Origin: Roseibacterium elongatum DSM 19469
Lineage (GTDB): Bacteria > Pseudomonadota > Alphaproteobacteria > Rhodobacterales > Rhodobacteraceae
Direction of reading: 5' to 3'
Assembly: GCF_000590925.1 (NCBI RefSeq)
Contig: NZ_CP004372.1
Coordinates: forward strand, 2,337,001 to 2,401,000
DNA: 64,000 bases
Of this stretch, positions 1 through 64,000 are shown in pieces (position 1 is the stretch's first letter; each line of letters opens with the position of its first letter). The notes beneath the pieces were generated by a model. It worked only from the letters and a program-made list of their open reading frames with translations. It was not told the origin of the DNA and did not search any database. The translations under genes and the position numbers were made by a program.

Positions 1-105
1 CAGCAGGGCGGCCAGGGTCAGGCGCTGACGGGTGGGCCGCAGCTTGCCGTCCTGCAGCCAGGTTTTTCCGCGCTCGAGCGCTTCGGGGGTCATCGCGGGC
101 GTCAT
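1..105 (-). CDS. irr: Fur-family iron regulator Irr, N-terminal part (runs off the window)
   Basis: Only the first 35 codons are present; the gene continues left of position 1. The visible peptide contains GKLRPTRQR followed by LTLAALL, the start of the winged-helix domain of Fur proteins and especially of the alphaproteobacterial heme-dependent regulator Irr. The start is the ATG at 105; a second in-frame ATG lies at 93. In Rhodobacteraceae irr is commonly divergent from fabA, as here, which supports the name. The metal/heme-binding part cannot be inspected. Confidence 0.75.
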   Translation of the reverse strand, partial: MTPAMTPEALERGKTWLQDGKLRPTRQRLTLAALL

Positions 106-297
106 CCGACCGTCGCCTTCCTGCACATGCTTATCATTCGACAACAATATAGGGGTATTGCCCCCTTGGTTTCAATTGCAAAACCGAATCTGCCGCAGGG
201 GGCGCGGCCTTGCCACCGCTCAAGCGCGGGTGATAGACGAGGCAAATCTTGACGCCCGGCGGTGATCGGGCAGGACGCACAGGACAGGCGGGGGGCC
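106..297. promoter_or_regulatory. Divergent irr / fabA control region
   Basis: This intergenic stretch of about 190 bases contains a locally AT-rich core (positions 125-190) in an otherwise GC-rich window. It includes an imperfect palindrome GGTTT-N8-AAACC near 168-185. Promoters of both divergent genes must lie here, but I cannot assign -35/-10 boxes or an iron-responsive operator with confidence. Confidence 0.4.
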
Positions 298-808
298 ATG
301 GCCAACTATCCCACGAGTTTCGACAAGGACGACCTACTGGCATGCGCGCGTGGCGAGCTGTTCGGACCCGGCAACGCGCAATTGCCCGAGCCGCCCATGC
401 TGATGATGGACCGGATCACCGACATTTCCGAGGATGGCGGCGCCCATGGCAAGGGGCACGTGGTGGCCGAGTTCGACATCACGCCCGAGCTGTGGTTCTT
501 CGACTGCCATTTCCCGGGCAACCCGATCATGCCCGGCTGCCTGGGGCTTGACGGTCTGTGGCAGCTGACCGGCTTCAACCTGGGCTGGCGCGGCTGGCAG
601 GGGCGGGGCTATGCGCTTGGCGTCGGCGAGGTCAAGCTGACCGGCATGGTGCCGCCCCGACCGCAAGATGCTGACCTATACCGTCGATTTCACCAAGGCC
701 GTGCAGACCCGCCGCCTGACCATGGGTGTGGCCGACGGCCGGGTCGAGGCCGATGGCGAGGTGATCTATCAGGTCAAGGACATGAAGGTCGCGCTGAGCG
801 AAAGCTGA
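298..808 (+). CDS. fabA: 3-hydroxydecanoyl-ACP dehydratase/isomerase FabA (apparent frameshift)
   Basis: FabA dehydrates beta-hydroxyacyl-ACP and isomerises trans-2- to cis-3-decenoyl-ACP, the committing step of unsaturated fatty acid synthesis in the cytosol. The hot-dog fold signature is clear: [29 protein letters not shown] with the catalytic His, and [10 protein letters not shown]. The reading frame breaks near 655-658, where a C run appears one base too long. After removing one C the family C-terminus follows ([13 protein letters not shown] to [11 protein letters not shown], stop 806-808), giving about 169 residues, the normal length. It heads the fabA-fabB-fabI operon. Because fabB and fabI are intact and FabA is normally required, I read the break as a sequence error rather than a pseudogene. 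Confidence 0.9.
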
Positions 809-908
809 GCGCCGGTTTCCGCCGGACCGCACGCGCGTGCAAAGCGCTGTTGCGCTACGTGGCGGGACTGCACTACACACCGCGCCGAGGTAACGGAGGA
901 ACCCGCCC

Positions 909-2138
909 ATGCGCCGCGTCGTCGTCACAGGATTGGGCATCGTCTCGCCCATCGGAAATACCGCCGCCGAGGTGGTGGACAGCCTCAAGGCAGGCCGGTC
1001 CGGCATCGAGGCCAGTGCCGAGATGGCCGAGCACGGCTTTCGCAGCCAGATTGCCGGCACGCTCAAGATCGATCCGTCGGACCATATCGACAAGCGCGCG
1101 TTGCGCTTCATGGGGCCGGGTGCGGCCTATGCCCATATCGCCATGGGGCAGGCCATCGCGGATGCGGGTCTGGACGAGGGCGACATCGTCAATCCGCGCA
1201 CCGGGCTGATCGCGGGCTCGGGCGGGCCGTCGACCAGCGCCATGTTCGCCGCACACCAGACGGTGCTGAAATCGGGCGGGACCAAGCGCATCGGCCCCTT
1301 TGCCGTACCCAAATGCATGAGCAGCACGATTTCCGCCAACCTCGCCACGGCCTACCAGATCAAGGGGATCAACTATTCGATCACCTCGGCCTGTTCGACG
1401 TCCTTGCATTGTATCGGCAACGCGGCCGAGCAGATCATGATGGGCAAACAGGACGTGATGTTCGCCGGCGGCGCCGAGGAACTGGACTGGACGCTGTCCT
1501 GCCTGTTCGACGCGATGGGCGCGATGTCCTCGAAATTCAACGACACGCCGCAGCGCGCCAGCCGCGCCTTCGATGCCGATCGCGACGGGTTCGTGATCGG
1601 GGGCGGCGGCGCGATGCTGGTGCTGGAAGATCTGGAGCACGCGCAGGCGCGCGGCGCGAAAATCTATGCCGAGGTCACCGGCTTTGCCGCCACCTCGGAC
1701 GGGCATGACATGGTCGCGCCCTCGGGCGAGGGGGGGGAGCGCGCGATGCGGCTGGCCCTGCAAACGCTGCCCGAGGGGCGCAAGGTCGATTACATCAACG
1801 CGCACGGCACCTCGACCAAGGTCGGTGACGTGGGCGAGGTCGAGGCCGTGCGCCGCGTCTTTGGCGCAGGATCCACGCCGCCGATTTCCTCGACCAAGTC
1901 GATGACGGGCCATGCGCAGGGGGCGGCCGGCGCGCTGGAGGCGGTGTTCTGCCTGCTGATGCTGGAACATGATTTCATCGCGCCCTCGATCAATGTCGAA
2001 ACGCTGGATCCGGATCTGGATGCGTCCGAGATCGCCACCGCGCTGGTCGAAGGCGCGGGGCTGGATACCGTGATGACGAATTCCTTTGGTTTCGGGGGCA
2101 CGAACGGGTCGATGCTGCTCTCGCGGTTTGACGGATGA
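909..2138 (+). CDS. fabB: Beta-ketoacyl-ACP synthase I FabB
   Basis: FabB elongates acyl-ACP by Claisen condensation with malonyl-ACP and is needed to extend the cis-3-decenoyl-ACP made by FabA. The 409-residue protein has the thiolase fold with the nucleophile in [10 protein letters not shown] (Cys near residue 161) and the two catalytic histidines in [11 protein letters not shown] and [14 protein letters not shown]. The C-terminus [11 protein letters not shown] is typical. A strong GGAGG lies 10 bases before the ATG at 909. It is the second gene of the fab operon; the FabA/FabB pairing favours FabB over FabF. Confidence 0.95.
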
Positions 2139-2144
2139 TGTGAC

Positions 2145-2933
2145 ATGACCGATTTGATGAAGGGCAAGCGCGGCCTTGTGATGGGCGTCGCGAATGAGCG
2201 CTCGATCGCTTGGGGCATCGCCCGCGCGATGGCCGACGAAGGGGCCGAATTGGCGTTTTCCTATCAGGGCGAGGCGTTCGGCAAGCGGGTCGAGCCCCTG
2301 GCCGCGTCCGTCGGCGCAAGCCTGCTGGTCGATGTGGACGTGACCGACGACGCCTCGATGGATGCCGCGTTCGACCGGATCAAGGCGGAATGGGGGACCC
2401 TCGATTTCGTGGTCCATGCCATCGCATATTCCGACAAGGCGGAACTGACGGGGCGCTTCATCAACACCACGCGCGAGAATTTCCGCAATTCGCTGACGAT
2501 CAGCTGTTATTCCTTCATCGACGTGGCCAAGCGCGCCTCGGAGTTGATGCCCGTGGGCGGGTCGATGATCACGCTGACCTACCAGGGGTCGAACCGGGTG
2601 ACGCCGTTCTACAACGTGATGGGCGTGGCCAAGGCGGCGCTCGAAAGCTCGGTGCGCTATCTTGCCAACGACCTCGGGCCGCAGAAGATCCGCGTCAACG
2701 CGATCTCTCCGGGGCCGATGAAGACGCTGGCGGGGGCCGCCATCGGCGGCGCACGCAAGACCTTCAAGACAACCGAGGCCAACGCGCCGCTGCGCGCCAA
2801 CGCGACGCTCGAGGCAGTGGGCGGCACCGCGGTTTATCTGGCGTCCGATTACGGGGCCTGCACCACGGGCGAGATCATCGCGGTCGATGGCGGCTATCAC
2901 GTGCTGGGCATGGCGCAGCCCGAAAACCTGTGA
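2145..2933 (+). CDS. fabI: Enoyl-ACP reductase (NADH) FabI
   Basis: FabI performs the last reduction of the fatty acid elongation cycle. The 262-residue protein is an atypical short-chain dehydrogenase: the N-terminal nucleotide-binding motif is GVANERSIAWGIA rather than the classic GxxxGxG. The catalytic Tyr and Lys are spaced Y-x6-K in FYNVMGVAK, the FabI hallmark. The C-terminal GGYHVLGM also fits. The ATG is six bases after the fabB stop, so translation is probably coupled. Confidence 0.95.
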   Translation: MTDLMKGKRGLVMGVANERSIAWGIARAMADEGAELAFSYQGEAFGKRVEPLAASVGASLLVDVDVTDDASMDAAFDRIKAEWGTLDFVVHAIAYSDKAELTGRFINTTRENFRNSLTISCYSFIDVAKRASELMPVGGSMITLTYQGSNRVTPFYNVMGVAKAALESSVRYLANDLGPQKIRVNAISPGPMKTLAGAAIGGARKTFKTTEANAPLRANATLEAVGGTAVYLASDYGACTTGEIIAVDGGYHVLGMAQPENL

Positions 2934-2952
2934 CGCAGGCCGTTTCGCGCCG

Positions 2953-3628
2953 ATGGATACGCCACAGATCTCCGACCGTCTGAGCGATCAGCCCAACTGG
3001 ATCTACCTGTTGCGCGAGTTCGAGACGCTCTATCGCTACGGCTCGGGCCGGGGGCAGCCCCGCGATCCGCAGTCACCGCAAGAAGGTGCGCGAGGAGTTG
3101 TCGCGGATCATCGCGGCCAATCCGCCGATTACCCCGCGCGCAATCAGCCAAAAGCCGGTCACGGCGCATTTCTCGCGGGCGCTGGACACCGGCGAGCGCG
3201 GCTCGATGCAGGGGATGGCGCGCGCATTGCGCGAACAACGCGACCGGCTGACATGGGAATACGGCTATGACAAGGTGCCGCCGGCGCTGGCCCGGAAATA
3301 CGCCTATTGCGAGATCCTGGGGCCGCGCGGCCCGATCGCGTGGGATCGTCTGATCCTCGGCTTCGTGCTGTTCGCGCCGCGCACCACCTATCCGCAGCAC
3401 AGTCATTCCGAGATCGAGGAAAGCTATATTTCGGTCTCGGGGGCATGGTCGGAAAACAACGCCGCCGTCTATGCACCGGGTTCGTTGATCCTGAACCGCC
3501 CCGGCGACGAGCACCGCATCACCATCGGCGATCAGGAGCCCTGCCTGCTGGCTTATGCCTGGGCGGGGCCGGCGGACAAACTGAGCGATCCCAAGATGAA
3601 ATTCACCGCCGGACGACGTCAGGTTTGA
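2953..3628 (+). CDS. dddL: DMSP lyase, DddL type, cupin fold (apparent frameshift)
   Basis: DddL cleaves dimethylsulfoniopropionate to dimethyl sulfide and acrylate. Features that fit: N-terminus QPNWIYLLREFETLYRYGS, the block IRSHRKKVREELSR, and a C-terminal cupin with HSHSEIEESY (metal-ligand His and Glu plus a catalytic-type Tyr, about residues 149-158), then YAPGSLILNRPGDEHRI and LAYAWAGP. The frame shifts near the G run at 3050-3054; deleting one G joins GSGRGS to PAIRSHRKK and gives about 224 residues, the family length. It starts 20 bases after fabI on the same strand, so it may be cotranscribed with fab genes; no strong ribosome site is visible. The last 10 bases overlap the convergent gene. 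Family assignment is by recognition of motifs, not by a search. Confidence 0.82.
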
Positions 3629-4215
3629 TCGACCCGCCCCTTCAGTGCGGCGCGCTGTGCTTCGACATGGGCCTGAAACCCGCTGTCATCGCCGAAATCG
3701 GCAAAGCCCGTGTACTGATCATGGGGGTCTGCGATGCGGCGGGCATGCTTGATCGGGCACCAATAGGCCTCGGTCCGGGCGGCGATCTCGCGCACATAGC
3801 CGATCAGCCCGTTGCAATAGCCGCAATAGATGCAATTCAGCTTTTGCAAGGCGTTGAGATACTGCAACTGGTGGCGGTCGATCACGATGTACTCGGCCCG
3901 GCGGACTCGCGGGATGCCGTAAACCGGAAAGCAAACCGCCTGATAGACGGTGACGAACAGGTCGAGCAGCACGAAGGGCAGGATCAGCGCGTAGATCACC
4001 GGCGCGGTCAGCAGCACCAGCGGCCGGGCGCGCGACAGAAAGCTGACGAGGTTTTCCCGCGCGGCCCGGTGGCGGGCGCGGATCTCGCCCTCGAACTGAA
4101 CGCGGCGGCCCGCGAAACTGTAGCGAAAGCGCGCGCGGCGCTCTTCGATCTCGTCGAAAAGCTCGCTCTGGGCGGCGCGGATCTGGGCGCGCAGCTTGTC
4201 GATGCGGCTGGTCAT
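3619..4215 (-). CDS. Conserved membrane protein with Cys-rich cytosolic segment, function unknown
   Basis: A 198-residue protein. The first 60 residues are charged and probably helical or coiled (RAAQSELFDEIEERRARF). Two adjacent hydrophobic segments follow (PLVLLTAPVIYALILPFVLLD and LFVTVYQAVCFPVYGIP), then a soluble part containing NCIYCGYCNGLIGYV and YWCPIKHARR. The clustered cysteines C-x2-C-x2-C plus a later Cys could bind metal. I have a general recollection of similar proteins in proteobacteria but know no function. The ATG at 4215 avoids a long, implausible N-terminal extension. It overlaps the end of dddL by 10 bases. Confidence 0.75.
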   Translation of the reverse strand: MTSRIDKLRAQIRAAQSELFDEIEERRARFRYSFAGRRVQFEGEIRARHRAARENLVSFLSRARPLVLLTAPVIYALILPFVLLDLFVTVYQAVCFPVYGIPRVRRAEYIVIDRHQLQYLNALQKLNCIYCGYCNGLIGYVREIAARTEAYWCPIKHARRIADPHDQYTGFADFGDDSGFQAHVEAQRAALKGRVDQT

Positions 4216-4330
4216 GGGGCAGTCCTCGTGGCGGTTGCCGATGGGGAAAGCCAAGCACGCAATTGGGGGCTGCGCAATGACACGGCGCATGGCGCTGGCA
4301 TGGCGGGGCAGGGGGTGATAGCGCGGTATC

Positions 4331-4762
4331 ATGCGTGGATTTGTGGTCGATACCGGCACGACCATCGTGTTCTTCACGATCGTCGCGGGCTTAACCGAAT
4401 TGTTGCTGGCCGGGATGTCCCCGCGCGAGGTCTTGGTGACAAGGGCGTTGACGGTGCCGGTCATGGTGCTGACCGGGCGGCCCTATGGCATGTGGCGCGA
4501 CATGTGGTTCCGGCGTGTGCCCGCGCGTGGGCTGATCGCGCGCACGGCCCTCGATATCGCGGCTTTCCTGAGCTTTCAGGTGCCGGTCTATGCCATGATC
4601 CTGTGGGTCGCGGGCGCGGATGTCGGTGAAATGGCCATCGCGCTTGGCTCGGCGGTGTGGCTGATGGTGTTGCTCAGCCGGCCCTTTGGCCTTGTGCTGG
4701 AACGGGTGCGGCGGGCCTTTGGCCTCGCGCCACCGGGGTTGGCGCACGCCCCCGACCGGTGA
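4331..4762 (+). CDS. alaE: L-alanine exporter AlaE
   Basis: Inner-membrane exporter that removes excess L-alanine. The 143-residue protein has about four hydrophobic segments and the family landmarks: VVDTGTTIVFFTIVAGLTELLLAGMS, PVMVLTGRPYGMWRDMWFR, and SFQVPVYAMILWVAGAD. These match E. coli AlaE position by position (WPYGMYRDLF; FQSPVYVAIL). Length also fits (E. coli 149). It converges on the FKBP gene, with 26 bases between stops. Confidence 0.88.
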   Translation: MRGFVVDTGTTIVFFTIVAGLTELLLAGMSPREVLVTRALTVPVMVLTGRPYGMWRDMWFRRVPARGLIARTALDIAAFLSFQVPVYAMILWVAGADVGEMAIALGSAVWLMVLLSRPFGLVLERVRRAFGLAPPGLAHAPDR

Positions 4763-4788
4763 TCCGGCGGGGGCGCGGCGCGAAAGGT

Positions 4789-5217
4789 TTAGGCGACCTT
4801 GACCAGCTCGACGGCAAAGGTCAGGTCCTTGCCCGCCAGCGGGTGGTTGGCATCCAACGTCACCGTCTCGTCGGTCACCTCGGCCACGGTCACGGGCAGG
4901 GTCTGGCCCTCGGGCGTCTGCACCTGCAACTGGGTCCCCAGATCCAGCGGGATGTGATCGGGCACCGCCTCGCGCGGGACCTGCTGGATGGCCTCGGGGC
5001 GATGGGCGCCATAGGCCTCGTCGGCGGGGATGGTGACGGTTTTGCTCTCGCCTTCGGACATGCCCGACAGCGCGTTTTCCAGACCGGGGATGATCTGGCC
5101 TTCGCCCATCTGGAAGGTCAGCGGGTCGCGCCCCTCCGAACTGTCGAAGGTGGTGCCGTCCGCAAGGGTGCCGGTGTAGTGGATGGACACGGTGGTGCCC
5201 GGCTTGGCCTGGGTCAT
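4789..5217 (-). CDS. FKBP-type peptidyl-prolyl isomerase, SlyD-like
   Basis: Cis/trans prolyl isomerase with probable chaperone activity. The 142-residue protein opens with the FKBP motifs VSIHYTGTLADGTTFDSS and PLTFQMGEGQIIPGLENAL. It then carries the inserted-flap region (ADEAYGAHRPEAIQQVPREAVP) characteristic of SlyD/FkpB-type enzymes, and ends LTFAVELVKV. It lacks the His-rich tail of E. coli SlyD. The ATG at 5217 has AGAGAG about 6 bases upstream. It is divergent from the haloacid dehalogenase gene. Confidence 0.88.
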   Translation of the reverse strand: MTQAKPGTTVSIHYTGTLADGTTFDSSEGRDPLTFQMGEGQIIPGLENALSGMSEGESKTVTIPADEAYGAHRPEAIQQVPREAVPDHIPLDLGTQLQVQTPEGQTLPVTVAEVTDETVTLDANHPLAGKDLTFAVELVKVA

Positions 5218-5399
5218 GACGATCTCTCTGTTTTGGGAATGTGTGAATTTCGCAGGGCCGCGCCGTGGGCGCAGGGCTGTTGCGTTGGCTCGACACAAAT
5301 CTAGGAGGTCCGGGACCGTATTGAAACCCCCCGCGCGGCCGATTGTCGGGGCCGCCGCCCTGTGCCACTGTGGCCACGACATGGAAAAAAGGGGTGATC

Positions 5400-6089
5400 A
5401 TGGCAATCCGGGTCTGCGTTTTCGATGCCTATGGCACGCTGTTCGATGTCTCTGCCGCCGCGCGGGCGCTGGCCGTCGAACCGGGGCGCGAGGGGTTCGC
5501 CGCGGTCTGGCCGCAGGTCTCGGCCGATTGGCGGGCCAAGCAGTTGCAATACTCCTGGCTGCGGGCGGTGACCGGCACCCATTGCGATTTCTGGCAGGTC
5601 ACGCAGGATGGGCTGGACTGGGCGCTTGAACGCGCGGGGCAGGATCACGACGCCACCCTCCGCGAGGCGCTTTTGGGCCTCTATTGGCGGCTCGAGGCCT
5701 ATCCCGAGGTGCCCGCGATGCTGGCCGCGTTGACATCGGCGGGGCAGAGCACCGCGATCCTGTCCAACGGCTCGCCCGAGATGCTGTCGGGCGCGGTCGA
5801 AACGGCGGGGCTGCGCGACGCGCTCGACGCGGTGCTGTCGGTCGAGGAGGTCGGCGTCTTCAAGCCCGACGCGCGGGTCTATGACCTGGTTGGCGCGCGC
5901 TTTGACTGTCGGCGTGACGAGGTGCTGTTCGTCTCGTCCAATGGCTGGGATGCGGCCTCGGCGGCCGCCTACGGCTTCACGACGCTTTGGGTCAACCGCG
6001 CCGGGGAGCCGGTCGACCGCCTGCCGGCCCGCCCGCATCACGTGATGGCCGATCTCTCGGGCGTGCCCGAGTTGCTGGAGATGCTGTGA
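5400..6089 (+). CDS. HAD-superfamily L-2-haloacid dehalogenase type II
   Basis: Hydrolyses L-2-haloacids through an aspartyl ester, or acts on a related small substrate. The 229-residue protein has the HAD motifs in order: VFDAYGTLFD (nucleophile Asp near residue 8), AILSNGSPEM, KPDARVYDLV with the motif III Lys, and FVSSNGWDAASAAAYG, typical of type II haloacid dehalogenases. The ATG at 5400 is preferred to an upstream candidate because the family begins directly before this motif. Its stop overlaps the next start (TGATG), so it heads a three-gene operon. Confidence 0.87.
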   Translation: MAIRVCVFDAYGTLFDVSAAARALAVEPGREGFAAVWPQVSADWRAKQLQYSWLRAVTGTHCDFWQVTQDGLDWALERAGQDHDATLREALLGLYWRLEAYPEVPAMLAALTSAGQSTAILSNGSPEMLSGAVETAGLRDALDAVLSVEEVGVFKPDARVYDLVGARFDCRRDEVLFVSSNGWDAASAAAYGFTTLWVNRAGEPVDRLPARPHHVMADLSGVPELLEML

Positions 6090-6922
6090 TGGAATTCGTG
6101 ACCGCCGAGGATGGCCTGCGCTTGGCCTATGACGATCAGGGGGGCGGCACGTCGCTGCTGTGCCTGCCGGGCCTGACCCGCAACATGGAGGATTTCGAGC
6201 CGGTGCTCGACCACTACGCCGATCGCGCCCGCGTGATCCGCATGGATTTCCGCGGGCGCGGCGCGTCCGATCACGGCGACCCGGCCACTTACAGCGTCCC
6301 GCAAGAGGCGCGCGATGTGCTGACCCTGCTCGATCATCTGGGGATCGCGCGGGCGGTGATCCTCGGCACCTCGCGCGGCGGGCTTGTGGCGATGATGCTG
6401 GCCGCCACCGCCAAGGATCGCCTGGCGGGGGTGATCCTCAACGATATCGGCCCCGATGTGATGCCCGAGGGCCTGTCGATGATCATGCAGTATATCGGCA
6501 AGCGCCCCGGGGTCCGCACATTGGAGGAAGCCGCCGCCGCCTTTCCCGTGGCCTATGCCGACAGTTTCCAGAACGTGCCGGCCGCCACCTGGGCCGATTT
6601 CGCGCGCCGCCTTTATCTCCAGACCGACGATGGTCTTGCCCTGCGCTACGATCCCCGCCTGCGCGAGGCCGTGGCCCCCGCCTTTGAACCGGACGCCGTG
6701 CAGCCTGATCTCTGGCCGCTGTTCGATGCGTTCGACGGGCTGCCGCTTGGCCTGATCCGGGGCGCGCAGTCCAACATCCTGTCGTCCGAAACCACGGCCG
6801 AGATGCGCCGCCGCCGCCCCGACATGGCCTTTGCCGAGCTGGCCGATCGCGGCCATGTGCCCTTCCTCGACGAACCCGGCGCGCGCGCCGTGATCGACAC
6901 CGTGCTGGAGCGCGCCCAATGA
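6089..6922 (+). CDS. Alpha/beta-fold hydrolase
   Basis: A 277-residue soluble hydrolase. Visible elements: LLCLPGLTRNMEDF (oxyanion-hole strand), RVIRMDFRGRGASDH, the nucleophile elbow GTSRGGLVA (Ser near residue 97), and the C-terminal catalytic His in DRGHVPFLDEP. The substrate cannot be predicted; the family includes esterases, enol-lactonases and haloalkane-type hydrolases. Four-base overlaps (TGATG before, ATGA after) place it in an operon with the dehalogenase and threonine dehydratase. Confidence 0.85.
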   Translation: MEFVTAEDGLRLAYDDQGGGTSLLCLPGLTRNMEDFEPVLDHYADRARVIRMDFRGRGASDHGDPATYSVPQEARDVLTLLDHLGIARAVILGTSRGGLVAMMLAATAKDRLAGVILNDIGPDVMPEGLSMIMQYIGKRPGVRTLEEAAAAFPVAYADSFQNVPAATWADFARRLYLQTDDGLALRYDPRLREAVAPAFEPDAVQPDLWPLFDAFDGLPLGLIRGAQSNILSSETTAEMRRRRPDMAFAELADRGHVPFLDEPGARAVIDTVLERAQ

Positions 6923-7893
6923 CCGATATCGCGATGATCGAGGCCGCCGCCACGCGGGCGGCGGGCGTCGTGCGCCGCACCCCGCTGCTCAATGCGCCGT
7001 TGCTCGACGCGATGGCCGGACGCCCGGTCTGGCTCAAGGCCGAGGTGCTGCAACACACCGGCAGCTTCAAGTTCCGTGGCGCCTGGGCGGCGATCTCGGC
7101 GCTCGACCCTCAGACGCGCGCGCGGGGCGTGCTGGCCTATTCCTCGGGCAACCACGCGCAAGGTGTGGCGCGAGCGGCGCAACTGCATGGTATCCCGGCG
7201 ACGATCCTGATGCCCGCCGATGCGCCGCGCCTCAAGATCGAGAACACCCGCGCCTACGGGGCCGAGGTGGTGCTTTATGACCGGGCGGGGGGCGAGGATC
7301 GCAACGTCATTGGCGCGCGCCTGTGCAAGGACCGCGGCCTGACCCTGATCAAACCTTTCGACAACGCGCAGGTGATCGCGGGGCAGGGCACCTGCGGTCT
7401 GGAAATCGCGGAACAGGCGGAGGCCGTGGGAATCAGGGGGGCAACCGTCCTGACCTGCTGCGGCGGCGGGGGGCTGACCTCGGGCATCGCGCTGGCGCTC
7501 GAGGCCCGCGCCCCGACCATGACCGTCCGCCCGGTCGAACCCGAGGGGTTCGACGACACCGCCCGCTCGCTGGCCGCCGGCACGATCCAACGCAACACCG
7601 GCCCCGAGGCCGGGTTCTGCGACGCCATCTTGACGCCCCAACCGGGTGAAATCACCTTCCCGGTGATGCAGCGCCTTTGCGGGCCGGGTATCGTGGTGAC
7701 CGAGGATCAGGTCCGCGCCGCGATGCGCGCGGCGTTCGACCGGCTGAAACTGGTGCTGGAACCCGGCGGTGCCGTCGCCCTGGCCGCCGCCCTGTTCCAC
7801 GGCGAGGTCCTGGACGACGGCCCTGTCATCGCGCTCGCCTCGGGTGGCAATGTCGATGCCGACACGTTCGCATCGGTGCTCACCGCCACCTGA
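6919..7893 (+). CDS. Threonine/serine dehydratase-like PLP enzyme
   Basis: Fold-type II PLP enzyme of 324 residues that deaminates threonine or serine (or a close analogue) to a 2-oxo acid. The PLP lysine is in TGSFKFRGAW (near residue 50), the Asn contact in SSGNHAQGVA, and the glycine-rich phosphate cradle in CCGGGGLTSGIA. It lacks the C-terminal ACT domain of biosynthetic IlvA, so it belongs to the short catabolic or hydroxyectoine-utilisation (EutB-like) subgroup. I cannot choose between these. It overlaps the hydrolase gene by four bases. Confidence 0.85.
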   Translation: MTDIAMIEAAATRAAGVVRRTPLLNAPLLDAMAGRPVWLKAEVLQHTGSFKFRGAWAAISALDPQTRARGVLAYSSGNHAQGVARAAQLHGIPATILMPADAPRLKIENTRAYGAEVVLYDRAGGEDRNVIGARLCKDRGLTLIKPFDNAQVIAGQGTCGLEIAEQAEAVGIRGATVLTCCGGGGLTSGIALALEARAPTMTVRPVEPEGFDDTARSLAAGTIQRNTGPEAGFCDAILTPQPGEITFPVMQRLCGPGIVVTEDQVRAAMRAAFDRLKLVLEPGGAVALAAALFHGEVLDDGPVIALASGGNVDADTFASVLTAT

Positions 7894-7907
7894 GCGCTGA
7901 ACCCGCC

Positions 7908-7980
7908 CCATCTTTATCCCGCAAATATGCCCGCCGGAGGCGTCAGCGCGGCAAGGGGCTCGATGCCCCTTGCCGCGCTT
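7908..7980. repeat. Dispersed intergenic repeat copy A with perfect 15-bp hairpin
   Basis: The boxed core CATCTTTATCCCGCAAATATG (7909-7929) is followed by an inverted repeat with 15-bp arms at 7945-7959 and 7965-7979 and a five-base loop TCGAT. It sits between the threonine dehydratase stop and the convergent MFS gene, so the hairpin may end transcription from both sides. The same core recurs at 9396, 18590 and 62707. Confidence 0.8.
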
Positions 7981-8024
7981 GCCCGGGCGACGCGGCAAGG
8001 CGCGGCGCAATCCCTCTGATCAGA

Positions 8025-9241
8025 TCACTCTGCCGGGGTGCGGGCCACGGCACGGGCCTGCGCCCCGAGAAACAGGATCAAAGACAACGCCATCAACCCC
8101 GCCGCCAGGGCAAAAGGGCGCCCGGCCACCAGATCGCGCCGCCCTCGCGCGTGGCCCAGAAAAACGCCTGTGTCATCATCAAGGGCGACAGGATCATCGA
8201 GAGCGCCGACAGCGACGCCAGCACGCCCTGCAATTCGCCCTGCTGGTCGGCCCCCGCCGCGCGGCTGAGCACGCCTTGCAAGGCCGGGGCGACCATCGCC
8301 CCCATCGCCGAGATCGGGATCATCACCCAGATCATCCACCCCTGCGATATCAGGGCATAGGCGATCAGGCAGCCGGTGTTCAGCATCAGGCCCCATGTCA
8401 CGGCGCGCAGCTCGCCAAGGCGGTGCAGCACCGGCTGCACCAGCCCGCCCTGCACCACCGCCATGGCAACCCCGTAGGCCGCCAGCGAGGCCCCCACCAT
8501 CCCGGCATCCCAGCCGAATGCGCCCTGCGTCCAGTAGGCCCAGATCGCGGGGTAGACGAAATTCGAGATCTGATAGGCCAGCATCACCGCCAGAAGGGGT
8601 CGCACCCCCGGCAGCTTGCCCATCTGCATCAGCCCGCCCGCCGGGTTGGCGCGGCGCCAGTCAAAGGCGCGGCGGCGCTCTTTCGGCAGGCTTTCGGGCA
8701 GGATCAGCAGGCCGAAGACGACATTGGCCGCAGCCAGGCATGCGGCGGCGACAAAGGGCGCGCGCGGATCGAGATCGCCCAGAAGCCCCCCCAGAAGCGG
8801 CCCCAGGATAAACCCGATCCCGAACCCCGCCGAGACCAAACCGAAGGCCTTGGCGCGTTTCTCGGGCTCGGTGATGTCGGCCATGAAGGCGAAGGCCGTG
8901 GAATGGGTCGCGGCGGTGATCCCCGCCACGATGCGTCCGGCCAGCAGCAGCCAGATCGACCCCGCGATGGCCATGACCACGTAATCCAGCGCCATCACCG
9001 CCATCGAGACCAGCAGGACGGGACGCCGCCCGAACCGATCCGACAGGTTGCCGATGGTCGGCGCAAAGCCGAATTGCATGATCGCATAGGCCGCCGACAG
9101 GATCCCGCCCCACAGCGCGGCATCGTTCAGGCCGGTGCCCCGGACATCCGCGATCAACTCGGGCATGACAGGCAGGATCAGGCCGATGCCCATCGCATCC
9201 AGCGAGACGGTGATCAGGATGAACAGGACGGGCAGGCGCAT
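8025..9241 (-). CDS. TetA-like MFS drug-efflux transporter (apparent frameshift near the 3' end)
   Basis: Inner-membrane proton-drug antiporter of the Tet/TCR family, about 405 residues and 12 hydrophobic segments. The hallmark loop 2-3 motif reads GNLSDRFGRRPVLLVS, and IVAGITAATHSTAFAFMADITEPEKRAKAFG is typical of the same group. The frame breaks near 8113-8118 (a G run apparently one base short). Restoring a base turns the terminal helix into PFALAAGLMALSLILFLGA and the natural stop at 8025-8027. The start ATG at 9241 lies beside a palindromic operator-like site (9267-9284), although no regulator gene is adjacent. Actual substrate unknown; many chromosomal homologues do not confer tetracycline resistance. 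Confidence 0.82.
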
Positions 9242-9254
9242 GGACCGGGTCTCG

Positions 9255-9284
9255 TTGTCAGATATCTGTCAAGTTAGATTGACA
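9255..9284. promoter_or_regulatory. Operator-like palindrome upstream of the MFS gene
   Basis: TGTCAA (9267-9272) and TTGACA (9279-9284) form a perfect inverted repeat around a six-base spacer; a further TTGTCA lies at 9255-9260. The site sits 14-43 bases upstream of the MFS start, where a TetR- or MarR-type repressor would bind. The regulator is not in this neighbourhood. Confidence 0.45.
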
Positions 9285-9338
9285 ATGGGCCCGGAGTCCA
9301 TCGGGTTTGCGCCGCGCATGCCGCGTCGCCCGGGGGAA

Positions 9339-9419
9339 GCGCCGAGAGGGGGCATCGAGCCCCCTCTCGGCGCCGTGGCGCGGTGCGCGCGCCTGCATAT
9401 TTCAAGGATGAAGATGGGG
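9339..9419. repeat. Dispersed intergenic repeat copy B with perfect 15-bp hairpin
   Basis: Perfect 15-bp arms at 9339-9353 and 9359-9373 (loop ATCGA) are followed at 9396-9416 by the core CATATTTCAAGGATGAAGATG, the inverse orientation of copy A. It lies at the 3' end of pcaB, upstream of the MFS promoter. Confidence 0.8.
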
Positions 9420-9424
9420 TGGGG

Positions 9425-10782
9425 TCAGCCAGGGGCGTGCGCCGCCGCGATCCGGGCCGCGGTGTCGCGGGCGGCCTTCGCAAAGGCGGGGCCTGGGCGG
9501 GCGCTGTGCCGAGTGTCGCGGGCGGCGACAGATCGGGCAGCGGGGCCTCGGGGTGGCGCTGCGCCACGAGGTCAGGCAGGGGAGTACCCGTCTCGCGCGC
9601 CTGGGCCGCCAGCGCCGTGACGGCGGCCTGCGCCTCGGGGCGCGGCAGGTGACGGGCCAGCGCAAAGGACAGCGCCTCGGCATGGATGAGGCCGAGCGGG
9701 TCGGTGGCACGGGCGGCCATGGCGGCCCGGTCGGGGTGATCGCGCCCGACAGATCGGCCATGAGGGCGGCGGATTTCGCCGCCGCCGCCACCAGTTGCGG
9801 CAGGGCCAGCCATTCCGCGAACCAGGCCGCGCCGTCGCGCGCCTCGCCATGGAGCACCGCGCCGCGCACCACGCTGTCGAGGGCCACGGCCTGGCGCGCC
9901 AGCGCCACCAGAACCGAGGGCCCGACCGGGTTCTGTTTCTGCGGCATGGTCGAGGAGCCCCCCGCGTCGTCGAGGCGGATCTCGGACACTTCGCTGCGGG
10001 TCAGGCGGATCAGGTCTTCGCCCATCTTGCCGCCTGTGGTCGCGATGGCGGTCAGCCAGCCCGCGATCTCGCCCACGCGGTCGCGGCTGGCGTGCCAGCT
10101 TTCGCCCGGATCGGCGAGGCCGAGCGATTGCGCAAGCGCGGCGCGCAGGGCGTCGGGGTCGGGCCCCAGCATCGCGCCGGTGCCCGCCGCCCCGGACAGC
10201 GACACGCACAGGCAGCTCTCGCGCAGGCGGCCCAGCCGATCATGGGCGCGGATCAGCGGCGCGCCCCAGCTGGCGATCAGGGCGCCGAAGCTGCTGGGGG
10301 TGGCCACCTGTCCATAGGTGCGCGCCGCCTGCGCGGTGTTGGACTCGGCCTCGGCCAGATCGGCCAGCCCGGTCAACGCCCGGCCCAACCGCCCCTCCGA
10401 TCAGCATCAGGGCCTGGCGCAGGCGCAGCATCAGCGCGGTGTCCTGCACATCCTGGCTGGTGGCGCCCCAATGCAGGTAGGGCGCATGCTCGGGCGCATT
10501 CAGCGCGGCGCGAAAGGCCGTGACCAGCCCCGGAACCGTGACCCCGTTTCGCGCCGTCGCGGCGGCAAGGCCGGCGGGGTCGATCTGCACCTCCATCGCG
10601 GCACGGTGCAGGAAGGCGCCGCTGACCTCGGGGATGACGCCGGCGCGGCCCTGCACCCTGGCCAGCGTGCCCATGACCAGCATCATCGCGCGCAGCTCGG
10701 CCGTGTCGGAAAACAACCGGGCAATCTCGTCATCTCCGAAAAGACCGCGATAAAGCGCGCTGTCGAAGGGCGTCACGCTCAT
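9425..10782 (-). CDS. pcaB: 3-carboxy-cis,cis-muconate cycloisomerase PcaB (three apparent frameshifts)
   Basis: Class II fumarase/aspartase-fold enzyme that lactonises 3-carboxymuconate in the protocatechuate branch of the beta-ketoadipate pathway. Recognisable blocks: PYLHWGATSQDVQDTALMLR near residue 100, LCVSLSGAAGTGAML, and the flexible signature loop GGSSTMPQKQNPVGP. Three one-base breaks are needed to read through, near 10392-10395, 9735-9755 and 9488-9491. The corrected tail is AFAKAARDTAARIAAAHAPG, stop at 9425-9427, giving about 452 residues, a normal length. The start overlaps the pcaD stop (ATGA). Three breaks in one gene make true decay more likely here than elsewhere in the window, but catalytic motifs are intact. 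Confidence 0.82.
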
Positions 10783-11582
10783 GCGCGGCCCCCCGGCAGA
10801 TGCCCGATGTCGCGCAGGAAATCGGTCAGATGGGTGGCATAGGTGTCGGGGTCCTCGACGCAGGGCAGGTGGCCCGCGCCGCGCATCAATTCGTATCGTG
10901 CGCCGTGGATCAGGTCGGCCAGTTCGCGCACAACGTCCGGCGGAGTCGAGCCGTCCTGATCGCCCGCGATGACCAGCGCGGGCAGGCGCAGAGCCGCCGT
11001 CGTCGTGTAGAAATCCGTGCCCGCGATGGCCGCCGAACAGCCCGCATACCCGGCCTCGGGCGTGACCTCGACCATGCGCCGCCACGGGGTCACGGCCGGG
11101 CTCTCGCGGAAGGGTTTCGAGAACCAGCGCTCCATGATCGCGTCCGACATCGAACTCAGCCCCCCGGAATGGATCTGCGCGATGCGATCGGCCCACATCT
11201 GCCGCGTGCCGATCTTGGGCGCGGTGTTCGACAGCACCACCGCGCGCACCAGATCCAGCCGCTTGGCCGCGAGCCCCTGGGCGATCATGCCGCCGATGGA
11301 CAGGCCGACGACCACGGCCTCCCTGACCTGCAGCGCATCCAGCAGCCCCTCGGCCTCGCGCACCAGTGCGCCCATCGTGTAGGGCGCTTGCGGGCAGGTC
11401 GACAGGCCATGGCCGCGCTTGTCATAGCGGATCAGGCGCAGCCCCCGGGGCAGGCGCGCCACCACGTCGTCCCACAGGCGCAGGTCCGTGCCAAGCGAGT
11501 TGGCGAACAGCACCGGCGGCCCGTCCGCGGGCCCCTCCTGCTTCACGTGCAAGGTCACATCGTCCAGCTGGATGCAGTCCAT
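10779..11582 (-). CDS. pcaD: 3-oxoadipate enol-lactonase PcaD
   Basis: Alpha/beta hydrolase that opens beta-ketoadipate enol-lactone to 3-oxoadipate. The 267-residue protein has PPVLFANSLGTDLRLWDD at the N-terminus, RYDKRGHGLS, the nucleophile elbow VVGLSIGGMIAQG, and the catalytic His in GAGHLPCVEDP. The ATG at 11582 has a strong AGGAGG upstream. Overlap with pcaB supports the pathway assignment. No pcaC, pcaGH or pcaQ is in the window, so the remaining pathway genes must be elsewhere. Confidence 0.9.
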   Translation of the reverse strand: MDCIQLDDVTLHVKQEGPADGPPVLFANSLGTDLRLWDDVVARLPRGLRLIRYDKRGHGLSTCPQAPYTMGALVREAEGLLDALQVREAVVVGLSIGGMIAQGLAAKRLDLVRAVVLSNTAPKIGTRQMWADRIAQIHSGGLSSMSDAIMERWFSKPFRESPAVTPWRRMVEVTPEAGYAGCSAAIAGTDFYTTTAALRLPALVIAGDQDGSTPPDVVRELADLIHGARYELMRGAGHLPCVEDPDTYATHLTDFLRDIGHLPGGRA

Positions 11583-11740
11583 CGGTGGGTCCTCCTCTGT
11601 CGGCTTGCCTTGGTTGTCGGCCAGACGGGGCGCGCGTGCAAGCAGGTCGCGCACGGGCCAACGGCCGCCGCCTTTGGCCTTGCGCGCGCGGGCCGGGGCG
11701 CGCAGGCTGCACGACAGGGACACAGGAGGGAGGGGACCCC

Positions 11741-12829
11741 GTGCCGAGTGAAATCCGCGCCGCGGTGTGCCGCGCATTCAACACGCCGCTAAAGGTCGAA
11801 ACGGTGCATCTGCGCGATCCTGGCCCGGGCGAGGTTCAGGTCACGCTCGAAGCCGTGGCCATCTGCCATTCCGACATTTCCTATATCGAGGGCGCCTGGG
11901 GCGGCGATCTGCCGGCCGTCTACGGGCACGAGGCGGCGGGCCGGGTCACCGCGCGGGGCCCCGGCGTGACCGCGCTGGCCGAGGGCGATCGCGTCCTCGT
12001 CACCCTGATCCGCTCCTGCGGGCATTGCCCGTCCTGCGCCACGGCGAAACCGGTCTACTGCACCGGCAACCAGCCGCTGCCGCCGGAACTGAGCCTGCCG
12101 GACGGGACCGAGGTGACCAAGGCGATGAATTGCGGGGCCTTCGCCGAAAAGGTCACCGTCCATGTCAGCCAGACCGCCCCCCTGGGCGACGATATCCCGG
12201 GCGACGTCGCCTGCCTGCTGGCCTGCGGTGTGCCCACCGGGGTCGGCGCTGCGGTGAACACGGCGGGCGTGCGCCCCGGCGACGTGGTGGTGGTGATCGG
12301 TGCGGGCGGCGTGGGGCTCAACGCGATTCAGGGCGCGCGGATCGCGGGGGCGGCCCATATCATCGCGCTCGACCTCGAAGAGACCAAGCTGGACGTCGCG
12401 CTGGACTTTGGCGCCACGGCGGCCCTTCCGGCCTCGGGCGACAAACCCTGGCGCGCGGCCAAGGCCGCCGCCGGCGGGCGCGCCGCCGATCATGTCTTCG
12501 TCTCGGTGGGCGCGATCCCGGCCTATGACATGGCCTCCCGCTTCCTCGCCCCGGGCGGCACGGTCTATGCCGTCGGCATGCCCCATTCCGGCGACACCAC
12601 CTCCTACGAGCCGGTGATCCTGGCGGCCACGGGGCAGGGGGTGCGCGGCTCGCTCATGGGCGACATCGTGCTGGGCCGCGACATCCCGTGGATGATCGAG
12701 CTCTATCGGCAAGGCCGCCTGAAACTGGACGAACTGATCTCGACACGCTGGCGCCTCGACCAGATCAACGAGGCCATCGCCGACACCAAGACCGGCCAGG
12801 CCCGACGCAACGTCATCACCTTCGACTAG
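11741..12829 (+). CDS. Zinc-dependent alcohol dehydrogenase, class III-like
   Basis: Medium-chain NAD(P)-dependent dehydrogenase of 362 residues. Catalytic zinc ligands are in AICHSD (Cys near 37) and GHEAAG. The structural-zinc cysteines are in SCGHCPSC and VYC, and the Rossmann motif is VIGAGGVGLNAIQGA. The GTG at 11741 is chosen because AGGAGGGAGG lies directly before it and the protein begins like its family; a long upstream extension is rejected. The substrate is unknown. It is divergent from pcaD and followed by a sugar-acid dehydratase on the same strand, so a role in sugar-acid or alcohol catabolism is possible. Confidence 0.87.
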   Translation: MPSEIRAAVCRAFNTPLKVETVHLRDPGPGEVQVTLEAVAICHSDISYIEGAWGGDLPAVYGHEAAGRVTARGPGVTALAEGDRVLVTLIRSCGHCPSCATAKPVYCTGNQPLPPELSLPDGTEVTKAMNCGAFAEKVTVHVSQTAPLGDDIPGDVACLLACGVPTGVGAAVNTAGVRPGDVVVVIGAGGVGLNAIQGARIAGAAHIIALDLEETKLDVALDFGATAALPASGDKPWRAAKAAAGGRAADHVFVSVGAIPAYDMASRFLAPGGTVYAVGMPHSGDTTSYEPVILAATGQGVRGSLMGDIVLGRDIPWMIELYRQGRLKLDELISTRWRLDQINEAIADTKTGQARRNVITFD

Positions 12830-12836
12830 GCCCGCC

Positions 12837-12893
12837 CCTTCTTCTTGGTCGAAATACCTCTCGGGGGGTGTGGGGGGCAGACAGCCCCCCACC
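12837..12893. repeat. Intergenic repeat copy C (degenerate) with hairpin
   Basis: CTTCTTCTTGGTCGAAATACC resembles the dispersed core in a diverged form. It is followed by a hairpin with arms GTGGGGGGC (12870-12878) and GCCCCCCAC (12884-12892). It separates the alcohol dehydrogenase from the dehydratase gene. Confidence 0.6.
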
Positions 12894-12927
12894 GGCCCGC
12901 CACACGCCACAGCAAGGACCGCCGATC

Positions 12928-14147
12928 ATGCGCCTGACCGATCTGGAGATCTTTCCCGTCGCGCCGCCACCGCCGGGCTGGGGCGGGCGCTATTGGCTGA
13001 TCCTGCGCCTGACAACCGATGACGGGATCACCGGCCTGGGTGAGGTCTATGCCAGCGCCGTCGGCCCCAGGGCCATGGCCGCGGTGATCGCGGATGTCTT
13101 TGCCCGCCACATGCAGGGCACCAGCCCCGAGAATGTCGAGACCATGTTCCGCCGCGCCTATTCCGCTGGCTTCACGCAGCGCCCCGACCCGAGCGTGATG
13201 GGCGCGTTTTCGGGGCTGGAAATGGCCTGCTGGGATATCCTGGGCAAGGCGCGCGACCGCCCCGTCTGGGCGCTGATGGGCGGGCGGATGAACGACCGGC
13301 TGCGCGCCTATACCTACCTCTACCCCGAGCCGCATCACGACCCCAACCGGTTCTGGGTCGACGCCGAGCTGGCCGCCGAGGCCGCCAGCGCCCGCGTGGC
13401 CGAGGGCTGGACGGCAGTGAAATTCGACCCCGCCGGCCCCTACACGATGCGCGGCGGGCACATGCCCGCGATGTCCGACATCACGCGTTCGGCCGATTTC
13501 TGTGCCGCGATCCGGGGCGCGGTGGGCGACCGGGCCGACCTGCTGTTCGGCACGCATGGCCAATTCACGCCCGCCGGTGCGATCCGGCTGGCCCAGGCCA
13601 TCGCACCCGATGATCCCCTGTGGTTCGAGGAACCCGTGCCGCCCGACGATTTTCCCGCGCTCGGCGCTGTGGCCCGCGCCACGACGATCCCGGTGGCCAC
13701 CGGCGAACGCCTGACCACCAAGGCGGAGTTCGCCGCCGCGCTGGCCCATGGCGCGCGCATCCTGCAACCGGCCCTTGGCCGCGCCGGCGGCCTGTGGGAG
13801 GGGAAAAAGATCGCCGCTCTGGCCGAGGCGGCGGGCGCGCAGATCGCGCCGCATCTCTATGCCGGGCCGGTGGAATGGGCGGCAAACGTACACTTGGGCG
13901 TGACCTGTCCGAACATCCTGATGGTCGAGGCGATTGAAAGCCCGTTCCATGACGCCCTCGTCTCGGGGCGCCCGCAGGTCGAGGGCGGCTTCTCGAGGCG
14001 CCAAAGGCCCCCGGCCTCGGCATCGCCCTGAACGATACCATCGCGCGCGCGCATCCCGTCACCACCGACCGCCTGCATCTCGAGATGCAGGAGGCCCCCT
14101 GCGACTGGCAGAATGGCAACGCCTTTGCCGGGGGCGCCGCCGACTGA
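12928..14147 (+). CDS. Enolase-superfamily sugar-acid dehydratase (mandelate racemase/galactonate dehydratase group; apparent frameshift)
   Basis: A TIM-barrel enzyme abstracting the alpha proton of an acid sugar. Features: N-terminal capping domain with TTDDGITGLGEVYAS, then AVKFDPAGPYTMRGGHMP, LLFGTHGQFTPAGAIRLA, metal ligand Glu in LWFEEPVPPDD, VATGERLTT and QIAPHLYAGPVEWAAN. The frame changes near 13990-13993, where one C seems missing. With the correction the tail reads LEAPKAPGLGIALNDTIARA and ends at 14145-14147, about 406 residues. Substrate cannot be assigned (gluconate, galactonate and related acids are all possible). It may be controlled by the convergent FadR-family gene. Confidence 0.83.
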
Positions 14148-14159
14148 GCCGGGCGCGGC

Positions 14160-14203
14160 CGGATTTCTCGAGAAATCCGGTCCGTTTTCCGCGCGGAAAA
14201 CGG
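14160..14203. terminator. Two consecutive perfect palindromes between convergent genes
   Basis: A perfect 20-bp palindrome (14160-14179, half-site CGGATTTCTC) is followed two bases later by a perfect 22-bp palindrome (14182-14203, half-site CCGTTTTCCGC). They lie exactly between the stops of the dehydratase and the FadR-family regulator. Loopless perfect palindromes make strong cruciforms; they could be a bidirectional terminator or a protein-binding pair. Confidence 0.6.
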
Positions 14204-14207
14204 CGCC

Positions 14208-14978
14208 CTATCCGCGCGCCTGCTCGTGTTCGTAGCGCAGCCGTGCGATTTCCTCGTTCTTTTCGGATTTGCGCTGTGCCTCCAGCGCCTCTTCGACAAA
14301 GCTCAGATGCTCGATCACCGCGGCGCGCGCGGCGGCGGCATCCCGCGCCTGCAGCGCGTCATTGATCGCGCGGTGATGTTCCAGCAGAAGATCGCGGATC
14401 GTGCGGTTCTTGAACATGATCTGCCGGTTGAAGAACACCCCTTCGCGCAACAGGTCGAAAATCGACCGCATCATGTGCAGCAGGATGACATTGTGCGACG
14501 CCTCGAGAATGGCGAGGTGAAACTCGGCGTCCAGCTCCGCCTCGTCCGAGGGGTTTCGCTTGGAATGGGCGGCTTCCATCTTGCGAAAGATCGTGTCGAT
14601 CACCTTGAGATCGGTGTCCGAGCCATGGATCGCGGCACGCTCGGCGGCGATCGATTCAAGGTCGCGGCGAAAGGCGATATAGTCGAAGACCGCTTCCTCG
14701 TGCTGCGCGAACAGCCGGATGAGGGCGGGCGAAAAGGCCGAGCCCAGAACATCGGCCACGTAGATCCCGGCGCCCGCCCGCGTGGCCAGCAACCCGCGCT
14801 CCTGCAACTCGGCGATGGCCTCGCGCAAGGACGGCCGCGACACGCCGAGGCGCTCGGACAGTTCCCGCTCGGAGGGCAGGCGTTCACCCGGGCGCAGGAT
14901 GCCGCGCAGGATCAGTTGCTCGATCTGCCGCACGACGCTGTGCGACAGTTTCTCGGCCTCGATGCGCTGAAACGGCAT
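14208..14978 (-). CDS. FadR-subfamily GntR transcriptional regulator
   Basis: DNA-binding repressor responding to a small carboxylic acid. The 256-residue protein has an N-terminal winged helix (ILRGILRPGERLPSERELSERLGVSRPSLREAIAELQERGLL, residues about 24-67) and an all-helical FCD ligand domain. FCD metal-binding histidines are visible in EFHLAILEASHN and EHHRAINDAL. The group resembles PdhR/LldR/GlcC. The target could be the convergent sugar-acid dehydratase. A palindrome GGTCA-N7-TGACC at 15005-15021, just before the start at 14978, suggests autoregulation. Confidence 0.87.
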   Translation of the reverse strand: MPFQRIEAEKLSHSVVRQIEQLILRGILRPGERLPSERELSERLGVSRPSLREAIAELQERGLLATRAGAGIYVADVLGSAFSPALIRLFAQHEEAVFDYIAFRRDLESIAAERAAIHGSDTDLKVIDTIFRKMEAAHSKRNPSDEAELDAEFHLAILEASHNVILLHMMRSIFDLLREGVFFNRQIMFKNRTIRDLLLEHHRAINDALQARDAAAARAAVIEHLSFVEEALEAQRKSEKNEEIARLRYEHEQARG

Positions 14979-15004
14979 GACGCGGCACCTCCCTCCCTGA
15001 TATT

Positions 15005-15021
15005 GGTCAAGGATTATGACC
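15005..15021. promoter_or_regulatory. Probable operator of the FadR-family regulator
   Basis: GGTCA (15005-15009) and TGACC (15017-15021) form an inverted repeat with a seven-base spacer, 27-43 bases upstream of the regulator start. Spacing and half-sites suit the FadR/PdhR class (TGGT-N-ACCA like). Inferred from position only. Confidence 0.5.
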
Positions 15022-15080
15022 GCATCGCCGCGCAAGTCCAGCATTGCCGGGGTCTTGCGGCGGCGGATCGGCGGGACGGG

Positions 15081-15746
15081 TCAGGCGCGCGGACGGATGA
15101 TGACCTCGACCCGGCGGTGCAAATATTGAACGGAGGGATCCTGTACAGAGACTCCGGGTACGGGCTCGCTTTCGCCTCGTCCAAAGGCTCTGACACGGGC
15201 TGGGTTGACGCCCTCTTCCAATAAGACGCCTGCAACTGCATTTGCACGCCGCGCAGAGAGATCCTGATTGTATTCAGCCGAGCCAGTACTATCGGTATGG
15301 CCCACCACGTCCACGGTTGTGTCGGGATATTGCTGCAGGTTGCGCGCCAGCGCGCGCAGATCTGCCTGCAGACTGGCTCGGATCGCCGCGCTATCAAAAT
15401 CAAAAAGGATACCTTCCGGCAACGTAACGATCAGTTCCTCGCCCGTATTCTCGATGGCGATGCGCTCGTTGGCCATGGACGCCCGCAGATCGCGCGCCTG
15501 CCGGTCCAGCGCCGCGCCGATGGCGCCGCCCGCCAGTGCGCCGGCCGCGGCCCCCAGCACGGCGTTGCGGCCGCGGTTGTCATCATCGGCGGTGGCGCCG
15601 AAGAACGCGCCCAGCATGCCGCCGACGATGGCGCCGTCGCGGGTGCGGTTGGCGTTGGGGTCCTGCACGGTGTTGGACACGCAGCCGGTCAGCACCAGCG
15701 TCGCGGCGGTGATCACGGCAATCGGGGTCTTGGACATCAGGTTCAT
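15081..15746 (-). CDS. OmpA-family lipoprotein with glycine-zipper segment
   Basis: Outer-membrane-attached, peptidoglycan-binding lipoprotein of 221 residues. A signal peptide ends in the lipobox LVLTGC (Cys near residue 22). A glycine-zipper region follows (GAIVGGMLGAFFGA and AVLGAAAGALAGGAIGAALD), then the OmpA C-terminal domain: LFDFDSAAIRASL, VVGHTDSTGSAEYNQDLSARRANAVAGVL and RRVEVIIRP. The architecture matches YiaD-like proteins. The ATG at 15746 has AGGAAA upstream. Confidence 0.9.
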   Translation of the reverse strand: MNLMSKTPIAVITAATLVLTGCVSNTVQDPNANRTRDGAIVGGMLGAFFGATADDDNRGRNAVLGAAAGALAGGAIGAALDRQARDLRASMANERIAIENTGEELIVTLPEGILFDFDSAAIRASLQADLRALARNLQQYPDTTVDVVGHTDSTGSAEYNQDLSARRANAVAGVLLEEGVNPARVRAFGRGESEPVPGVSVQDPSVQYLHRRVEVIIRPRA

Positions 15747-15876
15747 GCGAATTTCCTGCTCTGCAACGTGTTTTGCGACCGCAGCAGGGCTGCGCGGCCG
15801 GATTGGTGCCAGATATAACACCCTGCGCGGGTCTGCGCAGGGGGAAAAACACGCTTGGCGAAAACCTGCGCAAGAC

Positions 15877-16758
15877 TCAGCGCGGCGGGGCCTCGGCCGC
15901 GGCGCTTTCCCAGGCCAGCATGGCGCGCTTGACCGGCAGGCCCCAGTGATAGCCGCCCAGCCCCCCCGATTTGCGCAGTGCCCGGTGGCAGGGGATCAGC
16001 CATGAAATCGGGTTGCGCCCCACCGCCGTGCCCACCGCGCGCACCGCCCTGGGGCGTCCGATGGCGCGGGCGATCTCGGAATAGGTGGTCACATGGCCCG
16101 AGGGGACGGAGAGCAGCGCTTCCCACACCTTGATCTGGAAGGGCGCGCCGATCAGGGCCAGCTTCACGTCGCCGCCCGACACGCCAAAGGCGGCCTCGGT
16201 CCACGGCGCGATGGCGGCGGGGTCCTCGAGATAGGTCGCCTCGGGCCAGCGCGACATCAGGTCGGCCAAAGCGGCGGCCTCGCCCGTTTCGGCGGCGAAA
16301 CCGATGCCGCAGATTCCGCGATCGGTACCCATGACGATGGCCGGGCCAAAGGGGCTGTCGAACCGGCCCCAACGGATCGTCAGGCCCGAGCCTCTGGCGG
16401 CGTAGGTGCCGGGGCTCATCGCCTCCCATGTCAGGAACAGGTCATGCAGCCGCCCGCCGCCCGACAGGCCGGTTTCGGCGACCGTGTCCAGCACCGTGTA
16501 GCGGTCGGCCAGCAGGCGCTTGGCGTGATCCAGCGTCAGGTATTGTTGGTAGCGCTTGGGGCTGACCCCGGCAAAGCGCGAGAAAACCCGTTGCAGATGC
16601 GCGGGGCTGAGGCCGATCTCGCGCGCGAGATCGTCCAGCGACGGGCCGGGAGGCGCGGCGGCGTCGATGACGTCCAGTGCGCGTCGCACGATGTGAAAGT
16701 GATAGGCCATCTCGGGGGCGTCGGGGGCGTCGGGGGCGTTGGGGGCAAGCTCGGTCAT
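15877..16758 (-). CDS. Ada-like methylated-DNA-protein cysteine methyltransferase with AraC domain
   Basis: Suicide repair protein that removes the methyl group from O6-methylguanine, fused to an AraC-type DNA-binding domain. In the 293-residue protein the helix-turn-helix (LDDLAREIGLSPAHLQRVFSRFAGVSPKRYQQYL) comes first, then the methyltransferase fold with the acceptor Cys in PCHRALRKSG near residue 263. The N-terminal zinc/phosphotriester domain of full-length Ada is absent, as in many alphaproteobacterial homologues. Residues 7-16 contain a small APD repeat from a 9-base nucleotide repeat. The adaptive-response role is inferred. Confidence 0.88.
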   Translation of the reverse strand: MTELAPNAPDAPDAPEMAYHFHIVRRALDVIDAAAPPGPSLDDLAREIGLSPAHLQRVFSRFAGVSPKRYQQYLTLDHAKRLLADRYTVLDTVAETGLSGGGRLHDLFLTWEAMSPGTYAARGSGLTIRWGRFDSPFGPAIVMGTDRGICGIGFAAETGEAAALADLMSRWPEATYLEDPAAIAPWTEAAFGVSGGDVKLALIGAPFQIKVWEALLSVPSGHVTTYSEIARAIGRPRAVRAVGTAVGRNPISWLIPCHRALRKSGGLGGYHWGLPVKRAMLAWESAAAEAPPR

Positions 16759-16868
16759 CGCGTCTCTCCTGTCTTGTCCCAATCTAGGCGCGGCCCCGCA
16801 GGCCCGCGACCCGCTTCTTGCGCCAAAGCGTCTCTTGTAGCTCGTCCCGGCAAGCGGCATTAGGGGGC

Positions 16869-17561
16869 ATGGCCAAGCAACTGCCCTACCGCGCGATGCA
16901 CGAGATCTTCACCCGGTTCCACGCCGCCGCGGCCGAACCGAAGGGAGAGCTCAACCACGTCAACGCCTATACGCTGGTCGTGGCGGTGGCACTCAGCGCG
17001 CAGGCGACGGATGCGGGGGTGAACAAGGCCACCGAAACGCTGTTCCAGATCGCCGATACGCCCGAAAAGATGCTGGACCTGGGCGAAGAAGGGCTGATTG
17101 AGCACATCAAGACGATCGGCCTTTACCGCAACAAGGCCAAGAACGTCATCAAGCTGAGCCGTATTTTGGTCGAGGAGTATGGCGGCGTTGTGCCGTCCAG
17201 TCGCGCGGCCCTGCAATCGCTGCCCGGTGTCGGGCGCAAGACGGCCAATGTGGTGCTGAACATGTGGTGGCACTATCCCGCGCAGGCGGTCGATACCCAT
17301 ATCTTCCGCGTCGGCAACCGCACCGGCATCGCGCCGGGCAAGGACGTCGATGCTGTCGAGCGCGCCATCGAGGATAATGTCCCGGCCGAGTTCCAGCTGC
17401 ACGCCCATCACTGGCTGATCCTGCACGGGCGCTACACCTGCGTTGCGCGCAAACCCAAATGCCCCGCCTGCCTGATCCGCGACCTCTGCCCCTTCGAGGA
17501 CAAGACGGTCGAGCCCACCCCAAAACGCCCCCGCGCGAAAAAAGGACAAGACCTGACATGA
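16869..17561 (+). CDS. nth: Endonuclease III (DNA glycosylase/AP lyase)
   Basis: Base-excision repair enzyme removing oxidised pyrimidines. The 230-residue protein has the helix-hairpin-helix LPGVGRKTANVVLN with the catalytic Lys, the catalytic Asp in VDTHIFRVGNR, and the C-terminal 4Fe-4S cluster cysteines spaced C-x6-C-x2-C-x5-C in CVARKPKCPACLIRDLC. It overlaps the following kinase gene by four bases (ATGA). Confidence 0.96.
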   Translation: MAKQLPYRAMHEIFTRFHAAAAEPKGELNHVNAYTLVVAVALSAQATDAGVNKATETLFQIADTPEKMLDLGEEGLIEHIKTIGLYRNKAKNVIKLSRILVEEYGGVVPSSRAALQSLPGVGRKTANVVLNMWWHYPAQAVDTHIFRVGNRTGIAPGKDVDAVERAIEDNVPAEFQLHAHHWLILHGRYTCVARKPKCPACLIRDLCPFEDKTVEPTPKRPRAKKGQDLT

Positions 17562-18550
17562 CCCAAGACTACGACCTCGTCGGTATCGGCAACGCCATCG
17601 TCGACGTGATTTCCCATGGCGATGACAGCTTTCTCGACAACATGGGCATCCAGAAAGGGATCATGCAACTGATCGAGCAGGACCGCGCCGAACTGCTTTA
17701 TGCCGCCATGTCCGATCGCGTGCAGGCGCCGGGTGGATCGGTCGCCAACACGGTGGCGGGCGCGGGCACTCTGGGTCTGAAGACGGCCTTCCTCGGCAAG
17801 GTCAAGGATGACGCGCTGGGCCAATTCTACGCCAAGGGCATGGAAGAGGGCGGCACCGCCTTTCCGAACCCGCCCGCGGCAGAGGCCGAGGCGCCGACCT
17901 CGCGCTCGATGATCTTTGTCTCGCCCGATGGTGAGCGGTCGATGAACACCTATCTCGGCGCGGGCGCCGATTTCGACGAGGGCGACGTGGATGCCAGCGT
18001 GGCCGCGAATGCCCGCTGGCTGTTTCTCGAGGGCTATCTCTACGACAAGCCCGAGGGGAAAACCGCCTTTACCGCCGCCGCCGATCACTGCCGCAAGGGC
18101 GGGGGCCGCGTGGGCATCACGCTCTCCGATCCGTTCTGCGTCGACCGTCACCGCGCCGATTTCCTGCACCTGATCGAGGGGCAGATGGATTACGTGATCG
18201 GCAATCACGAGGAATGGCTGGCGCTTTACCAGACCGAGGATCTGGACGCCGCGCTGGCCCAGGCCGCCACGATCTGCGACATCGTGGTCTGCACCCATTC
18301 CGGCGAGCCGGTGAAGATCCTGCGCGGGGCCGCCCGCGTCGAGATCCCGGTCGAGCGCATCACCCCGGTCGATGCCACCGGCGCGGGCGACCAGTTCGCC
18401 GCCGGGTTCCTTTTTGGCATGGCCACGGGCCACGACATCGAGGTGGCCGGCCGGATGGGCGTGGCCGCCGCCTCCGAGGTGATCCGCCATGTGGGGCCGC
18501 GGCCCGCGCGCCCGCTCAGCGAGGTTTTCGCCGAGCAGGGCCTGATCTAG
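17558..18550 (+). CDS. PfkB-family sugar/adenosine kinase
   Basis: Ribokinase-fold kinase of 330 residues. The N-terminal substrate site is DLVGIGNAIVDVI, followed by PGGSVANTVAGAGTLG. The C-terminal anion hole and catalytic base are in TPVDATGAGDQFAAGFL. The pattern is closest to the adenosine kinase branch common in Rhodobacteraceae, but the substrate is not proven. It is translationally coupled to nth. Confidence 0.87.
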   Translation: MTQDYDLVGIGNAIVDVISHGDDSFLDNMGIQKGIMQLIEQDRAELLYAAMSDRVQAPGGSVANTVAGAGTLGLKTAFLGKVKDDALGQFYAKGMEEGGTAFPNPPAAEAEAPTSRSMIFVSPDGERSMNTYLGAGADFDEGDVDASVAANARWLFLEGYLYDKPEGKTAFTAAADHCRKGGGRVGITLSDPFCVDRHRADFLHLIEGQMDYVIGNHEEWLALYQTEDLDAALAQAATICDIVVCTHSGEPVKILRGAARVEIPVERITPVDATGAGDQFAAGFLFGMATGHDIEVAGRMGVAAASEVIRHVGPRPARPLSEVFAEQGLI

Positions 18551-18588
18551 GCCCGCGTCCGGCCCCCTGTCGGTCAGACCCCGCGCGC

Positions 18589-18640
18589 GTCATCTTTATC
18601 CTCGAAATATGCCGGGGGGTGCGGGGGGCTGGCCCCCCGC
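18589..18640. repeat. Dispersed intergenic repeat copy D with hairpin
   Basis: The core CATCTTTATCCTCGAAATATG starts at 18590, in the orientation of copy A. A hairpin with arms GCGGGGGG (18621-18628) and CCCCCCGC (18633-18640) follows. It lies between the kinase stop and the convergent pstB. Confidence 0.8.
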
Positions 18641-18692
18641 CGGGTCGGCGTCCCGAAGGGACGGCGAAACGCGGGCCGGTGCTGCGTCCCCC

Positions 18693-19563
18693 TCAGCCGA
18701 ATTGACCTTCGATAAAGGCGCGGGCCTCCTCGGTGCGGGTTTCGGTGAACACCCGTTCGGTCGGCCCGATCTCCAGCAGACGCCCCACGGTGGAAATAGG
18801 CCACCCTGTCGGCGACGCGGCGGGCCTGCATCATCGAATGGGTCACGATCACGATGGCCTTGTCCAGCTTGAGTTCCAGCACAAGGTCCTCGACCGATTT
18901 GGTGGCGATGGGGTCGATCGACCCGGTGGGTTCGTCCATCAGCAACACGTCGGGCTTGGTCGAGAGGGCGCGGGCGATGCACAGGCGCTGCTGCTGCCCG
19001 CCCGACAGGTCGGTGCCCTTCATCTCGTGCAGGTGATCCTTGACCTCGTCCCACAGATGGGCGCGGCGCAGGCAATCCTCGACATGGGCCTCCAACTCGT
19101 CCCGGTCGCGCATCAACCCGTGCAACTGCGGGCCATAGGTGACATTGTGCCAGATCGTGCTGGGGAACGGGTTGGGCTTTTGCGCCACCCAGCCAAAGCG
19201 CCGGCGCAACAGCGGCGGATCGACTTGCGCATCGTGGATGTCCTCGCCTTCGAGGGTGATCCGGCCCTCGATCTTCACACCGGGCGTGATGTCATGCATC
19301 CGGTTGAAGCATTTCAGCATCGTGGATTTGCCACAGCCCGACGGCCCGATGAACGCCAGCGCCTCGCCGGGGTAGAGATCGAGATCGATCTGCGACAGCG
19401 CCGGCGGGGCGCCCCTGTCGTACCACAGGTTCAGGCCGCGGACCTCGATCAGGGGGTCCATGTTGCGCCCTGAGGGGTGGGTGATGGTCGGGCGGTCGGT
19501 GGCGACGGGGCGTGCGGGCGCGCCGCCACGCGCTATCGCGCTGTCAGTCGTCCTGTCCTCCAT
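18693..19563 (-). CDS. pstB: Phosphate ABC transporter ATP-binding protein PstB (apparent frameshift)
   Basis: Cytosolic ATPase of the high-affinity phosphate importer. Walker A GPSGCGKST is followed by the PstB-specific LKCFNRMHD, then PNPFPSTIWHNVTYG, the signature LSGGQQQRLCIARAL and Walker B VLLMDEPTGSID. The frame breaks near 18788-18791 (one extra C); the corrected end LEIGPTERVFTETRTEEARAFIEGQFG stops at 18693-18695, about 289 residues. The ATG at 19563 is supported by GAGGAG seven bases before it; an alternative start at 19461 has none. No pstS, pstC, pstA or phoU is adjacent, so it is an orphan copy. A Pho-box-like repeat lies at 19702-19719. Confidence 0.85.
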
Positions 19564-19701
19564 GTCCGGTCTCCTCGGCGATCATCTGAGGCGGCCCCGC
19601 GCGGCGCGGGGGCCGGGGCGGGGCGGTCTGTTGGTTGTCTCGCAGGCGCAGCTTGGGGCGCATGGGCCGGGCCGGATTTGATGCAGATCGTTTTGCGCGC
19701 A

Positions 19702-19719
19702 TTGTCATGAAAACTTCAT
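19702..19719 (+). promoter_or_regulatory. Pho-box-like direct repeat
   Basis: TTGTCAT (19702-19708), four bases, then ACTTCAT (19713-19719) match the spacing and most bases of the PhoB box (CTGTCAT repeated with a four-base gap). It lies in the divergent region between pstB and the gene at 19843; its orientation points toward the latter. Confidence 0.4.
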
Positions 19720-19842
19720 ATGCGCCGGCGCGGGCGGTTTGAGGCACGCAAGGCTTTGCGTTCCGCGCCCCCTTCGATAACAAGGCGGGGTGGCCGTCTG
19801 GCCGCGGTATTGCTGCCAATTGTTCCAGAACGGCCCTTTTGA

Positions 19843-20589
19843 ATGACCGATCCCGTTTATCTGACCGCTCTTCTCGGCCTTGGGCTTGCGCTCAAGATCA
19901 CGGGTTTCGCGGTGCGCGACGAGTTGGTGCTGCGTCTCCTCGTGGCCACGGGCATCGTCTGCGACGTGCTGTTCTACGCCCTGCGCCCCGAGCCGATCCT
20001 GCAATCGGTGCTGGCCAACATGTCGCTGGTCGCGGTGAACGTGGCGCTGATCCTGTTGATCCTGCTCGAGCGGACGACCTGGCGCATGAGCGCCGAGGAC
20101 CGCGCCCTGCTGCGCCATTTCGCAACGCTGACACCGGGGCAGTTTCGCCGCATCGCAAAGATCATGGAGCGCGAGACCGTGGGCCCCGACACGCCACTGA
20201 CGCTGGAAAACAAGCCGGTCGAACACCTGATGCTGGTGTTTTCGGACCGCATCGAGATCAGCAAACAGGGCAAGAGCTTTCCGGTGGGCGGGCCGGCCTT
20301 TGTGGGCGAGATCGCGTTTCTGACGGGCAATCCGTCCTCGGCGGATGTGCGCCTGCCCGAGGGGGGCACCGTGATCCGTCTGCCGATCGGGCCGCTCAAG
20401 GCGATGATGGCGCGCAAGCCCGCGCTGAACAATGCGATGGTGGCCCTCTTCGGGCAGGAACTGGCCCGCAAGGTCGCCGACAGCGTGCCGATGGACCGCG
20501 CGGCGCGCAGCCGGCCGGTGACCGGCGCGGCGCCCTCGGGCGACACGATCCCGGCCATCGACCCCGAAAGCCAGGCGGGCCTGAGCTAG
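19843..20589 (+). CDS. Three-TM membrane protein with cyclic-nucleotide-binding-like (Popeye-like) cytosolic domain
   Basis: A 248-residue protein with hydrophobic segments near residues 5-22, 29-47 and 53-75, then a soluble domain that reads like a cyclic-nucleotide-binding beta barrel: LTPGQFRRIAKIMERET, then DRIEISKQGKSFPVG and FVGEIAFLTGNPSSADV, then LPIGPLKAMMARKPAL. The phosphate-cassette Gly-Glu is present, but the Arg expected two residues before Ala is replaced by Ser, so ligand binding is uncertain. Topology and order resemble Popeye-domain proteins. The next gene on the same strand is a nucleotide cyclase, which hints at a local second-messenger role (inference). Confidence 0.65.
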   Translation: MTDPVYLTALLGLGLALKITGFAVRDELVLRLLVATGIVCDVLFYALRPEPILQSVLANMSLVAVNVALILLILLERTTWRMSAEDRALLRHFATLTPGQFRRIAKIMERETVGPDTPLTLENKPVEHLMLVFSDRIEISKQGKSFPVGGPAFVGEIAFLTGNPSSADVRLPEGGTVIRLPIGPLKAMMARKPALNNAMVALFGQELARKVADSVPMDRAARSRPVTGAAPSGDTIPAIDPESQAGLS

Positions 20590-20747
20590 CGGCCAGTCGC
20601 ACCGCCAATGCTTTCGTGCCGGTCGGGGCAGGCGGCATTTGCCACAGCGGCCAAAATCGCCCACGATCCGAGGGTGATAGCGACAAGCGAAAAGGGGCTG
20701 CCGGTGCCGCGAAAACCCGATGACGGGCCCCGAGGGCGGGGCAGGAG

Positions 20748-22952
20748 ATGAGGCGGATCACCCTGCTGCTCGGCCTGGGGATGACGGCGCTGATGCTGCT
20801 GCTGGCCGGGGCCGCGCCGCTGATCCTCGAACGGGCGCGCGATTCGGTGTTCGACGCCTACCAGCGCGCCAGCCCGCGCGCTTATGATCCCCAGGCGCCG
20901 GTCCATGTCATCGATATCGACGAGGCCTCGCTGGATGCCTTCGGGCAGTGGCCCTGGCCGCGCAGCTACATGGCGGCCCTGACCGACCGGCTGTTCGATC
21001 ACGGGGCCGCGGCAGTGGGGTTCGATGTGCTCTTCCCCGAGCCGGACCGCACCTCTCCCGAGCGGATCGCCGAAAGCTGGGCGCGATTTGCCGAGGGCAT
21101 CCCCCCGATCCTGCCCGATCTGGGGCTGCCGCCCCATGACGACCGCTTCGCCGCGGCGATTGCGGGCCGCCCCGTGGTTCTGTCCGTGGCCGGCGCGCCC
21201 GAGGGCGGTCGGCCCGTCCCCATGGCGGGGATCGCCGTGACCGGCACGGTGCCGCCGGGGCTGGTGCGCTACCCGGCGGCGGTCGAGAACCTGCCCGCCC
21301 TGACCGAGGCGGCGGCGGGGCTGGGCATGGTCAGCCTGGGGCGCAATGCCGATGGGATCACCCGCAGCGTGCCCATGGTGAGCCAGGTGGGCGAGGCCCT
21401 GATCCCCGCGCTGTCGGCGGAACTCCTGCGCGTGGCACAAGGCGCGGGCGGCCATATCCTGCGCACGACCGAAGCCTCGGGCGAGGTGTCGGGCGGGACC
21501 AATGCGGCCGTGGCCATGCGCAGCGGGGCGCTCAGCTACCCGGTCGAGGGTGATGGCCGGTTTCGCATCCATTTCGCGGGCGATCAGCCCGCGCGGGTCA
21601 CACCGGCCGCGCAGGTGTTGCAACTGGACGGGCCGGACCCCGAGTTGCGGCAACGGCTGGCGGGGCGGATCGTGCTGGTGGGGTCCTCGGCGCAGGGGCT
21701 GTTCGACATCCGCACCACGCCGCTGAGCGGGCAGGTGGCCGGCGTGATGCTGCATGCCGAGGTCATCGAACAGATCGTCTCGGGCAGTTTCCTGACGCGG
21801 CCCGACTGGATGTTCGGCCTCGAGGTGGTGGTGATCGTGCTGATCGGCGGGGTGCTGACGCTCTTGCAGTTGCGCGAGCATCCTGTGGCGGGCCTGATCG
21901 CGGCGGCGGCCTTGGTGGCGGTGGCGATCCTTGGGGGGCTGTGGGCGTTTTCCGGCGGCTGGCTGTTCAACCCGGTTCTGCCGGTCCTGACGGCGGTGGC
22001 GGTCTATGTGCCGGGCACGACCCTGGGCTTCATCGCCAAGGAGCGCGCGCGCCGGTCAATCCGCAACCGCTTTGCCTATTTCCTGCCGCCCGAACTGATC
22101 GGGCGGATCGAGGCCAACCCCGAGGCGGCCCTGACCCCCGACGGGGCCGAGCGCGATCTGTCGGTGATGTTCGTGGACATGCGCGGCTTTTCCACCGTGA
22201 CCGAGGGGATGGACCCGGCCCGCGTCGTGACACTGGTCAACACCTACCTGTCCGCGGTGGCCGAGGCGCTGGTCGATCGCGGCGCCACCATCGACAAGTT
22301 CATGGGCGATGCGGTCATGGCGTTCTGGAACGCCCCCATCGCGCGCGCGGATCATGCCGAGGCGGCGCTTGGCGCGATCTTCGCGGTCGAGGAGGCCGCC
22401 GCCCGCGCCAACGCGGCCCTGCACGACGAGGGGTTGCCGCCCGTCTCGGTCGGGATCGGGATCAACACCGGCCCGGCCTCGGTCGGGTTGATGGGATCGC
22501 GCGACCGACTGTCCTACACCTGTATCGGCGACAGCGTGACCCTGGCCGCGCGGCTCGAGGGGCTGACGCGGCAATACGGCGTCGCGGCCTGCGTCGGTCC
22601 CGCCACGGCCGCCGCCGCCGGGCACGGCGCGGCCGAGGGGCTGGTGGCCATCGTGCTGGACCTGATCGCGGTCAAGGGGTTCGGCACCCCGGTCGAGATC
22701 GCCACGGTCCTGCCCGCGGGCGCCCCGGATGTCGAGCGTTTCGCGCAGCTTCTGGTCGAGGCGCGGGGCGACTACCTGGCGCGCAACTGGGCCCGCGCCG
22801 AAGAGGGCTTTGCCGCCCTTGCCGCGCTACAGGTCGATTTCTGCGACACCGCCCTCTTGACGCGGCTCTATCTGGACCGGATCGAGGCGTTCTACCGTGC
22901 GCCGCCGCCCGCCGACTGGATCGGGGCGGCGGTGGCGACCGCGAAACGCTAG
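20748..22952 (+). CDS. CHASE2-domain class III adenylate/guanylate cyclase
   Basis: Membrane sensor of 734 residues. An N-terminal TM (5-25) leads to a periplasmic CHASE2 domain (about 40-340, starting VHVIDIDEASLDAFGQWPWPR, with VGFDVLFPEPD). Three TM helices cluster near 350-430. The cytosolic class III cyclase domain (about 455-640) has both metal-binding aspartates (SVMFVDMRGFS and DKFMGDAVMAFW) and the transition-state region GIGINTGPASVG. The product (cAMP or cGMP) is not determined here. CHASE2 cyclases are often linked to FecR-domain proteins, and one lies immediately convergent at 22962. Confidence 0.9.
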   Translation: MRRITLLLGLGMTALMLLLAGAAPLILERARDSVFDAYQRASPRAYDPQAPVHVIDIDEASLDAFGQWPWPRSYMAALTDRLFDHGAAAVGFDVLFPEPDRTSPERIAESWARFAEGIPPILPDLGLPPHDDRFAAAIAGRPVVLSVAGAPEGGRPVPMAGIAVTGTVPPGLVRYPAAVENLPALTEAAAGLGMVSLGRNADGITRSVPMVSQVGEALIPALSAELLRVAQGAGGHILRTTEASGEVSGGTNAAVAMRSGALSYPVEGDGRFRIHFAGDQPARVTPAAQVLQLDGPDPELRQRLAGRIVLVGSSAQGLFDIRTTPLSGQVAGVMLHAEVIEQIVSGSFLTRPDWMFGLEVVVIVLIGGVLTLLQLREHPVAGLIAAAALVAVAILGGLWAFSGGWLFNPVLPVLTAVAVYVPGTTLGFIAKERARRSIRNRFAYFLPPELIGRIEANPEAALTPDGAERDLSVMFVDMRGFSTVTEGMDPARVVTLVNTYLSAVAEALVDRGATIDKFMGDAVMAFWNAPIARADHAEAALGAIFAVEEAAARANAALHDEGLPPVSVGIGINTGPASVGLMGSRDRLSYTCIGDSVTLAARLEGLTRQYGVAACVGPATAAAAGHGAAEGLVAIVLDLIAVKGFGTPVEIATVLPAGAPDVERFAQLLVEARGDYLARNWARAEEGFAALAALQVDFCDTALLTRLYLDRIEAFYRAPPPADWIGAAVATAKR

Positions 22953-22961
22953 GCGCGGGCC

Positions 22962-23825
22962 TCAGAAATCGCCGCCGAAGCAGAAGATTCCTTCGTAGAT
23001 TTCATTGGGGGCCGCGCGGTTGGTGCCGAGTTCTTCGTAGAAGAACGGAAGGCATTCCTCGCCCGCGAAGAACCCGATGATCGTGTCGATGTCGAACCCG
23101 TCCTCGAACAGGTCGAAATCGAACTCCTCCCCGCCGGTCGAGACCGGGCCGCGGTCCGAGGGGTTGGGGGTGTCCACACCGCTGCCCAGGCCCGCACCAC
23201 CGCCCGATTGCGGCGCGCCGTCGATCAGTTGCAGCAGAAAGGCCAGGAATTGCGGCGATACCTCGCCCAGGTAGCCGTCATTGCCCAGCACGCCGCCCTG
23301 GCGGCTGGTGCAGGCGGTGCCGCCCGACGCTGTGGCAAGGCACAGACGCTCGCCGGCGATGAACACCGCATAGGTGTCGCCGCCCGAGGCGAAGACCAGC
23401 GCGGACGATCCGCGCACCCCGATCGTGGCCGAGGGGGTGGTGATGGTGGCCGGCTCGTCGCGGCTGAGCGTGCCGCCGATGAACCGCAGCGCACCTTCGG
23501 TCAGTTGCAGGCCCATCTCGCCCGCGCCCTGGTTGGGGTCGAACACGAAGCGGTCCAGAACGATGGTGGTGTTCGGGGTCCAGCGACAGGGTGGACTGGT
23601 CGGCGAACAACAGCTGCCCGCGCCCGGTGGCCGAGCTTTGGACCGTTTCATCGGCCGTCAGCGCGGTGCCGACACCCAGGGTGCGGGTGGCCGCCCCCGG
23701 CGGGGTGCCGCGCAGTCGCTCGGCCGAGCGACGGTGCCGATCTGCTGTGCGGCGGCGGGCAGGGCGCCGATGGCCAGCAGCGCGGCGGCCAGGACGGGGC
23801 GGGCGACAGAGGTCAGGCGCGGCAT
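22962..23825 (-). CDS. Exported FecR-domain protein (two compensating apparent frameshifts)
   Basis: About 287 residues. A signal peptide (MPRLTSVARPVLAAALLAIG to AAAQQ) is followed by a FecR domain: VGTALTADETVQS, QLLFADQSTLSLTPNTTIVLDRFVFDP and AGEMGLQLTEGALRFIGG, then TPSATIGVRGSSA. The last 120 residues are acidic and Gly/Asp-rich with two late cysteines. The middle (about 23720-23577) reads in another frame; one-base errors near 23722 and 23577 compensate. Here FecR is not a TonB-sigma regulator but the free-standing periplasmic type seen beside CHASE2 cyclases. It follows the TPR/barrel gene with one base between stop and start. Confidence 0.75.
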
Positions 23826-23826
23826 C

Positions 23827-25098
23827 TCAGAACTCCCATCCGATTTGAGCGGACACGACCGAGGCATCCTGATCGGGGCCGGTGTTCAATTCGGTCATCA
23901 CATGGCTGACGCGGGTCTCGAGATACAGGCTGTCGGTCACGAAGCTGCGCAGCATCACGCCGAAGGCGGTGCGGGTTTCCTCGTCATCGTCGAAAAACGC
24001 AAAGTCGTAGTCGGTGGTGATCCAGTCGGCGCTGGCAAAGGCCCCGGCCACCCATTGCCGCGGCAGATCGAAGGGCGCGTCGAAGGCATGCTGCGCCTCG
24101 AGCCGGAGACCATAGGCGGTGTCGGTGGTGAAATCGAACTCGGCGCCCTCGGCCGACACGGTCAGGCGCAGGCGCGTGTCGCGCGACGGCCGAAAGACCG
24201 CGCCCAGCATCACCTCGTGATAGGTGAAGTCCTCGCCGCCATTCTCCAGCAACTCGCCCGTGCCGTAGGACAGATCGGCAAAGGTGGTCCAACGCTCGTT
24301 ATGCGGGTTCTGGTAGGCGATGCCGATGGCGGCCCTGTCGAAATCGGTGTTCAGGTCGAAGGGGTCGTCGGGAAAGCGCACCATCGACAGCTCGACATAG
24401 GGGCGCAGCCGCGGGCCGTAGGTGTCGCCGGTCAGGCGAAACTCGGGGCCGGTGGTCAGCCGCATCTCCTGACGCGAATTGAACAGGATGTCGTCGAAAT
24501 CGGTGCCGGGCAGGTAGCTGGACAGCGCTGCCTCGGTCACCCATTGCGTCACGAAGGGCCCGCCGAGATCCAGCCGCCAATCCAGGCTGGCCGACCCGAA
24601 CAGGCCCTCGGACTGCGACAGGTCGGTTTCGGTGAAGGCATAGCCAAGCGCCACATGCGCCGACCACGCGCTGTCGGCGTCGCGGCGCGTGGCCTCCTGG
24701 CGGTAGCGCGCGACCTGGGCGGATTGGGACTGGGTCAGGGCGCCGCCGGCTTCGGCGGCGGCGAAATGGTATTCGGCCAGGTCGTAATTCCCCAGCGAGA
24801 AATAGGCGATGCCAAGCTCGACGCGCGCGGTGGAATTGCGCGGCTCGAGGTCGATCAGCCGTTCCAGCGTGGCGACGGCGGCCTCGAACTCGCGCATCTG
24901 AACCGACAGTTGCGCATAGCGCATCATCACGTCGCGGTTGGTCGGATCGGCCAGCATTTCGGCAAAGACCGCGTCGCGCTGCTGGGCCAGGCTGGCGGTC
25001 TGCGCCGCGCCGGGCATCGCGCCCGCCGACAAGACCGAGGCACAGAGCAGTGCCGCGACCGCGCCGCGCCGTGCGGTGGCCGTGGTGAAATCGAACAT
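23827..25098 (-). CDS. TPR plus outer-membrane beta-barrel protein (Slam-like architecture)
   Basis: A 423-residue exported protein. A signal peptide ends near GAAQTAS. Tetratricopeptide-like helices follow (RDAVFAEMLADPTNRDVMMRYAQL, then FEAAVATLERLIDLEPRNSTARVELGIAYFSLGNYDLAEYHF). The remaining 250 residues alternate polar and aromatic residues in beta-barrel fashion and end in a terminal Phe (SAQIGWEF), the usual outer-membrane insertion signal. An N-terminal TPR domain plus barrel is the layout of surface lipoprotein assembly modifiers, but I cannot confirm that family. It is the first gene of an operon with the FecR-domain gene. Confidence 0.7.
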   Translation of the reverse strand: MFDFTTATARRGAVAALLCASVLSAGAMPGAAQTASLAQQRDAVFAEMLADPTNRDVMMRYAQLSVQMREFEAAVATLERLIDLEPRNSTARVELGIAYFSLGNYDLAEYHFAAAEAGGALTQSQSAQVARYRQEATRRDADSAWSAHVALGYAFTETDLSQSEGLFGSASLDWRLDLGGPFVTQWVTEAALSSYLPGTDFDDILFNSRQEMRLTTGPEFRLTGDTYGPRLRPYVELSMVRFPDDPFDLNTDFDRAAIGIAYQNPHNERWTTFADLSYGTGELLENGGEDFTYHEVMLGAVFRPSRDTRLRLTVSAEGAEFDFTTDTAYGLRLEAQHAFDAPFDLPRQWVAGAFASADWITTDYDFAFFDDDEETRTAFGVMLRSFVTDSLYLETRVSHVMTELNTGPDQDASVVSAQIGWEF

Positions 25099-25243
25099 CC
25101 CGTACCTCTTGTCTGAAAGACCTTCTTGGTAAACGCGGCAAGGCTAGCCCCGCCCGCGCACGCGACGCAACGTCGCGTTTGCCATCGGCTGCGGCTTGAC
25201 CCGGCAATGCGGCATCCCCGCAACGGTCGGCGCGGAAAAGGCG

Positions 25244-26062
25244 TCACTCGCCCAGTTTGGCGTGCACCTCGTCGAGGTCGATCTCGCCGATCGGCATCTT
25301 GTTGGCCGGGTTCTCGAAATCGTATTTGAAAAGCTCGAAATCGCGTTTGTAGATCTCGTAGACCAGGTGCATCGACAGATCGTCGAAATAGTCCTCGACC
25401 GGGTGGGCGCGCTTGGGGCCGTGCCCCTCGCTTTCGTTGAAACGCGGAACGTCCTGCAGCGCGATCGGGTGGGCGACGTCGATCTTGTCGAGCACCGTCT
25501 GCATCCCCTCGTTGAACTTTTCCGTCCAGAAGATGTGGTCGTAGGTGCCGCCATTGACGACAAAGGTCGAGACATGGCCCGACATGGCCGACCAGTGAAT
25601 GTCGGGGTCCATCGGCTTGCGCCAGCGGATCGTATCGCGCGCAAACAGCAGAAACCGGCGGAAACTGGCGATCTGGTCGAACTCGCCCTTGCCGTCGTCG
25701 CCGCCGACCTCGATCCCGTATTTCTGGATCAGAAGCGGCACCATGTTGCCGCGATAGCGTCGGCCATTGCGCTGGATGCCGCAGATCTTGTCGAAAAACG
25801 ACGACAGGATGCGCGTGTAGGGATTGCGCACGCAGGTAAACGCGTACGAGCCGTGGCCGGTCACGTTCCTGGTGATCAGCGGCTGGCTATCGTCGAACGC
25901 CCATTTGTGCATGCCCGACTGGGCATCGTGGATGTCGCCGTCGAAGAATTCGCCATTGTCGGTGTAGTACATGATCTGCCCGATGGTCGAGCAGGCGCAT
26001 TTCGGTACCACGCGGTACACGACGCTTTCGCTGGTGGTCATCCAGGTTCCGGGAAACCCCAT
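25244..26062 (-). CDS. Sulfotransferase family protein (carbohydrate type)
   Basis: PAPS-dependent sulfotransferase of 272 residues. The 5'-phosphosulfate-binding loop is VPKCACSTIGQI (about 20-31) and the 3'-phosphate motif is FTCVRNPYTRILSSFFDK, as in the sulfotransferase-2 family acting on glycans. The start at 26062 (MGFPGTWM) is chosen because a weak AGAGG precedes it and family members begin similarly; in-frame starts at 26089 and 26134 are possible. The divergent neighbour is a glycosyltransferase, so the pair may build and sulfate a surface glycan. Confidence 0.8.
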   Translation of the reverse strand: MGFPGTWMTTSESVVYRVVPKCACSTIGQIMYYTDNGEFFDGDIHDAQSGMHKWAFDDSQPLITRNVTGHGSYAFTCVRNPYTRILSSFFDKICGIQRNGRRYRGNMVPLLIQKYGIEVGGDDGKGEFDQIASFRRFLLFARDTIRWRKPMDPDIHWSAMSGHVSTFVVNGGTYDHIFWTEKFNEGMQTVLDKIDVAHPIALQDVPRFNESEGHGPKRAHPVEDYFDDLSMHLVYEIYKRDFELFKYDFENPANKMPIGEIDLDEVHAKLGE

Positions 26063-26212
26063 ACTCGTTGCCTCTGCCTTGTCGCACATGCGTGCTGCCG
26101 GTATGCCGCTGCGGGTTCGATCAGAAAAGACCAAAGAAGTGATGTTTTATCAATCTCGCTCGGCTAGTAATGAGCAAACAAAAAGGCAAGTTTGAGGCTA
26201 ATCGTTTCCGGC

Positions 26213-27787
26213 ATGGCAAAAATCGCCTTCATTCTTCTTTGCCACAAGGACGCGCCGGCCATCATCCGCCAGGCCGAGCGTCTCACGGCGACTGGCGACT
26301 ACGTGTCGATCCATTTCGATGCCCGCGCGAGGCCCGAGGCCTTCGCCCAGATCCGCGACGCGCTCAAGGACAACCCCAATGTCGTGTTCGCCAAACGGAT
26401 CAAATGCGGCTGGGGCGAGTGGAGCCTCGTGCAGGCCACGCTGAACGCCGTGCAGGCCGCCGTCGAGGCCTTTGCGCGCGCCACCCATTTCTACATGCTC
26501 TCGGGCGATTGCGGATCTGTCAAATCGGCGGCCTATGCCCATCGGTTTCTCGACGCGGCGGACCGCGACTATATCGAAAGCTTCGATTTCTTCGCCTCCG
26601 ACTGGATCAAGACCGGGTTCAAGGCCGAGCGGCTGATCTATCGGCACTGGTTCAACGAGCGCAAGCACAAGCGCGCCTTCTATACCATGTTCGAGATCCA
26701 GAAACGGCTGGGGCTGGAGCGGCGCATTCCCCGCGATATCGAGGTGATGATCGGCAGCCAGTGGTGGTGCCTGCGCCGCCGCACCATCGAGGCGATCCTG
26801 GCCTTCTGCAAGGAACGGCCCGATGTCGTGCGCTTTTTCCGCACCACCTGGATCCCGGACGAGACCTTTTTCCAGACGCTGGTGCGCCACCTGGTGCCCG
26901 AGCGCGAGATCGAAAGCCGCACCCTGACGTTCAAGATGTTCTCGGATTACGGGATGCCGGTCACCTTCTACAATGACCAGTTCGATCTGCTGATCAGTCA
27001 GGATTACCTGTTCGCGCGCAAGATCAGCCCCGAGGCGACGGTCCTCAAGGAGCGCCTGGGCGCGCTGTGGGAATCGGGGCGCACCGATTTCACCGTCGGG
27101 CGCGAGGGGGCCAAGCTGCATGCCTTCCTGACCGGACGGGGCCGGATCGGGCGGCGCTTTGGCACCCGGTTCTGGGAGCGCGAGGCGACGCTTGGCCCGG
27201 ATCGCGAATTGCTGATGATCGTCTGCAAGAAATGGCATGTGGCCAAGCGCATGCTCTACGCCGCCGAGGATCGGCTGGGCATTGCCGGGGTCGAATACCT
27301 CTTCGACGAGGAAAGCTGCACGGTGCCGCATCTTGGCGGGATCGAGCGGACGCTCGACAAACGCAACCGCCACCGCCGCGCGCTGATGCGCATGCTGTTC
27401 GATTACTACGACACGGATCGTCTGATGATCTGCCTGGATCCGGCCAATATCGACCTGATGCGCGATTTCATGTCCGATCGCGCCGCGACCCGTCTGCTCG
27501 AGCTGCAATGCGTGTTCGACGATCAGTATCTGGTGGGCCATGCGCGGCGTGTGGGGCTGGCGACCGAAGAAACCCCGACCGAGGTCATCCAGCGCATGCT
27601 GCCGACGCTGCGCCACGAATTCCAGTACGAATCGGTGCGCATCCGCGAAGCCGAGTTCAACGATCACTGGCGGGTCCGCGAGGATCGCGACCCCGAGGTC
27701 AACGGCGCCGTGCTGAGCAGCTTTTTCGACACGCCCCCCGAGATCGGGCAGGCGCTGGCCGATACCCCCTATCTCTTTGCCGACTGA
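26213..27787 (+). CDS. Core-2/I-branching (GT14-like) glycosyltransferase with C-terminal extension
   Basis: A 524-residue cytosolic protein. Residues 1-290 match the Core-2/I-branching beta-1,6-N-acetylglucosaminyltransferase fold: AFILLCHKDAPAIIRQAERL, KCGWGEWSLVQATLNAVQAA, HFYMLSGDCGSVKS and GSQWWCLRRRTIEAIL, with the probable catalytic acid region TTWIPDETFFQTL. The last 230 residues are an extra domain, seen in alphaproteobacterial homologues, of unknown role. The ATG at 26213 begins directly at the first strand. The AT-rich gap to the sulfotransferase suggests a shared divergent promoter. Confidence 0.75.
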   Translation: MAKIAFILLCHKDAPAIIRQAERLTATGDYVSIHFDARARPEAFAQIRDALKDNPNVVFAKRIKCGWGEWSLVQATLNAVQAAVEAFARATHFYMLSGDCGSVKSAAYAHRFLDAADRDYIESFDFFASDWIKTGFKAERLIYRHWFNERKHKRAFYTMFEIQKRLGLERRIPRDIEVMIGSQWWCLRRRTIEAILAFCKERPDVVRFFRTTWIPDETFFQTLVRHLVPEREIESRTLTFKMFSDYGMPVTFYNDQFDLLISQDYLFARKISPEATVLKERLGALWESGRTDFTVGREGAKLHAFLTGRGRIGRRFGTRFWEREATLGPDRELLMIVCKKWHVAKRMLYAAEDRLGIAGVEYLFDEESCTVPHLGGIERTLDKRNRHRRALMRMLFDYYDTDRLMICLDPANIDLMRDFMSDRAATRLLELQCVFDDQYLVGHARRVGLATEETPTEVIQRMLPTLRHEFQYESVRIREAEFNDHWRVREDRDPEVNGAVLSSFFDTPPEIGQALADTPYLFAD

Positions 27788-27801
27788 AGGAGCCCCCAGC
27801 G

Positions 27802-28185
27802 ATGGCCTATGCCTATGACGACCAGAACATCTTTGCCAGGATCCTGCGCGGCGAGATCCCGAACAGCACCGTGATGGAAACCGACCATACGCTGGCCTTC
27901 AACGACATCGCCCCGCAGGCCCCCGTGCATGTGCTGGTGATCCCCAAAGGGGCCTATGTGACGCTGGATCATTTCGCGGCCCAGGCCAGCGAGGCCGAAA
28001 TCGTGGATTTCCACCGCGTCGTCGCGCGGATCTGCGCCGATCTGGAGGTCGCCCCGGGCATGGGCGGGGCGGGCTATCGGGTGATTTCCAATGCAGGCGG
28101 CGACGGGGTGCAGGAGGTGCCCCATTACCATCTGCATATCCTGGGCGGTCGCCCGTTGGGCCGGATGCTGGCCAAGGCGGTCTGA
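27802..28185 (+). CDS. HIT-family purine nucleoside phosphoramidase (Hint-like)
   Basis: A 127-residue nucleotide hydrolase. DDQNIFARILRGEIP and FNDIAPQAPVHVLVIPK are typical of Hint proteins, and the histidine triad is HYHLHILGG near residue 110. AGYRVISNAGGDGVQEVPHYH is diagnostic. It starts 15 bases after the glycosyltransferase stop and is probably cotranscribed. It is housekeeping rather than part of glycan synthesis. Confidence 0.92.
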   Translation: MAYAYDDQNIFARILRGEIPNSTVMETDHTLAFNDIAPQAPVHVLVIPKGAYVTLDHFAAQASEAEIVDFHRVVARICADLEVAPGMGGAGYRVISNAGGDGVQEVPHYHLHILGGRPLGRMLAKAV

Positions 28186-28263
28186 GGCCGGGCCGCCAGG
28201 ACAGCGGAGCGGCTTGCGCCGCACACCTTTCGCCTCGCCGCCCCTTGCCGGGGCGGCTCAGGT

Positions 28264-28312
28264 TCCGGGGCGCTGCCCCGGACCCCGGAGTTTTTCGGCC
28301 AAGATGAAGGGG
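28264..28312. repeat. Intergenic repeat copy E (divergent) with hairpin
   Basis: A hairpin with arms TCCGGGGC (28264-28271) and GCCCCGGA (28275-28282) is followed by TTTTTCGGCCAAGATGAAGG, a diverged form of the dispersed core. It lies between the convergent HIT and ABC ATPase genes and can end both transcripts. Confidence 0.55.
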
Positions 28313-28313
28313 G

Positions 28314-29261
28314 TCAGGCAGCGCGGCCCGAGGTCAGCGACACGAAGACGTCTTCGAGGTCCGGATCCTCGGTGCGGATGTCGCGGATCGCGGTGCCGCT
28401 GGCGCGGACGGCGTCGAGGATGGCGCCCGGCCTGGTGTCGGTGGTGCGGTAAGACAAGGCGAGCGCCCCGTTCTCGCGGCGTTCGAGCGTGACGCCCTCG
28501 GGCAGGGTGATCTCGCCCGCCGCGCCCTCGGGCCAGATCAGCAGCGTCTTGCGATCCATCCGCGCCAGCAGGTTTTCGGTGCGGTCGCGGGTGATCACCT
28601 CGCCATGGTTGATGATGGCGATCTCGTCGCACATTTCCTCGGCCTCTTCGAGGTAATGGGTGGTCAGGATGATGGTCATCCCGGCCCGGTTCAGGCGGCG
28701 CACATTCTGCCAGAGCATCTGGCGCAATTCGATATCGACCCCGGCCGTCGGCTCGTCGAGGACGAGGATCTGGGGCGCGTGCACCAGGGCCTTGCCCAGG
28801 AGCAGGCGGCGCTGCATGCCGCCCGAGAGCGTGCGGGCATAGGCCTCGGCCTTGTCGGTAAGGCCGACGAGTTCGAGAATTTCGTCCGAACGGCGTTCGG
28901 ATTTCGGCACACCGTAGAGCCCGGCCTGCACCTCGAGCGCGGCGCGGGGCGTGAAGAACGGGTCGAGGTTCAGTTCCTGCGGCATGACGCCGATTGCGGC
29001 GCGTGACTGCCGCGGGTTCACATCCTGGTCGAAGCCCCAGATCCTGACCGAGCCCGACGATTTCAGGACCATCCCCGCCATGATGTTGATCAGGGTCGAT
29101 TTGCCGGCCCCGTTCGGCCCCAGCAGCCCGAAGATCGACCCGGTCGGGATGTCGAGATCCACGCCCTTGAGCGCCTGTTTCGCCGGCGCCCGCCCCGAGG
29201 CCGCGTAGGTCTTGGTCAGGCCGCGGATCTCGATGGCGGTGCGGGTCTGGGTCTGGGTCAT
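28314..29261 (-). CDS. ABC transporter ATP-binding protein (ABC-2 exporter type)
   Basis: Cytosolic ATPase of 315 residues. Walker A is GPNGAGKST, the Q-loop is VMPQELNLDPFFTP, the signature LSGGMQRRLLLGKAL, Walker B ILVLDEPTAGVD and the H-loop TTHYLEEAEEM. The CcmA/YadG-like pattern points to a drug, lipid or polysaccharide exporter. The C-terminal 85 residues resemble the regulatory tail of such ATPases. No permease gene is adjacent, so the partner must lie elsewhere. The ATG at 29261 has AAAGGA upstream. Confidence 0.88.
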   Translation of the reverse strand: MTQTQTRTAIEIRGLTKTYAASGRAPAKQALKGVDLDIPTGSIFGLLGPNGAGKSTLINIMAGMVLKSSGSVRIWGFDQDVNPRQSRAAIGVMPQELNLDPFFTPRAALEVQAGLYGVPKSERRSDEILELVGLTDKAEAYARTLSGGMQRRLLLGKALVHAPQILVLDEPTAGVDIELRQMLWQNVRRLNRAGMTIILTTHYLEEAEEMCDEIAIINHGEVITRDRTENLLARMDRKTLLIWPEGAAGEITLPEGVTLERRENGALALSYRTTDTRPGAILDAVRASGTAIRDIRTEDPDLEDVFVSLTSGRAA

Positions 29262-29365
29262 CGTGATGGTCCTTTCCGGGCCTTGTCGGGCCGCGTGCAA
29301 GCTGCGATACCGAATGGCGACTTAAGGTGCGGTCCCGCGTGGGACAAGCAGGAGGACGACCGAGC

Positions 29366-29569
29366 ATGACCAGACCCGCCCCCGAAACCGAGATCGTGAA
29401 CGCCTGGCGCGTGAGTTGCGACGGTGGTGAAGGCGCATTGGGGCACCCGCGCGTCTGGCTGTCGCTGGATCGCGACACGGGCCATGTCGAGTGCGGCTAT
29501 TGCGACAAGCTGTTCGTGCATGCCGATTTCGCCGACAAGGTCCTGGGCGAGGACGGGCAAAAGGCCTGA
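29366..29569 (+). CDS. Zinc-finger CHCC-domain protein (NDUFS6-like)
   Basis: A 67-residue protein with the CHCC zinc pattern: Cys in VSCDGG, His in LGHPRVWL, and two Cys in [12 protein letters not shown]. Homologues are the bacterial relatives of the complex I accessory subunit NDUFS6 and of YnfA-neighbour small zinc proteins. AGGAGG lies 10 bases before the ATG at 29366. Confidence 0.87.
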
Positions 29570-29653
29570 CACCTTCCGGGGCGCCGATCCTTCCCGGTTG
29601 CGGGGCGCGCCCGGACGTTTCGGAACCGGGGCAGACGCGCGCGCGGAGGGATC

Positions 29654-32468
29654 ATGGCATTCGGCAAGGGACATCACCTGCACCTGGTGGACGGATCGGC
29701 CTTCATCTTTCGGGCCTATCACGCGCTGCCGCCACTGACGCGGAAATCCGACGGGCTGCCCATCGGGGCGGTGTCGGGGTTTTGCAACATGATCCACAAG
29801 ATGATCGAGGCCAATACCGGCCCCGATGCGCCGACCCATGCGGCTGTGATCTTCGACAAGGGCAGTCATACGTTCCGCAATGACCTCTATGACCAATACA
29901 AGGCCAATCGCGACGCCATGCCCGAGGATCTGCGCCCGCAGATCCCGCTGACGCGCGAGGCGACGCGGGCCTTCAACCTGGCCTGTATCGAGCTGGAGGG
30001 GTTCGAGGCCGATGACATCATCGCCACGCTGGCCCGCCAGGCGCGCGAGGCGGGCGGGCGCGTCACCATCATTTCGTCGGACAAGGACCTGATGCAGCTG
30101 GTCGGCGGCGGGGTCGAGATGTTCGACGCGATGAAGAACACCCGCATCGATGCCGAGGGGGTCGAAGCCAAGTTCGGGGTGGGCCCCGATCGCGTGATCG
30201 ACGTGCAGGCCTTGGCCGGCGACAGCGTCGACAACATTCCCGGCGCGCCGGGGATCGGGATCAAGACCGCCGCGCTGTTGATCAACGAATATGGCGATCT
30301 GGAAACGCTTCTGGACAGTGCCGAGCAGATCAAGCAGCCCAAGCGCCGCCAGACGCTGATCGAGAAGCGCGCGCAGATCGAGCTATCGAAGAAACTCGTC
30401 ACGCTGGATGACCAGGTGCCCTTGGACGAGAGCCTCGACGATCTGGAGGTGCGCGAGCCCGAGGCGGACAAGCTGTTGGAGTTCCTGTCGCAGATGGAGT
30501 TCCGCACGCTGACCCGCCGCATCGCCGAGGAGATGGGCGTCGCGCCGCCGACCATCCCCGACACCGATCCGGGCGGGGCGGCCTCGGGCGAGGAGGCCGA
30601 AAGCGCGCCCGAGTTTCCACCGATCAAGCCCGAGGACTACGAGATCGTCCGCGACGCGGCGGCCCTGCAGAGATGGATCGACGCCGCCCATGCGCGCGGC
30701 TCGGTGGCGTTCGACACGGAGACGACCTCGCTGAATGAAATGCGGGCGGAATTGGTGGGTGTCTCGCTGGCCGTGGCGCCGGGGAAGGCCTGCTACATCC
30801 CGTTGCAGCATCGCGGCGGCGGGGCGGGCGGGGACCTGTTCTCGGACGACGCGCTGGCCGAGGGGCAGATGGCGCTGGACGTGGCGTTGGAGATGCTGAA
30901 ACCGCTGCTTGAGGACGACGCGGTGATGAAGCTGGCGCAGAACGCCAAGTATGACGTCAAGGTGCTGGCCCGCTACGGCATCGACGTCGCGCCCATCGAC
31001 GACACGATGCTGATGTCCTATGCGATGAACGCCGGGTTGCATGGGCATGGGATGGACACGCTGGCCGAGCGCTACCTGTCGCATCACTGCATCCCGATCA
31101 AGGATCTGATCGGCTCGGGCAAATCGGCCATCACCTTCGACCGGGTCGAGATCGACAAGGCTGCGCCTTATGCCGCCGAGGATGCGGATGTGACGCTGCG
31201 CCTAGGCCTGCTGTTCAAGCCGCAGCTGCACCGTGCGCAGGTGACGACGGTTTACGAGACGCTGGAGCGCCCGCTGGTGCCGGTTCTGGCGCGGATGGAG
31301 CGGGCGGGCATCAAGGTGGATCGCGATACGCTGTCGCGCATGTCCAACGCGTTCTCGCAGAAGATGGCCGCGCTGGAGGATGAGATCCACGCGTTGGCGG
31401 GCGAGACATTCAATGTCGGCTCGCCCGCGCAACTGGGCGAGATCCTGTTCGAGAAGATGGGCCTTGAAGGCGGCAAGAAGGGCAAGACCGGCAAGTATTC
31501 CACGCCGGCGGATGTGCTGGAGGATCTGGCGACCGAGCATGATCTGCCCGCGCGCGTGCTGGACTGGCGGCAGATGTCGAAACTGAAATCGACCTATACC
31601 GACGCATTGCAGGACCACATCAACCCGGACACGGGGCGGGTGCATACCTCGTATTCGATCGCCGGGGCGAATACGGGGCGGCTGGCCTCGACCGATCCGA
31701 ACCTGCAGAACATTCCCGTGCGCTCGGACGAAGGGCGGCGCATTCGCGAGGCTTTCGTGGCCGAGACGGGCAAAGTGCTGGTTTCGCTCGATTATTCTCA
31801 GATCGAGCTGCGCATCCTGGCGCATATCGCGGGGATCGACGCGCTGAAGCAGGCCTTCCGCGAGGGGCAGGACATTCACGCCGCGACCGCGTCCGAGATG
31901 TTCGGCGTGCCGCTGGACCAGATGACGCCGGATGTGCGGCGGCAGGCCAAGGCGATCAATTTCGGCGTGATCTACGGGATTTCCGGCTTCGGCCTTGCGC
32001 GCAACCTGCGCATCCCGCGCGCCGAGGCGCAGGGATTCATCGACCGCTATTTCGAACGCTTCCCCGGCATCAAGGATTACATGGACGCGACCAAGGGCTT
32101 CGCGAAGGAGCACAAGTTCGTGCAGACGCTCTTTGGCCGCAAGATCAACACGCCCGAGATCGGGGCCAAGGGGCCGACCGCGGGCTTTGCCGCGCGGGCC
32201 GCGATCAACGCGCCGATCCAGGGGACGGCCGCCGACATCATCCGCCGTGCCATGGTCCGGATGGAGGCCGCCATCGCTGATCTGCCCGCGACCATGCTGT
32301 TGCAGGTGCATGACGAATTGATCTTCGAGGTAGACGAGGGGGCCGTGGACTAGCCTGATCGACCGCGCCCGCGAGGTGATGGAGGGGGCGGCGCACCCGG
32401 CGGTGCATCTGGATGTGCCGCTGGTGGTCGATGCGGGGCAGGGGGCAAACTGGGCCGAGGCGCATTGA
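29654..32468 (+). CDS. polA: DNA polymerase I (apparent frameshift near the C-terminus)
   Basis: Repair and Okazaki-fragment polymerase, about 937 residues. Order: 5'-3' exonuclease (LVDGSAFIFRAYHALPP, GFEADDIIATLA, GDSVDNIPGAPGIGIKTA), 3'-5' exonuclease with intact DxE (SVAFDTETTSL), then polymerase motifs A (LVSLDYSQIELRILAHI), B (RRQAKAINFGVIYG) and C (LLQVHDELIFEV). An extra T at 32351 creates a premature TAG. Removing it gives SLIDRAREVMEGAAHP and the natural stop at 32466-32468. The change is not in a homopolymer. The lost tail is about 40 residues, so loss of function cannot be excluded if real. Confidence 0.94.
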
Positions 32469-32529
32469 GCGCGGACCCTGTCGCACCCCGTACACCGGGC
32501 GTACACAGGCCGTACTTACATGCGACGGC

Positions 32530-32766
32530 TCAGCCCTGCTGCGAACGGGTCGTCAGCACCGCCACGAGGCGGCGGGCGATGGGGGCCACGACCAGAACGG
32601 CCGGAAAGGCGATGGCCCAAGAGGTCAGCCAGGACCCGACCCAGATGGCGGCAAAATCGGCGGGCAAGCCGACCGTGCGAAAGGTGGCGATGGCCGACAC
32701 GATGGCCGACATCAGGCCGGACAGAATGAGCGAGAACAGGACAGGGGCATAACGATGCGGGATCAT
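32530..32766 (-). CDS. Small DUF2798-type membrane protein
   Basis: A 78-residue protein with two hydrophobic segments ([23 protein letters not shown] and [31 protein letters not shown]). The central [13 protein letters not shown] and the PIARRLV end are characteristic of DUF2798. Function unknown. CGGAG precedes the ATG at 32766. It lies between polA and the pseudouridine synthase on the opposite strand. Confidence 0.8.
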
Positions 32767-32864
32767 GGGGGAACTCCGTTGATGGTTACGCGCCCATGTG
32801 GCCTGATCATTGGCGTGGTCAATCAATGTGGCCGCACAGCGGTCTGTGCATCCGTGCCGGCGTC

Positions 32865-33398
32865 ATGCTGATCGCGTTCAACAAACCGATGAACGTGCTC
32901 AGCCAGTTCACGGACGAGGGGACATGGCCGGGGCTGGCGCACTATATCGACCAGCCCGGTGTCTATGCCGCCGGACGGTTGGACCGCGATAGCGAGGGGC
33001 TCTTGCTGCTGACCGACGATGGCCGCTTGCAGGCGCGCATCACCTCGCCCCGGGCCAAGACGCCCAAGACCTATTTTGCACTGGTCGAAGGCACCCCCGA
33101 TGACGCGGCGCTGACAGCCCTGCGCGAGGGTGTGACGTTGAAGGACGGTCTGACCCGGCCCGCCAAGATCGAGGCGGTGTCCGAGCCCGACTGGCTGTGG
33201 CCGCGCGACCCGCCGGTGCGGTTTCGCAAATCCGTGCCCGAGGCCTGGCTGCGCCTGACCCTCACCGAGGGCAAGAACCGCCAGGTACGCCGGATGTGCG
33301 CCCATGTCGGCCTGCCGGTGCTGCGGCTGATCCGCTGGCAGATCGGCCCGCATACACTCGAGGGGCTGGCGCCGGGGGTGTGGCGTCGTCTGTCGTGA
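32865..33398 (+). CDS. RsuA/RluE-family pseudouridine synthase
   Basis: rRNA pseudouridine synthase of 177 residues. The catalytic Asp is in [19 protein letters not shown] near residue 40. [14 protein letters not shown] at the start and [25 protein letters not shown] near the end are typical. It lacks the S4 domain and is the size of RluE (23S rRNA U2457), the most likely role. No clear ribosome site is seen before the ATG at 32865. Confidence 0.87.
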
Positions 33399-33427
33399 AA
33401 TCTTGTAAAAGAATCCGGGGCGCGGCC

Positions 33428-33521
33428 CTGAATCGAAGAAGGGGCAGACCTTGACGGCGCTGCCCCTTCTGGTCGCGTCTACGTCTCCTCCGGCGCGGCC
33501 GCGTATGCCTTTGTATCCCGA
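33428..33521 (-). ncRNA. Candidate small RNA with own promoter and hairpin terminator
   Basis: On the minus strand a -35 box TTGACA (33551-33556), a 17-base spacer and a -10 box GTTTAA (33528-33533) predict a start near 33521. About 50 bases downstream an inverted repeat with 11-bp arms (33437-33447 and 33460-33470, arm AGAAGGGGCAG) followed by a T-rich stretch could end the RNA. No start codon or credible ORF lies between. The same hairpin can terminate the rluE-like gene on the plus strand. Prediction only. Confidence 0.4.
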
Positions 33522-33527
33522 GTGGCG

Positions 33528-33556
33528 TTAAACCATGCCTGCCGTTGCATTGTCAA
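33528..33556 (-). promoter_or_regulatory. Sigma-70-type promoter for the candidate small RNA
   Basis: Consensus TTGACA, exact 17-base spacer and GTTTAA on the minus strand. This is the best -35/-10 pair I found in an intergenic region of this window. Confidence 0.5.
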
Positions 33557-33612
33557 CGAGTCGCTGATCCAGATCAGCCCACAGGCGAGGTTTCGCGCAG
33601 TCGGCGGACAGC

Positions 33613-33951
33613 TCACGCCTCGGGCATCTGGTCGTAGGCTTCGAGCGCCTTGGTCCCGTACATCAGCGACGGGCCACCGCCCATCATCACGCAGACCGAC
33701 ACGGTTTCCTCGATCTCGGCGCGGGTCGCACCGGCGGCCTTGGCGGCCTTGGTGTGAAAGCCGATGCAATCGACGCATTGCTTGGCGATCCCGATGGCCA
33801 ATGCCATCAGTTCCTTGTGCTTGGTGTCGAGCGCGCCGGGTTCCAGTGTCGCCTCGTGCAGCGCGAAAAAGCCACTGGCGGCCTTTTCCTGCTTGCCGCA
33901 ATAATCCTCGATATGGACCTGGCCCTCGGCCACGACATCGTTCCAGTTCAT
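33613..33951 (-). CDS. AhpD-like carboxymuconolactone decarboxylase family protein
   Basis: A 112-residue all-helical protein. The AhpD-type active site is CVDCIGFHTKAAKAAGATRAEI (CxxC and His). LEPGALDTKHKELMALAIGIA and VMMGGGPSLMYG complete the fold. It probably acts as a small thiol peroxidase-like or redox protein. It lies 57 bases after pdhC on the same strand, where AhpD-type proteins tied to dihydrolipoamide would make sense (inference). Confidence 0.85.
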   Translation of the reverse strand: MNWNDVVAEGQVHIEDYCGKQEKAASGFFALHEATLEPGALDTKHKELMALAIGIAKQCVDCIGFHTKAAKAAGATRAEIEETVSVCVMMGGGPSLMYGTKALEAYDQMPEA

Positions 33952-34008
33952 AGGTTTGCACCCCTTGATGAGTCCGGATTGTCGGGGCGGGCCGGGCTGG
34001 CGCCGCCC

Positions 34009-35357
34009 TCAGGCCAACATGACCATGGGGTTCTCGAGGTTGTCCACGATTTGTTGCAGCAATTCCGCCCCGAGCGCACCGTCGATCACCCGGTGATCGA
34101 CCGAGAGCGTCACCGACATGACGGTGGCCACGGCCAGTTCGCCATCGGCGCCGACGACGGGTTTCTTCACGCCCGCGCCGACGGCCAGGATCGCGCCATG
34201 CGGCGGGTTGATGACCGCATCGAAATTGTCGATGCCGAACATGCCGAGATTCGAGATCGCGAAGGCGCCGCCGACATATTCATGGGGGGCCAGCTTGCGG
34301 TCGCGGGCACGGGTGGCGAGATCCTTCATCTCGGCCGAAAGGGCAGAGAGCGATTTCATCTCGGCATCCTTCAGAACCGGGGTGAAGAGGCCGCCATCGA
34401 CGGCGACGGCCACGGCCACGTCCGGGGTTTCAGGCGCAGCATCCGGTCGCCGGCCCAGACGGCATTGGCCGCCGGAACAGCCTGAAGCGCCAGGGCACAG
34501 GCCTTGATGATGAAGTCGTTGACCGACAGCTTCACGCCGCGCCCTTCCAGCTGCTTGTTGAGCTGGCTGCGGAAGGCCAAGAGCGCGTCGAGCTTGATGT
34601 CGCGGCGCAGGTAGAAATGCGGGATGGTCTGCTTGGCCTCGGTCAGGCGGGCGGCGACGGTGCGGCGCATGCCGTCGAGCTTGACCTCTTCGAACGCGCG
34701 GCCCTCGTACATCTTGATGACCTGCGCGGCATCGGGGCCTGCGGGCATGGCGGCGGGGGCGGGTTTCGATGCCGCGGCCGGAGCCTCGGACGCGGCGGCT
34801 GGGGCTGCGGCAGCAGGGGCCGCGCCGGGCTGGGCGGCCTCGACATCGGCCTTGACGATGCGCCCGCGCGGACCGGTGCCCTTGATCTGAGCGAGGTCGA
34901 GCCCCTTGTCGGCGGCGATGCGGCGCGCCAGCGGCGAGGCGAAGATGCGGCTGCCGTCACCGCCCGTGGGCGCGGCGGGCGCCGGGGTGGCGGCGGCGGC
35001 GACGGGCGCGGGCGCGTCGGAGCCGCCAGGGGCGGCCGCCTCCTTGCCCGCGTCGGACGCCTGCGGCGCCGACGGTGCGGGGCCCCCGGCGGTGCCGATA
35101 TCCTCGGCGCTTTCGCCATCTTCTAGAAGAACGGCGATGGGGCTGTTCACCTTCACGCCCTCGGTGCCTTCGGCGATGAGGATCTTGCCGATGGTGCCTT
35201 CGTCCACGGCCTCGAATTCCATCGTGGCCTTGTCAGTCTCGATCTCGGCCAGGATGTCGCCGGAATTGACGGTGTCGCCCTCTTTCACCAGCCATTTGGC
35301 AAGCGTGCCTTCCTCCATCGTGGGCGAGAGCGCGGGCATCAGGATCTCTGTGGGCAT
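34009..35357 (-). CDS. pdhC: Pyruvate dehydrogenase E2, dihydrolipoamide acetyltransferase (apparent frameshift)
   Basis: E2 core of the pyruvate dehydrogenase complex. One lipoyl domain ([17 protein letters not shown], lipoyl Lys near 44) is followed by an Ala/Pro linker, the E1/E3-binding domain ([34 protein letters not shown]) and the acetyltransferase domain with [14 protein letters not shown]. The frame breaks near the G run at 34424-34427, apparently one base short; corrected length is about 449 residues. It starts 12 bases after pdhB. Confidence 0.92.
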
Positions 35358-35369
35358 CTGCGGCTCTCC

Positions 35370-36749
35370 TCAGCGGTAGGTGACGGCGCGCACGGCCTCG
35401 ATCACCTCGGGGACCGAGGTCAGCGCGTGCTTTTCGAGGTTCGCGGCATAGGGCATCGGCACGTCCTTTCCGGTGCAGTTCAGGACCGGCGCGTCGAGAT
35501 AGTCGAACGCGTTCTGCATCACATGGGCCGCGATGTGGTTGCCGATGGAACAGACGGGGAAGCCCTCTTCGACGGTGACGCAGCGGTTGGTCTTCATGAC
35601 GCTGGCGATGACCGTGTCATAGTCGATGGGGCGCAGGGTGCGCAGGTCGATCACCTCGGCCTCGATCCCGTCCCTGGCCAGTTGCTCGGCGGCCTCGAGC
35701 GCGTAGGTCATGCCGATGCCGAAGCTGACGATGGTCACATCCGTGCCCTCGCGCCAGACCCGTGCCTTGCCGAACGGAATGGTCAGATCCTCGACCTGCG
35801 GCACCTCGAAGGAGCGGCCATAGAGGATCTCGTTTTCGAGGAAGATGACCGGGTTGGGGTCGCGGATCGCGGTTTTCAGCAGGCCCTTGGCGTCGGCGGC
35901 CGAATAGGGCTGCACGACCTTGAGGCCGGGAATATGCGAATACCAGGCGGCGTAATCCTGGCTGTGCTGGGCGCCGACGCGGGCCGCTGCGCCGTTGGGG
36001 CCGCGGAAGACCATGGGCGCGCCCATCTGGCCGCCGGACATGTAGAGCGTCTTGGCCGCCGAGTTGATGATCTGGTCAATCGCCTGCATGGCGAAGTTGA
36101 AGGTCATGAACTCGACGATGGGGCGCAGACCGCCAAAGGCCGCGCCGACGCCGAGCCCGGCAAAGCCGTGCTCGGTGATCGGGGTGTCGATCACGCGCTT
36201 GGCGCCGAATTCGTCCAGAAGGCCCTGGGTCACCTTGTAGGCGCCCTGATACTCGGCCACTTCCTCACCCATGACGAAGACGGTGTCGTCGCGGCGCATC
36301 TCTTCGGCCATGGCGTCGCGCAGCGCCTCGCGCACGGTCTGCTTTTTCATCTCGGCGTCGGCAGGCCAGTCGGGGCTGGTGTCGGCCTTGGGGGCAGCGG
36401 GGGCAGGGGCGGCCCCGTTCGACGGCGCCGGATCGGCGCGGCCTTCGGAGGTTTCGAGCGCCACGGGGGCGGGCGAGGAACTGGCCTCGGCGGCCTCCAT
36501 GTCCTCGCCCTCTTCGCCGATGATGGCGATGGGGCTGTTGACCTTCACGCCCTCGGTGCCTTCGGCCACGAGGATCTTGCCGATCACGCCCTCGTCCACG
36601 GCCTCGAATTCCATCGTGGCCTTGTCGGTTTCGATCTCGGCCAGGATATCGCCGGCGGCGACGGTATCGCCCTCTTTCACCAGCCACTTGGCAAGGGTGC
36701 CTTCCTCCATCGTGGGCGAAAGCGCGGGCATCAGGATTTCGGTTGCCAT
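35370..36749 (-). CDS. pdhB: Pyruvate dehydrogenase E1 beta subunit with N-terminal lipoyl domain
   Basis: A 459-residue protein. Residues 1-80 are a lipoyl domain nearly identical to that of the E2 ([17 protein letters not shown]). An Ala/Pro linker leads to the transketolase-like E1-beta part: [72 protein letters not shown] and [11 protein letters not shown] lipoyl domain on E1-beta is a known alphaproteobacterial arrangement. Confidence 0.96.
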
Positions 36750-36767
36750 CTGGTCTGTCCCCTCCGA

Positions 36768-37790
36768 TCAGGCGGTCTGCGGCGCCGCGTCGGCGTAAAT
36801 GTCGGTCCAAAGTTCGTCGAGCGCGGGCTCGGGGCTCTGTTTCGAGAACTCGGCGCTTTCGTTGACGATCTCCTTGATTTCCTTGTCGATCGCCTTGAGG
36901 TCGTCCTCGGTCGCGTGGTCACCCTGGAGCAGAAGCTGGCGCACATGTTCGATCGCGTCGCGCTTTTCGCGCATTTCCTGCACCTCTTCGCGGGTGCGGT
37001 ACTTGGCCGGGTCCGACATCGAGTGGCCGCGATAGCGATAGGTCATCACCTCGAGAATGTAGGGGCCCTTGCCCGCGCGGCAGTGCGCCACGGCCTTTTC
37101 GCCCGCGGCCTTCACCGCCAGAACGTCCATGCCATCGACCTCTTCGCCGGCGATGCCGTAGGCTGCGCCGCGTTCCCACAGGTTCGGCGACTTGGTCGAG
37201 CGTTTGACGGCCGTGCCCATGGCATACTGGTTGTTTTCGATCACGAAGATCACCGGCAGGTCCCAAAGCTGGGCCATGTTGTAGGTCTCGTAGACCTGGC
37301 CCTGGTTGGCCGCGCCATCGCCGAAATAGGCGAATGTCACGCGGTCATTGCCCTTGTACTTGTCGGAAAAGGCCAGTCCCGCGCCGATGGGCACCTGCGC
37401 GCCGACGATGCCGTGGCCGCCGTAGAAATGCTTCTCTTTAGAGAACATGTGCATCGAGCCGCCCTTGCCCTTGGAATAGCCGCCCTCGCGGCCCGTCAAC
37501 TCGGCCATGACGCCCTTGGGGTCCATGCCGCAGGCCAGCATGTGGCCGTGGTCGCGATACGAGGTGACGCGCTTGTCGCCTTCGCCGGCGGCCGCCTCGA
37601 GCCCGACCACCACGGCCTCCTGCCCGATGTAAAGGTGACAGAACCCGCCGATCAGACCCATGCCGTAAAGCTGGCCGGCTTTCTCCTCGAATCGTCGGAT
37701 CAGCAGCATCTCGCGGTAATAGGTTTTCAGCTCGTCGGCCGAGACATTGGGTTTGGCCGTTGATTTCGCGGCTGTTTTCCGGGTTGCCAT
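36768..37790 (-). CDS. pdhA: Pyruvate dehydrogenase E1 alpha subunit
   Basis: Thiamine diphosphate-binding subunit of 340 residues. TPP/Mg motif: FAYFGDGAANQGQVYETYNMAQLW; phosphorylation-loop region: TYRYRGHSMSDPAKYRTREEV; the N-terminal part has YREMLLIRRFEEKAGQLYGMGLIGGFCHLYIGQEA. It is the first gene of the pdhA-pdhB-pdhC operon, 143 bases after the ftsB-like gene. A palindrome-like GTTTAACGTTGAAC at 37822-37835 lies in the presumed promoter. Confidence 0.96.
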   Translation of the reverse strand: MATRKTAAKSTAKPNVSADELKTYYREMLLIRRFEEKAGQLYGMGLIGGFCHLYIGQEAVVVGLEAAAGEGDKRVTSYRDHGHMLACGMDPKGVMAELTGREGGYSKGKGGSMHMFSKEKHFYGGHGIVGAQVPIGAGLAFSDKYKGNDRVTFAYFGDGAANQGQVYETYNMAQLWDLPVIFVIENNQYAMGTAVKRSTKSPNLWERGAAYGIAGEEVDGMDVLAVKAAGEKAVAHCRAGKGPYILEVMTYRYRGHSMSDPAKYRTREEVQEMREKRDAIEHVRQLLLQGDHATEDDLKAIDKEIKEIVNESAEFSKQSPEPALDELWTDIYADAAPQTA

Positions 37791-37933
37791 AGGCTTTGCC
37801 CCCTCCCTCTGCGCGGGAATAGTTTAACGTTGAACAATCCTTAGCAAACGCCGAGCGTGAATGCACCCCCCACGATGACGCAACGGCGCGAAAGCCGCGC
37901 AGAACAGCCATGCGTGAGGCGAATGACGTCGGA

Positions 37934-38224
37934 TCAGGGCAGGATCAGTTCGTCGGGCCGGGCATAGCCCAGGACGGCGCGCACGCGTTCGTCCAGCAGA
38001 TCGAGATCGAGGTAATCGTCCGACAGGCGTCGCGTCAGGATTTCCATGCGCTGGGTCTGCGCCTCGAGCCGGGCGAGATCGCGCGACAGGCGGTCGACCT
38101 CGGACTCGATCTGGATGCGCTGAAACAGGCCATTGTTGCCCTGAACCGCCATGAAGGTGAAATAGGCCCCCACGATCAGGAGGAGGGGCAGGATCAGCCC
38201 GGTGGGTGAAACGGAGCGCAACAT
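37934..38224 (-). CDS. ftsB: FtsB/DivIC-type septum formation initiator
   Basis: A 96-residue single-pass protein: one TM helix (GLILPLLLIVGAYFTFMAV) and a periplasmic coiled coil (IQIESEVDRLSRDLARLEAQTQRMEIL) ending in DLLDERVRAVLGYARPDE. This matches the divisome protein FtsB in size, topology and tail motif. Location directly before pdhA is common in alphaproteobacteria. Confidence 0.85.
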   Translation of the reverse strand: MLRSVSPTGLILPLLLIVGAYFTFMAVQGNNGLFQRIQIESEVDRLSRDLARLEAQTQRMEILTRRLSDDYLDLDLLDERVRAVLGYARPDELILP

Positions 38225-38425
38225 CGCTGTCTTTCTGCCTCGGCTCGGCGGTCTCTGATGGCCACCTTTGGCAAGAGAATCGCACATCCGGCCGCAAATG
38301 GGAATCCCCCCTGTTACAGGCGCTGCCGATGCGCGGCGGAGCGGCGTTGCGCCATCTTGTGTGGCGTCACCACGTGCTTACGTCGATGTCAAACGTGATA
38401 AACTTCGTGCCAAAGGAGACATCCC

Positions 38426-38908
38426 ATGCCCCGTAACCAGTCCAGCCTAGCGTCGCTGCAGCAAGCCCTGTCGATGGAATTGACCGCCGCGCAGCAATAC
38501 CTGCTGCATGCCCATGTCCTCGAGGATTGGGGCTTGGACAAGCTGGCCGCGACGATGCGCGACGAGATGCAGGAAGAACTGGGCCATGCCGGCAAGTTCA
38601 TCGAGCGCATCCTGTATCTGGGCGGCACCCCGCGGATGGTGGCCCAGAAAGAGCCGGTCAAGGCCGAGAGCCTGAAAGAGATGTTCGAGACCGACCGGGC
38701 CGACGAGGAAGAGGCGATCGAGTTTTATTCCAAATCGGCGCGCGAGGCGTTCGAGGCCAACGATATTGGAAGCCGTATGCTGTTCGAGTCCATCGTCATC
38801 GACGAAGAAGGGCATTGGGGCTGGCTGGACCAGCAGCTCGACCTGCTGGAGCGGATGGGCGAGCCGACCTTCATCCAGACCTATTTTTCCGGTGTCGCCG
38901 AGGGCTGA
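38426..38908 (+). CDS. bfr: Bacterioferritin-like iron-storage protein
   Basis: A 160-residue four-helix ferritin. Ferroxidase ligands are visible: Glu in LSMELTAAQQYLLHA, the EELGHAGKFIERILYLGG motif and the second helix pair (DEEEAIEFY, then FESIVIDEEGHWGWLDQQLDLLERMG). The heme-ligand Met position is uncertain. Good SD (AAAGGAG) before the ATG at 38426. It converges with fda across a strong terminator. Confidence 0.9.
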   Translation: MPRNQSSLASLQQALSMELTAAQQYLLHAHVLEDWGLDKLAATMRDEMQEELGHAGKFIERILYLGGTPRMVAQKEPVKAESLKEMFETDRADEEEAIEFYSKSAREAFEANDIGSRMLFESIVIDEEGHWGWLDQQLDLLERMGEPTFIQTYFSGVAEG

Positions 38909-38927
38909 GGCGCCGACACGGACAAGA

Positions 38928-38955
38928 AAAGGCCGGGGTCCATGCCCCGGCCTTT
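38928..38955. terminator. Bidirectional terminator between bfr and fda
   Basis: Perfect 11-bp arms AAAGGCCGGGG (38928-38938) and CCCCGGCCTTT (38945-38955) with a six-base loop, flanked by A on one side and T on the other, between convergent genes. Confidence 0.85.
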
Positions 38956-38980
38956 GTCGTCTCCGGTGCCGCGCAGGCGA

Positions 38981-39871
38981 TCAGGTGATCGAGGCGGCGT
39001 GGATCGCGTCGATCGCCTCGGCCAGGGCGGCGTTGAACGCCTCGTCCGATTGCTGCGCCGACAGCCCCTCGGTCAGGGCACGGCTGAAGCTGGCGATCAT
39101 GCCCGCGTTCTCGGCCAGCTTGGCATTCGCCTCGTCGCGGGCATAGCCGCCCGACAGGGCGACGACCCGCAGCACCTTGGGGTGCGCGATCAGCGGCGCA
39201 TAGAGGTTCGCCTTGGTCGGCAGGGTCAGTTTCAGCATGACCTGCTGGCCCTCGGGCAGCTTGTCGAGGTTCTTCTGGATCTCGGCCAGAAGGATCTCTT
39301 CGGCGGCTTCCTTGTCGGGGATCGAGATCGTCACCTCGGGTTCGATGATGGGCATCAGCCCCTTGGCCAGAACGGCATGGGCCAGGTCGAACTGCTGGGC
39401 GACGTTCTCGGCGATGCCCTTGGGGTTGGCCGCGTCGATGACCGAGCGTTCCTTGGTGCCGAAGATGCCGGCGGCCACGGCGCGGTCGAGCAGGCCGTCA
39501 AGGCCGGGGATCGGGTTCATCAGTCGCACGCCATCGGCCGCGTCCGCCAGGCCCTTGTCGATCTTGAGGAAGGGGACGACGCCGCGGTCCTCCCACAGAT
39601 AGGTGGCCGAGGGTTTGCCGCCGATCTCGCGATCCATGGTCATTTCGAACAGGATGGCGCCGATCACCTTGTCGCCGGTAAAGGCCGGCGCGGTGGCGAT
39701 GCGGGCGCGCATGGCATGGATCAGGTCGAACATCTCGGCCTCGGAGGAATAGGCGTCCTCTTCGACCCCGTAAAGGCGCAGCGCCTTGGGGGTGGACCCG
39801 CCCGACTGGTCGAGCGCGGCGATGAAGCCCTGACCGTTTTTCATCTGCTCTTTCATCGCGTCGCTGGCCAT
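38981..39871 (-). CDS. fda: Class I fructose-bisphosphate aldolase
   Basis: Cleaves fructose-1,6-bisphosphate through a Schiff base. The 296-residue protein has GFIAALDQSGGSTPKALRLYGV, the WEDRGVVPFLKIDKGL region with the conserved Lys, and MPIIEPEVTISIPDKE; the Schiff-base Lys is probably in MLKLTLPTK. The start at 39871 (MASDAM) fits the family and AAAGGAG lies upstream; an alternative start at 39898 adds nine residues. A LacI-type operator-like site lies at 39948-39961. Confidence 0.93.
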   Translation of the reverse strand: MASDAMKEQMKNGQGFIAALDQSGGSTPKALRLYGVEEDAYSSEAEMFDLIHAMRARIATAPAFTGDKVIGAILFEMTMDREIGGKPSATYLWEDRGVVPFLKIDKGLADAADGVRLMNPIPGLDGLLDRAVAAGIFGTKERSVIDAANPKGIAENVAQQFDLAHAVLAKGLMPIIEPEVTISIPDKEAAEEILLAEIQKNLDKLPEGQQVMLKLTLPTKANLYAPLIAHPKVLRVVALSGGYARDEANAKLAENAGMIASFSRALTEGLSAQQSDEAFNAALAEAIDAIHAASIT

Positions 39872-39947
39872 GATGTCGGGCACTCCTTTGTTCGGCATGA
39901 CAGGTTTCCGGCCCCGGTGTAGGCCGGGGCCGGTGGGCTGTAAATCA

Positions 39948-39961
39948 TGGTGGCGCAAACA
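39948..39961. promoter_or_regulatory. LacI-type operator-like site upstream of fda
   Basis: TGGTGGCGCAAACA, 77 bases upstream of the fda start, matches the sites before pgk (reverse complement TGGTAGCGCAAAC), gap1 and gap2. A central CG and TGGTA/TAACA-like halves are typical of LacI-family operators. Confidence 0.55.
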
Positions 39962-39976
39962 TCGCGCCGCCCGGGG

Positions 39977-41587
39977 TTAGTCGATGCGGTAGCGCGCGGC
40001 CAGATCGCCCTCGATCCAGGACGACAGCGCCAGCGCCTCGATCTCGGCCGAACGGGCGGCCCAGAGCCGGCGCACCTCGGGGCCGCGCAGATCGAAACGC
40101 CCGGTGATCTCGGTCAGCAGTTGCGGCGCCCCGACATCGCCGGCGGCATCCGCCAACAGCGCCATGAGATAGGCATTGGCATAGTTGCGCGGCTGGCTGG
40201 CCCCGGTGAAATAGGCCACCGCAAGGTCGCGCAGGGCGCGCGGGTCATTGCCCTGGGGCAGGGCCGGGGCCAATGTCTCGGCACTCAGGGTGGTGCCGGC
40301 CTGCAGGTCGAGCACGTCGCCCGTGCCCAGTTGGGTCTCCAGCCCGTCGAGCAGGCTGACAACGCCCACGGCACCCGGGGCCTGCAGGGCCAACTCATAG
40401 GCCTGTGCGGGGTCGCGCGCGGCCATGGCGCGGGCCGACAACAGCACCGCCTCGGCATGGGCCGGATCGTCCGAGGCCAGAAGCGGGGCCAGCACCTCGA
40501 GCGCGCGAGACGGCGCGCGCGGCACGCCTTCGCCCGACAGCAGCGCGGCCCCCAGGGTCAGGCGTTCGTCATCGCTCAGGTCCTCGGCCCCCAGGCGGGC
40601 CAGCGTGGCACTGTCGATCAGGGCGGCGCGGGCCGAAGGCGCGCTGCGGGCATCTAGCGCCAACAGCGAGATCAGGCGCGCGGGCTTGTCATAGGCCTCG
40701 GGCTCGATGGTCAGCCCGCCCATGGGCAGCACGGCCTCGAGCGTCAGTTCGCCGGGATCGGTCATGAAGCGGGCGATTTCAGCCATCAGGTCATCGACAA
40801 AGGCGCGTTCGGCGGCGCCGATGGCCTGCGTGCCGCCCTCGGTCAACAGGTCGATCAACCCCTCGGTGCCCAGTTGCACCACCGCGTCGGGCTGGCGCAG
40901 GGCGGGGGGCATGATCGCCTCGGCCGCGTCCCAGCCGCCCCGGTCCTGAAAGCTGAGCACGGCGCGCGTCAGGCGGATGGCCGGGTCGCCGGGGCGCCCG
41001 TTCGGCCCCGGCCGCGGCAGGATGGTGCCGGCGGCCGACAGATCCAGCACGCCGATGCCGTTCAGGGCCGCGGTTCCGTCGATCAGCAATCCGCCGGTCA
41101 GGGTCACGTATTCCAGATCCACGCCGACCCGGTCGAAGGCCAGTTGACCCAGGCCCATCGTGCGCAGGGGCATGGCCGTGTCGGGCGGCAGGCAGGCCAG
41201 CGTCGCCGCCGCACCGACCGCGCCCACGCGGGCGGCGGAAATGTCGGTGACCGCCGCGAAGGGGCTGGCCGAGATCGTCACCCGGTCCAGTGTGATCTCG
41301 CATAGCCGCGCGCGGTCATGGGGCAGTTGTGGGCGCAAGGTGACGCCCGACAGGCTGACCTGGCCGCGCAAGATGTCGGTCGAGAGGTGCTGGTATTCCA
41401 CCTCCATCTGCGTCCGCAGCGCGGCGATGCCGAAATTCGCCACGATCCCGGCCAGACGGTCGGGGGCGAGGATCTCGGCAAAGCCGGGGCGGGGGTCGCC
41501 CTGCTGCGCGGTCGCGGGCAAGGGCAGGGCCAGCGCGCCGGCGATCAGCGCGGCGCGGGGCAGCAGGGTGCGGAAAATGGACAGCAT
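39977..41587 (-). CDS. Exported protein with C-terminal Sel1-like helical repeats, function unknown
   Basis: A 536-residue protein with a signal peptide (LIAGALALPLPATAQQ). Residues 40-330 look like mixed beta-rich sequence with repeated functional phrases such as VSLSGVTLRP, ITLDRVTI, VTLTGGLLIDGTAALNGIGVLDLSAAGTI, resembling AsmA-like or lipid-transfer beta segments. Residues 350-510 carry Sel1/TPR-type repeats (LTLGAALLSGEGVPRAPSRALEVLAPLLA; LRDLAVAYFTGASQPRNYANAYLMALLA). I do not recognise the family. It lies downstream of pgk on the same strand. Confidence 0.65.
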   Translation of the reverse strand: MLSIFRTLLPRAALIAGALALPLPATAQQGDPRPGFAEILAPDRLAGIVANFGIAALRTQMEVEYQHLSTDILRGQVSLSGVTLRPQLPHDRARLCEITLDRVTISASPFAAVTDISAARVGAVGAAATLACLPPDTAMPLRTMGLGQLAFDRVGVDLEYVTLTGGLLIDGTAALNGIGVLDLSAAGTILPRPGPNGRPGDPAIRLTRAVLSFQDRGGWDAAEAIMPPALRQPDAVVQLGTEGLIDLLTEGGTQAIGAAERAFVDDLMAEIARFMTDPGELTLEAVLPMGGLTIEPEAYDKPARLISLLALDARSAPSARAALIDSATLARLGAEDLSDDERLTLGAALLSGEGVPRAPSRALEVLAPLLASDDPAHAEAVLLSARAMAARDPAQAYELALQAPGAVGVVSLLDGLETQLGTGDVLDLQAGTTLSAETLAPALPQGNDPRALRDLAVAYFTGASQPRNYANAYLMALLADAAGDVGAPQLLTEITGRFDLRGPEVRRLWAARSAEIEALALSSWIEGDLAARYRID

Positions 41588-41648
41588 GGCGGGGCCTCCC
41601 TCGGAAACGGACGGCCCCAGCCTAGCGCGATTCGGGCGTGCGTCTGCC

Positions 41649-42830
41649 TTAAGCTTGGTCCAGCGCAGCGACGCCCGGCAGGGTCTTGCCCTCCATCCAT
41701 TCCAGAAAGGCCCCGCCGGCGGTCGAGATGTAGGTGAACCGATCCGCCGCGCCCGACTTGTTCAGCGCGGCGACCGTGTCGCCCCCGCCGGCGACCGAGA
41801 TCAGCTCGCCCGCCTCGGTTCGGGCGGCGGCATGGGCGGCGGCGGCGTTGGTGGCGGCGTCGAACGGCGCGATCTCGAATGCGCCGAGCGGGCCGTTCCA
41901 GATGAGCGTTTCGGCCCGGTCGATGGCGCCCAGAATGCGCTCGACGCTGTCGGGGCCGGCATCCAGGATCATGCAATCGGCGGGCACGGCGGTGTCGGCC
42001 ACCACCGTGTTGGGGGCGTGGGCGCGAAACTCTTCGGCCACGACCACGTCGGAGGGCAGGATGATCTCGCATCCCGTGTCCTCGGCCTTGGCCATGATCT
42101 CGCGCGCGGTATCGGCAAGGTCGTGTTCACACAGCGATTTGCCCACGTCGAGGCCCTGCGCCGCGAGGAAGGTGTTGGCCATGCCGCCGCCGATCACCAG
42201 CATGTCGACCTTCTCGATCAGGTTGGCCAACAGGTCCAGCTTGGTCGAGACCTTGGCCCCGCCCACCACGGCCAGAACCGGGCGCCTGGGTTTGCCAAGC
42301 GCGGCTTCCAGCGCGGTCAACTCGGCCTCCATCAGTCGGCCCGCGCAAGCGGGCAGCCGATGCGCGACCCCTTCGGTCGAGGCATGCGCCCGGTGCGCCG
42401 CCGAAAACGCATCGTTGCAGTAGACATCGCCCAGACCGGCGAGGACTTGCGCCATCTCGGGGTCGTTCTTTTCCTCACCGGGCGCAAAGCGGGTGTTCTC
42501 GAGCAGCGCGATGGCCCCTTCGGGCAGGCTTTCCAGCGCGCCGCGCGTGGGCGTAGCGACGAAAGTGACGGGATGGCCGAATGCCTTTTCCAGCGCGGGC
42601 ACCAGCGGTTCCAGCGACATCTCGGGCACGACCTTGCCCTTGGGGCGGCCGAAATGGGCCAGCAGCACGGGGCTGCCGCCCGCCTTGAGGATGTCGTGGA
42701 CGGTGGGCACGATCCGCTCGATGCGCGTGGCGTCGGTGACCTCGCCGTTCTCGACCGGCACGTTGATGTCCACACGGGTCAGAACGATACGGCCCGCCAA
42801 TTCCATGTCGTCGAGGGTTTTCCAGCTCAT
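41649..42830 (-). CDS. pgk: Phosphoglycerate kinase
   Basis: Transfers phosphate from 1,3-bisphosphoglycerate to ADP. The 393-residue protein shows [64 protein letters not shown] and [15 protein letters not shown], all canonical. It is downstream of gap1 on the same strand; a hairpin (42915-42948) and its own operator-like site (42894-42906) separate the two. Confidence 0.97.
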
Positions 42831-42893
42831 CTAGATCGTCTCCGCTATGGCGTTTGCGGTGTGATAGCGCGGCTGGGCCGGAAGGTCAGGCGC

Positions 42894-42906
42894 GTTTGCG
42901 CTACCA
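42894..42906. promoter_or_regulatory. LacI-type operator-like site upstream of pgk
   Basis: GTTTGCGCTACCA, 64 bases before the pgk start. It shares GTTTGCGCTA-CA with the distal gap2 site and is the inverse of the fda site. Confidence 0.5.
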
Positions 42907-42914
42907 CGCATGGA

Positions 42915-42948
42915 AAACCGCGCGCTGCCGATCACGGGCGCGCGGTTT
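42915..42948. terminator. Hairpin terminator downstream of gap1
   Basis: Arms AAACCGCGCG (42915-42924) and CGCGCGGTTT (42939-42948) with a 14-base loop, 21 bases after the gap1 stop on the minus strand. Confidence 0.7.
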
Positions 42949-42969
42949 CCCCGAGGGTGGATCAGGGGA

Positions 42970-43968
42970 TCAGAGGTATTTTCCCATTTCCACGGCGGTG
43001 TCCGCCATGCGGTTGGAAAAGCCCCATTCATTATCATACCAGGTCAGGATGCGGCACATGTTGCCGTCCATCACCTTGGTCTGGTCGGTGGCGAAGATCG
43101 AGGAATGCGGGTCGTGGTTGAAGTCCATCGACACCAGCTTCATGTCCGTCACGCCCAGAATGCCCTTCAGCGGGCCTTCGGCGGCGGCATGGATGGCGCG
43201 GTTGATCTCTTCGGCCGAGGTGTCGCGCGCCGCCTCAAAGGTCAGGTCGACGACCGAGACATTGGGCGTGGGCACGCGGATCGCCACGCCGTCCAGCTTG
43301 CCGTCGAGTTCCGGCAGCACAAGGCCCACGGCGCGCGCGGCCCCCGTCGAGGTGGGGATCATCGACATGGCCGCGGCGCGGGCGCGGTAGAGATCCTTGT
43401 GCATCGTGTCCAGCGTCGGCTGATCGCCCGTGTAGCTGTGGATCGTGGTCATGAAGCCGCGCTTGATCCCGATGGCGTTGTGCAGCACATGCGCGACGGG
43501 GGCGAGGCAGTTCGTGGTGCAGGAGGCATTGGACACATGCAGGTCGTCGCCGGTCAGCGTGTCATGGTTCACGCCGTAGACGATGGTCTTGTCCGCCCCG
43601 TCCGAGGGGGCCGAGACAAGCACCCGGCTGGCGCCGTTTTCCAGATGCACCTTGGCCTTGTCGCCCTTGAAGATGCCCGTGCATTCCAGCACGATATCGA
43701 CATCGGCCCAGGGCAGGTCGGCGGGGTTGCGGATCGCCGTGACCGCGATCGGGCCTCGGCCCACGTCGATGGAGGTTTCGGTGGTCGTCACCTCGGCCGG
43801 GAACCGGCCATGCACGCTGTCGAAGCGCAGCAGGTGGGCGTTGGTCTCGACCGGGCCCAGGTCGTTGATCGCCACCACCTCGATATCGGTGCGCCCCGAT
43901 TCGATGATCGCCCTGAGGACATTGCGTCCAATGCGTCCGAAGCCGTTGATGGCCACTTTGACTGCCAT
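42970..43968 (-). CDS. gap: Glyceraldehyde-3-phosphate dehydrogenase, copy 1
   Basis: NAD(P)-dependent oxidative phosphorylation of glyceraldehyde-3-phosphate. The 332-residue protein has the Rossmann motif INGFGRIGRNVLRA, the catalytic Cys in SNASCTTNCLAPV near residue 151, the catalytic His in HSYTGDQPTLD, and TWYDNEWGFSNRM. It is about 334 codons distant in the same map region from a second, clearly diverged copy (46739-47743); which copy is glycolytic or gluconeogenic cannot be decided from sequence. Confidence 0.96.
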   Translation of the reverse strand: MAVKVAINGFGRIGRNVLRAIIESGRTDIEVVAINDLGPVETNAHLLRFDSVHGRFPAEVTTTETSIDVGRGPIAVTAIRNPADLPWADVDIVLECTGIFKGDKAKVHLENGASRVLVSAPSDGADKTIVYGVNHDTLTGDDLHVSNASCTTNCLAPVAHVLHNAIGIKRGFMTTIHSYTGDQPTLDTMHKDLYRARAAAMSMIPTSTGAARAVGLVLPELDGKLDGVAIRVPTPNVSVVDLTFEAARDTSAEEINRAIHAAAEGPLKGILGVTDMKLVSMDFNHDPHSSIFATDQTKVMDGNMCRILTWYDNEWGFSNRMADTAVEMGKYL

Positions 43969-44036
43969 GATCTCCTCCGCGAGATAAGGGGCGCATGCCC
44001 CGGCAATTTGCGTTTTCTGCGGCGTTTCGATCGATA

Positions 44037-44050
44037 TGTTACCGCTAACA
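44037..44050. promoter_or_regulatory. LacI-type operator-like palindrome upstream of gap1
   Basis: TGTTACCGCTAACA, with complementary TGTTA/TAACA ends around a central four bases, lies 69 bases upstream of the gap1 start. Confidence 0.55.
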
Positions 44051-44100
44051 GCGAGCTATCACCCACACGGTGAGGATGCAATCGGACAGGCCGCGCTTCG

Positions 44101-44244
44101 TCAACGCCAAAACGCGACCCAACGCAACAACTCCAGCACGCGCTGCGCCGTCATGAACATCAGGCGACCGTCGTTGAACAGGGCATCCGCGGCTGCGGCC
44201 AGCAGGATCGCCCCCGCAAGGTAGAACGCCACCCTGTCGGTCAT
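44101..44244 (-). CDS. Conserved 47-residue single-pass membrane protein
   Basis: A short ORF with a clear AGGAGA nine bases before its ATG at 44244. It encodes one hydrophobic helix (VAFYLAGAILLAAAADALF), then NDGRLMFMTAQRVLELLRW and the tail VAFWR. Short proteins with the ending RWVAFWR or EWVAFWR occur upstream of gap genes in many Rhodobacteraceae and are sometimes mislabelled as glyceraldehyde-3-phosphate dehydrogenase (from memory). It precedes gap1 on the same strand. Function unknown. Confidence 0.7.
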   Translation of the reverse strand: MTDRVAFYLAGAILLAAAADALFNDGRLMFMTAQRVLELLRWVAFWR

Positions 44245-44361
44245 GTCGGGTCATCTCCTGCCAAGGTCTCGATCCTGCCGCAGGGCGCAACCTGCCACGC
44301 GCCACGCGGCAGGGCAAAGGCGAAAAACGTCACGGCCGCGCGCCCCCACCCGGCACCGCCT

Positions 44362-45517
44362 TTATCGCGCCTCGACGAAGCGAAAGGCCAGATGGCCAAT
44401 CCCGCTCTGATCGCTGTCGCCCGAGGTGACCCCGTAGCGCGTCGTGCCCCGGAACAGCCCCGGACCGGGCAGGATCTCGACCCGGACCTGCCCGCTCTGG
44501 CCATTGCCGAGAACGCCGGCCTGGACCGCCGCCATCGCCAGCGTCGAGTTGAAGGAATAGACGCCCTCCGCCCCGCCAAGCAGTACGCCGTAGAGGACAT
44601 GGGCGGCCCCGGTCACGTCGAAGCACAGGATCTGCCCCGACCCGTTCCTCCATGTTGTTCAATGTCGCCATTGTGCCCGGATCGGGCTGACACCCCCCAG
44701 ACGCGCCGCCGCCCGTGCCGTCGGGGCGCGCATCCGAGCAGACCAGATCGACGATGGCCAGACAGGCCTGGCCGTTATTGGCGGCCGGGGTGCATTGGCG
44801 CTGATCGCCCTGAACCCAGGTGGCCGGGGCCGGGCGGGTGTCATAGCTCAGCGCGGTGCCGCGCCCCAGGGCCTGACAGATGCGGTCGGCGCTGGGTTGG
44901 CCGCAATTGCGTTGCCAGTTCAGGCAGATATCGATGGGCAGGTCATTGATGCGGGGGATCGGGATCAGATCGGTCCGGTCGGTGCCGGGATCGCCGCCGC
45001 CCGGCGGGGCGGGCGGGGCCGGTGGCTGGGGCGGGGCGGATCGCCCGATGCAGCGCAGATTGGCCAGCGCCGTGCAATGCGCGCCGGAGCACAGCCGCCG
45101 TTGCCCCTGCAAAACGACGGTCGGGCTGTGGCCGGTGGTTTGCCAGTCCGCAGCCCGGTCGAACCCGGACCGCCGGCAAAAGGCGTCGGCGGCCGGCTGG
45201 CCGCACGCGCTGCCGTAGCGCAGGCACCAATCCACCCGGTAGGGGCCGCTCTGCCCGATCTCGCGCCCGTCGATCGTGGGCGCGGGGAACACCCCGCCCT
45301 CGCCTGCGCCGGCCGCCCCCGAGCCGCTGGCGCAATCCGCGCGATCCGTCCCCGGCGCGCACAGTCCCGTGCCGCCCGGTTCGTCGCATTCCCCGTCATT
45401 CGTCCAGGGACAAGGGTCGCGCTGTGCCATGGCCGGGACGGCGGCCAGGCTGAACAACAGGGCGGACAGCAGGGCGAGGGCACGTGGCCACGCCGGTTTC
45501 GGGGATGTCGGGGTCAC
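44362..45517 (-). CDS. Secreted cysteine-rich protein with two Cys modules and a C-terminal LCCL domain (apparent frameshift)
   Basis: About 384 residues. Signal peptide (ALALLSALLFSLAAVPAMAQ), then a short Cys segment, then two modules of one pattern: VDWCLRYGSACGQPAADAFCRRSGF to LCSGAHCTALANLRC, and IDICLNWQRNCGQPSADRICQ to CLAIVDLVC, separated by a Pro/Gly linker. The last 90 residues resemble an LCCL domain (VYSFNSTLAMAAVQAGVLG, VRVEILPGPG, GTTRYGVTSGDSDQSGIGHLAFRFV). One extra base near 44640-44650 shifts the frame. The GTG start at 45517 has AGGAAAAG upstream. It lies 55 bases downstream of a related secreted protein gene. Confidence 0.65.
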
Positions 45518-45572
45518 AGCTCTTTTCCTCCGTCATGCAAGCGGCCATCGGGCGGCGGGGTGGCGGAGGCCC

Positions 45573-46589
45573 TCAGTCGGTGCACACGACATTGCGCAAC
45601 CCGTCGCAGCCGCCCGGGCAGATGCGATCATCGCCCAGCACCAGCGTCCGCTGACCGGGGAAGCGTTCCCAGCTTTCGGCGCGGGCATAGCCGTGCGACC
45701 GGCAGAAATTGTCGGCCCCGCCCTGGCCGCAATCCGCCCCCCAGGTCACGCACCAATCGACGATCTCGCCACGCACGCGCGGCACGGCAAAGGTCTGTTG
45801 CAGGCTGGGCGGAGGCGGTGGGGCCGCGCCGCCACTGCCGGTGCAGACCACGTCGCGCAACGCATCACAGCCACCCGGGCAGATGCGATCATCGCCCAGA
45901 ACCAGCGTGCGCTGACCGGGGAAGCGTTCCCAGCTTTCGGCGCGGGCATAGCCCTGCGACCGGCAGAAATTGTCGGCGCCGCCCTGGCCGCAATCCGCCC
46001 CCCAGGTCACGCACCAATCGACCAGTTCCCCGCGCACGCGCGGCAGGTCGAAGCGCACCACATTCGAGGGTGGCGGCGGCGGCGCGGCTCCGGTGCCGCT
46101 GACGTGCAGGGTCAGCGTGGCCGGACAGGTGGCCGCGCCAAAGGTCCCCACCCAGATGTCATGGACCCCGTTCGACGCGCCCGGAAGGGTGATCAACGGG
46201 TCCAGCGTGCCGCCCGCATCGTCATTGTAGTGCCAGCGACCGCGGGCATCATTGACCAGAAGGACAGCATCGCAGGTGCCGTCCACCGACAGTGTCAGCG
46301 ACTGCCCCGGCGGCATGGCCGACAGCATCAACTCGAAATCCGGCCCCTCTATGATCCAGCCATGGCCGGGCACCGAGGCGCACCCCCTGAGATCGACATT
46401 GCCGCCCGCCATGACGTTGACGGTCTGTCCGGCCCCGGTCAACTGGCCGGCGGAATAGCTCAGCGGTCGCCCCGACAGGCCCACATCCGGGCAGGTCTGC
46501 GCCGCGACGCCGTCAGCGCAGATGCCGAAAAGAAAAAGGGCCGCAGCGCCAATGCGCGTTGCGGCCCCGGAAAAGCTCTGAGGTGCCAT
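45573..46589 (-). CDS. Secreted protein with two near-identical cysteine-rich modules
   Basis: A 338-residue protein. Signal peptide (GAAALFLFGICADGVAAQ) leads to a beta-rich domain of about 150 residues (GHGWIIEGPDFELML, CDAVLLVNDARGRWHYNDDAGG, HDIWVGTFG) similar to pre-peptidase/PPC-like sandwich folds. Two copies of a six-cysteine module follow, each with VDWCVTWGADCGQGGADNFC and the later cysteines in RICPGGCD-LR-VVC. The copies differ at few residues and are 87 codons apart. Linkers are poly-Pro. Probably periplasmic or surface-exposed; function unknown. The ATG at 46589 is preferred to 46619 because the signal peptide then has normal length. Confidence 0.68.
   Translation of the reverse strand: MAPQSFSGAATRIGAAALFLFGICADGVAAQTCPDVGLSGRPLSYSAGQLTGAGQTVNVMAGGNVDLRGCASVPGHGWIIEGPDFELMLSAMPPGQSLTLSVDGTCDAVLLVNDARGRWHYNDDAGGTLDPLITLPGASNGVHDIWVGTFGAATCPATLTLHVSGTGAAPPPPPSNVVRFDLPRVRGELVDWCVTWGADCGQGGADNFCRSQGYARAESWERFPGQRTLVLGDDRICPGGCDALRDVVCTGSGGAAPPPPPSLQQTFAVPRVRGEIVDWCVTWGADCGQGGADNFCRSHGYARAESWERFPGQRTLVLGDDRICPGGCDGLRNVVCTD
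45602..46045. repeat. Tandem 261-base-period duplication inside the secreted protein gene
   Basis: Segments 45602-45784 and 45863-46045 are almost the same nucleotide sequence, including synonymous positions. This indicates a recent in-frame duplication of one cysteine-rich module. Confidence 0.85.
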
Positions 46590-46738
46590 GATTTCTCCTC
46601 CCGTTGTGCCGGGCAGCATCCGGCAGGAGGATTATTTCATCCGATACGATCTTCCGCTTTGACCCGTGTCAATTACCGCCAGCGAAAACCATTTCACGCG
46701 AGGGCGGTTCGGATGGCTGGCATGGCGTGTCGGGGCGC

Positions 46739-47743
46739 TCAGTGCAGCAGGCGGCCCATCGCGGCCGAGACATCGGCCATGCGCGCCGAAAAGCCCCATT
46801 CGTTGTCATACCAGGCCATGACGCGCACGGTCCGCCCACCGACGACCTTGGTCTGGTCGGGTGCGAAGATCGAGCTGTAGGTGGTGTGGTTGAAATCGAC
46901 CGAGACCTTGGGCTCCGGGTCGTAGGCCAGAACGCTGCGCATGTGGCCCTCGGCCGCCTCGCGCATGATCTCGTTCACATCCTCGACCGTGACGTCGCGG
47001 CCCGCCTCGAAGGTCAGGTCCACGGCCGAGACATTCGGCGTCGGCACGCGCAGGGCGGTGCCATCAAGACGGCCTTCCATTTCGGGCAGCACCTCTTTCA
47101 GGGCCTTGGCGGCGCCGGTCGAGGTGGGGATCATCGCCATGGCGGCGGCGCGGGCGCGGTAGAGGTCGCTGTGACGGCGGTCCAGCGTGGGCTGATCGCC
47201 GGTATAGCTGTGGATCGTCGTCATGATGCCGCGCTCGATGCCGATGGCGTCATTCAGTACCTTGGCCAGCGGGGCAAGGCAGTTGGTGGTGCAGGATCCG
47301 TTCGAGACAACGTGATGCGTGTCCAGCAACTCGCGGTGGTTCACGCCGTAGACCACGGTCTTGTCGGCATTCTTGGCCGGGGCCGACACCAGCACGCGCT
47401 TGGCGCCGCGGCCCAGATGGACGGCGGCGGCGTCGCGATCGTTGAACTTGCCCGTGCATTCGAGGACGACATCGCAGCCTTCCCAGTCCAGCTCTTGCGG
47501 GTCGTAGGTCGAAAACATCTGCATCGGGCCGCGGCCCAGATCCATCGTGTCGCCCGAGACGCGGATCTCGCCGGGAAAGCGGCCATGCACGCTGTCGTAT
47601 TTCAGCAGGTGGGCGCTGGTCTCGATCGGGCCGGTCGCGTTGATCTTGACCACTTGCACATCGTTGCGGGCGGCCTCGGTGATGTGGGCCAGCGTGCAGC
47701 GGCCGATGCGTCCGAAGCCGTTGATGCCGAGTGTGATGGTCAT
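46739..47743 (-). CDS. gap: Glyceraldehyde-3-phosphate dehydrogenase, copy 2
   Basis: A 334-residue paralogue of the gene at 42970. NAD site INGFGRIGRCTLAH, catalytic Cys in SNGSCTTNCLAPL, His in HSYTGDQPTLD, and MAWYDNEWGFSARM are intact. It is diverged from copy 1 throughout and uses a different coenzyme loop (VVKINATGP against VVAINDLGP), so the copies may differ in coenzyme or direction (inference). A double operator-like element lies upstream at 47842-47874. Confidence 0.95.
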   Translation of the reverse strand: MTITLGINGFGRIGRCTLAHITEAARNDVQVVKINATGPIETSAHLLKYDSVHGRFPGEIRVSGDTMDLGRGPMQMFSTYDPQELDWEGCDVVLECTGKFNDRDAAAVHLGRGAKRVLVSAPAKNADKTVVYGVNHRELLDTHHVVSNGSCTTNCLAPLAKVLNDAIGIERGIMTTIHSYTGDQPTLDRRHSDLYRARAAAMAMIPTSTGAAKALKEVLPEMEGRLDGTALRVPTPNVSAVDLTFEAGRDVTVEDVNEIMREAAEGHMRSVLAYDPEPKVSVDFNHTTYSSIFAPDQTKVVGGRTVRVMAWYDNEWGFSARMADVSAAMGRLLH

Positions 47744-47841
47744 GATCGCGCGCCTCTTGGTTTGGAATCCAATGCGTTTCGAGGCGTGCATACAAAAGCA
47801 TGCCCGTTCGGGGAAGCTTGAAAAACCTAGTTTCTGCAGCT

Positions 47842-47874
47842 TGTTAGCGTAAACATGCGGGGTTTGCGCTAACA
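47842..47874. promoter_or_regulatory. Double LacI-type operator-like element upstream of gap2
   Basis: TGTTAGCGTAAAC (47842-47854) and GTTTGCGCTAACA (47862-47874) are inverted copies matching at 12 of 13 bases, separated by seven bases. They lie 99-131 bases upstream of the gap2 start. Each half resembles the single sites before gap1, pgk and fda. Confidence 0.65.
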
Positions 47875-47926
47875 CCGGACCCCGCATTGCCGCTTTTTCA
47901 GGCAGCCTCCGCCCCCCCGCGCCGGG

Positions 47927-47954
47927 TTGTCAGGGTAGGGCGGGCCGCTATGCT
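47927..47954 (+). promoter_or_regulatory. Possible sigma-70 promoter of the DUF808 gene
   Basis: TTGTCA (47927-47932), a 16-base spacer and TATGCT (47949-47954), 32 bases before the ATG at 47986. Confidence 0.4.
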
Positions 47955-47985
47955 CCGCCCCCGGAACGCGGCATGGAGAGGCGTG

Positions 47986-48946
47986 ATGAGCGGACTTCTG
48001 GCACTGTTGGATGACGTGGCGGCGATCGCCAAGGTGGCGGCCGCGTCCGTCGATGACGTGATCGGGCAGGCGGCCAAGGCCGGCACCAAGGCCGCGGGCG
48101 CCGTGATCGACGATGCCGCCGTGACGCCGAAATACGTGCAGGGGTTCGAGGCAGCGCGCGAATTGCCGATCGTGTGGAAGATCGCGCGCGGCTCGATCTT
48201 CAACAAGCTCGTGATCCTGTTGCCACTGGCGCTGCTGCTCTCGGCCTTCGCGCCCTGGGCGATTCCGCCGCTGCTGATGCTGGGGGGGGCCGTATCTGTG
48301 CTACGAGGGGGCGGAAAAGATCTGGCACGTGCTGACGCCGCATCCCGAGATCGACAAGCCCATCGACGAGGACATCACCGATGCGGTCCACCTCGAAGAG
48401 CAGAAGGTGAAGGGCGCGATCAAGACCGATTTCATCCTGTCGGCCGAGATCATGACCATCATTCTGGCGGCGCTGGAGGTGGGCAATATCTGGTTCCAGG
48501 CCGCGGCCCTCGGGGTGGCCGGGATCGGCATCACCGTAGCGGTCTATGGCTCGGTCGCGATCATCGTGAAGGCCGATGACGTTGGGCTGCACATGGCCGC
48601 CGAGGGGCGCACGCGCCTGGGCCGGGCCATCGGGCGCGCGATCGTGCGCGGCATGCCGGGCTTTCTGAAACTGCTGACGACCGTGGGCACGGCGGCGATG
48701 CTTTGGGTCGGCGGCTCGATCATCGTGCATGGCGCGGCCGAACTGGGCTGGCACGCGCCCGAGCACCTGATCGACGGCGTCGCCCATCTAGTCGAAGGCG
48801 CCGGGGGCTTTGCCATGTGGGCGGTCAAGGCGGTGATCGACGGCATCCTGGGCCTGGCGCTGGGATTGGCGCTGATCCCGGTGGTGGCGCGGGTGTTTGC
48901 GCCGATTCTGCGGGCCGTGGGCCTGGGCGGCGCGGGCGGCCATTGA
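47986..48946 (+). CDS. DUF808/YedI-type inner-membrane protein (apparent frameshift)
   Basis: About 319 residues with several TM helices. MSGLLALLDDVAAIAKVAAASVDDVIGQAAKAG at the start and LCYEGAEKIWHVLTPH are the family landmarks; later segments (FILSAEIMTIILAALEVGNIWFQAAALGVAGIGITVAVYG; GFLKLLTTVGTAAMLWVGGSIIVHG) are hydrophobic. The frame shifts in a run of eight Gs at 48282-48289, one base too many. The family has no assigned function. SD GGAGAGG precedes the ATG. Confidence 0.85.
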
Positions 48947-48948
48947 AA

Positions 48949-48972
48949 AAGGGCGCCCGCCGGGGCGCCCTT
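48949..48972. terminator. Bidirectional terminator between DUF808 gene and tkt
   Basis: Arms AAGGGCGCCC (48949-48958) and GGGCGCCCTT (48963-48972), loop GCCG, with a preceding A run and located between convergent stops. Confidence 0.8.
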
Positions 48973-48996
48973 CCGTCATTTCCGGTATCGGCGTGC

Positions 48997-51021
48997 TCAG
49001 CCGCGGCCGAGCAGGGCCTTGACCTTGTCCGCCGTCGCCTCGGGCGTGATGCCGAAATGCGCGTAAAGGTCCGCCGCCGGGGCCGAGGCGCCAAAGCCGT
49101 GCATCCCGATGAAGCCCGATTTCTCGCGCTTGCCGCGTTCGCCGAACAGCCAGCGGTCCCAGCCAAAGCGGATCGCCGCCTCGATGGCGACGCGCACCGG
49201 GCCGCCGGGCAGGACACGGCGGCGATACGCCTCGTCCTGTTCCTCGAACAGCTCCCAGCAGGGCATCGAGACGACGCGCGTGCCGATCCCCTCGGCCTGT
49301 AACAGGTCGCGCGCGGCCAGCGCGATCGACACCTCGGACCCGGTGGCCATCAGGATCGCCTCGCGCTTGCCTTCCGCCTCGGCCAGAACATAGCCGCCCT
49401 GCGCGGTCAGGTTCTTGGTCTTGTGCTCGGTGCGCACCGTGGGCAGGTTCTGCCGCGACAGGACATGCACCGAGGGGCAGGTTTTCTGCGACAGGGCCGT
49501 TTCCCAAGCCTCGGCGGCCTCGACCGCGTCGGCGGGGCGGAAGACCAGGCAGTTGGGCGTGGCGCGCATCATCGCCAGGTGCTCGACCGGCTGGTGCGTC
49601 GGGCCATCCTCGCCCACGCCGATGGAATCGTGGGTCATCACGTATTGCACATTGATCCCCATCAGCGCCGACAGGCGCATCGCCGGGCGCGCGTAATCGG
49701 TGAAGGTGAAGAACGTGCCGCCATAGGGGCGCACGCCGCCGTGCAGCGCCATGCCGTTCATCGCCGCCGCCATGCCGTGCTCGCGGATGCCATAGTAGAT
49801 ATAGCGCCCGGCGCGATCCTCGGGGGTGAAGACGCCCAGATCGGCGGTCTTGGTGTTGTTCGAGCCGGTCAGGTCGGCCGACCCGCCCAGGGTTTCGGGC
49901 AGGATCGGGTTGATCACCTCGAGCGCCATTTCGCTGGCCTTGCGGGTGGCTAGCTTGGGCTGCGTTTCGGACACCTGCTTTTTCAGCGCCTTGATGGTGG
50001 CCGACAGTTTCTTGGGCATGTCACCGGCGAAGGCGCGGGTGAAGTCCTTTTGCTTTCCTTCGGACATCAGGGCAAAGCGGGTGTCCCATTCCTCGCGGGT
50101 GGCGCGGCCGCGGGTGCCGATGGCCTCCCACTCGGCCTTGAGGTCGGCGGGAATATCGAAGGGCGCATTGTCCCAGCCATAGGCTTTCTTGGTGTCGGCG
50201 ATCAGCTGCGCATCGGTCAGCGCGCCATGCCCTTTCGACGTGTCCTGCGCCGAGGAGCCGAGCGCGATATGCGTCTTGCAGGCGATCATCGCGGGCCGCG
50301 GGCTGGCCTTGGCCTCGGTGATGGCGGCGTCGATGGCGACGGGGTCATGGCCGTCGCATTCGAACACGTCCCAGCCGGCGGCCTCGAAGCGGGCCACCTG
50401 GTCGGTGCGGCAGGCCATGTCGACCGTGCCGTCGATGGTGATGTTGTTGTTGTCCCAGAACACGATCAGGCGCGACAGTTCCTGCCGCCCGGCCAGGCCG
50501 ATGGCCTCGTGGCTGATGCCCTCCATCAGGCAGCCATCGCCGGCGATGCAGTAGGTGTAGTGATCGATGATCTTCTTGCCCCACTTGGCGCGCAGGAATT
50601 CCTCGGCCATGGCAAAGCCCACGGCATTGGTGATGCCCTGACCCAAGGGGCCGGTGGTCGTCTCGACGCCTTTCACGTGGCCGTATTCGGGGTGGCCGGC
50701 GGTGATGCTGCCCAGTTGGCGGAAATTCTTGACCTGCTCCAGCGTCATGTCCTCGGACCCCATGAGATAGAGGAGCGAATAGATCAGCATCGAGCCATGG
50801 CCCGCCGACAGGATGAACCGGTCGCGGTTGGGCCAGTCGGGGGCGGTCACGTCGAACGTCATGTGTTTCTCGAACAGCACCGTGGCCACGTCGGCCATGC
50901 CCATCGGCATGCCGGAATGGCCGGAATTGGCGGCGGCGACGGCATCCAGCGTCAAGGTGCGGATGGCTGCGGCGCGGCGCCAATGGTCGGGGTGGTTCTG
51001 CGCGAGGGCGGCGAGATCCAT
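48997..51021 (-). CDS. tkt: Transketolase
   Basis: TPP enzyme of the pentose phosphate/Calvin cycle. The 674-residue protein has [42 protein letters not shown]/Mg motif [21 protein letters not shown] then [10 protein letters not shown], and the transketolase motif [26 protein letters not shown] with [20 protein letters not shown]. The ATG at 51021 gives a family-length start. No LacI-type site like those of gap or pgk was found upstream. Confidence 0.96.
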
Positions 51022-51363
51022 GGGCGGAAATCCTCTGCAATGGGTCGCGGGCCACGCCGCGGACGCTCCGGTGGCAAGATGCGCGCGTGATACCAGAGGC
51101 GGGATGAAGTGCAAGGCGCGTGCCCCGCGCCGCGCTTCCGCCGCGCCGGCCAGTTACCTGGCGTGCCGGGCTGCGCCGTTTCCGCCGGGTTTTGGGGAAT
51201 CCCTTGCAAATCGGGGCGGATTGCGATTCGTTTGACACCGAGACCAAGGCCCGCCGCACCGGACGCTGGGTGCGCGTGGGGCTTTGAGCAGGCTGGCCGG
51301 ACAAAACAGGCCGGACAAGACCGGGCAGGGCAAGAACAGGCAGGACGGGGGTCGGACCGGATC
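51022..51363. other. 342-base divergent gap between tkt and the coiled-coil gene, with four 15-base tandem repeats
   Basis: Promoters of both divergent genes should be here, but none is convincing. Four imperfect 15-base units with the pattern CAGGCCGGACAAGAC lie at 51292-51351, ending 12 bases before the plus-strand start. They are in frame with that gene and would encode repeats of AGQD/AGQE if translation began further upstream; no ribosome site supports such a start. Confidence 0.5.
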
Positions 51364-52422
51364 ATGGGTGACAGTGCCGAATTCGAGAAACTGAGTGCGC
51401 TCGAGGGGCGGCTTGCCGCCGCGCTCGATCGGGTAGCCGAGGGTGTGGGACGCCTGCGCGCCGACGCAGCCGGGCGCGACGGGGCAACGGACGCCTTGCA
51501 GGCCCGCGCCGAGGCCGCCGAGGCGGACCGGGCCGAGGCCGAGGCGCAGGCCGCCGAGATGACGGAACGGGTCGCCGCGCTGGAGGCGCGGCTGAGCGAG
51601 GCGCAGGAGGCGCTGAACACCGCCGAGGCGGCGCGCGACGCGCCGCCGGACGACCGCAGCGACGAGGATCTGGCCAAGGCGATGGCCGAGGCCGAAACCG
51701 CCCGGACCGAGGCCGAACGCCTGAGCGCCGACCTTGCCGCGCTGACACAGGAGCGCGACGATCTGGCCGCCCGGCTCGACCAGGCGGAGCGGGCCGTGAC
51801 CGAGGCCGACGCCGCGCGCAAGGACGCCGCCGAGAGCCTGGCCGCGGAACTCTCCGCCGCGACCGACGCCACACAGACCGCCCGCGCCGAGGCCGAACGT
51901 CTGTCAGGCGAACTGGCCGAGGCCACGGCCGCGCGCGAGGCCTTGCAGGCGCAGATCGCGGCGCTGCAGGACGATGCGGCACCCGCCTCCGCCCCCCCGG
52001 CCGAGACAGCGGCGCCGGATCTGGCCGCGACCATCGCCAAACAGGAAAAGGTGATCGAAACGCTTCAGCGTCGGGCCAAGCGGCTCAAGAACCAGCGCAA
52101 TGCCGCCTGGGAAGACCGCGATGCCGCCCAGGATGCGGCGGATGAGGCGATGCAGGCCGGCGGCGGCGATCCCGATGGCCGGATCATGTCGATGCGCGGT
52201 GAGATGCGCGCATTGCAGGCCCTTTGCGAACAGGTCTCGGACGAGGTCGGCGAGGTGCTTGCGTCCGAGGAGGTGGACGCCGAGGGGATCAATCAGGCCC
52301 TTCTGGGACAGATCGAGATGTTGAAGGCGGCGCGTGCGGCCGATGCCGCCGAACTTGCCCGCATTCTGGCCGATATCGAGGCCGGCGCGCCCGCGCCCGC
52401 CCCCCAGACCGAGGAGTCCTGA
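51364..52422 (+). CDS. Alanine/glutamate-rich coiled-coil protein preceding zapA
   Basis: A 352-residue protein. Residues 10-210 are an almost unbroken heptad pattern rich in Ala, Glu, Arg (such as AERLSADLAALTQERDDLAARLDQAERAV), then a linker and a conserved C-terminal part (AATIAKQEKVIETLQRRAKRLKNQRNAAWEDRD; RGEMRALQALCEQVSDEVGEVL). It has no signal or TM. Its gene is followed after one base by zapA, so a role near cell division is possible (context only). Start ATG 51364 has only a weak ribosome site. Confidence 0.75.
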   Translation: MGDSAEFEKLSALEGRLAAALDRVAEGVGRLRADAAGRDGATDALQARAEAAEADRAEAEAQAAEMTERVAALEARLSEAQEALNTAEAARDAPPDDRSDEDLAKAMAEAETARTEAERLSADLAALTQERDDLAARLDQAERAVTEADAARKDAAESLAAELSAATDATQTARAEAERLSGELAEATAAREALQAQIAALQDDAAPASAPPAETAAPDLAATIAKQEKVIETLQRRAKRLKNQRNAAWEDRDAAQDAADEAMQAGGGDPDGRIMSMRGEMRALQALCEQVSDEVGEVLASEEVDAEGINQALLGQIEMLKAARAADAAELARILADIEAGAPAPAPQTEES

Positions 52423-52423
52423 C

Positions 52424-52837
52424 ATGCCAGAGGTCGAGATCGAGATCGGAGGACGCAGTTTTTCGGTGGCCTGCCAGGAAGGCGAAGAGCCGTATCTGCG
52501 CGCCGCCGCCAATCTGCTGGACACCGAGGCCGCCGTGATCCTGGGACAGATCGGGCGCATGCCGTCGGACCGGATGCTGCTGATGGCGGGCTTGATGCTG
52601 GCCGACAAGACGGCCGCGCTGGAGGACGAGTTGAAAGAGACGCAGGCCAAGGTGGCGGCACAGGAAAAGGCCCTGCGCTCGGCCGAGGAACGCCTGGCCG
52701 ACCGCGCGCGCCGCATCGCCGAATTGCAGGAGGCCGGGCCGCGCACCGAACTGCCCGATCAGGTCACCGACGGATTGGCCGAACTGGCCGCCCGCGCCGA
52801 GGCGCTGGCCGACGAGATGGCGAAAAAGCCCGAGTAG
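52424..52837 (+). CDS. zapA: Cell division protein ZapA
   Basis: FtsZ-ring associated protein of 137 residues. The N-terminal globular part (VEIEIGGRSFSVACQEGEEPYLRAAANLLD) and the following helix (SDRMLLMAGLMLADKTAALEDEL) match ZapA; the long C-terminal coiled coil extends beyond the usual 100 residues. GAGGAG lies before the ATG. Confidence 0.87.
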   Translation: MPEVEIEIGGRSFSVACQEGEEPYLRAAANLLDTEAAVILGQIGRMPSDRMLLMAGLMLADKTAALEDELKETQAKVAAQEKALRSAEERLADRARRIAELQEAGPRTELPDQVTDGLAELAARAEALADEMAKKPE

Positions 52838-52863
52838 GGGAACACGTCGCGCGCCGTAAACGA

Positions 52864-52894
52864 AAGACGCCGCCCCGTGCGGGTGCGGCGTCTT
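52864..52894. terminator. Bidirectional terminator between zapA and the SDR gene
   Basis: Arms AAGACGCCGC (52864-52873) and GCGGCGTCTT (52885-52894) with an 11-base loop between convergent genes. Confidence 0.75.
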
Positions 52895-52915
52895 GCAAGG
52901 GCAGGCGTTGATCCG

Positions 52916-53578
52916 TCAGGTGAAAAGCGGGGCCAGCAGGCGCGCGGCCTCGGCGCCGGGAGGGGCCAGCTTGTCACGGTTTTCGCCGGGGTAGAAGCGT
53001 CCGCGCGTCGCCGTGGGCATCGGCGCTGGGCGCAGCAGGTGGACCTGCGGGCCGATCTTGACGGTTTCCTTTTGCCAGCATTCGATCAGCGCGCGCTGCG
53101 CGGCCTTGGACATGCCATAGGCCCCGCCGAATTTCGCCTCCCAGTCATCGTCGAAGAAGATGGCCTGCGCCGCCTCGGCGGGCGCGATCAGCGGCTCGAC
53201 CATGGCGATCAGCCGCGACAGGGCGCGGATGTTGACGGCGATATCGGCCTCGAGGTCCTTCTTCTGGATATGCGGCGCCGGGCTGAGGGGGCTGGCATGG
53301 ATCGCGGCATGGACCCAGATATCGGCCTTGCCCCAGCGGTCATAGATCGACCGGCACAGATGCGCGATGGCATCGTCATCGGTCAGGTCCATGGGGGCCA
53401 GCGTGGCCTCGCCCCCCTTGGCCTTGATCCGGTCGTCCAGGTCCTCGAGCCCGCCGACGGTGCGGGCCACTGCCACAACATGCGCGCCGTGTTCGGCGAG
53501 CCACTCTGCCGAGGCCGCGCCGATCCCGCGCGAGGCCCCGGTGACAAGGGCAATCCTGCCATCAAGTATCTTGCTCAT
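52916..53578 (-). CDS. Short-chain dehydrogenase/reductase
   Basis: A 220-residue SDR. NAD(P)-binding TGASRGIGAASAE near residue 14, the active-site Tyr-Lys in YGMSKAAQRALIE near residue 155, and VHLLRPAPMPT. The catalytic Ser position is not obvious (the sequence before the Tyr is DDDWEAKFGGA), so activity is not assured. Substrate unknown; the pattern is that of the YciK-like group. Confidence 0.82.
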   Translation of the reverse strand: MSKILDGRIALVTGASRGIGAASAEWLAEHGAHVVAVARTVGGLEDLDDRIKAKGGEATLAPMDLTDDDAIAHLCRSIYDRWGKADIWVHAAIHASPLSPAPHIQKKDLEADIAVNIRALSRLIAMVEPLIAPAEAAQAIFFDDDWEAKFGGAYGMSKAAQRALIECWQKETVKIGPQVHLLRPAPMPTATRGRFYPGENRDKLAPPGAEAARLLAPLFT

Positions 53579-53732
53579 CGCCCCGCGATCTGCGCCTTTG
53601 GCGCGGGGGATGCAAGGGGATGCGCCCGCGCGTCGCAACGGGCGGGCGCGTGGCTTCGGCTTGACAGGCGACGAGGGGGCGGGGATACGGGAAGTCGAGT
53701 TTTTTGGGACATCACTTCGACGGGAGGCGCCG

Positions 53733-54329
53733 ATGGGCCGCGACACCACACTTCTTCACGCCACGATGGGCGATATGGGCCTGGCCCGCAAGATCGCCGC
53801 GGTCGTGCTGGGCACGCTGTTCATCGCGCTGGCCGCACAAATCAGCGTGCCGTTCTTCCCGGTGCCGATGACCCTGCAGACGCTCGCGATCCTGACGGTG
53901 GGCTTCACCTTCGGCTCGCGCCTGGGCGCGGTGACGCTGATGGCCTACCTGGCCGAGGGCGCGGCGGGCCTGCCGGTTTTCGCGGGCGGGCTGAACGGCG
54001 TGGCCTTTGCCGGCCCGACCGCCGGCTTCCTTGTGGGGTTTGTGGGTCTGGCCTGGGGTGCGGGTTACGCGGCCGAGCGGGGCTGGGCGCGTGGCGTGAT
54101 CTCGACCACGCTGGTGGCGCTGGTGCTGTCGGCGCTGCTCTACATTCCCGGCACCGCATGGCCGCTGGGTCTGGCCGCGCTGGCCGGGATCGACGCGGGC
54201 TGGGCCGGCCTGTCGGCGGCGGGCGTCTGGGGCGCCTTTGTCGCGCCCTTCCTGCTGGGCGATGCGGTCAAGGCGCTGATCGTGGCGCTGGTCGTCGCCG
54301 GCGGCTGGAAGGCGCTGAAGCGCGCCTGA
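53733..54329 (+). CDS. bioY: Biotin transporter BioY
   Basis: Substrate-binding S component of the ECF biotin importer, 198 residues and about six TM helices. Landmarks: ALAAQISVPFFPVPMTLQTLAILTVG, LGAVTLMAYLAEGAAGLPVFAGG and PFLLGDAVKALIVAL. GGGAGG lies before the ATG at 53733. No bioM/bioN genes are adjacent. Confidence 0.93.
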   Translation: MGRDTTLLHATMGDMGLARKIAAVVLGTLFIALAAQISVPFFPVPMTLQTLAILTVGFTFGSRLGAVTLMAYLAEGAAGLPVFAGGLNGVAFAGPTAGFLVGFVGLAWGAGYAAERGWARGVISTTLVALVLSALLYIPGTAWPLGLAALAGIDAGWAGLSAAGVWGAFVAPFLLGDAVKALIVALVVAGGWKALKRA

Positions 54330-54352
54330 CCCACGACAGAGCGTTTGGAGAG

Positions 54353-54384
54353 CGCCGCGCCTTCGGGGGCGGCGTTTTTTTTTG
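54353..54384 (+). terminator. Rho-independent terminator of bioY
   Basis: Arms CGCCGC (54353-54358) and GCGGCG (54369-54374), loop of ten bases, directly followed by ten T residues. Confidence 0.88.
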
Positions 54385-54506
54385 ACCGGGCCCTCCCGCC
54401 CATGACGGTTTGGCTGCGCCACGCCGTCACGGTTTGGGCGGGGCGCGCCTTGCGCGGTCGCGCTGCGCGCGATCCTTGACCCGCCAGCCGACTCGCGGTG
54501 TGGCGC

Positions 54507-55988
54507 TTACTCGGCCGGTTCGGCCAGTTCGAAACCTTTGGCCATCATGTCGGTGGGCTGCACCGGGTAATTGCCCGAGAAACAGGCGTCGCAATAGCGT
54601 GGGGCCTTGGGGTCGCGCCCTTCGGCCACGCCGACGGCGCGGTACAGCCCGTCGAGCGAAATGAACTTGAGCGAGGCCACGCCGAGATGGCGACGCATTT
54701 CATCCTCGGTCATGGTCGCGGCCAGCAGTTTCTCACGCTCGGGCGTGTCGACGCCGTAGAAACAGGGCCAGGCCGTGGGCGGCGAGGCGATGCGGAAATG
54801 CACCTCGGCCGCGCCGGCATCGAGGATCATCTCCTTGATCTTGCGGCTGGTGGTGCCGCGCACCACGCTGTCATCGACCAGGATCACCCGCTTGCCCCGG
54901 ATCAGGGCGCGGTTCACGTTCAGCTTGAGCCGCACGCCCATGTTGCGGATCTGCTCGGACGGCTCGATAAAGGTGCGGCCCATATACTGGTTGCGGATGA
55001 TCCCCATGGCGTAGGGGATGCCGCTTTCCTGGCTGTAGCCGATGGCCGCCGGCGTGCCGCTGTCGGGCACCGGGCAGACCAGATCGGCCTCGACCGGGGC
55101 CTCGCGCGCCAGTTCCACACCGATCTGCCGACGGGTTTCATAGACCGAGCGGCCGCCGAGAATGCTGTCGGGGCGCGAGAAATAGACATGTTCGAAGATG
55201 CAGAAGCGCGGGCGCCTGGCCTCGAACGGCTTGAAGCTTTCGACGCCGTGCTCGGGGCTGATCACGACCATCTCGCCGGGTTCGACCTCGCGCACGAACT
55301 CGGCACCGATGATATCGAGCGCGCAGGTTTCCGAGCTGAGCGCCCACCCCTCGCCGATACGGCCAAGGACAAGCGGGCGCACCCCCAGCGGGTCGCGCAC
55401 GCCGATCAGCTTGGTGCGGGTCATGGCGACGACGGAAAACGCGCCCTCGACGCGGCGCAGGGCGTCTTTCATCCGCTCGGGGATGTTGCGCTGCAAGGAC
55501 CGCGCCATCAGGTGAATGATGCATTCGCTGTCCGATGAGGACTGGAAGATCGAGCCGCGCTCGATCAATTCGCGGCGCAGTTCGTCGGCATTCACGATGT
55601 TGCCGTTATGCGCAATCGCCGCGCCGCCCATGGCGAACTCGCCGAAAAAGGGCTGCACGTCGCGGATCTGCGTGGCGCCCTTGGACCCGGCGGTGGAATA
55701 GCGCACATGGCCGATGCCGATGGCGCCGGGCAGGGTTTCCATGATCTTCTGCGAGGTGAAATTGTCCCGCACCAGGCCAAAGCGGCGGGCCGAGGAAAAC
55801 CCGTGCTCGGGGTCGTGGGTCACGATACCCCCGGCCTCTTGCCCGCGATGTTGCAGAGCGTGCAGGCCAAGGGCGATGAAATTCGCGGCATCGGCCACGC
55901 CGGTCACGCCGAAAACGCCGCATTCCTCGCGCAGCTTGTCGTCGCCGACCGTGTCGAAAGGGTGGCGGGGAAACTGGGGCAGGGGCAT
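54507..55988 (-). CDS. purF: Amidophosphoribosyltransferase PurF
   Basis: First committed step of purine synthesis: PRPP plus glutamine to 5-phosphoribosylamine. The 493-residue protein has a 22-residue propeptide before the catalytic Cys (EECGVFGV, Cys23), the class II glutamine amidotransferase region (GHVRYSTAG; AHNGNIVNADELR) and the PRPP site VILVDDSVVRGTT. CYS-rich FeS-type cysteines of the Bacillus class can be seen late (YCDACFSGNYPV). Last gene of radA-cvpA-purF. Confidence 0.96.
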   Translation of the reverse strand: MPLPQFPRHPFDTVGDDKLREECGVFGVTGVADAANFIALGLHALQHRGQEAGGIVTHDPEHGFSSARRFGLVRDNFTSQKIMETLPGAIGIGHVRYSTAGSKGATQIRDVQPFFGEFAMGGAAIAHNGNIVNADELRRELIERGSIFQSSSDSECIIHLMARSLQRNIPERMKDALRRVEGAFSVVAMTRTKLIGVRDPLGVRPLVLGRIGEGWALSSETCALDIIGAEFVREVEPGEMVVISPEHGVESFKPFEARRPRFCIFEHVYFSRPDSILGGRSVYETRRQIGVELAREAPVEADLVCPVPDSGTPAAIGYSQESGIPYAMGIIRNQYMGRTFIEPSEQIRNMGVRLKLNVNRALIRGKRVILVDDSVVRGTTSRKIKEMILDAGAAEVHFRIASPPTAWPCFYGVDTPEREKLLAATMTEDEMRRHLGVASLKFISLDGLYRAVGVAEGRDPKAPRYCDACFSGNYPVQPTDMMAKGFELAEPAE

Positions 55989-56172
55989 CAGCGCGCTCCG
56001 GTGCTGGCAGGGGCGGGGGCGATTCCCCCGCATGGCTCGTCACACGGTGCTTCATCTAAGGGGTGAAATCAGTTCTGTCACCCTTGCTGTCATGCCGACG
56101 TCACATTGCGACGCCTTGACCGTCCCCGGCCCCTGTCCGAGAGTGCCGCGACCTGACGATGGAGGATGGGTG

Positions 56173-56634
56173 ATGCGTGGAGTTGCGATCCTCGGGGCGG
56201 CCGCGATGCTGGCCGGCGGCGCGCTGCCCTGGGTCGATGTCGGACTGGGGATGGAGCTGCGCCCCTTCGACGCCCTGCAGACGGCTTGGCGCGACTATGG
56301 CATCGAGTTGCCGCGCGAAATGGCGGTGCTTGGGGCCAGTTTCCTGTTGGCGGGACTGGCGCTGCTGATGGCGCTGGCGGGACGGCCGCATCGCGGGCTG
56401 ACTTTTTTCGCCGGCGCGCTGCCCTGGGGCTATGTCGGCTGGCAACTGTGGCGGGCCGAGGATCAGGTGGCCGAAATCGGCCTGTCGCTGACCGATTTTC
56501 GCGGCATCTTCGATCTGGGCTGGGATACGGTGCGACAGGTCGCCGAATTGGGCCTTTACCTCTATTGGCTGGGCGCGGCGGCGGTGCTGCTGGCCGGGCT
56601 GGTGGGCTTTGGCCGCCACGCCGCCCGCGCCTGA
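56173..56634 (+). CDS. Four-TM membrane protein of unknown function between purF and cvpA
   Basis: A 153-residue protein with hydrophobic segments near residues 4-25, 48-70, 75-92 and 125-147. A GGAGG lies before the ATG at 56173. The first part (LPWVDVGLGMELRPFD) resembles the DUF2937/TIGR-type paired-helix membrane proteins only loosely, and I do not recognise it. It is on the opposite strand to the purF-cvpA pair and ends five bases before the cvpA stop. Confidence 0.65.
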   Translation: MRGVAILGAAAMLAGGALPWVDVGLGMELRPFDALQTAWRDYGIELPREMAVLGASFLLAGLALLMALAGRPHRGLTFFAGALPWGYVGWQLWRAEDQVAEIGLSLTDFRGIFDLGWDTVRQVAELGLYLYWLGAAAVLLAGLVGFGRHAARA

Positions 56635-56638
56635 GGCG

Positions 56639-57196
56639 TCACTGCGCCGCGCAGGTGTTGGTCAACTGCTCGTAACGTTGCAGGATCCAGCCCGGCGCGT
56701 CGGTCGGGATCTGGTCTTCGACATCGCCCTGCAGGCTGGCGAAGACCTGGACCGAGCGGCTGTCGGAGATCGCCGAAATGGGCTCGTCGCCGACGACGCG
56801 GTCATAGGCGATCAGGATCACCACGACCAGCAACACGCCCCGCGCCACCCCGAAGAGAAAGCCCAGCCCCGCATCGACGCCGCCGATGGCCGATTGCTGG
56901 ATGGCCGAGGAAAACACCGGCGTGAACAGCGAGATGACGACCAGCGACACGGCAAAGACCGCGGCAAAGGACGCCATGATCCCCAACTCGCAACTGCCAC
57001 CGATGAAATCGCCCAGATAGGGGATCTCGTTCATCAGGGGCAGGGCATTGGGCGCGAAGATGAAGGCAAGGACGGCCGCGCCGATCCAGCCGAAGATCGA
57101 CATCACCTCGCGCACGAAGCCGCGGGAATAGGCGAGGATCGCCGAAACCACGATGACGCCGGCCACGACCCCGTCGAAAATGGTGAAACCTTCCAT
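56639..57196 (-). CDS. cvpA: CvpA family membrane protein
   Basis: Inner-membrane protein linked to colicin V production and purine biosynthesis loci, 185 residues and four TM helices. FTIFDGVVAGVIVVSAILAYSRGFVREVMSIFGWIGA at the start and IGGVDAGLGFLFGVARGVLLVV later are diagnostic. It sits between radA and purF. Confidence 0.9.
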   Translation of the reverse strand: MEGFTIFDGVVAGVIVVSAILAYSRGFVREVMSIFGWIGAAVLAFIFAPNALPLMNEIPYLGDFIGGSCELGIMASFAAVFAVSLVVISLFTPVFSSAIQQSAIGGVDAGLGFLFGVARGVLLVVVILIAYDRVVGDEPISAISDSRSVQVFASLQGDVEDQIPTDAPGWILQRYEQLTNTCAAQ

Positions 57197-57233
57197 GGCT
57201 GCCCGCGCCTTTCTCTTGTCGTGACATGCGGGG

Positions 57234-58601
57234 TCAACCTGCCCCGAAAACCTCTCCGACGAAACGGGGCAAATCCGCCATGGATTGAACCGTCACGCCG
57301 CTGTCTTGCGAAATCTTGCAGCCCACGGGTGCAATGGCGGTGGAGAAACCAAGTTTCATCGCCTCTTTCAACCTGTTTTCGGCCTGGCTCACCGGCCTGA
57401 GCGCGCCCGACAGCGACAGCTCGCCGAAAACCACCGTCTCGGCCGGCAGGGCGGCATCCTCGCGCGCGCTCAGCAGCGCGGCGGCGACGGCCAGATCGGC
57501 GGCCGGTTCATTGATGCGCATGCCGCCCGCGATGTTGAGGTAGACGTCCAGGCCCTGAAAGGTGATGCCCGCCCGCGCCTCGAGCACGGCAAGGATCATC
57601 GACAATCGCCCGCCATCCCAGCCCACGACCGCGCGGCGGGGTTGCGACAGCGAGGAGGGCGCGACCAGCGCCTGCACCTCGACCAGCACGGGGCGGGTGC
57701 CCTCGATCCCGGCGAAGACGACCGATCCGGGCGAGGGTTTCTCGCGGTCCGACAGGAACAGGGCCGAGGGGTTGGCAACCTCGGACAGGCCCGCGCCGGT
57801 CATCTCGAAGACGCCGATCTCGTCCGCCGGGCCGAAGCGGTTCTTGACCGAGCGCAAGATGCGGAACTGGTGCCCGCGCTCGCCCTCGAAATAGAGCACG
57901 GTGTCGACCATGTGTTCGACCACGCGGGGGCCCGCGATCTGGCCCTCTTTCGTGACATGGCCCACCAGCATCACGGATGTGCCGCGCCGCTTGGCAAAGG
58001 TGGTCAATTCATGGGCCGAGGCGCGCACCTGGCTGACAGAGCCGGGCGCGCTGTCCACCGTATCCAGCCACATCGTTTGGATCGAATCGATGATGGCGAG
58101 GTCGGGGGCCTCGGCCTCGAGCGTCGTCAGGATGTCGCGCAGGTTGGTTTCGGCGGCCAGCAGCACCGAACTGTCGGCCAGGCCAAGGCGCTGCGCGCGC
58201 ATGCGCACCTGTGCGGTGGCCTCTTCGCCCGAGACATAGACGACCTTGAGGCCCGCGCGCGCAAAACTGGCGGCAGCCTGCAACAGCAGCGTCGATTTCC
58301 CGATCCCCGGATCGCCGCCCACCAGCGTCGCCGAGGCGGGCACGAGGCCGCCGCCCAGAACACGGTCCAACTCGGCCATCTGGCTGGAATGTCGCGGTGG
58401 CGGGGCCTCTTCGGTGCGCAGGTCCGACAGGGGCACGCGCGCGCCCTTGGCCGCCCCCAGCCCCTTGCCGGAGGGGCCTTGAGACAGCGGGGTTTCTTCG
58501 GTGATGGTGTTCCACGCGCCGCAGGCATCGCAGCGCCCGGCCCATTTCTTGTGGGTCGCGCCGCAGGCGGAACAGAGAAAAGTCGTGACGGGTTTTGCCA
58601 T
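57234..58601 (-). CDS. radA: DNA repair protein RadA
   Basis: RecA-like ATPase aiding recombination intermediates, 455 residues. N-terminal zinc finger (CSACG, CDACG), Walker A GGDPGIGKST, the RadA-specific KNRFGPADEIG motif, and a C-terminal Lon-like domain (YLNIAGGMRINEPAADLAVAAALLS; GELSLSGALRPV). Confidence 0.96.
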   Translation of the reverse strand: MAKPVTTFLCSACGATHKKWAGRCDACGAWNTITEETPLSQGPSGKGLGAAKGARVPLSDLRTEEAPPPRHSSQMAELDRVLGGGLVPASATLVGGDPGIGKSTLLLQAAASFARAGLKVVYVSGEEATAQVRMRAQRLGLADSSVLLAAETNLRDILTTLEAEAPDLAIIDSIQTMWLDTVDSAPGSVSQVRASAHELTTFAKRRGTSVMLVGHVTKEGQIAGPRVVEHMVDTVLYFEGERGHQFRILRSVKNRFGPADEIGVFEMTGAGLSEVANPSALFLSDREKPSPGSVVFAGIEGTRPVLVEVQALVAPSSLSQPRRAVVGWDGGRLSMILAVLEARAGITFQGLDVYLNIAGGMRINEPAADLAVAAALLSAREDAALPAETVVFGELSLSGALRPVSQAENRLKEAMKLGFSTAIAPVGCKISQDSGVTVQSMADLPRFVGEVFGAG

Positions 58602-58643
58602 GGCGAGGGGGGTATCGCAGGCAGGCGCGCTTGACCAGACGAC

Positions 58644-59015
58644 TTAGAACAGGCCGGCCTGCCAGATCAGCGTCATCGAGATCGCCGCCGTCATGGCAAG
58701 GCGCAGGGCCAGCACCCGCTTGTCATTGGCGCGCAGATCGTCAAGGCCGCGATGCAGCCCGTAGGCAAGGCCCCCGGCCACCAGCACGCCCGCAACCCCG
58801 CCCGCGCCGATCACGCCGAAGACGGTGCCCGCGATCAGCAGGACAATCCCGCCGATCACCGGCGGGCCGGCCCGTCGTGCAAGGTTCAGCAAGATGCCAT
58901 TGCGCCGCCCCGCGACCTTTTCGGCCGAGACGCGCCGCAGCCAGGCCAGCGATGCCAGCAGCGCATAGGTGCCAAGGGTCAGGGCAAGGGCGGGGGCGAG
59001 GTTGATCGGGTCCAT
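58644..59015 (-). CDS. Small membrane protein, paralogue of the gene at 59555
   Basis: A 123-residue protein with four TM helices. Its C-terminal half (VLVAGGLAYGLHRGLDDLRANDKRVLALRLAM) resembles that of the neighbour at 59555 (LAFGVHMSLNDLRD). The two flank the PqiA-like gene, probably after a local duplication. Function unknown; start ATG at 59015 chosen because an upstream start would overlap the next gene. Confidence 0.65.
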   Translation of the reverse strand: MDPINLAPALALTLGTYALLASLAWLRRVSAEKVAGRRNGILLNLARRAGPPVIGGIVLLIAGTVFGVIGAGGVAGVLVAGGLAYGLHRGLDDLRANDKRVLALRLAMTAAISMTLIWQAGLF

Positions 59016-59064
59016 GCCGGGCATGTAGCGGCCCCGCCCGGTCAATGCCAGTGTCCCTTGCCCC

Positions 59065-59512
59065 TCAGCGGGGCAGGCGGCGGCCGGTTTCGATGGAGAT
59101 CGCCAGCGAGGCCAGCACACAGCCCGTGAACAGCCACAGGCCCCAGGCCGTTTCCACCCGGCCCAGGGTCAGCCCCTTGGCCAGCGTGATGTAGACGGCG
59201 ATCAGGAAGATGTCCGCCATAGCCAGCTTGCCCATCAGTTGCACGGCGGGCAGCAGGCGCGCGGGCGCCCGCGACAGGTGGATCAGCGCCAGTAGGATCG
59301 TCTTGGCCATCGGCGCGACCAGGGCAAAAAGTGCCACCAACCCCGCCAGCCCCCATTCGCCCCCCCGCCCAGAGCGCGCCGAGCCCCGACAGAACCGACA
59401 CCTCGGACAGCCCGAACAACGGCAACAGCCCCGCGCGCATCAGCGGCGCGGCCCAGGCCAGCGGAAACAGCACGAGGAGCGACAGGTTCGCCCCGATCAG
59501 AAAACGGCTCAT
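59065..59512 (-). CDS. Paraquat-inducible protein A (PqiA)-like membrane protein (apparent frameshift)
   Basis: About 148 residues, four TM helices, with the PqiA-type phrases LFGLSEVSVLSGLGALW, LVALFALVAPMAKTILLALIHL and MADIFLIAVYITLAKGLTLGRVE. A run of seven C at 59360-59366 is one base off and breaks the frame. PqiA proteins act with MCE/Mla-type lipid transport; mlaF and mlaE lie 0.5-1 kb upstream on the same strand. Confidence 0.78.
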
Positions 59513-59554
59513 GCTCGACAGATGCGCCCGTAGACTGCCCCACGCAAGCCCGCC

Positions 59555-59935
59555 CTAGCGCAGTTGTCGATACCAGATCACAACGGCCGCGACGATCAGC
59601 ACGAGGGCGAGGCGCAGAACCTCGCCCTGCCAATGGGCGGTGTCGCGCAGATCGTTCAGGGACATATGCACGCCAAAGGCAAGGCCCGCCGGAAACAGCA
59701 CGGCGATCACGACCACCACCGTGGGCAGCCCGAAAAACGCGCCTGCCAGAACGATGACGACCAGCGCGATCATCGCCGGGACCAGGTTGGCGATCAGGTC
59801 GGTGACATGGGGAATATGGCTGCTGGCCTCGGTGCGGCGGACGCGCCACAGCCATTCGCCCGCACCGATCGCCGCATAGGTCCAGAAGACGGTGGCGATG
59901 GCCTCGACGATGGCGATGGGATCGAGCGGGGGCAT
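59555..59935 (-). CDS. Small membrane protein, paralogue of the gene at 58644
   Basis: A 126-residue protein with four TM helices: IVEAIATVFWTYAAIGAGEWLW, LIANLVPAMIALVVIVLAGAFF, VVVVIAVLFPAGLAFGVHM and LRLALVLIVAAVVIWY. Conserved motif SLNDLRDT between helices three and four is shared with the paralogue. Function unknown. Confidence 0.65.
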   Translation of the reverse strand: MPPLDPIAIVEAIATVFWTYAAIGAGEWLWRVRRTEASSHIPHVTDLIANLVPAMIALVVIVLAGAFFGLPTVVVVIAVLFPAGLAFGVHMSLNDLRDTAHWQGEVLRLALVLIVAAVVIWYRQLR

Positions 59936-60010
59936 GGGGCGTCTCTCCTTCGGCGGGGACTTACCGCACCCCGCCCGCGCCGACCAGAGGTGGACACGCC
60001 GCTGGTCGGA

Positions 60011-60757
60011 TCAGCGCAAGGTCTCGATCGGCCCCTCGGCGGCACCGGTGATGAACTGGCGCAGATAGGGGTCCTCGGCGCTGTCCATCTCGGCCACGGG
60101 CCCGTGCCAGCGGATCTTGCCCGCGTGCAGCATCGCCACCCTGTCGGCGATGGCGCGCACCGAACTCATGTCATGGGTGATGGTGATCGTCGTCGCCCCC
60201 ATCTCGGCCACGATCTCGCGGATCAGGTCATTGATGACGCCGGCCATGATTGGGTCGAGGCCGGTGGTCGGTTCGTCGAAAAAGATCACCTCGGGGTCGG
60301 CGGCGATGGCACGGGCCAGGCCCACGCGTTTCTGCATGCCGCCGGACAGTTCGGCGGGGTGCAGGTCGGCCACCTCGGGGCCCAGGCCCACGCGCGCCAG
60401 CTTGGCCAGGGCGATCTCGCGCGCCTCGGCCCTGGGGCGGCGATCGGGGCCGCGCACCAGTCGAAAGGCCACGTTCTGCCAGACCGGCAGACTGTCGAAC
60501 AGCGCGGCCCCCTGAAACAGCATCCCAAAGCGCGCCAGGAACGCCGCGCGGCCCGTGCCGGTCACATCCGCGCCGTTCAGCGTGATGCTGCCCGAATCCG
60601 GCGTGACCAGCCCCAGAATGCATTTCAGCAGCACCGACTTGCCGGTGCCCGAGCCGCCGATCACCACCAGGCTTTCGCCCCTGGGCACCTCGAGCGTGAC
60701 GCCGCGCAGCACCGGGGCGGCACCGAAGGATTTATGCAGGTCAGAGATGGCGATCAT
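60011..60757 (-). CDS. mlaF: Phospholipid ABC transporter ATPase MlaF
   Basis: ATPase driving retrograde phospholipid transport (Mla), 248 residues. Walker A GGSGTGKSVLLKCILGL, signature LSGGMQKRVGLARAI, Walker B VIFFDEPTTGLDPIMAGVIN and THDMSSVRAIADRVAML match MlaF. It overlaps mlaE by four bases (ATGA). The MlaD/MlaC components are not in the window. Confidence 0.93.
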   Translation of the reverse strand: MIAISDLHKSFGAAPVLRGVTLEVPRGESLVVIGGSGTGKSVLLKCILGLVTPDSGSITLNGADVTGTGRAAFLARFGMLFQGAALFDSLPVWQNVAFRLVRGPDRRPRAEAREIALAKLARVGLGPEVADLHPAELSGGMQKRVGLARAIAADPEVIFFDEPTTGLDPIMAGVINDLIREIVAEMGATTITITHDMSSVRAIADRVAMLHAGKIRWHGPVAEMDSAEDPYLRQFITGAAEGPIETLR

Positions 60758-61545
60758 GCGCGAAAGAACACCTCGGTCAGCAGGTAGTTGGCGCCCAGGA
60801 TCAGGATCGAGGCGGCGACGACGGCCTTGGTCGTGGCCCGCCCGACGCCGCGCGCCCCGCGCCCCGAACGCAGACCGTGATAGCAGCCCATCACCGCCAC
60901 GATGAACCCGAAGACCGCGCCCTTGATCAGCCCCGAGATCACATCCCACGCCTCGAGATAATCGGCGGTATTGTCCAGATAGGTCACCCCGTCGAAACCC
61001 AGGCGGCTGATGCCCACCAGATAGCCGCCCAGAATGCCGATGCTGTCGCCCGCGGCCACCAGCAGCGGCAACGTCAGCGTGGCGGCCAGAACCCGCGGCA
61101 CGGCGAGGTATTTCGTGGGATCGGTGCTGAGCGTGGTCAGCGCGTCGATCTGTTCGGTCACTTTCATCGTGCCGATCTCGGCGGCGATGGCGGCGGCGAC
61201 GCGACCGGCCACCATCAACCCGCCCAGAACCGGGCCCAGTTCGCGTGTCATGCCAATGGCCACGATCGAGGGCACAACCGATTCCGCGTTGAACCGCGAC
61301 CCGCCCGCGTAGATCTGCAAGGCCAGCGCGCCCCCGGTGAACAGCGCCGTCAACCCCACCACCGGCAGCGACAGCCAGCCGATATGCAACAATTGCTGGC
61401 CCAATTCGCGCAGGTACCACGGCGGCGTCACGATATGGCGCAGGATCCCGAGCACGAACAGCGCCAACCGCCCGCTGCCCGCCAACAGGCCCAGTGTCGC
61501 CCGCCCGAGGACGGCCAGCGGGGCCAGCAGGCCGGCGCGGGTCAT
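60754..61545 (-). CDS. mlaE: Phospholipid ABC transporter permease MlaE
   Basis: Permease of 263 residues, five to six TM helices. Typical MlaE phrases: LPVVGLTALFTGGALALQIY, IVAIGMTRELGPVLGGLMVAGRVAAAIAAEIGTMKVTEQIDAL and DYLEAWDVISGLIKGAVFGFIVAVMGCYHG. Its start overlaps the alr stop (TGATG) and its stop overlaps the mlaF start. Confidence 0.94.
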   Translation of the reverse strand: MTRAGLLAPLAVLGRATLGLLAGSGRLALFVLGILRHIVTPPWYLRELGQQLLHIGWLSLPVVGLTALFTGGALALQIYAGGSRFNAESVVPSIVAIGMTRELGPVLGGLMVAGRVAAAIAAEIGTMKVTEQIDALTTLSTDPTKYLAVPRVLAATLTLPLLVAAGDSIGILGGYLVGISRLGFDGVTYLDNTADYLEAWDVISGLIKGAVFGFIVAVMGCYHGLRSGRGARGVGRATTKAVVAASILILGANYLLTEVFFRA

Positions 61546-62588
61546 CAGGCCGTCTCGCCGGCGTAACGGCGCGCGTAGCGCGGCCCGAGCGAGGTCAGGA
61601 TCTCGTAACCGATGGTGCCCGTCGCCTCGGCCAGGTGATCGACCGTCTGTGATGGGCACAGGATGTCGAGCGCCTCGGGCGTCTCGGGCAGGTCGGTGAC
61701 ATCCACCGTCAGCAGGTCCATCGACACGCGCCCGGCAAGCGGGCAGGGCGTGTTGCCCGCGAAAAGCCGTGCCTTGCCCGACATGGCGCGGATCAGCCCG
61801 TCGGCATAGCCTGCCGAAAGGGTGGCGATCTTCGTGGGGCGCGCGGCGGTGAAGGTGCAGCCATAGCCGACATGTTCCCCCGGCATCACGTCGCGGGTCT
61901 GGATCACGGGCAGCGACAGGCGCACGACCGGCTGCGCCGCGTCGAAAGGCAGGCCGCCGTAAAGGCCGATGCCGGGGCGGGTCAGGTCGAAATGGTAATC
62001 GGGACCAAGCAGAATGCCGCCCGTCGCCGCGAGGGAGCGGGGCACGGAGACCCCGGCCGTCATCTCGGTGAACTGGCGCAGTTGCTCGGCGTTCTGCGGG
62101 TGATCCGGCTCATCCGCGTAGGCAAGGTGGCTCATGACAAGGGTCAGGGGCCCGGCCTCGGCCTGCCCGCGCAGGGCGGCCCAGTCGGCGGGCTCCATCC
62201 CCAGCCGGTTCATGCCGCTGTCGAGCTGGACGCCATAGGCGGCCTGGGGCAGGGCGGCGCGGTGGCGCGCCAGTTGCGCCGCGTCGTTCAGCATCGGCGT
62301 CAGATTGGCGTCACGGATCAGCGCGGTATCCGTCGCCATATGGCCCGAAAAGACGTTGATCTCGGGGCCTTGGCCCAAGGCGGCGCGCAGCGTTGCACCC
62401 TCTTCGGCGGTGGCGACGAAAAACCGCCGCGCCCCGGCCCGCGCCAGCGCCGTGGCGGCGCGCGCCGCACCCAGGCCGTAGCCATCGGCCTTGACCACGG
62501 CCGCCGTCTCGCAGCCGGTTCGCGCATCCAGCGCCCGCCAATTCGCGGCCAGCGCGTCGAGATCGATATGAAGCGTTCCGGTTCCCAT
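61545..62588 (-). CDS. alr: Alanine racemase
   Basis: PLP enzyme interconverting L- and D-alanine for peptidoglycan. The 347-residue protein has the PLP lysine in [12 protein letters not shown] (near residue 33), [23 protein letters not shown] and the second catalytic Tyr in [23 protein letters not shown] completes the family pattern. First gene of the alr-mlaE-mlaF unit, after dnaB and a dispersed repeat. Confidence 0.95.
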
Positions 62589-62653
62589 GCCGCCTGTCTC
62601 GGACCTGCGCGCGCGCGGGTCAAGGCGCATTGCGCCGCGCATGGGCCGACGGG

Positions 62654-62731
62654 GCGCGCGACAAGGGGTCTTGACCCCCTTGCCGCGCCGGTGCGGTCCG
62701 CACCGATGCATATTTGAAGGATAAAGATGGG
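62654..62731. repeat. Dispersed intergenic repeat copy F with hairpin
   Basis: An imperfect hairpin around 62654-62688 (CAAGGGG against CCCCCTTG) is followed by the core CATATTTGAAGGATAAAGATG (62707-62727), the orientation of copy B. It lies between dnaB and alr. Confidence 0.8.
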
Positions 62732-62736
62732 GCGGG

Positions 62737-64000
62737 TCAGAACCCGTCCGAGCCCTGCTGCCAGGGTTTGACGAGGTTGCCGAAGCGCGTGTAGCGGCCA
62801 TCGAAGCTGAGCTCGACCGAGCCGACGGGGCCGTGGCGCTGCTTGCCGATGATGACCTCGGCCTTGCCGTGGAGTTGCTCCATGTCCTGCTGCCACTTGG
62901 TCATGGCCTCGAGGTTTTCCTCGCCGGGTTTCTCGCGTTCCTTGTAGTACTCGCCCCGATAGACGAACATCACGACATCCGCGTCCTGTTCGATCGAGCC
63001 GGATTCACGCAGGTCCGACAGTTGCGGGCGCTTGTCCTCGCGCTGTTCGACCTGGCGCGAGAGCTGCGACAGCGCGATGACCGGAATGTTCAATTCCTTG
63101 GCGATGGCCTTGAGGCCCTGGGTGATCTCGGAAATCTCGTTCACGCGGTTGTCGCGGTTGTTGGCCGAGCCGCGCAGAAGTTGAAGGTAGTCGATGACCA
63201 GCAGGTCGAGACCCTGGGGCGAGCGTTTCAGGCGCCGCGCGCGGGCCGCCACCTGCCCGATGGGAAGCGCCGGCGTGTCGTCGATATAGAGGGGGCAGCG
63301 TTCCAATTCGCCCGCAGCGCGCAGATAACGCTGGAATTCTTCCTCGGTCAGGTCGCCCTTGCGGATCAGTTCCGAGGGGATTTCCGCGGCCTCCGACAGG
63401 ATCCGCTGCGCCAGCTGTGCCGAGGACATCTCAAGGCTGAAGAACCCCACGACACCGCCTTCGATCGTGCCTTGGCTGCCGTCCTCCTTCTGGCCCTGTT
63501 TCCACGCCTTGGCGACGTTGTAGGCGATGTTGGTGGCCAGCGACGTCTTCCCCATCGAGGGACGCCCGGCGAGGATCAGCAGGTCGGATTCGTGCAAGCC
63601 GCCCAGCATCCGGTCGAGATCGGTCAGCCCGGTGGAGACCCCGGCCAACTGCCCCTGCCGGTTATGGGCTGCGTTGGCCATCTGGACGGCATCATGCAGG
63701 GCCCGCAGGAAGGACTGGAAGCCCCGGCTGGTGCTGCCGGTGGAGGCCAGTTTGAACAGGTCGCTTTCGGCCTCGACGATCTGTTCATCGGGGCTGATGT
63801 CGTCGCGCATCGCGCGGGCGCGGTCGGAGATATTGGCGCCGAGCGCGATCAACTCGCGCCGCACGGCGAGGTCGTGGATCAGTTGCGCGTAATCGCGCGC
63901 GGCCGAGGTGGCGATGGCGGCCAGTTGCAGTTTCACCAGGTATTCGGCGCCGCCCAGATCCTTCAGCCCGGCGATGTCCGAGACGAAGTTCTTCAGCGTG
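62737..64000 (-). CDS. dnaB: Replicative DNA helicase DnaB, C-terminal part (runs off the window)
   Basis: Hexameric helicase. The visible 421 codons cover the end of the N-terminal domain ([20 protein letters not shown]), the linker and the RecA-like domain: Walker [16 protein letters not shown], Walker [48 protein letters not shown], and the arginine-finger region [18 protein letters not shown]. The start lies beyond position 64000. Confidence 0.96.

Follow-up and report, generated by a model that had tools for sequence, protein, structure and literature searches.

Dimethyl sulfide is released by DMSP lyases, whose genes are counted in genome surveys to predict which organisms can make the gas. 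Six residues of the cupin lyase DddQ (Y120, H123, H125, E129, Y131 and H163) are reported to be essential in that enzyme by PMC4437653 (2015), and the same paper lists a DddL of Roseibacterium elongatum DSM 19469 as roselon_02436 and uses its cupin region in an alignment. The DMSP cleavage reaction is described as a beta-elimination in PMC5395565. With respect to gene organization, PMC3017554 (2011) describes dddL as a one-gene unit in all species then known except R. sphaeroides. Here we report on the dddL locus found in 64,000 nucleotides of the R. elongatum genome (contig NZ_CP004372.1, positions 2,337,001 to 2,401,000), a stretch referred to throughout as the window. Judged by its sequence, the gene at 2953-3628 is an ordinary DddL-type DMSP lyase gene that is already in the literature. 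Its deposited reading frame is broken, and we put the probability that the gene encodes DddL and that the break is a sequence error, taken together, at about 0.82.

Identity of the encoded protein

The original prediction of a DddL-type lyase in this position rested on a block, IRSHRKKVREELSR, and a cupin motif, HSHSEIEESY, both of which are encoded in the gene (3065-3106 and 3398-3427, respectively; Table 1). Profile and homologue searches bear out the assignment. The 190-aa translation of the body of the gene (P0001) matches the Pfam DMSP_lyase model PF16867 at 148.9 bits (E = 1.3e-43, curated cut-off 27), a model whose name alone does not split DddL from other cupin DMSP lyases, and a search of NCBIfam with the same protein returned no family at E <= 0.1. 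The closest named relatives are DddL and not DddQ, chains of which reach E 4.1e-6 at best, in a comparison that took in DddL- and DddQ-named sequences. A search of 5.8 billion proteins yielded 1276 candidates, 860 of them homologues at E <= 0.001, and the figures on identity and names given here refer to the best 120 of those 860. These 120 are 91-68% identical to P0001, the nearest relative of the window gene being 91% identical (L003). Two of the best nine (91-79% identical) carry names, DMSP lyase family protein and dimethylpropiothetin dethiomethylase, and four others (P0026, P0061, P0090 and P0120, at 72-75% identity) are called DddL by their source. Five rows of about 30% identity sit outside on long branches in a tree of 60 rows. 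Because the whole genome (3,555,109 bases) holds a single match to PF16867, roselon_02436 is almost certainly the window gene. A DddL of this strain was already known, and the frame break discussed below bears on whether the copy works, not on the family to which it belongs.

The cupin residues of P0001 given in Table 1 are invariant in all 121 rows of an alignment made up of P0001 and its best 120 homologues, and they match the essential DddQ set in an alignment to DddQ 4la2. An AlphaFold model of P0001 built from 41 sequences is of moderate quality (mean pLDDT 67.8, pTM 0.66). Its six best fold matches in the PDB are DMSP lyase entries, namely five of DddQ and 4b29, the title of which names RdDddP and RnDddQII (E 1.5e-8 to 4.5e-8, TM 0.52-0.58, rmsd 3.3-9.7). 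Weak matches, under the cut-off in each case, to the models ChrR Cupin-like and Cupin_2 might be taken to mean that the protein is a cupin with some other activity. We consider this very improbable given a PF16867 score far above its cut-off, an invariant DddQ-type set of Y, H, H, E, Y and H, fold matches that are best to DMSP lyases, and the statement in PMC3017554 that all dddL strains tested by then produced dimethyl sulfide. From the family and the published work we infer the metal and the reaction: the product would be a cupin metalloenzyme in which the metal is bound by two His and the Glu of motif 1 together with the motif 2 His, two Tyr also participate, and it would convert DMSP to dimethyl sulfide, acrylate and a proton by the proposed beta-elimination.

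Table 1. Features of the fab-dddL region, in window coordinates
Feature	Position	Strand	Remarks
fabA, frame-broken near 652	298..805	+	two overlapping TIGR01749 pieces, each in its own frame
fabB (presumed)	909..2138	+	409-aa ORF; 97% identical in L039, same place
fabI, enoyl-ACP reductase	2145..2933	+	PF13561 291.2 bits; NCBIfam FabI models reach 391.9 bits at most, below curated cut-offs
dddL, whole gene	2953-3628	+	ATG at 2953; stop codon 3626-3628
dddL N-terminal part, ATG frame	2953..3045, end approximate	+	aligns with N-terminal parts of intact relatives (e.g. P0002) at protein and DNA level
frame-break zone of dddL	3043..3056	+	net one base longer than L003 and L004
dddL body, second frame, cupin domain and stop	3056..3628	+	PF16867 match; P0001; 91% identity to L003
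cupin motif 1	3389..3427	+	P0001 Y112, H115, H117, E122, Y124 = DddQ Y120, H123, H125, E129, Y131
cupin motif 2 histidine	3512..3514	+	P0001 H153 = DddQ H163
convergent gene	3619..4215, start chosen (searched as 3619-4230)	-	overlaps dddL end by 10 bases; 79% identical in L003

The interrupted reading frame

The original prediction also noted a frameshift, and the deposited gene indeed has no continuous full-length reading frame. The frame opened by the ATG encodes MDTPQISDRLSDQPNWIYLLREFETLYRYGS, and the remaining protein is read from about 3056 in another frame; relative to L003 and L004 in a DNA alignment, and also to the genome G003, the window has one extra base within about 3043-3056. 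One continuous frame is present in 37 of the 39 named dddL loci, and programmed frameshifting was rejected on this ground. The two exceptions are the records of a Roseovarius MAG (L074), with a stop inside the match (383-943), and of Jannaschia seohaensis (L077), with the match in two frames around 5176-5228, and they indicate that such breaks may also be real. Among 147 genomes searched, our own included, 18 relatives carry a dddL of at least 49% identity, and every one of these has an open frame of at least 225 aa with no internal stop. The dN/dS ratio against L039 is 0.10 after the break and 0.05 before it (66 bases, few sites), as compared with 0.08 for fabI and 0.04 for fabB; the two genes downstream have ratios of 0.27 and 0.41. 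From these ratios, both parts of dddL have been under protein-level selection until very recently, and a very recent true frameshift would give the same low values.

A shorter protein of 180 aa, started from the GTG at 3086, might in principle be the working product, with the upstream part dispensable. This ORF is open and includes the whole cupin part, and a gene finder would probably annotate it. However, the protein would be without I4, R5 and H7 of P0001, residues that are as invariant (121/121 rows) as the active-site set, and relatives share a conserved upstream part, with the low dN/dS noted above for that short stretch. There is thus very little chance that the shorter form is what the strain relies on.

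The original view that the break decides whether the strain can make dimethyl sulfide is weakly supported. The break itself stands in the deposited sequence, but a sequence error is favored over a true loss because similar breaks occur in the sole fabA of the genome, in polA and in the gene for the E2 subunit of a 2-oxoacid dehydrogenase. Neither piece of the fabA match to TIGR01749 is above cut-off, the model matches nowhere else in the genome, and the fabA of L039, L041 and L042 has an unbroken frame. C18:1 makes up 68% of the fatty acids of the strain (PMC4149021), and such a high content of unsaturated fatty acid makes a functional FabA probable, with the caveat that the strain may produce C18:1 by a FabA-independent route. 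The breaks in polA (about 32340-32350) and in the E2 gene (34425-34494), both seen by comparison with G003, are likely to be further sequence errors.

To look beyond single genes, 84 kb of the R. elongatum genome were compared with 100 kb of G003 in a frame-split scan of all open frames of at least 100 aa. The scan gave 17 rows from reference to own genome versus 5 in the reverse direction, rows that include antisense shadows, several per site, and so do not equal a count of genes. Among the split sites are polA (last 42 residues), the genes for the 2-oxoacid dehydrogenase E2 acyltransferase, PqiA, a DUF808 protein and a member of the carboxymuconolactone decarboxylase family, and, left of the window, that for a GTA phage-tail-like protein. 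A gene-filtered version of the test, which did not report fabA or dddL, found splits in 6 of the 54 reference genes with a match (57 tested) and, in the opposite direction, in 6 of 56 (58 genes tested), numbers that show no contrast and count against the sequence-error argument. The two sets nevertheless differ in their nature: in all six reverse cases the second match falls where a stop-to-stop frame begins (five of them at 63-78% identity), a place where a non-coding extension is expected, whereas five of the six forward splits lie inside the protein or at its end. Most breaks are polarised against G003 alone, but at least three relatives were used for those of fabA and dddL. fabA, dddL, polA, E2 and PqiA each differ by one base in net length. 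For DUF808, CMD, MFS and alanine racemase the difference is not a single base, which makes these splits less certain as errors, and for alanine racemase the fault may be the relative's since the window frame is the longer one. Gap counting on blastn alignments was dropped in favor of this protein-versus-DNA comparison, many compensating gap pairs having appeared within intact genes. The split in the phage-tail-like protein of GTA type (GTA_TIM and Rcc01698_C in the relative) falls at about 12945 of L037, some 7 kb left of the window, where there may be a gene transfer agent cluster.

These observations have to be weighed against the possibility that the break is real and recent, that is, that the type strain lost dddL function by a one-base length change. 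The genome is called finished, at 93x coverage (PMC4149021), a recent event would leave dN/dS low, none of the length changes at the break sites lies within a long homopolymer, and two of the 39 other named loci are likewise not continuous. On the other hand, the small breaks in the sole fabA match, polA and the E2 gene would then have to be real too, and the 17 rows of the own genome against 5 of the relative point away from a true loss, a difference that levels out at 6 against 6 in the stricter test. The assembly itself merged Velvet and Newbler contigs that had been cut into artificial reads (PMC4149021). We therefore regard a true loss as unlikely, if still worth serious consideration. 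The dddL break is most likely, though it is not proven to be, an error in the deposited assembly, and the gene of the living strain is probably intact. A survey that trusts the deposited sequence would either list the strain as having a broken gene or call the short protein, and since this type of break also touches housekeeping genes, the record needs to be used with care.

Gene neighborhood of dddL

As originally proposed, dddL lies directly behind fatty acid genes. Their order is fabA-fabB-fabI, and 19 bases separate the end of the fabI stop codon from the ATG of dddL. The ORF between fabA and fabI we take to be fabB, encoding beta-ketoacyl-ACP synthase. The convergent gene, for which Pfam gave no match at E <= 0.1, closes what is possibly a fab-dddL unit. 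Among the 39 named loci, all of which contain a close dddL, four (L039-L042) repeat the fabB-fabI-dddL order. In the flanks of the other 35, fab queries found no match, the flanks being shortened at six of the 39. The window gene and those of L039-L042 form one group in the tree of 60 rows with support of 100/99, the bootstrap being not quite settled. The distance from fabI stop to dddL start varies within this group: it is 27 or 45 bases in L039, 34 in L040, 38 in L041 and 568 in L042. Approached from the fabI side, with 41 genomes searched and 1.5-kb flanks, dddL follows fabI in three of 30 fabI loci (our own, G003 and G004). By gene order the fabI-dddL linkage is thus real and limited to one small clade. 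In G001 and G002, which belong to the same genus, dddL is absent behind fabI; a copy 49-51% identical to that of the window is found instead on another contig, and these copies (L020 and L018) form a separate, strongly supported branch. One record deserves a comment: L039 (NZ_JAHVKE010000001.1) is titled Maritalea mobilis, a name that looks wrong, as G003:C1, a contig of equal length, counts as the window's genus and is collinear with the R. elongatum genome, with a DNA identity of 84-88% in most long blocks.

A homologue of the convergent gene adjoins fabI in G014 and G016, an arrangement suggestive of an insertion of dddL between the two. We infer that this insertion goes back to the common ancestor of a single small clade (Roseicyclus/Roseibacterium); dddL may now be transcribed either by read-through from the fab genes or from a promoter of its own. 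One possibility is that dddL has joined the fabA-fabB-fabI unit, such that DMSP cleavage would track membrane lipid synthesis and not DMSP or acrylate, but we hold this idea to be tentative and rather doubtful. Scans of little power for this organism were negative both for promoter-like sites, across 2100-3700, and for terminator-like sites in the fabI-dddL interval, and the missing signals would be weak support for a joint transcript. The 568-base gap in L042 speaks against a strictly conserved coupling. In the portions available of the literature on dddL with fabI, PMC4029986 included, the arrangement does not appear.

What was also called unusual in the original prediction, namely that dddL stands apart from DMSP transporter and acrylate genes, turned out to be the rule. 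Queries for dmdA, acuI and BCCT taken from the own genome found no match at E <= 1e-3 in the flanks of any of the 39 named loci, and positive controls were found. A further set of 29 loci with 1.5-kb flanks, 18 of which hold a dddL of at least 49% identity and two of which are on the same contigs as L039 and L042, gave a full acuI match close to dddL at two loci, L008 and L019, and at L015 a piece of 35 residues. Because of the flanks of the 39 loci and the one-gene units described in PMC3017554, a dddL without DMSP or acrylate neighbors is to be considered normal, and the distinctive part of the locus is its fabI neighbor.

Pathway context and known systems

Acrylate released by DddL would then be handled by AcuI, which is encoded beside dmdA about 305 kb away. 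The two genes are adjacent at 2645-2647 kb of the genome, with scores of 654.5 bits for DmdA (cut-off 410) and 445.1 bits for AcuI (cut-off 440), and the genome has one BCCT-type transporter. Genes for demethylation and acrylyl-CoA reduction are thus present, which fits with a working lyase. A second DmdA-like protein, encoded at 1396-2514 of L099 (~649 kb of the genome), scores 368.6 bits, below the cut-off of 410, and is accompanied there by a convergent gene resembling medium-chain reductases (a weak acuI match). DMSP is not mentioned in the main text of PMC4149021, the genome paper of the strain, and the accessible part of PMC11837527, on Roseicyclus and DMSP, contains no ddd gene name.

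Among known systems, DddQ (PDB 4la2, 5jso and 5cu1) shares the cupin fold and matching active-site residues with the window protein, but the two are only about 19-22% identical in fold alignments and DddQ is treated in print as a separate lyase. The DddL of Sulfitobacter sp. EE-36 and of other roseobacters belongs to the same family and carries out the reaction expected of the window gene (PMC10686828, PMC3017554). In those organisms, however, dddL is described as a one-gene transcriptional unit (PMC3017554), whereas that of the window lies behind fabI. R. sphaeroides 2.4.1 offers a further comparison: its DddL is of the same enzyme family, and in both organisms dddL ends a run of genes on the same strand. 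The R. sphaeroides gene follows acuR-acuI and responds to acrylate (PMC3017554), while the dddL of R. elongatum follows fabI and is far from acuI. The placement behind fabI is a small, testable case of lyase genes possibly coming under new promoters, and, if dddL has truly joined the fab genes, R. elongatum would add a further example, besides the acuR-acuI-dddL genes of R. sphaeroides, in which dddL became part of an operon already in place.
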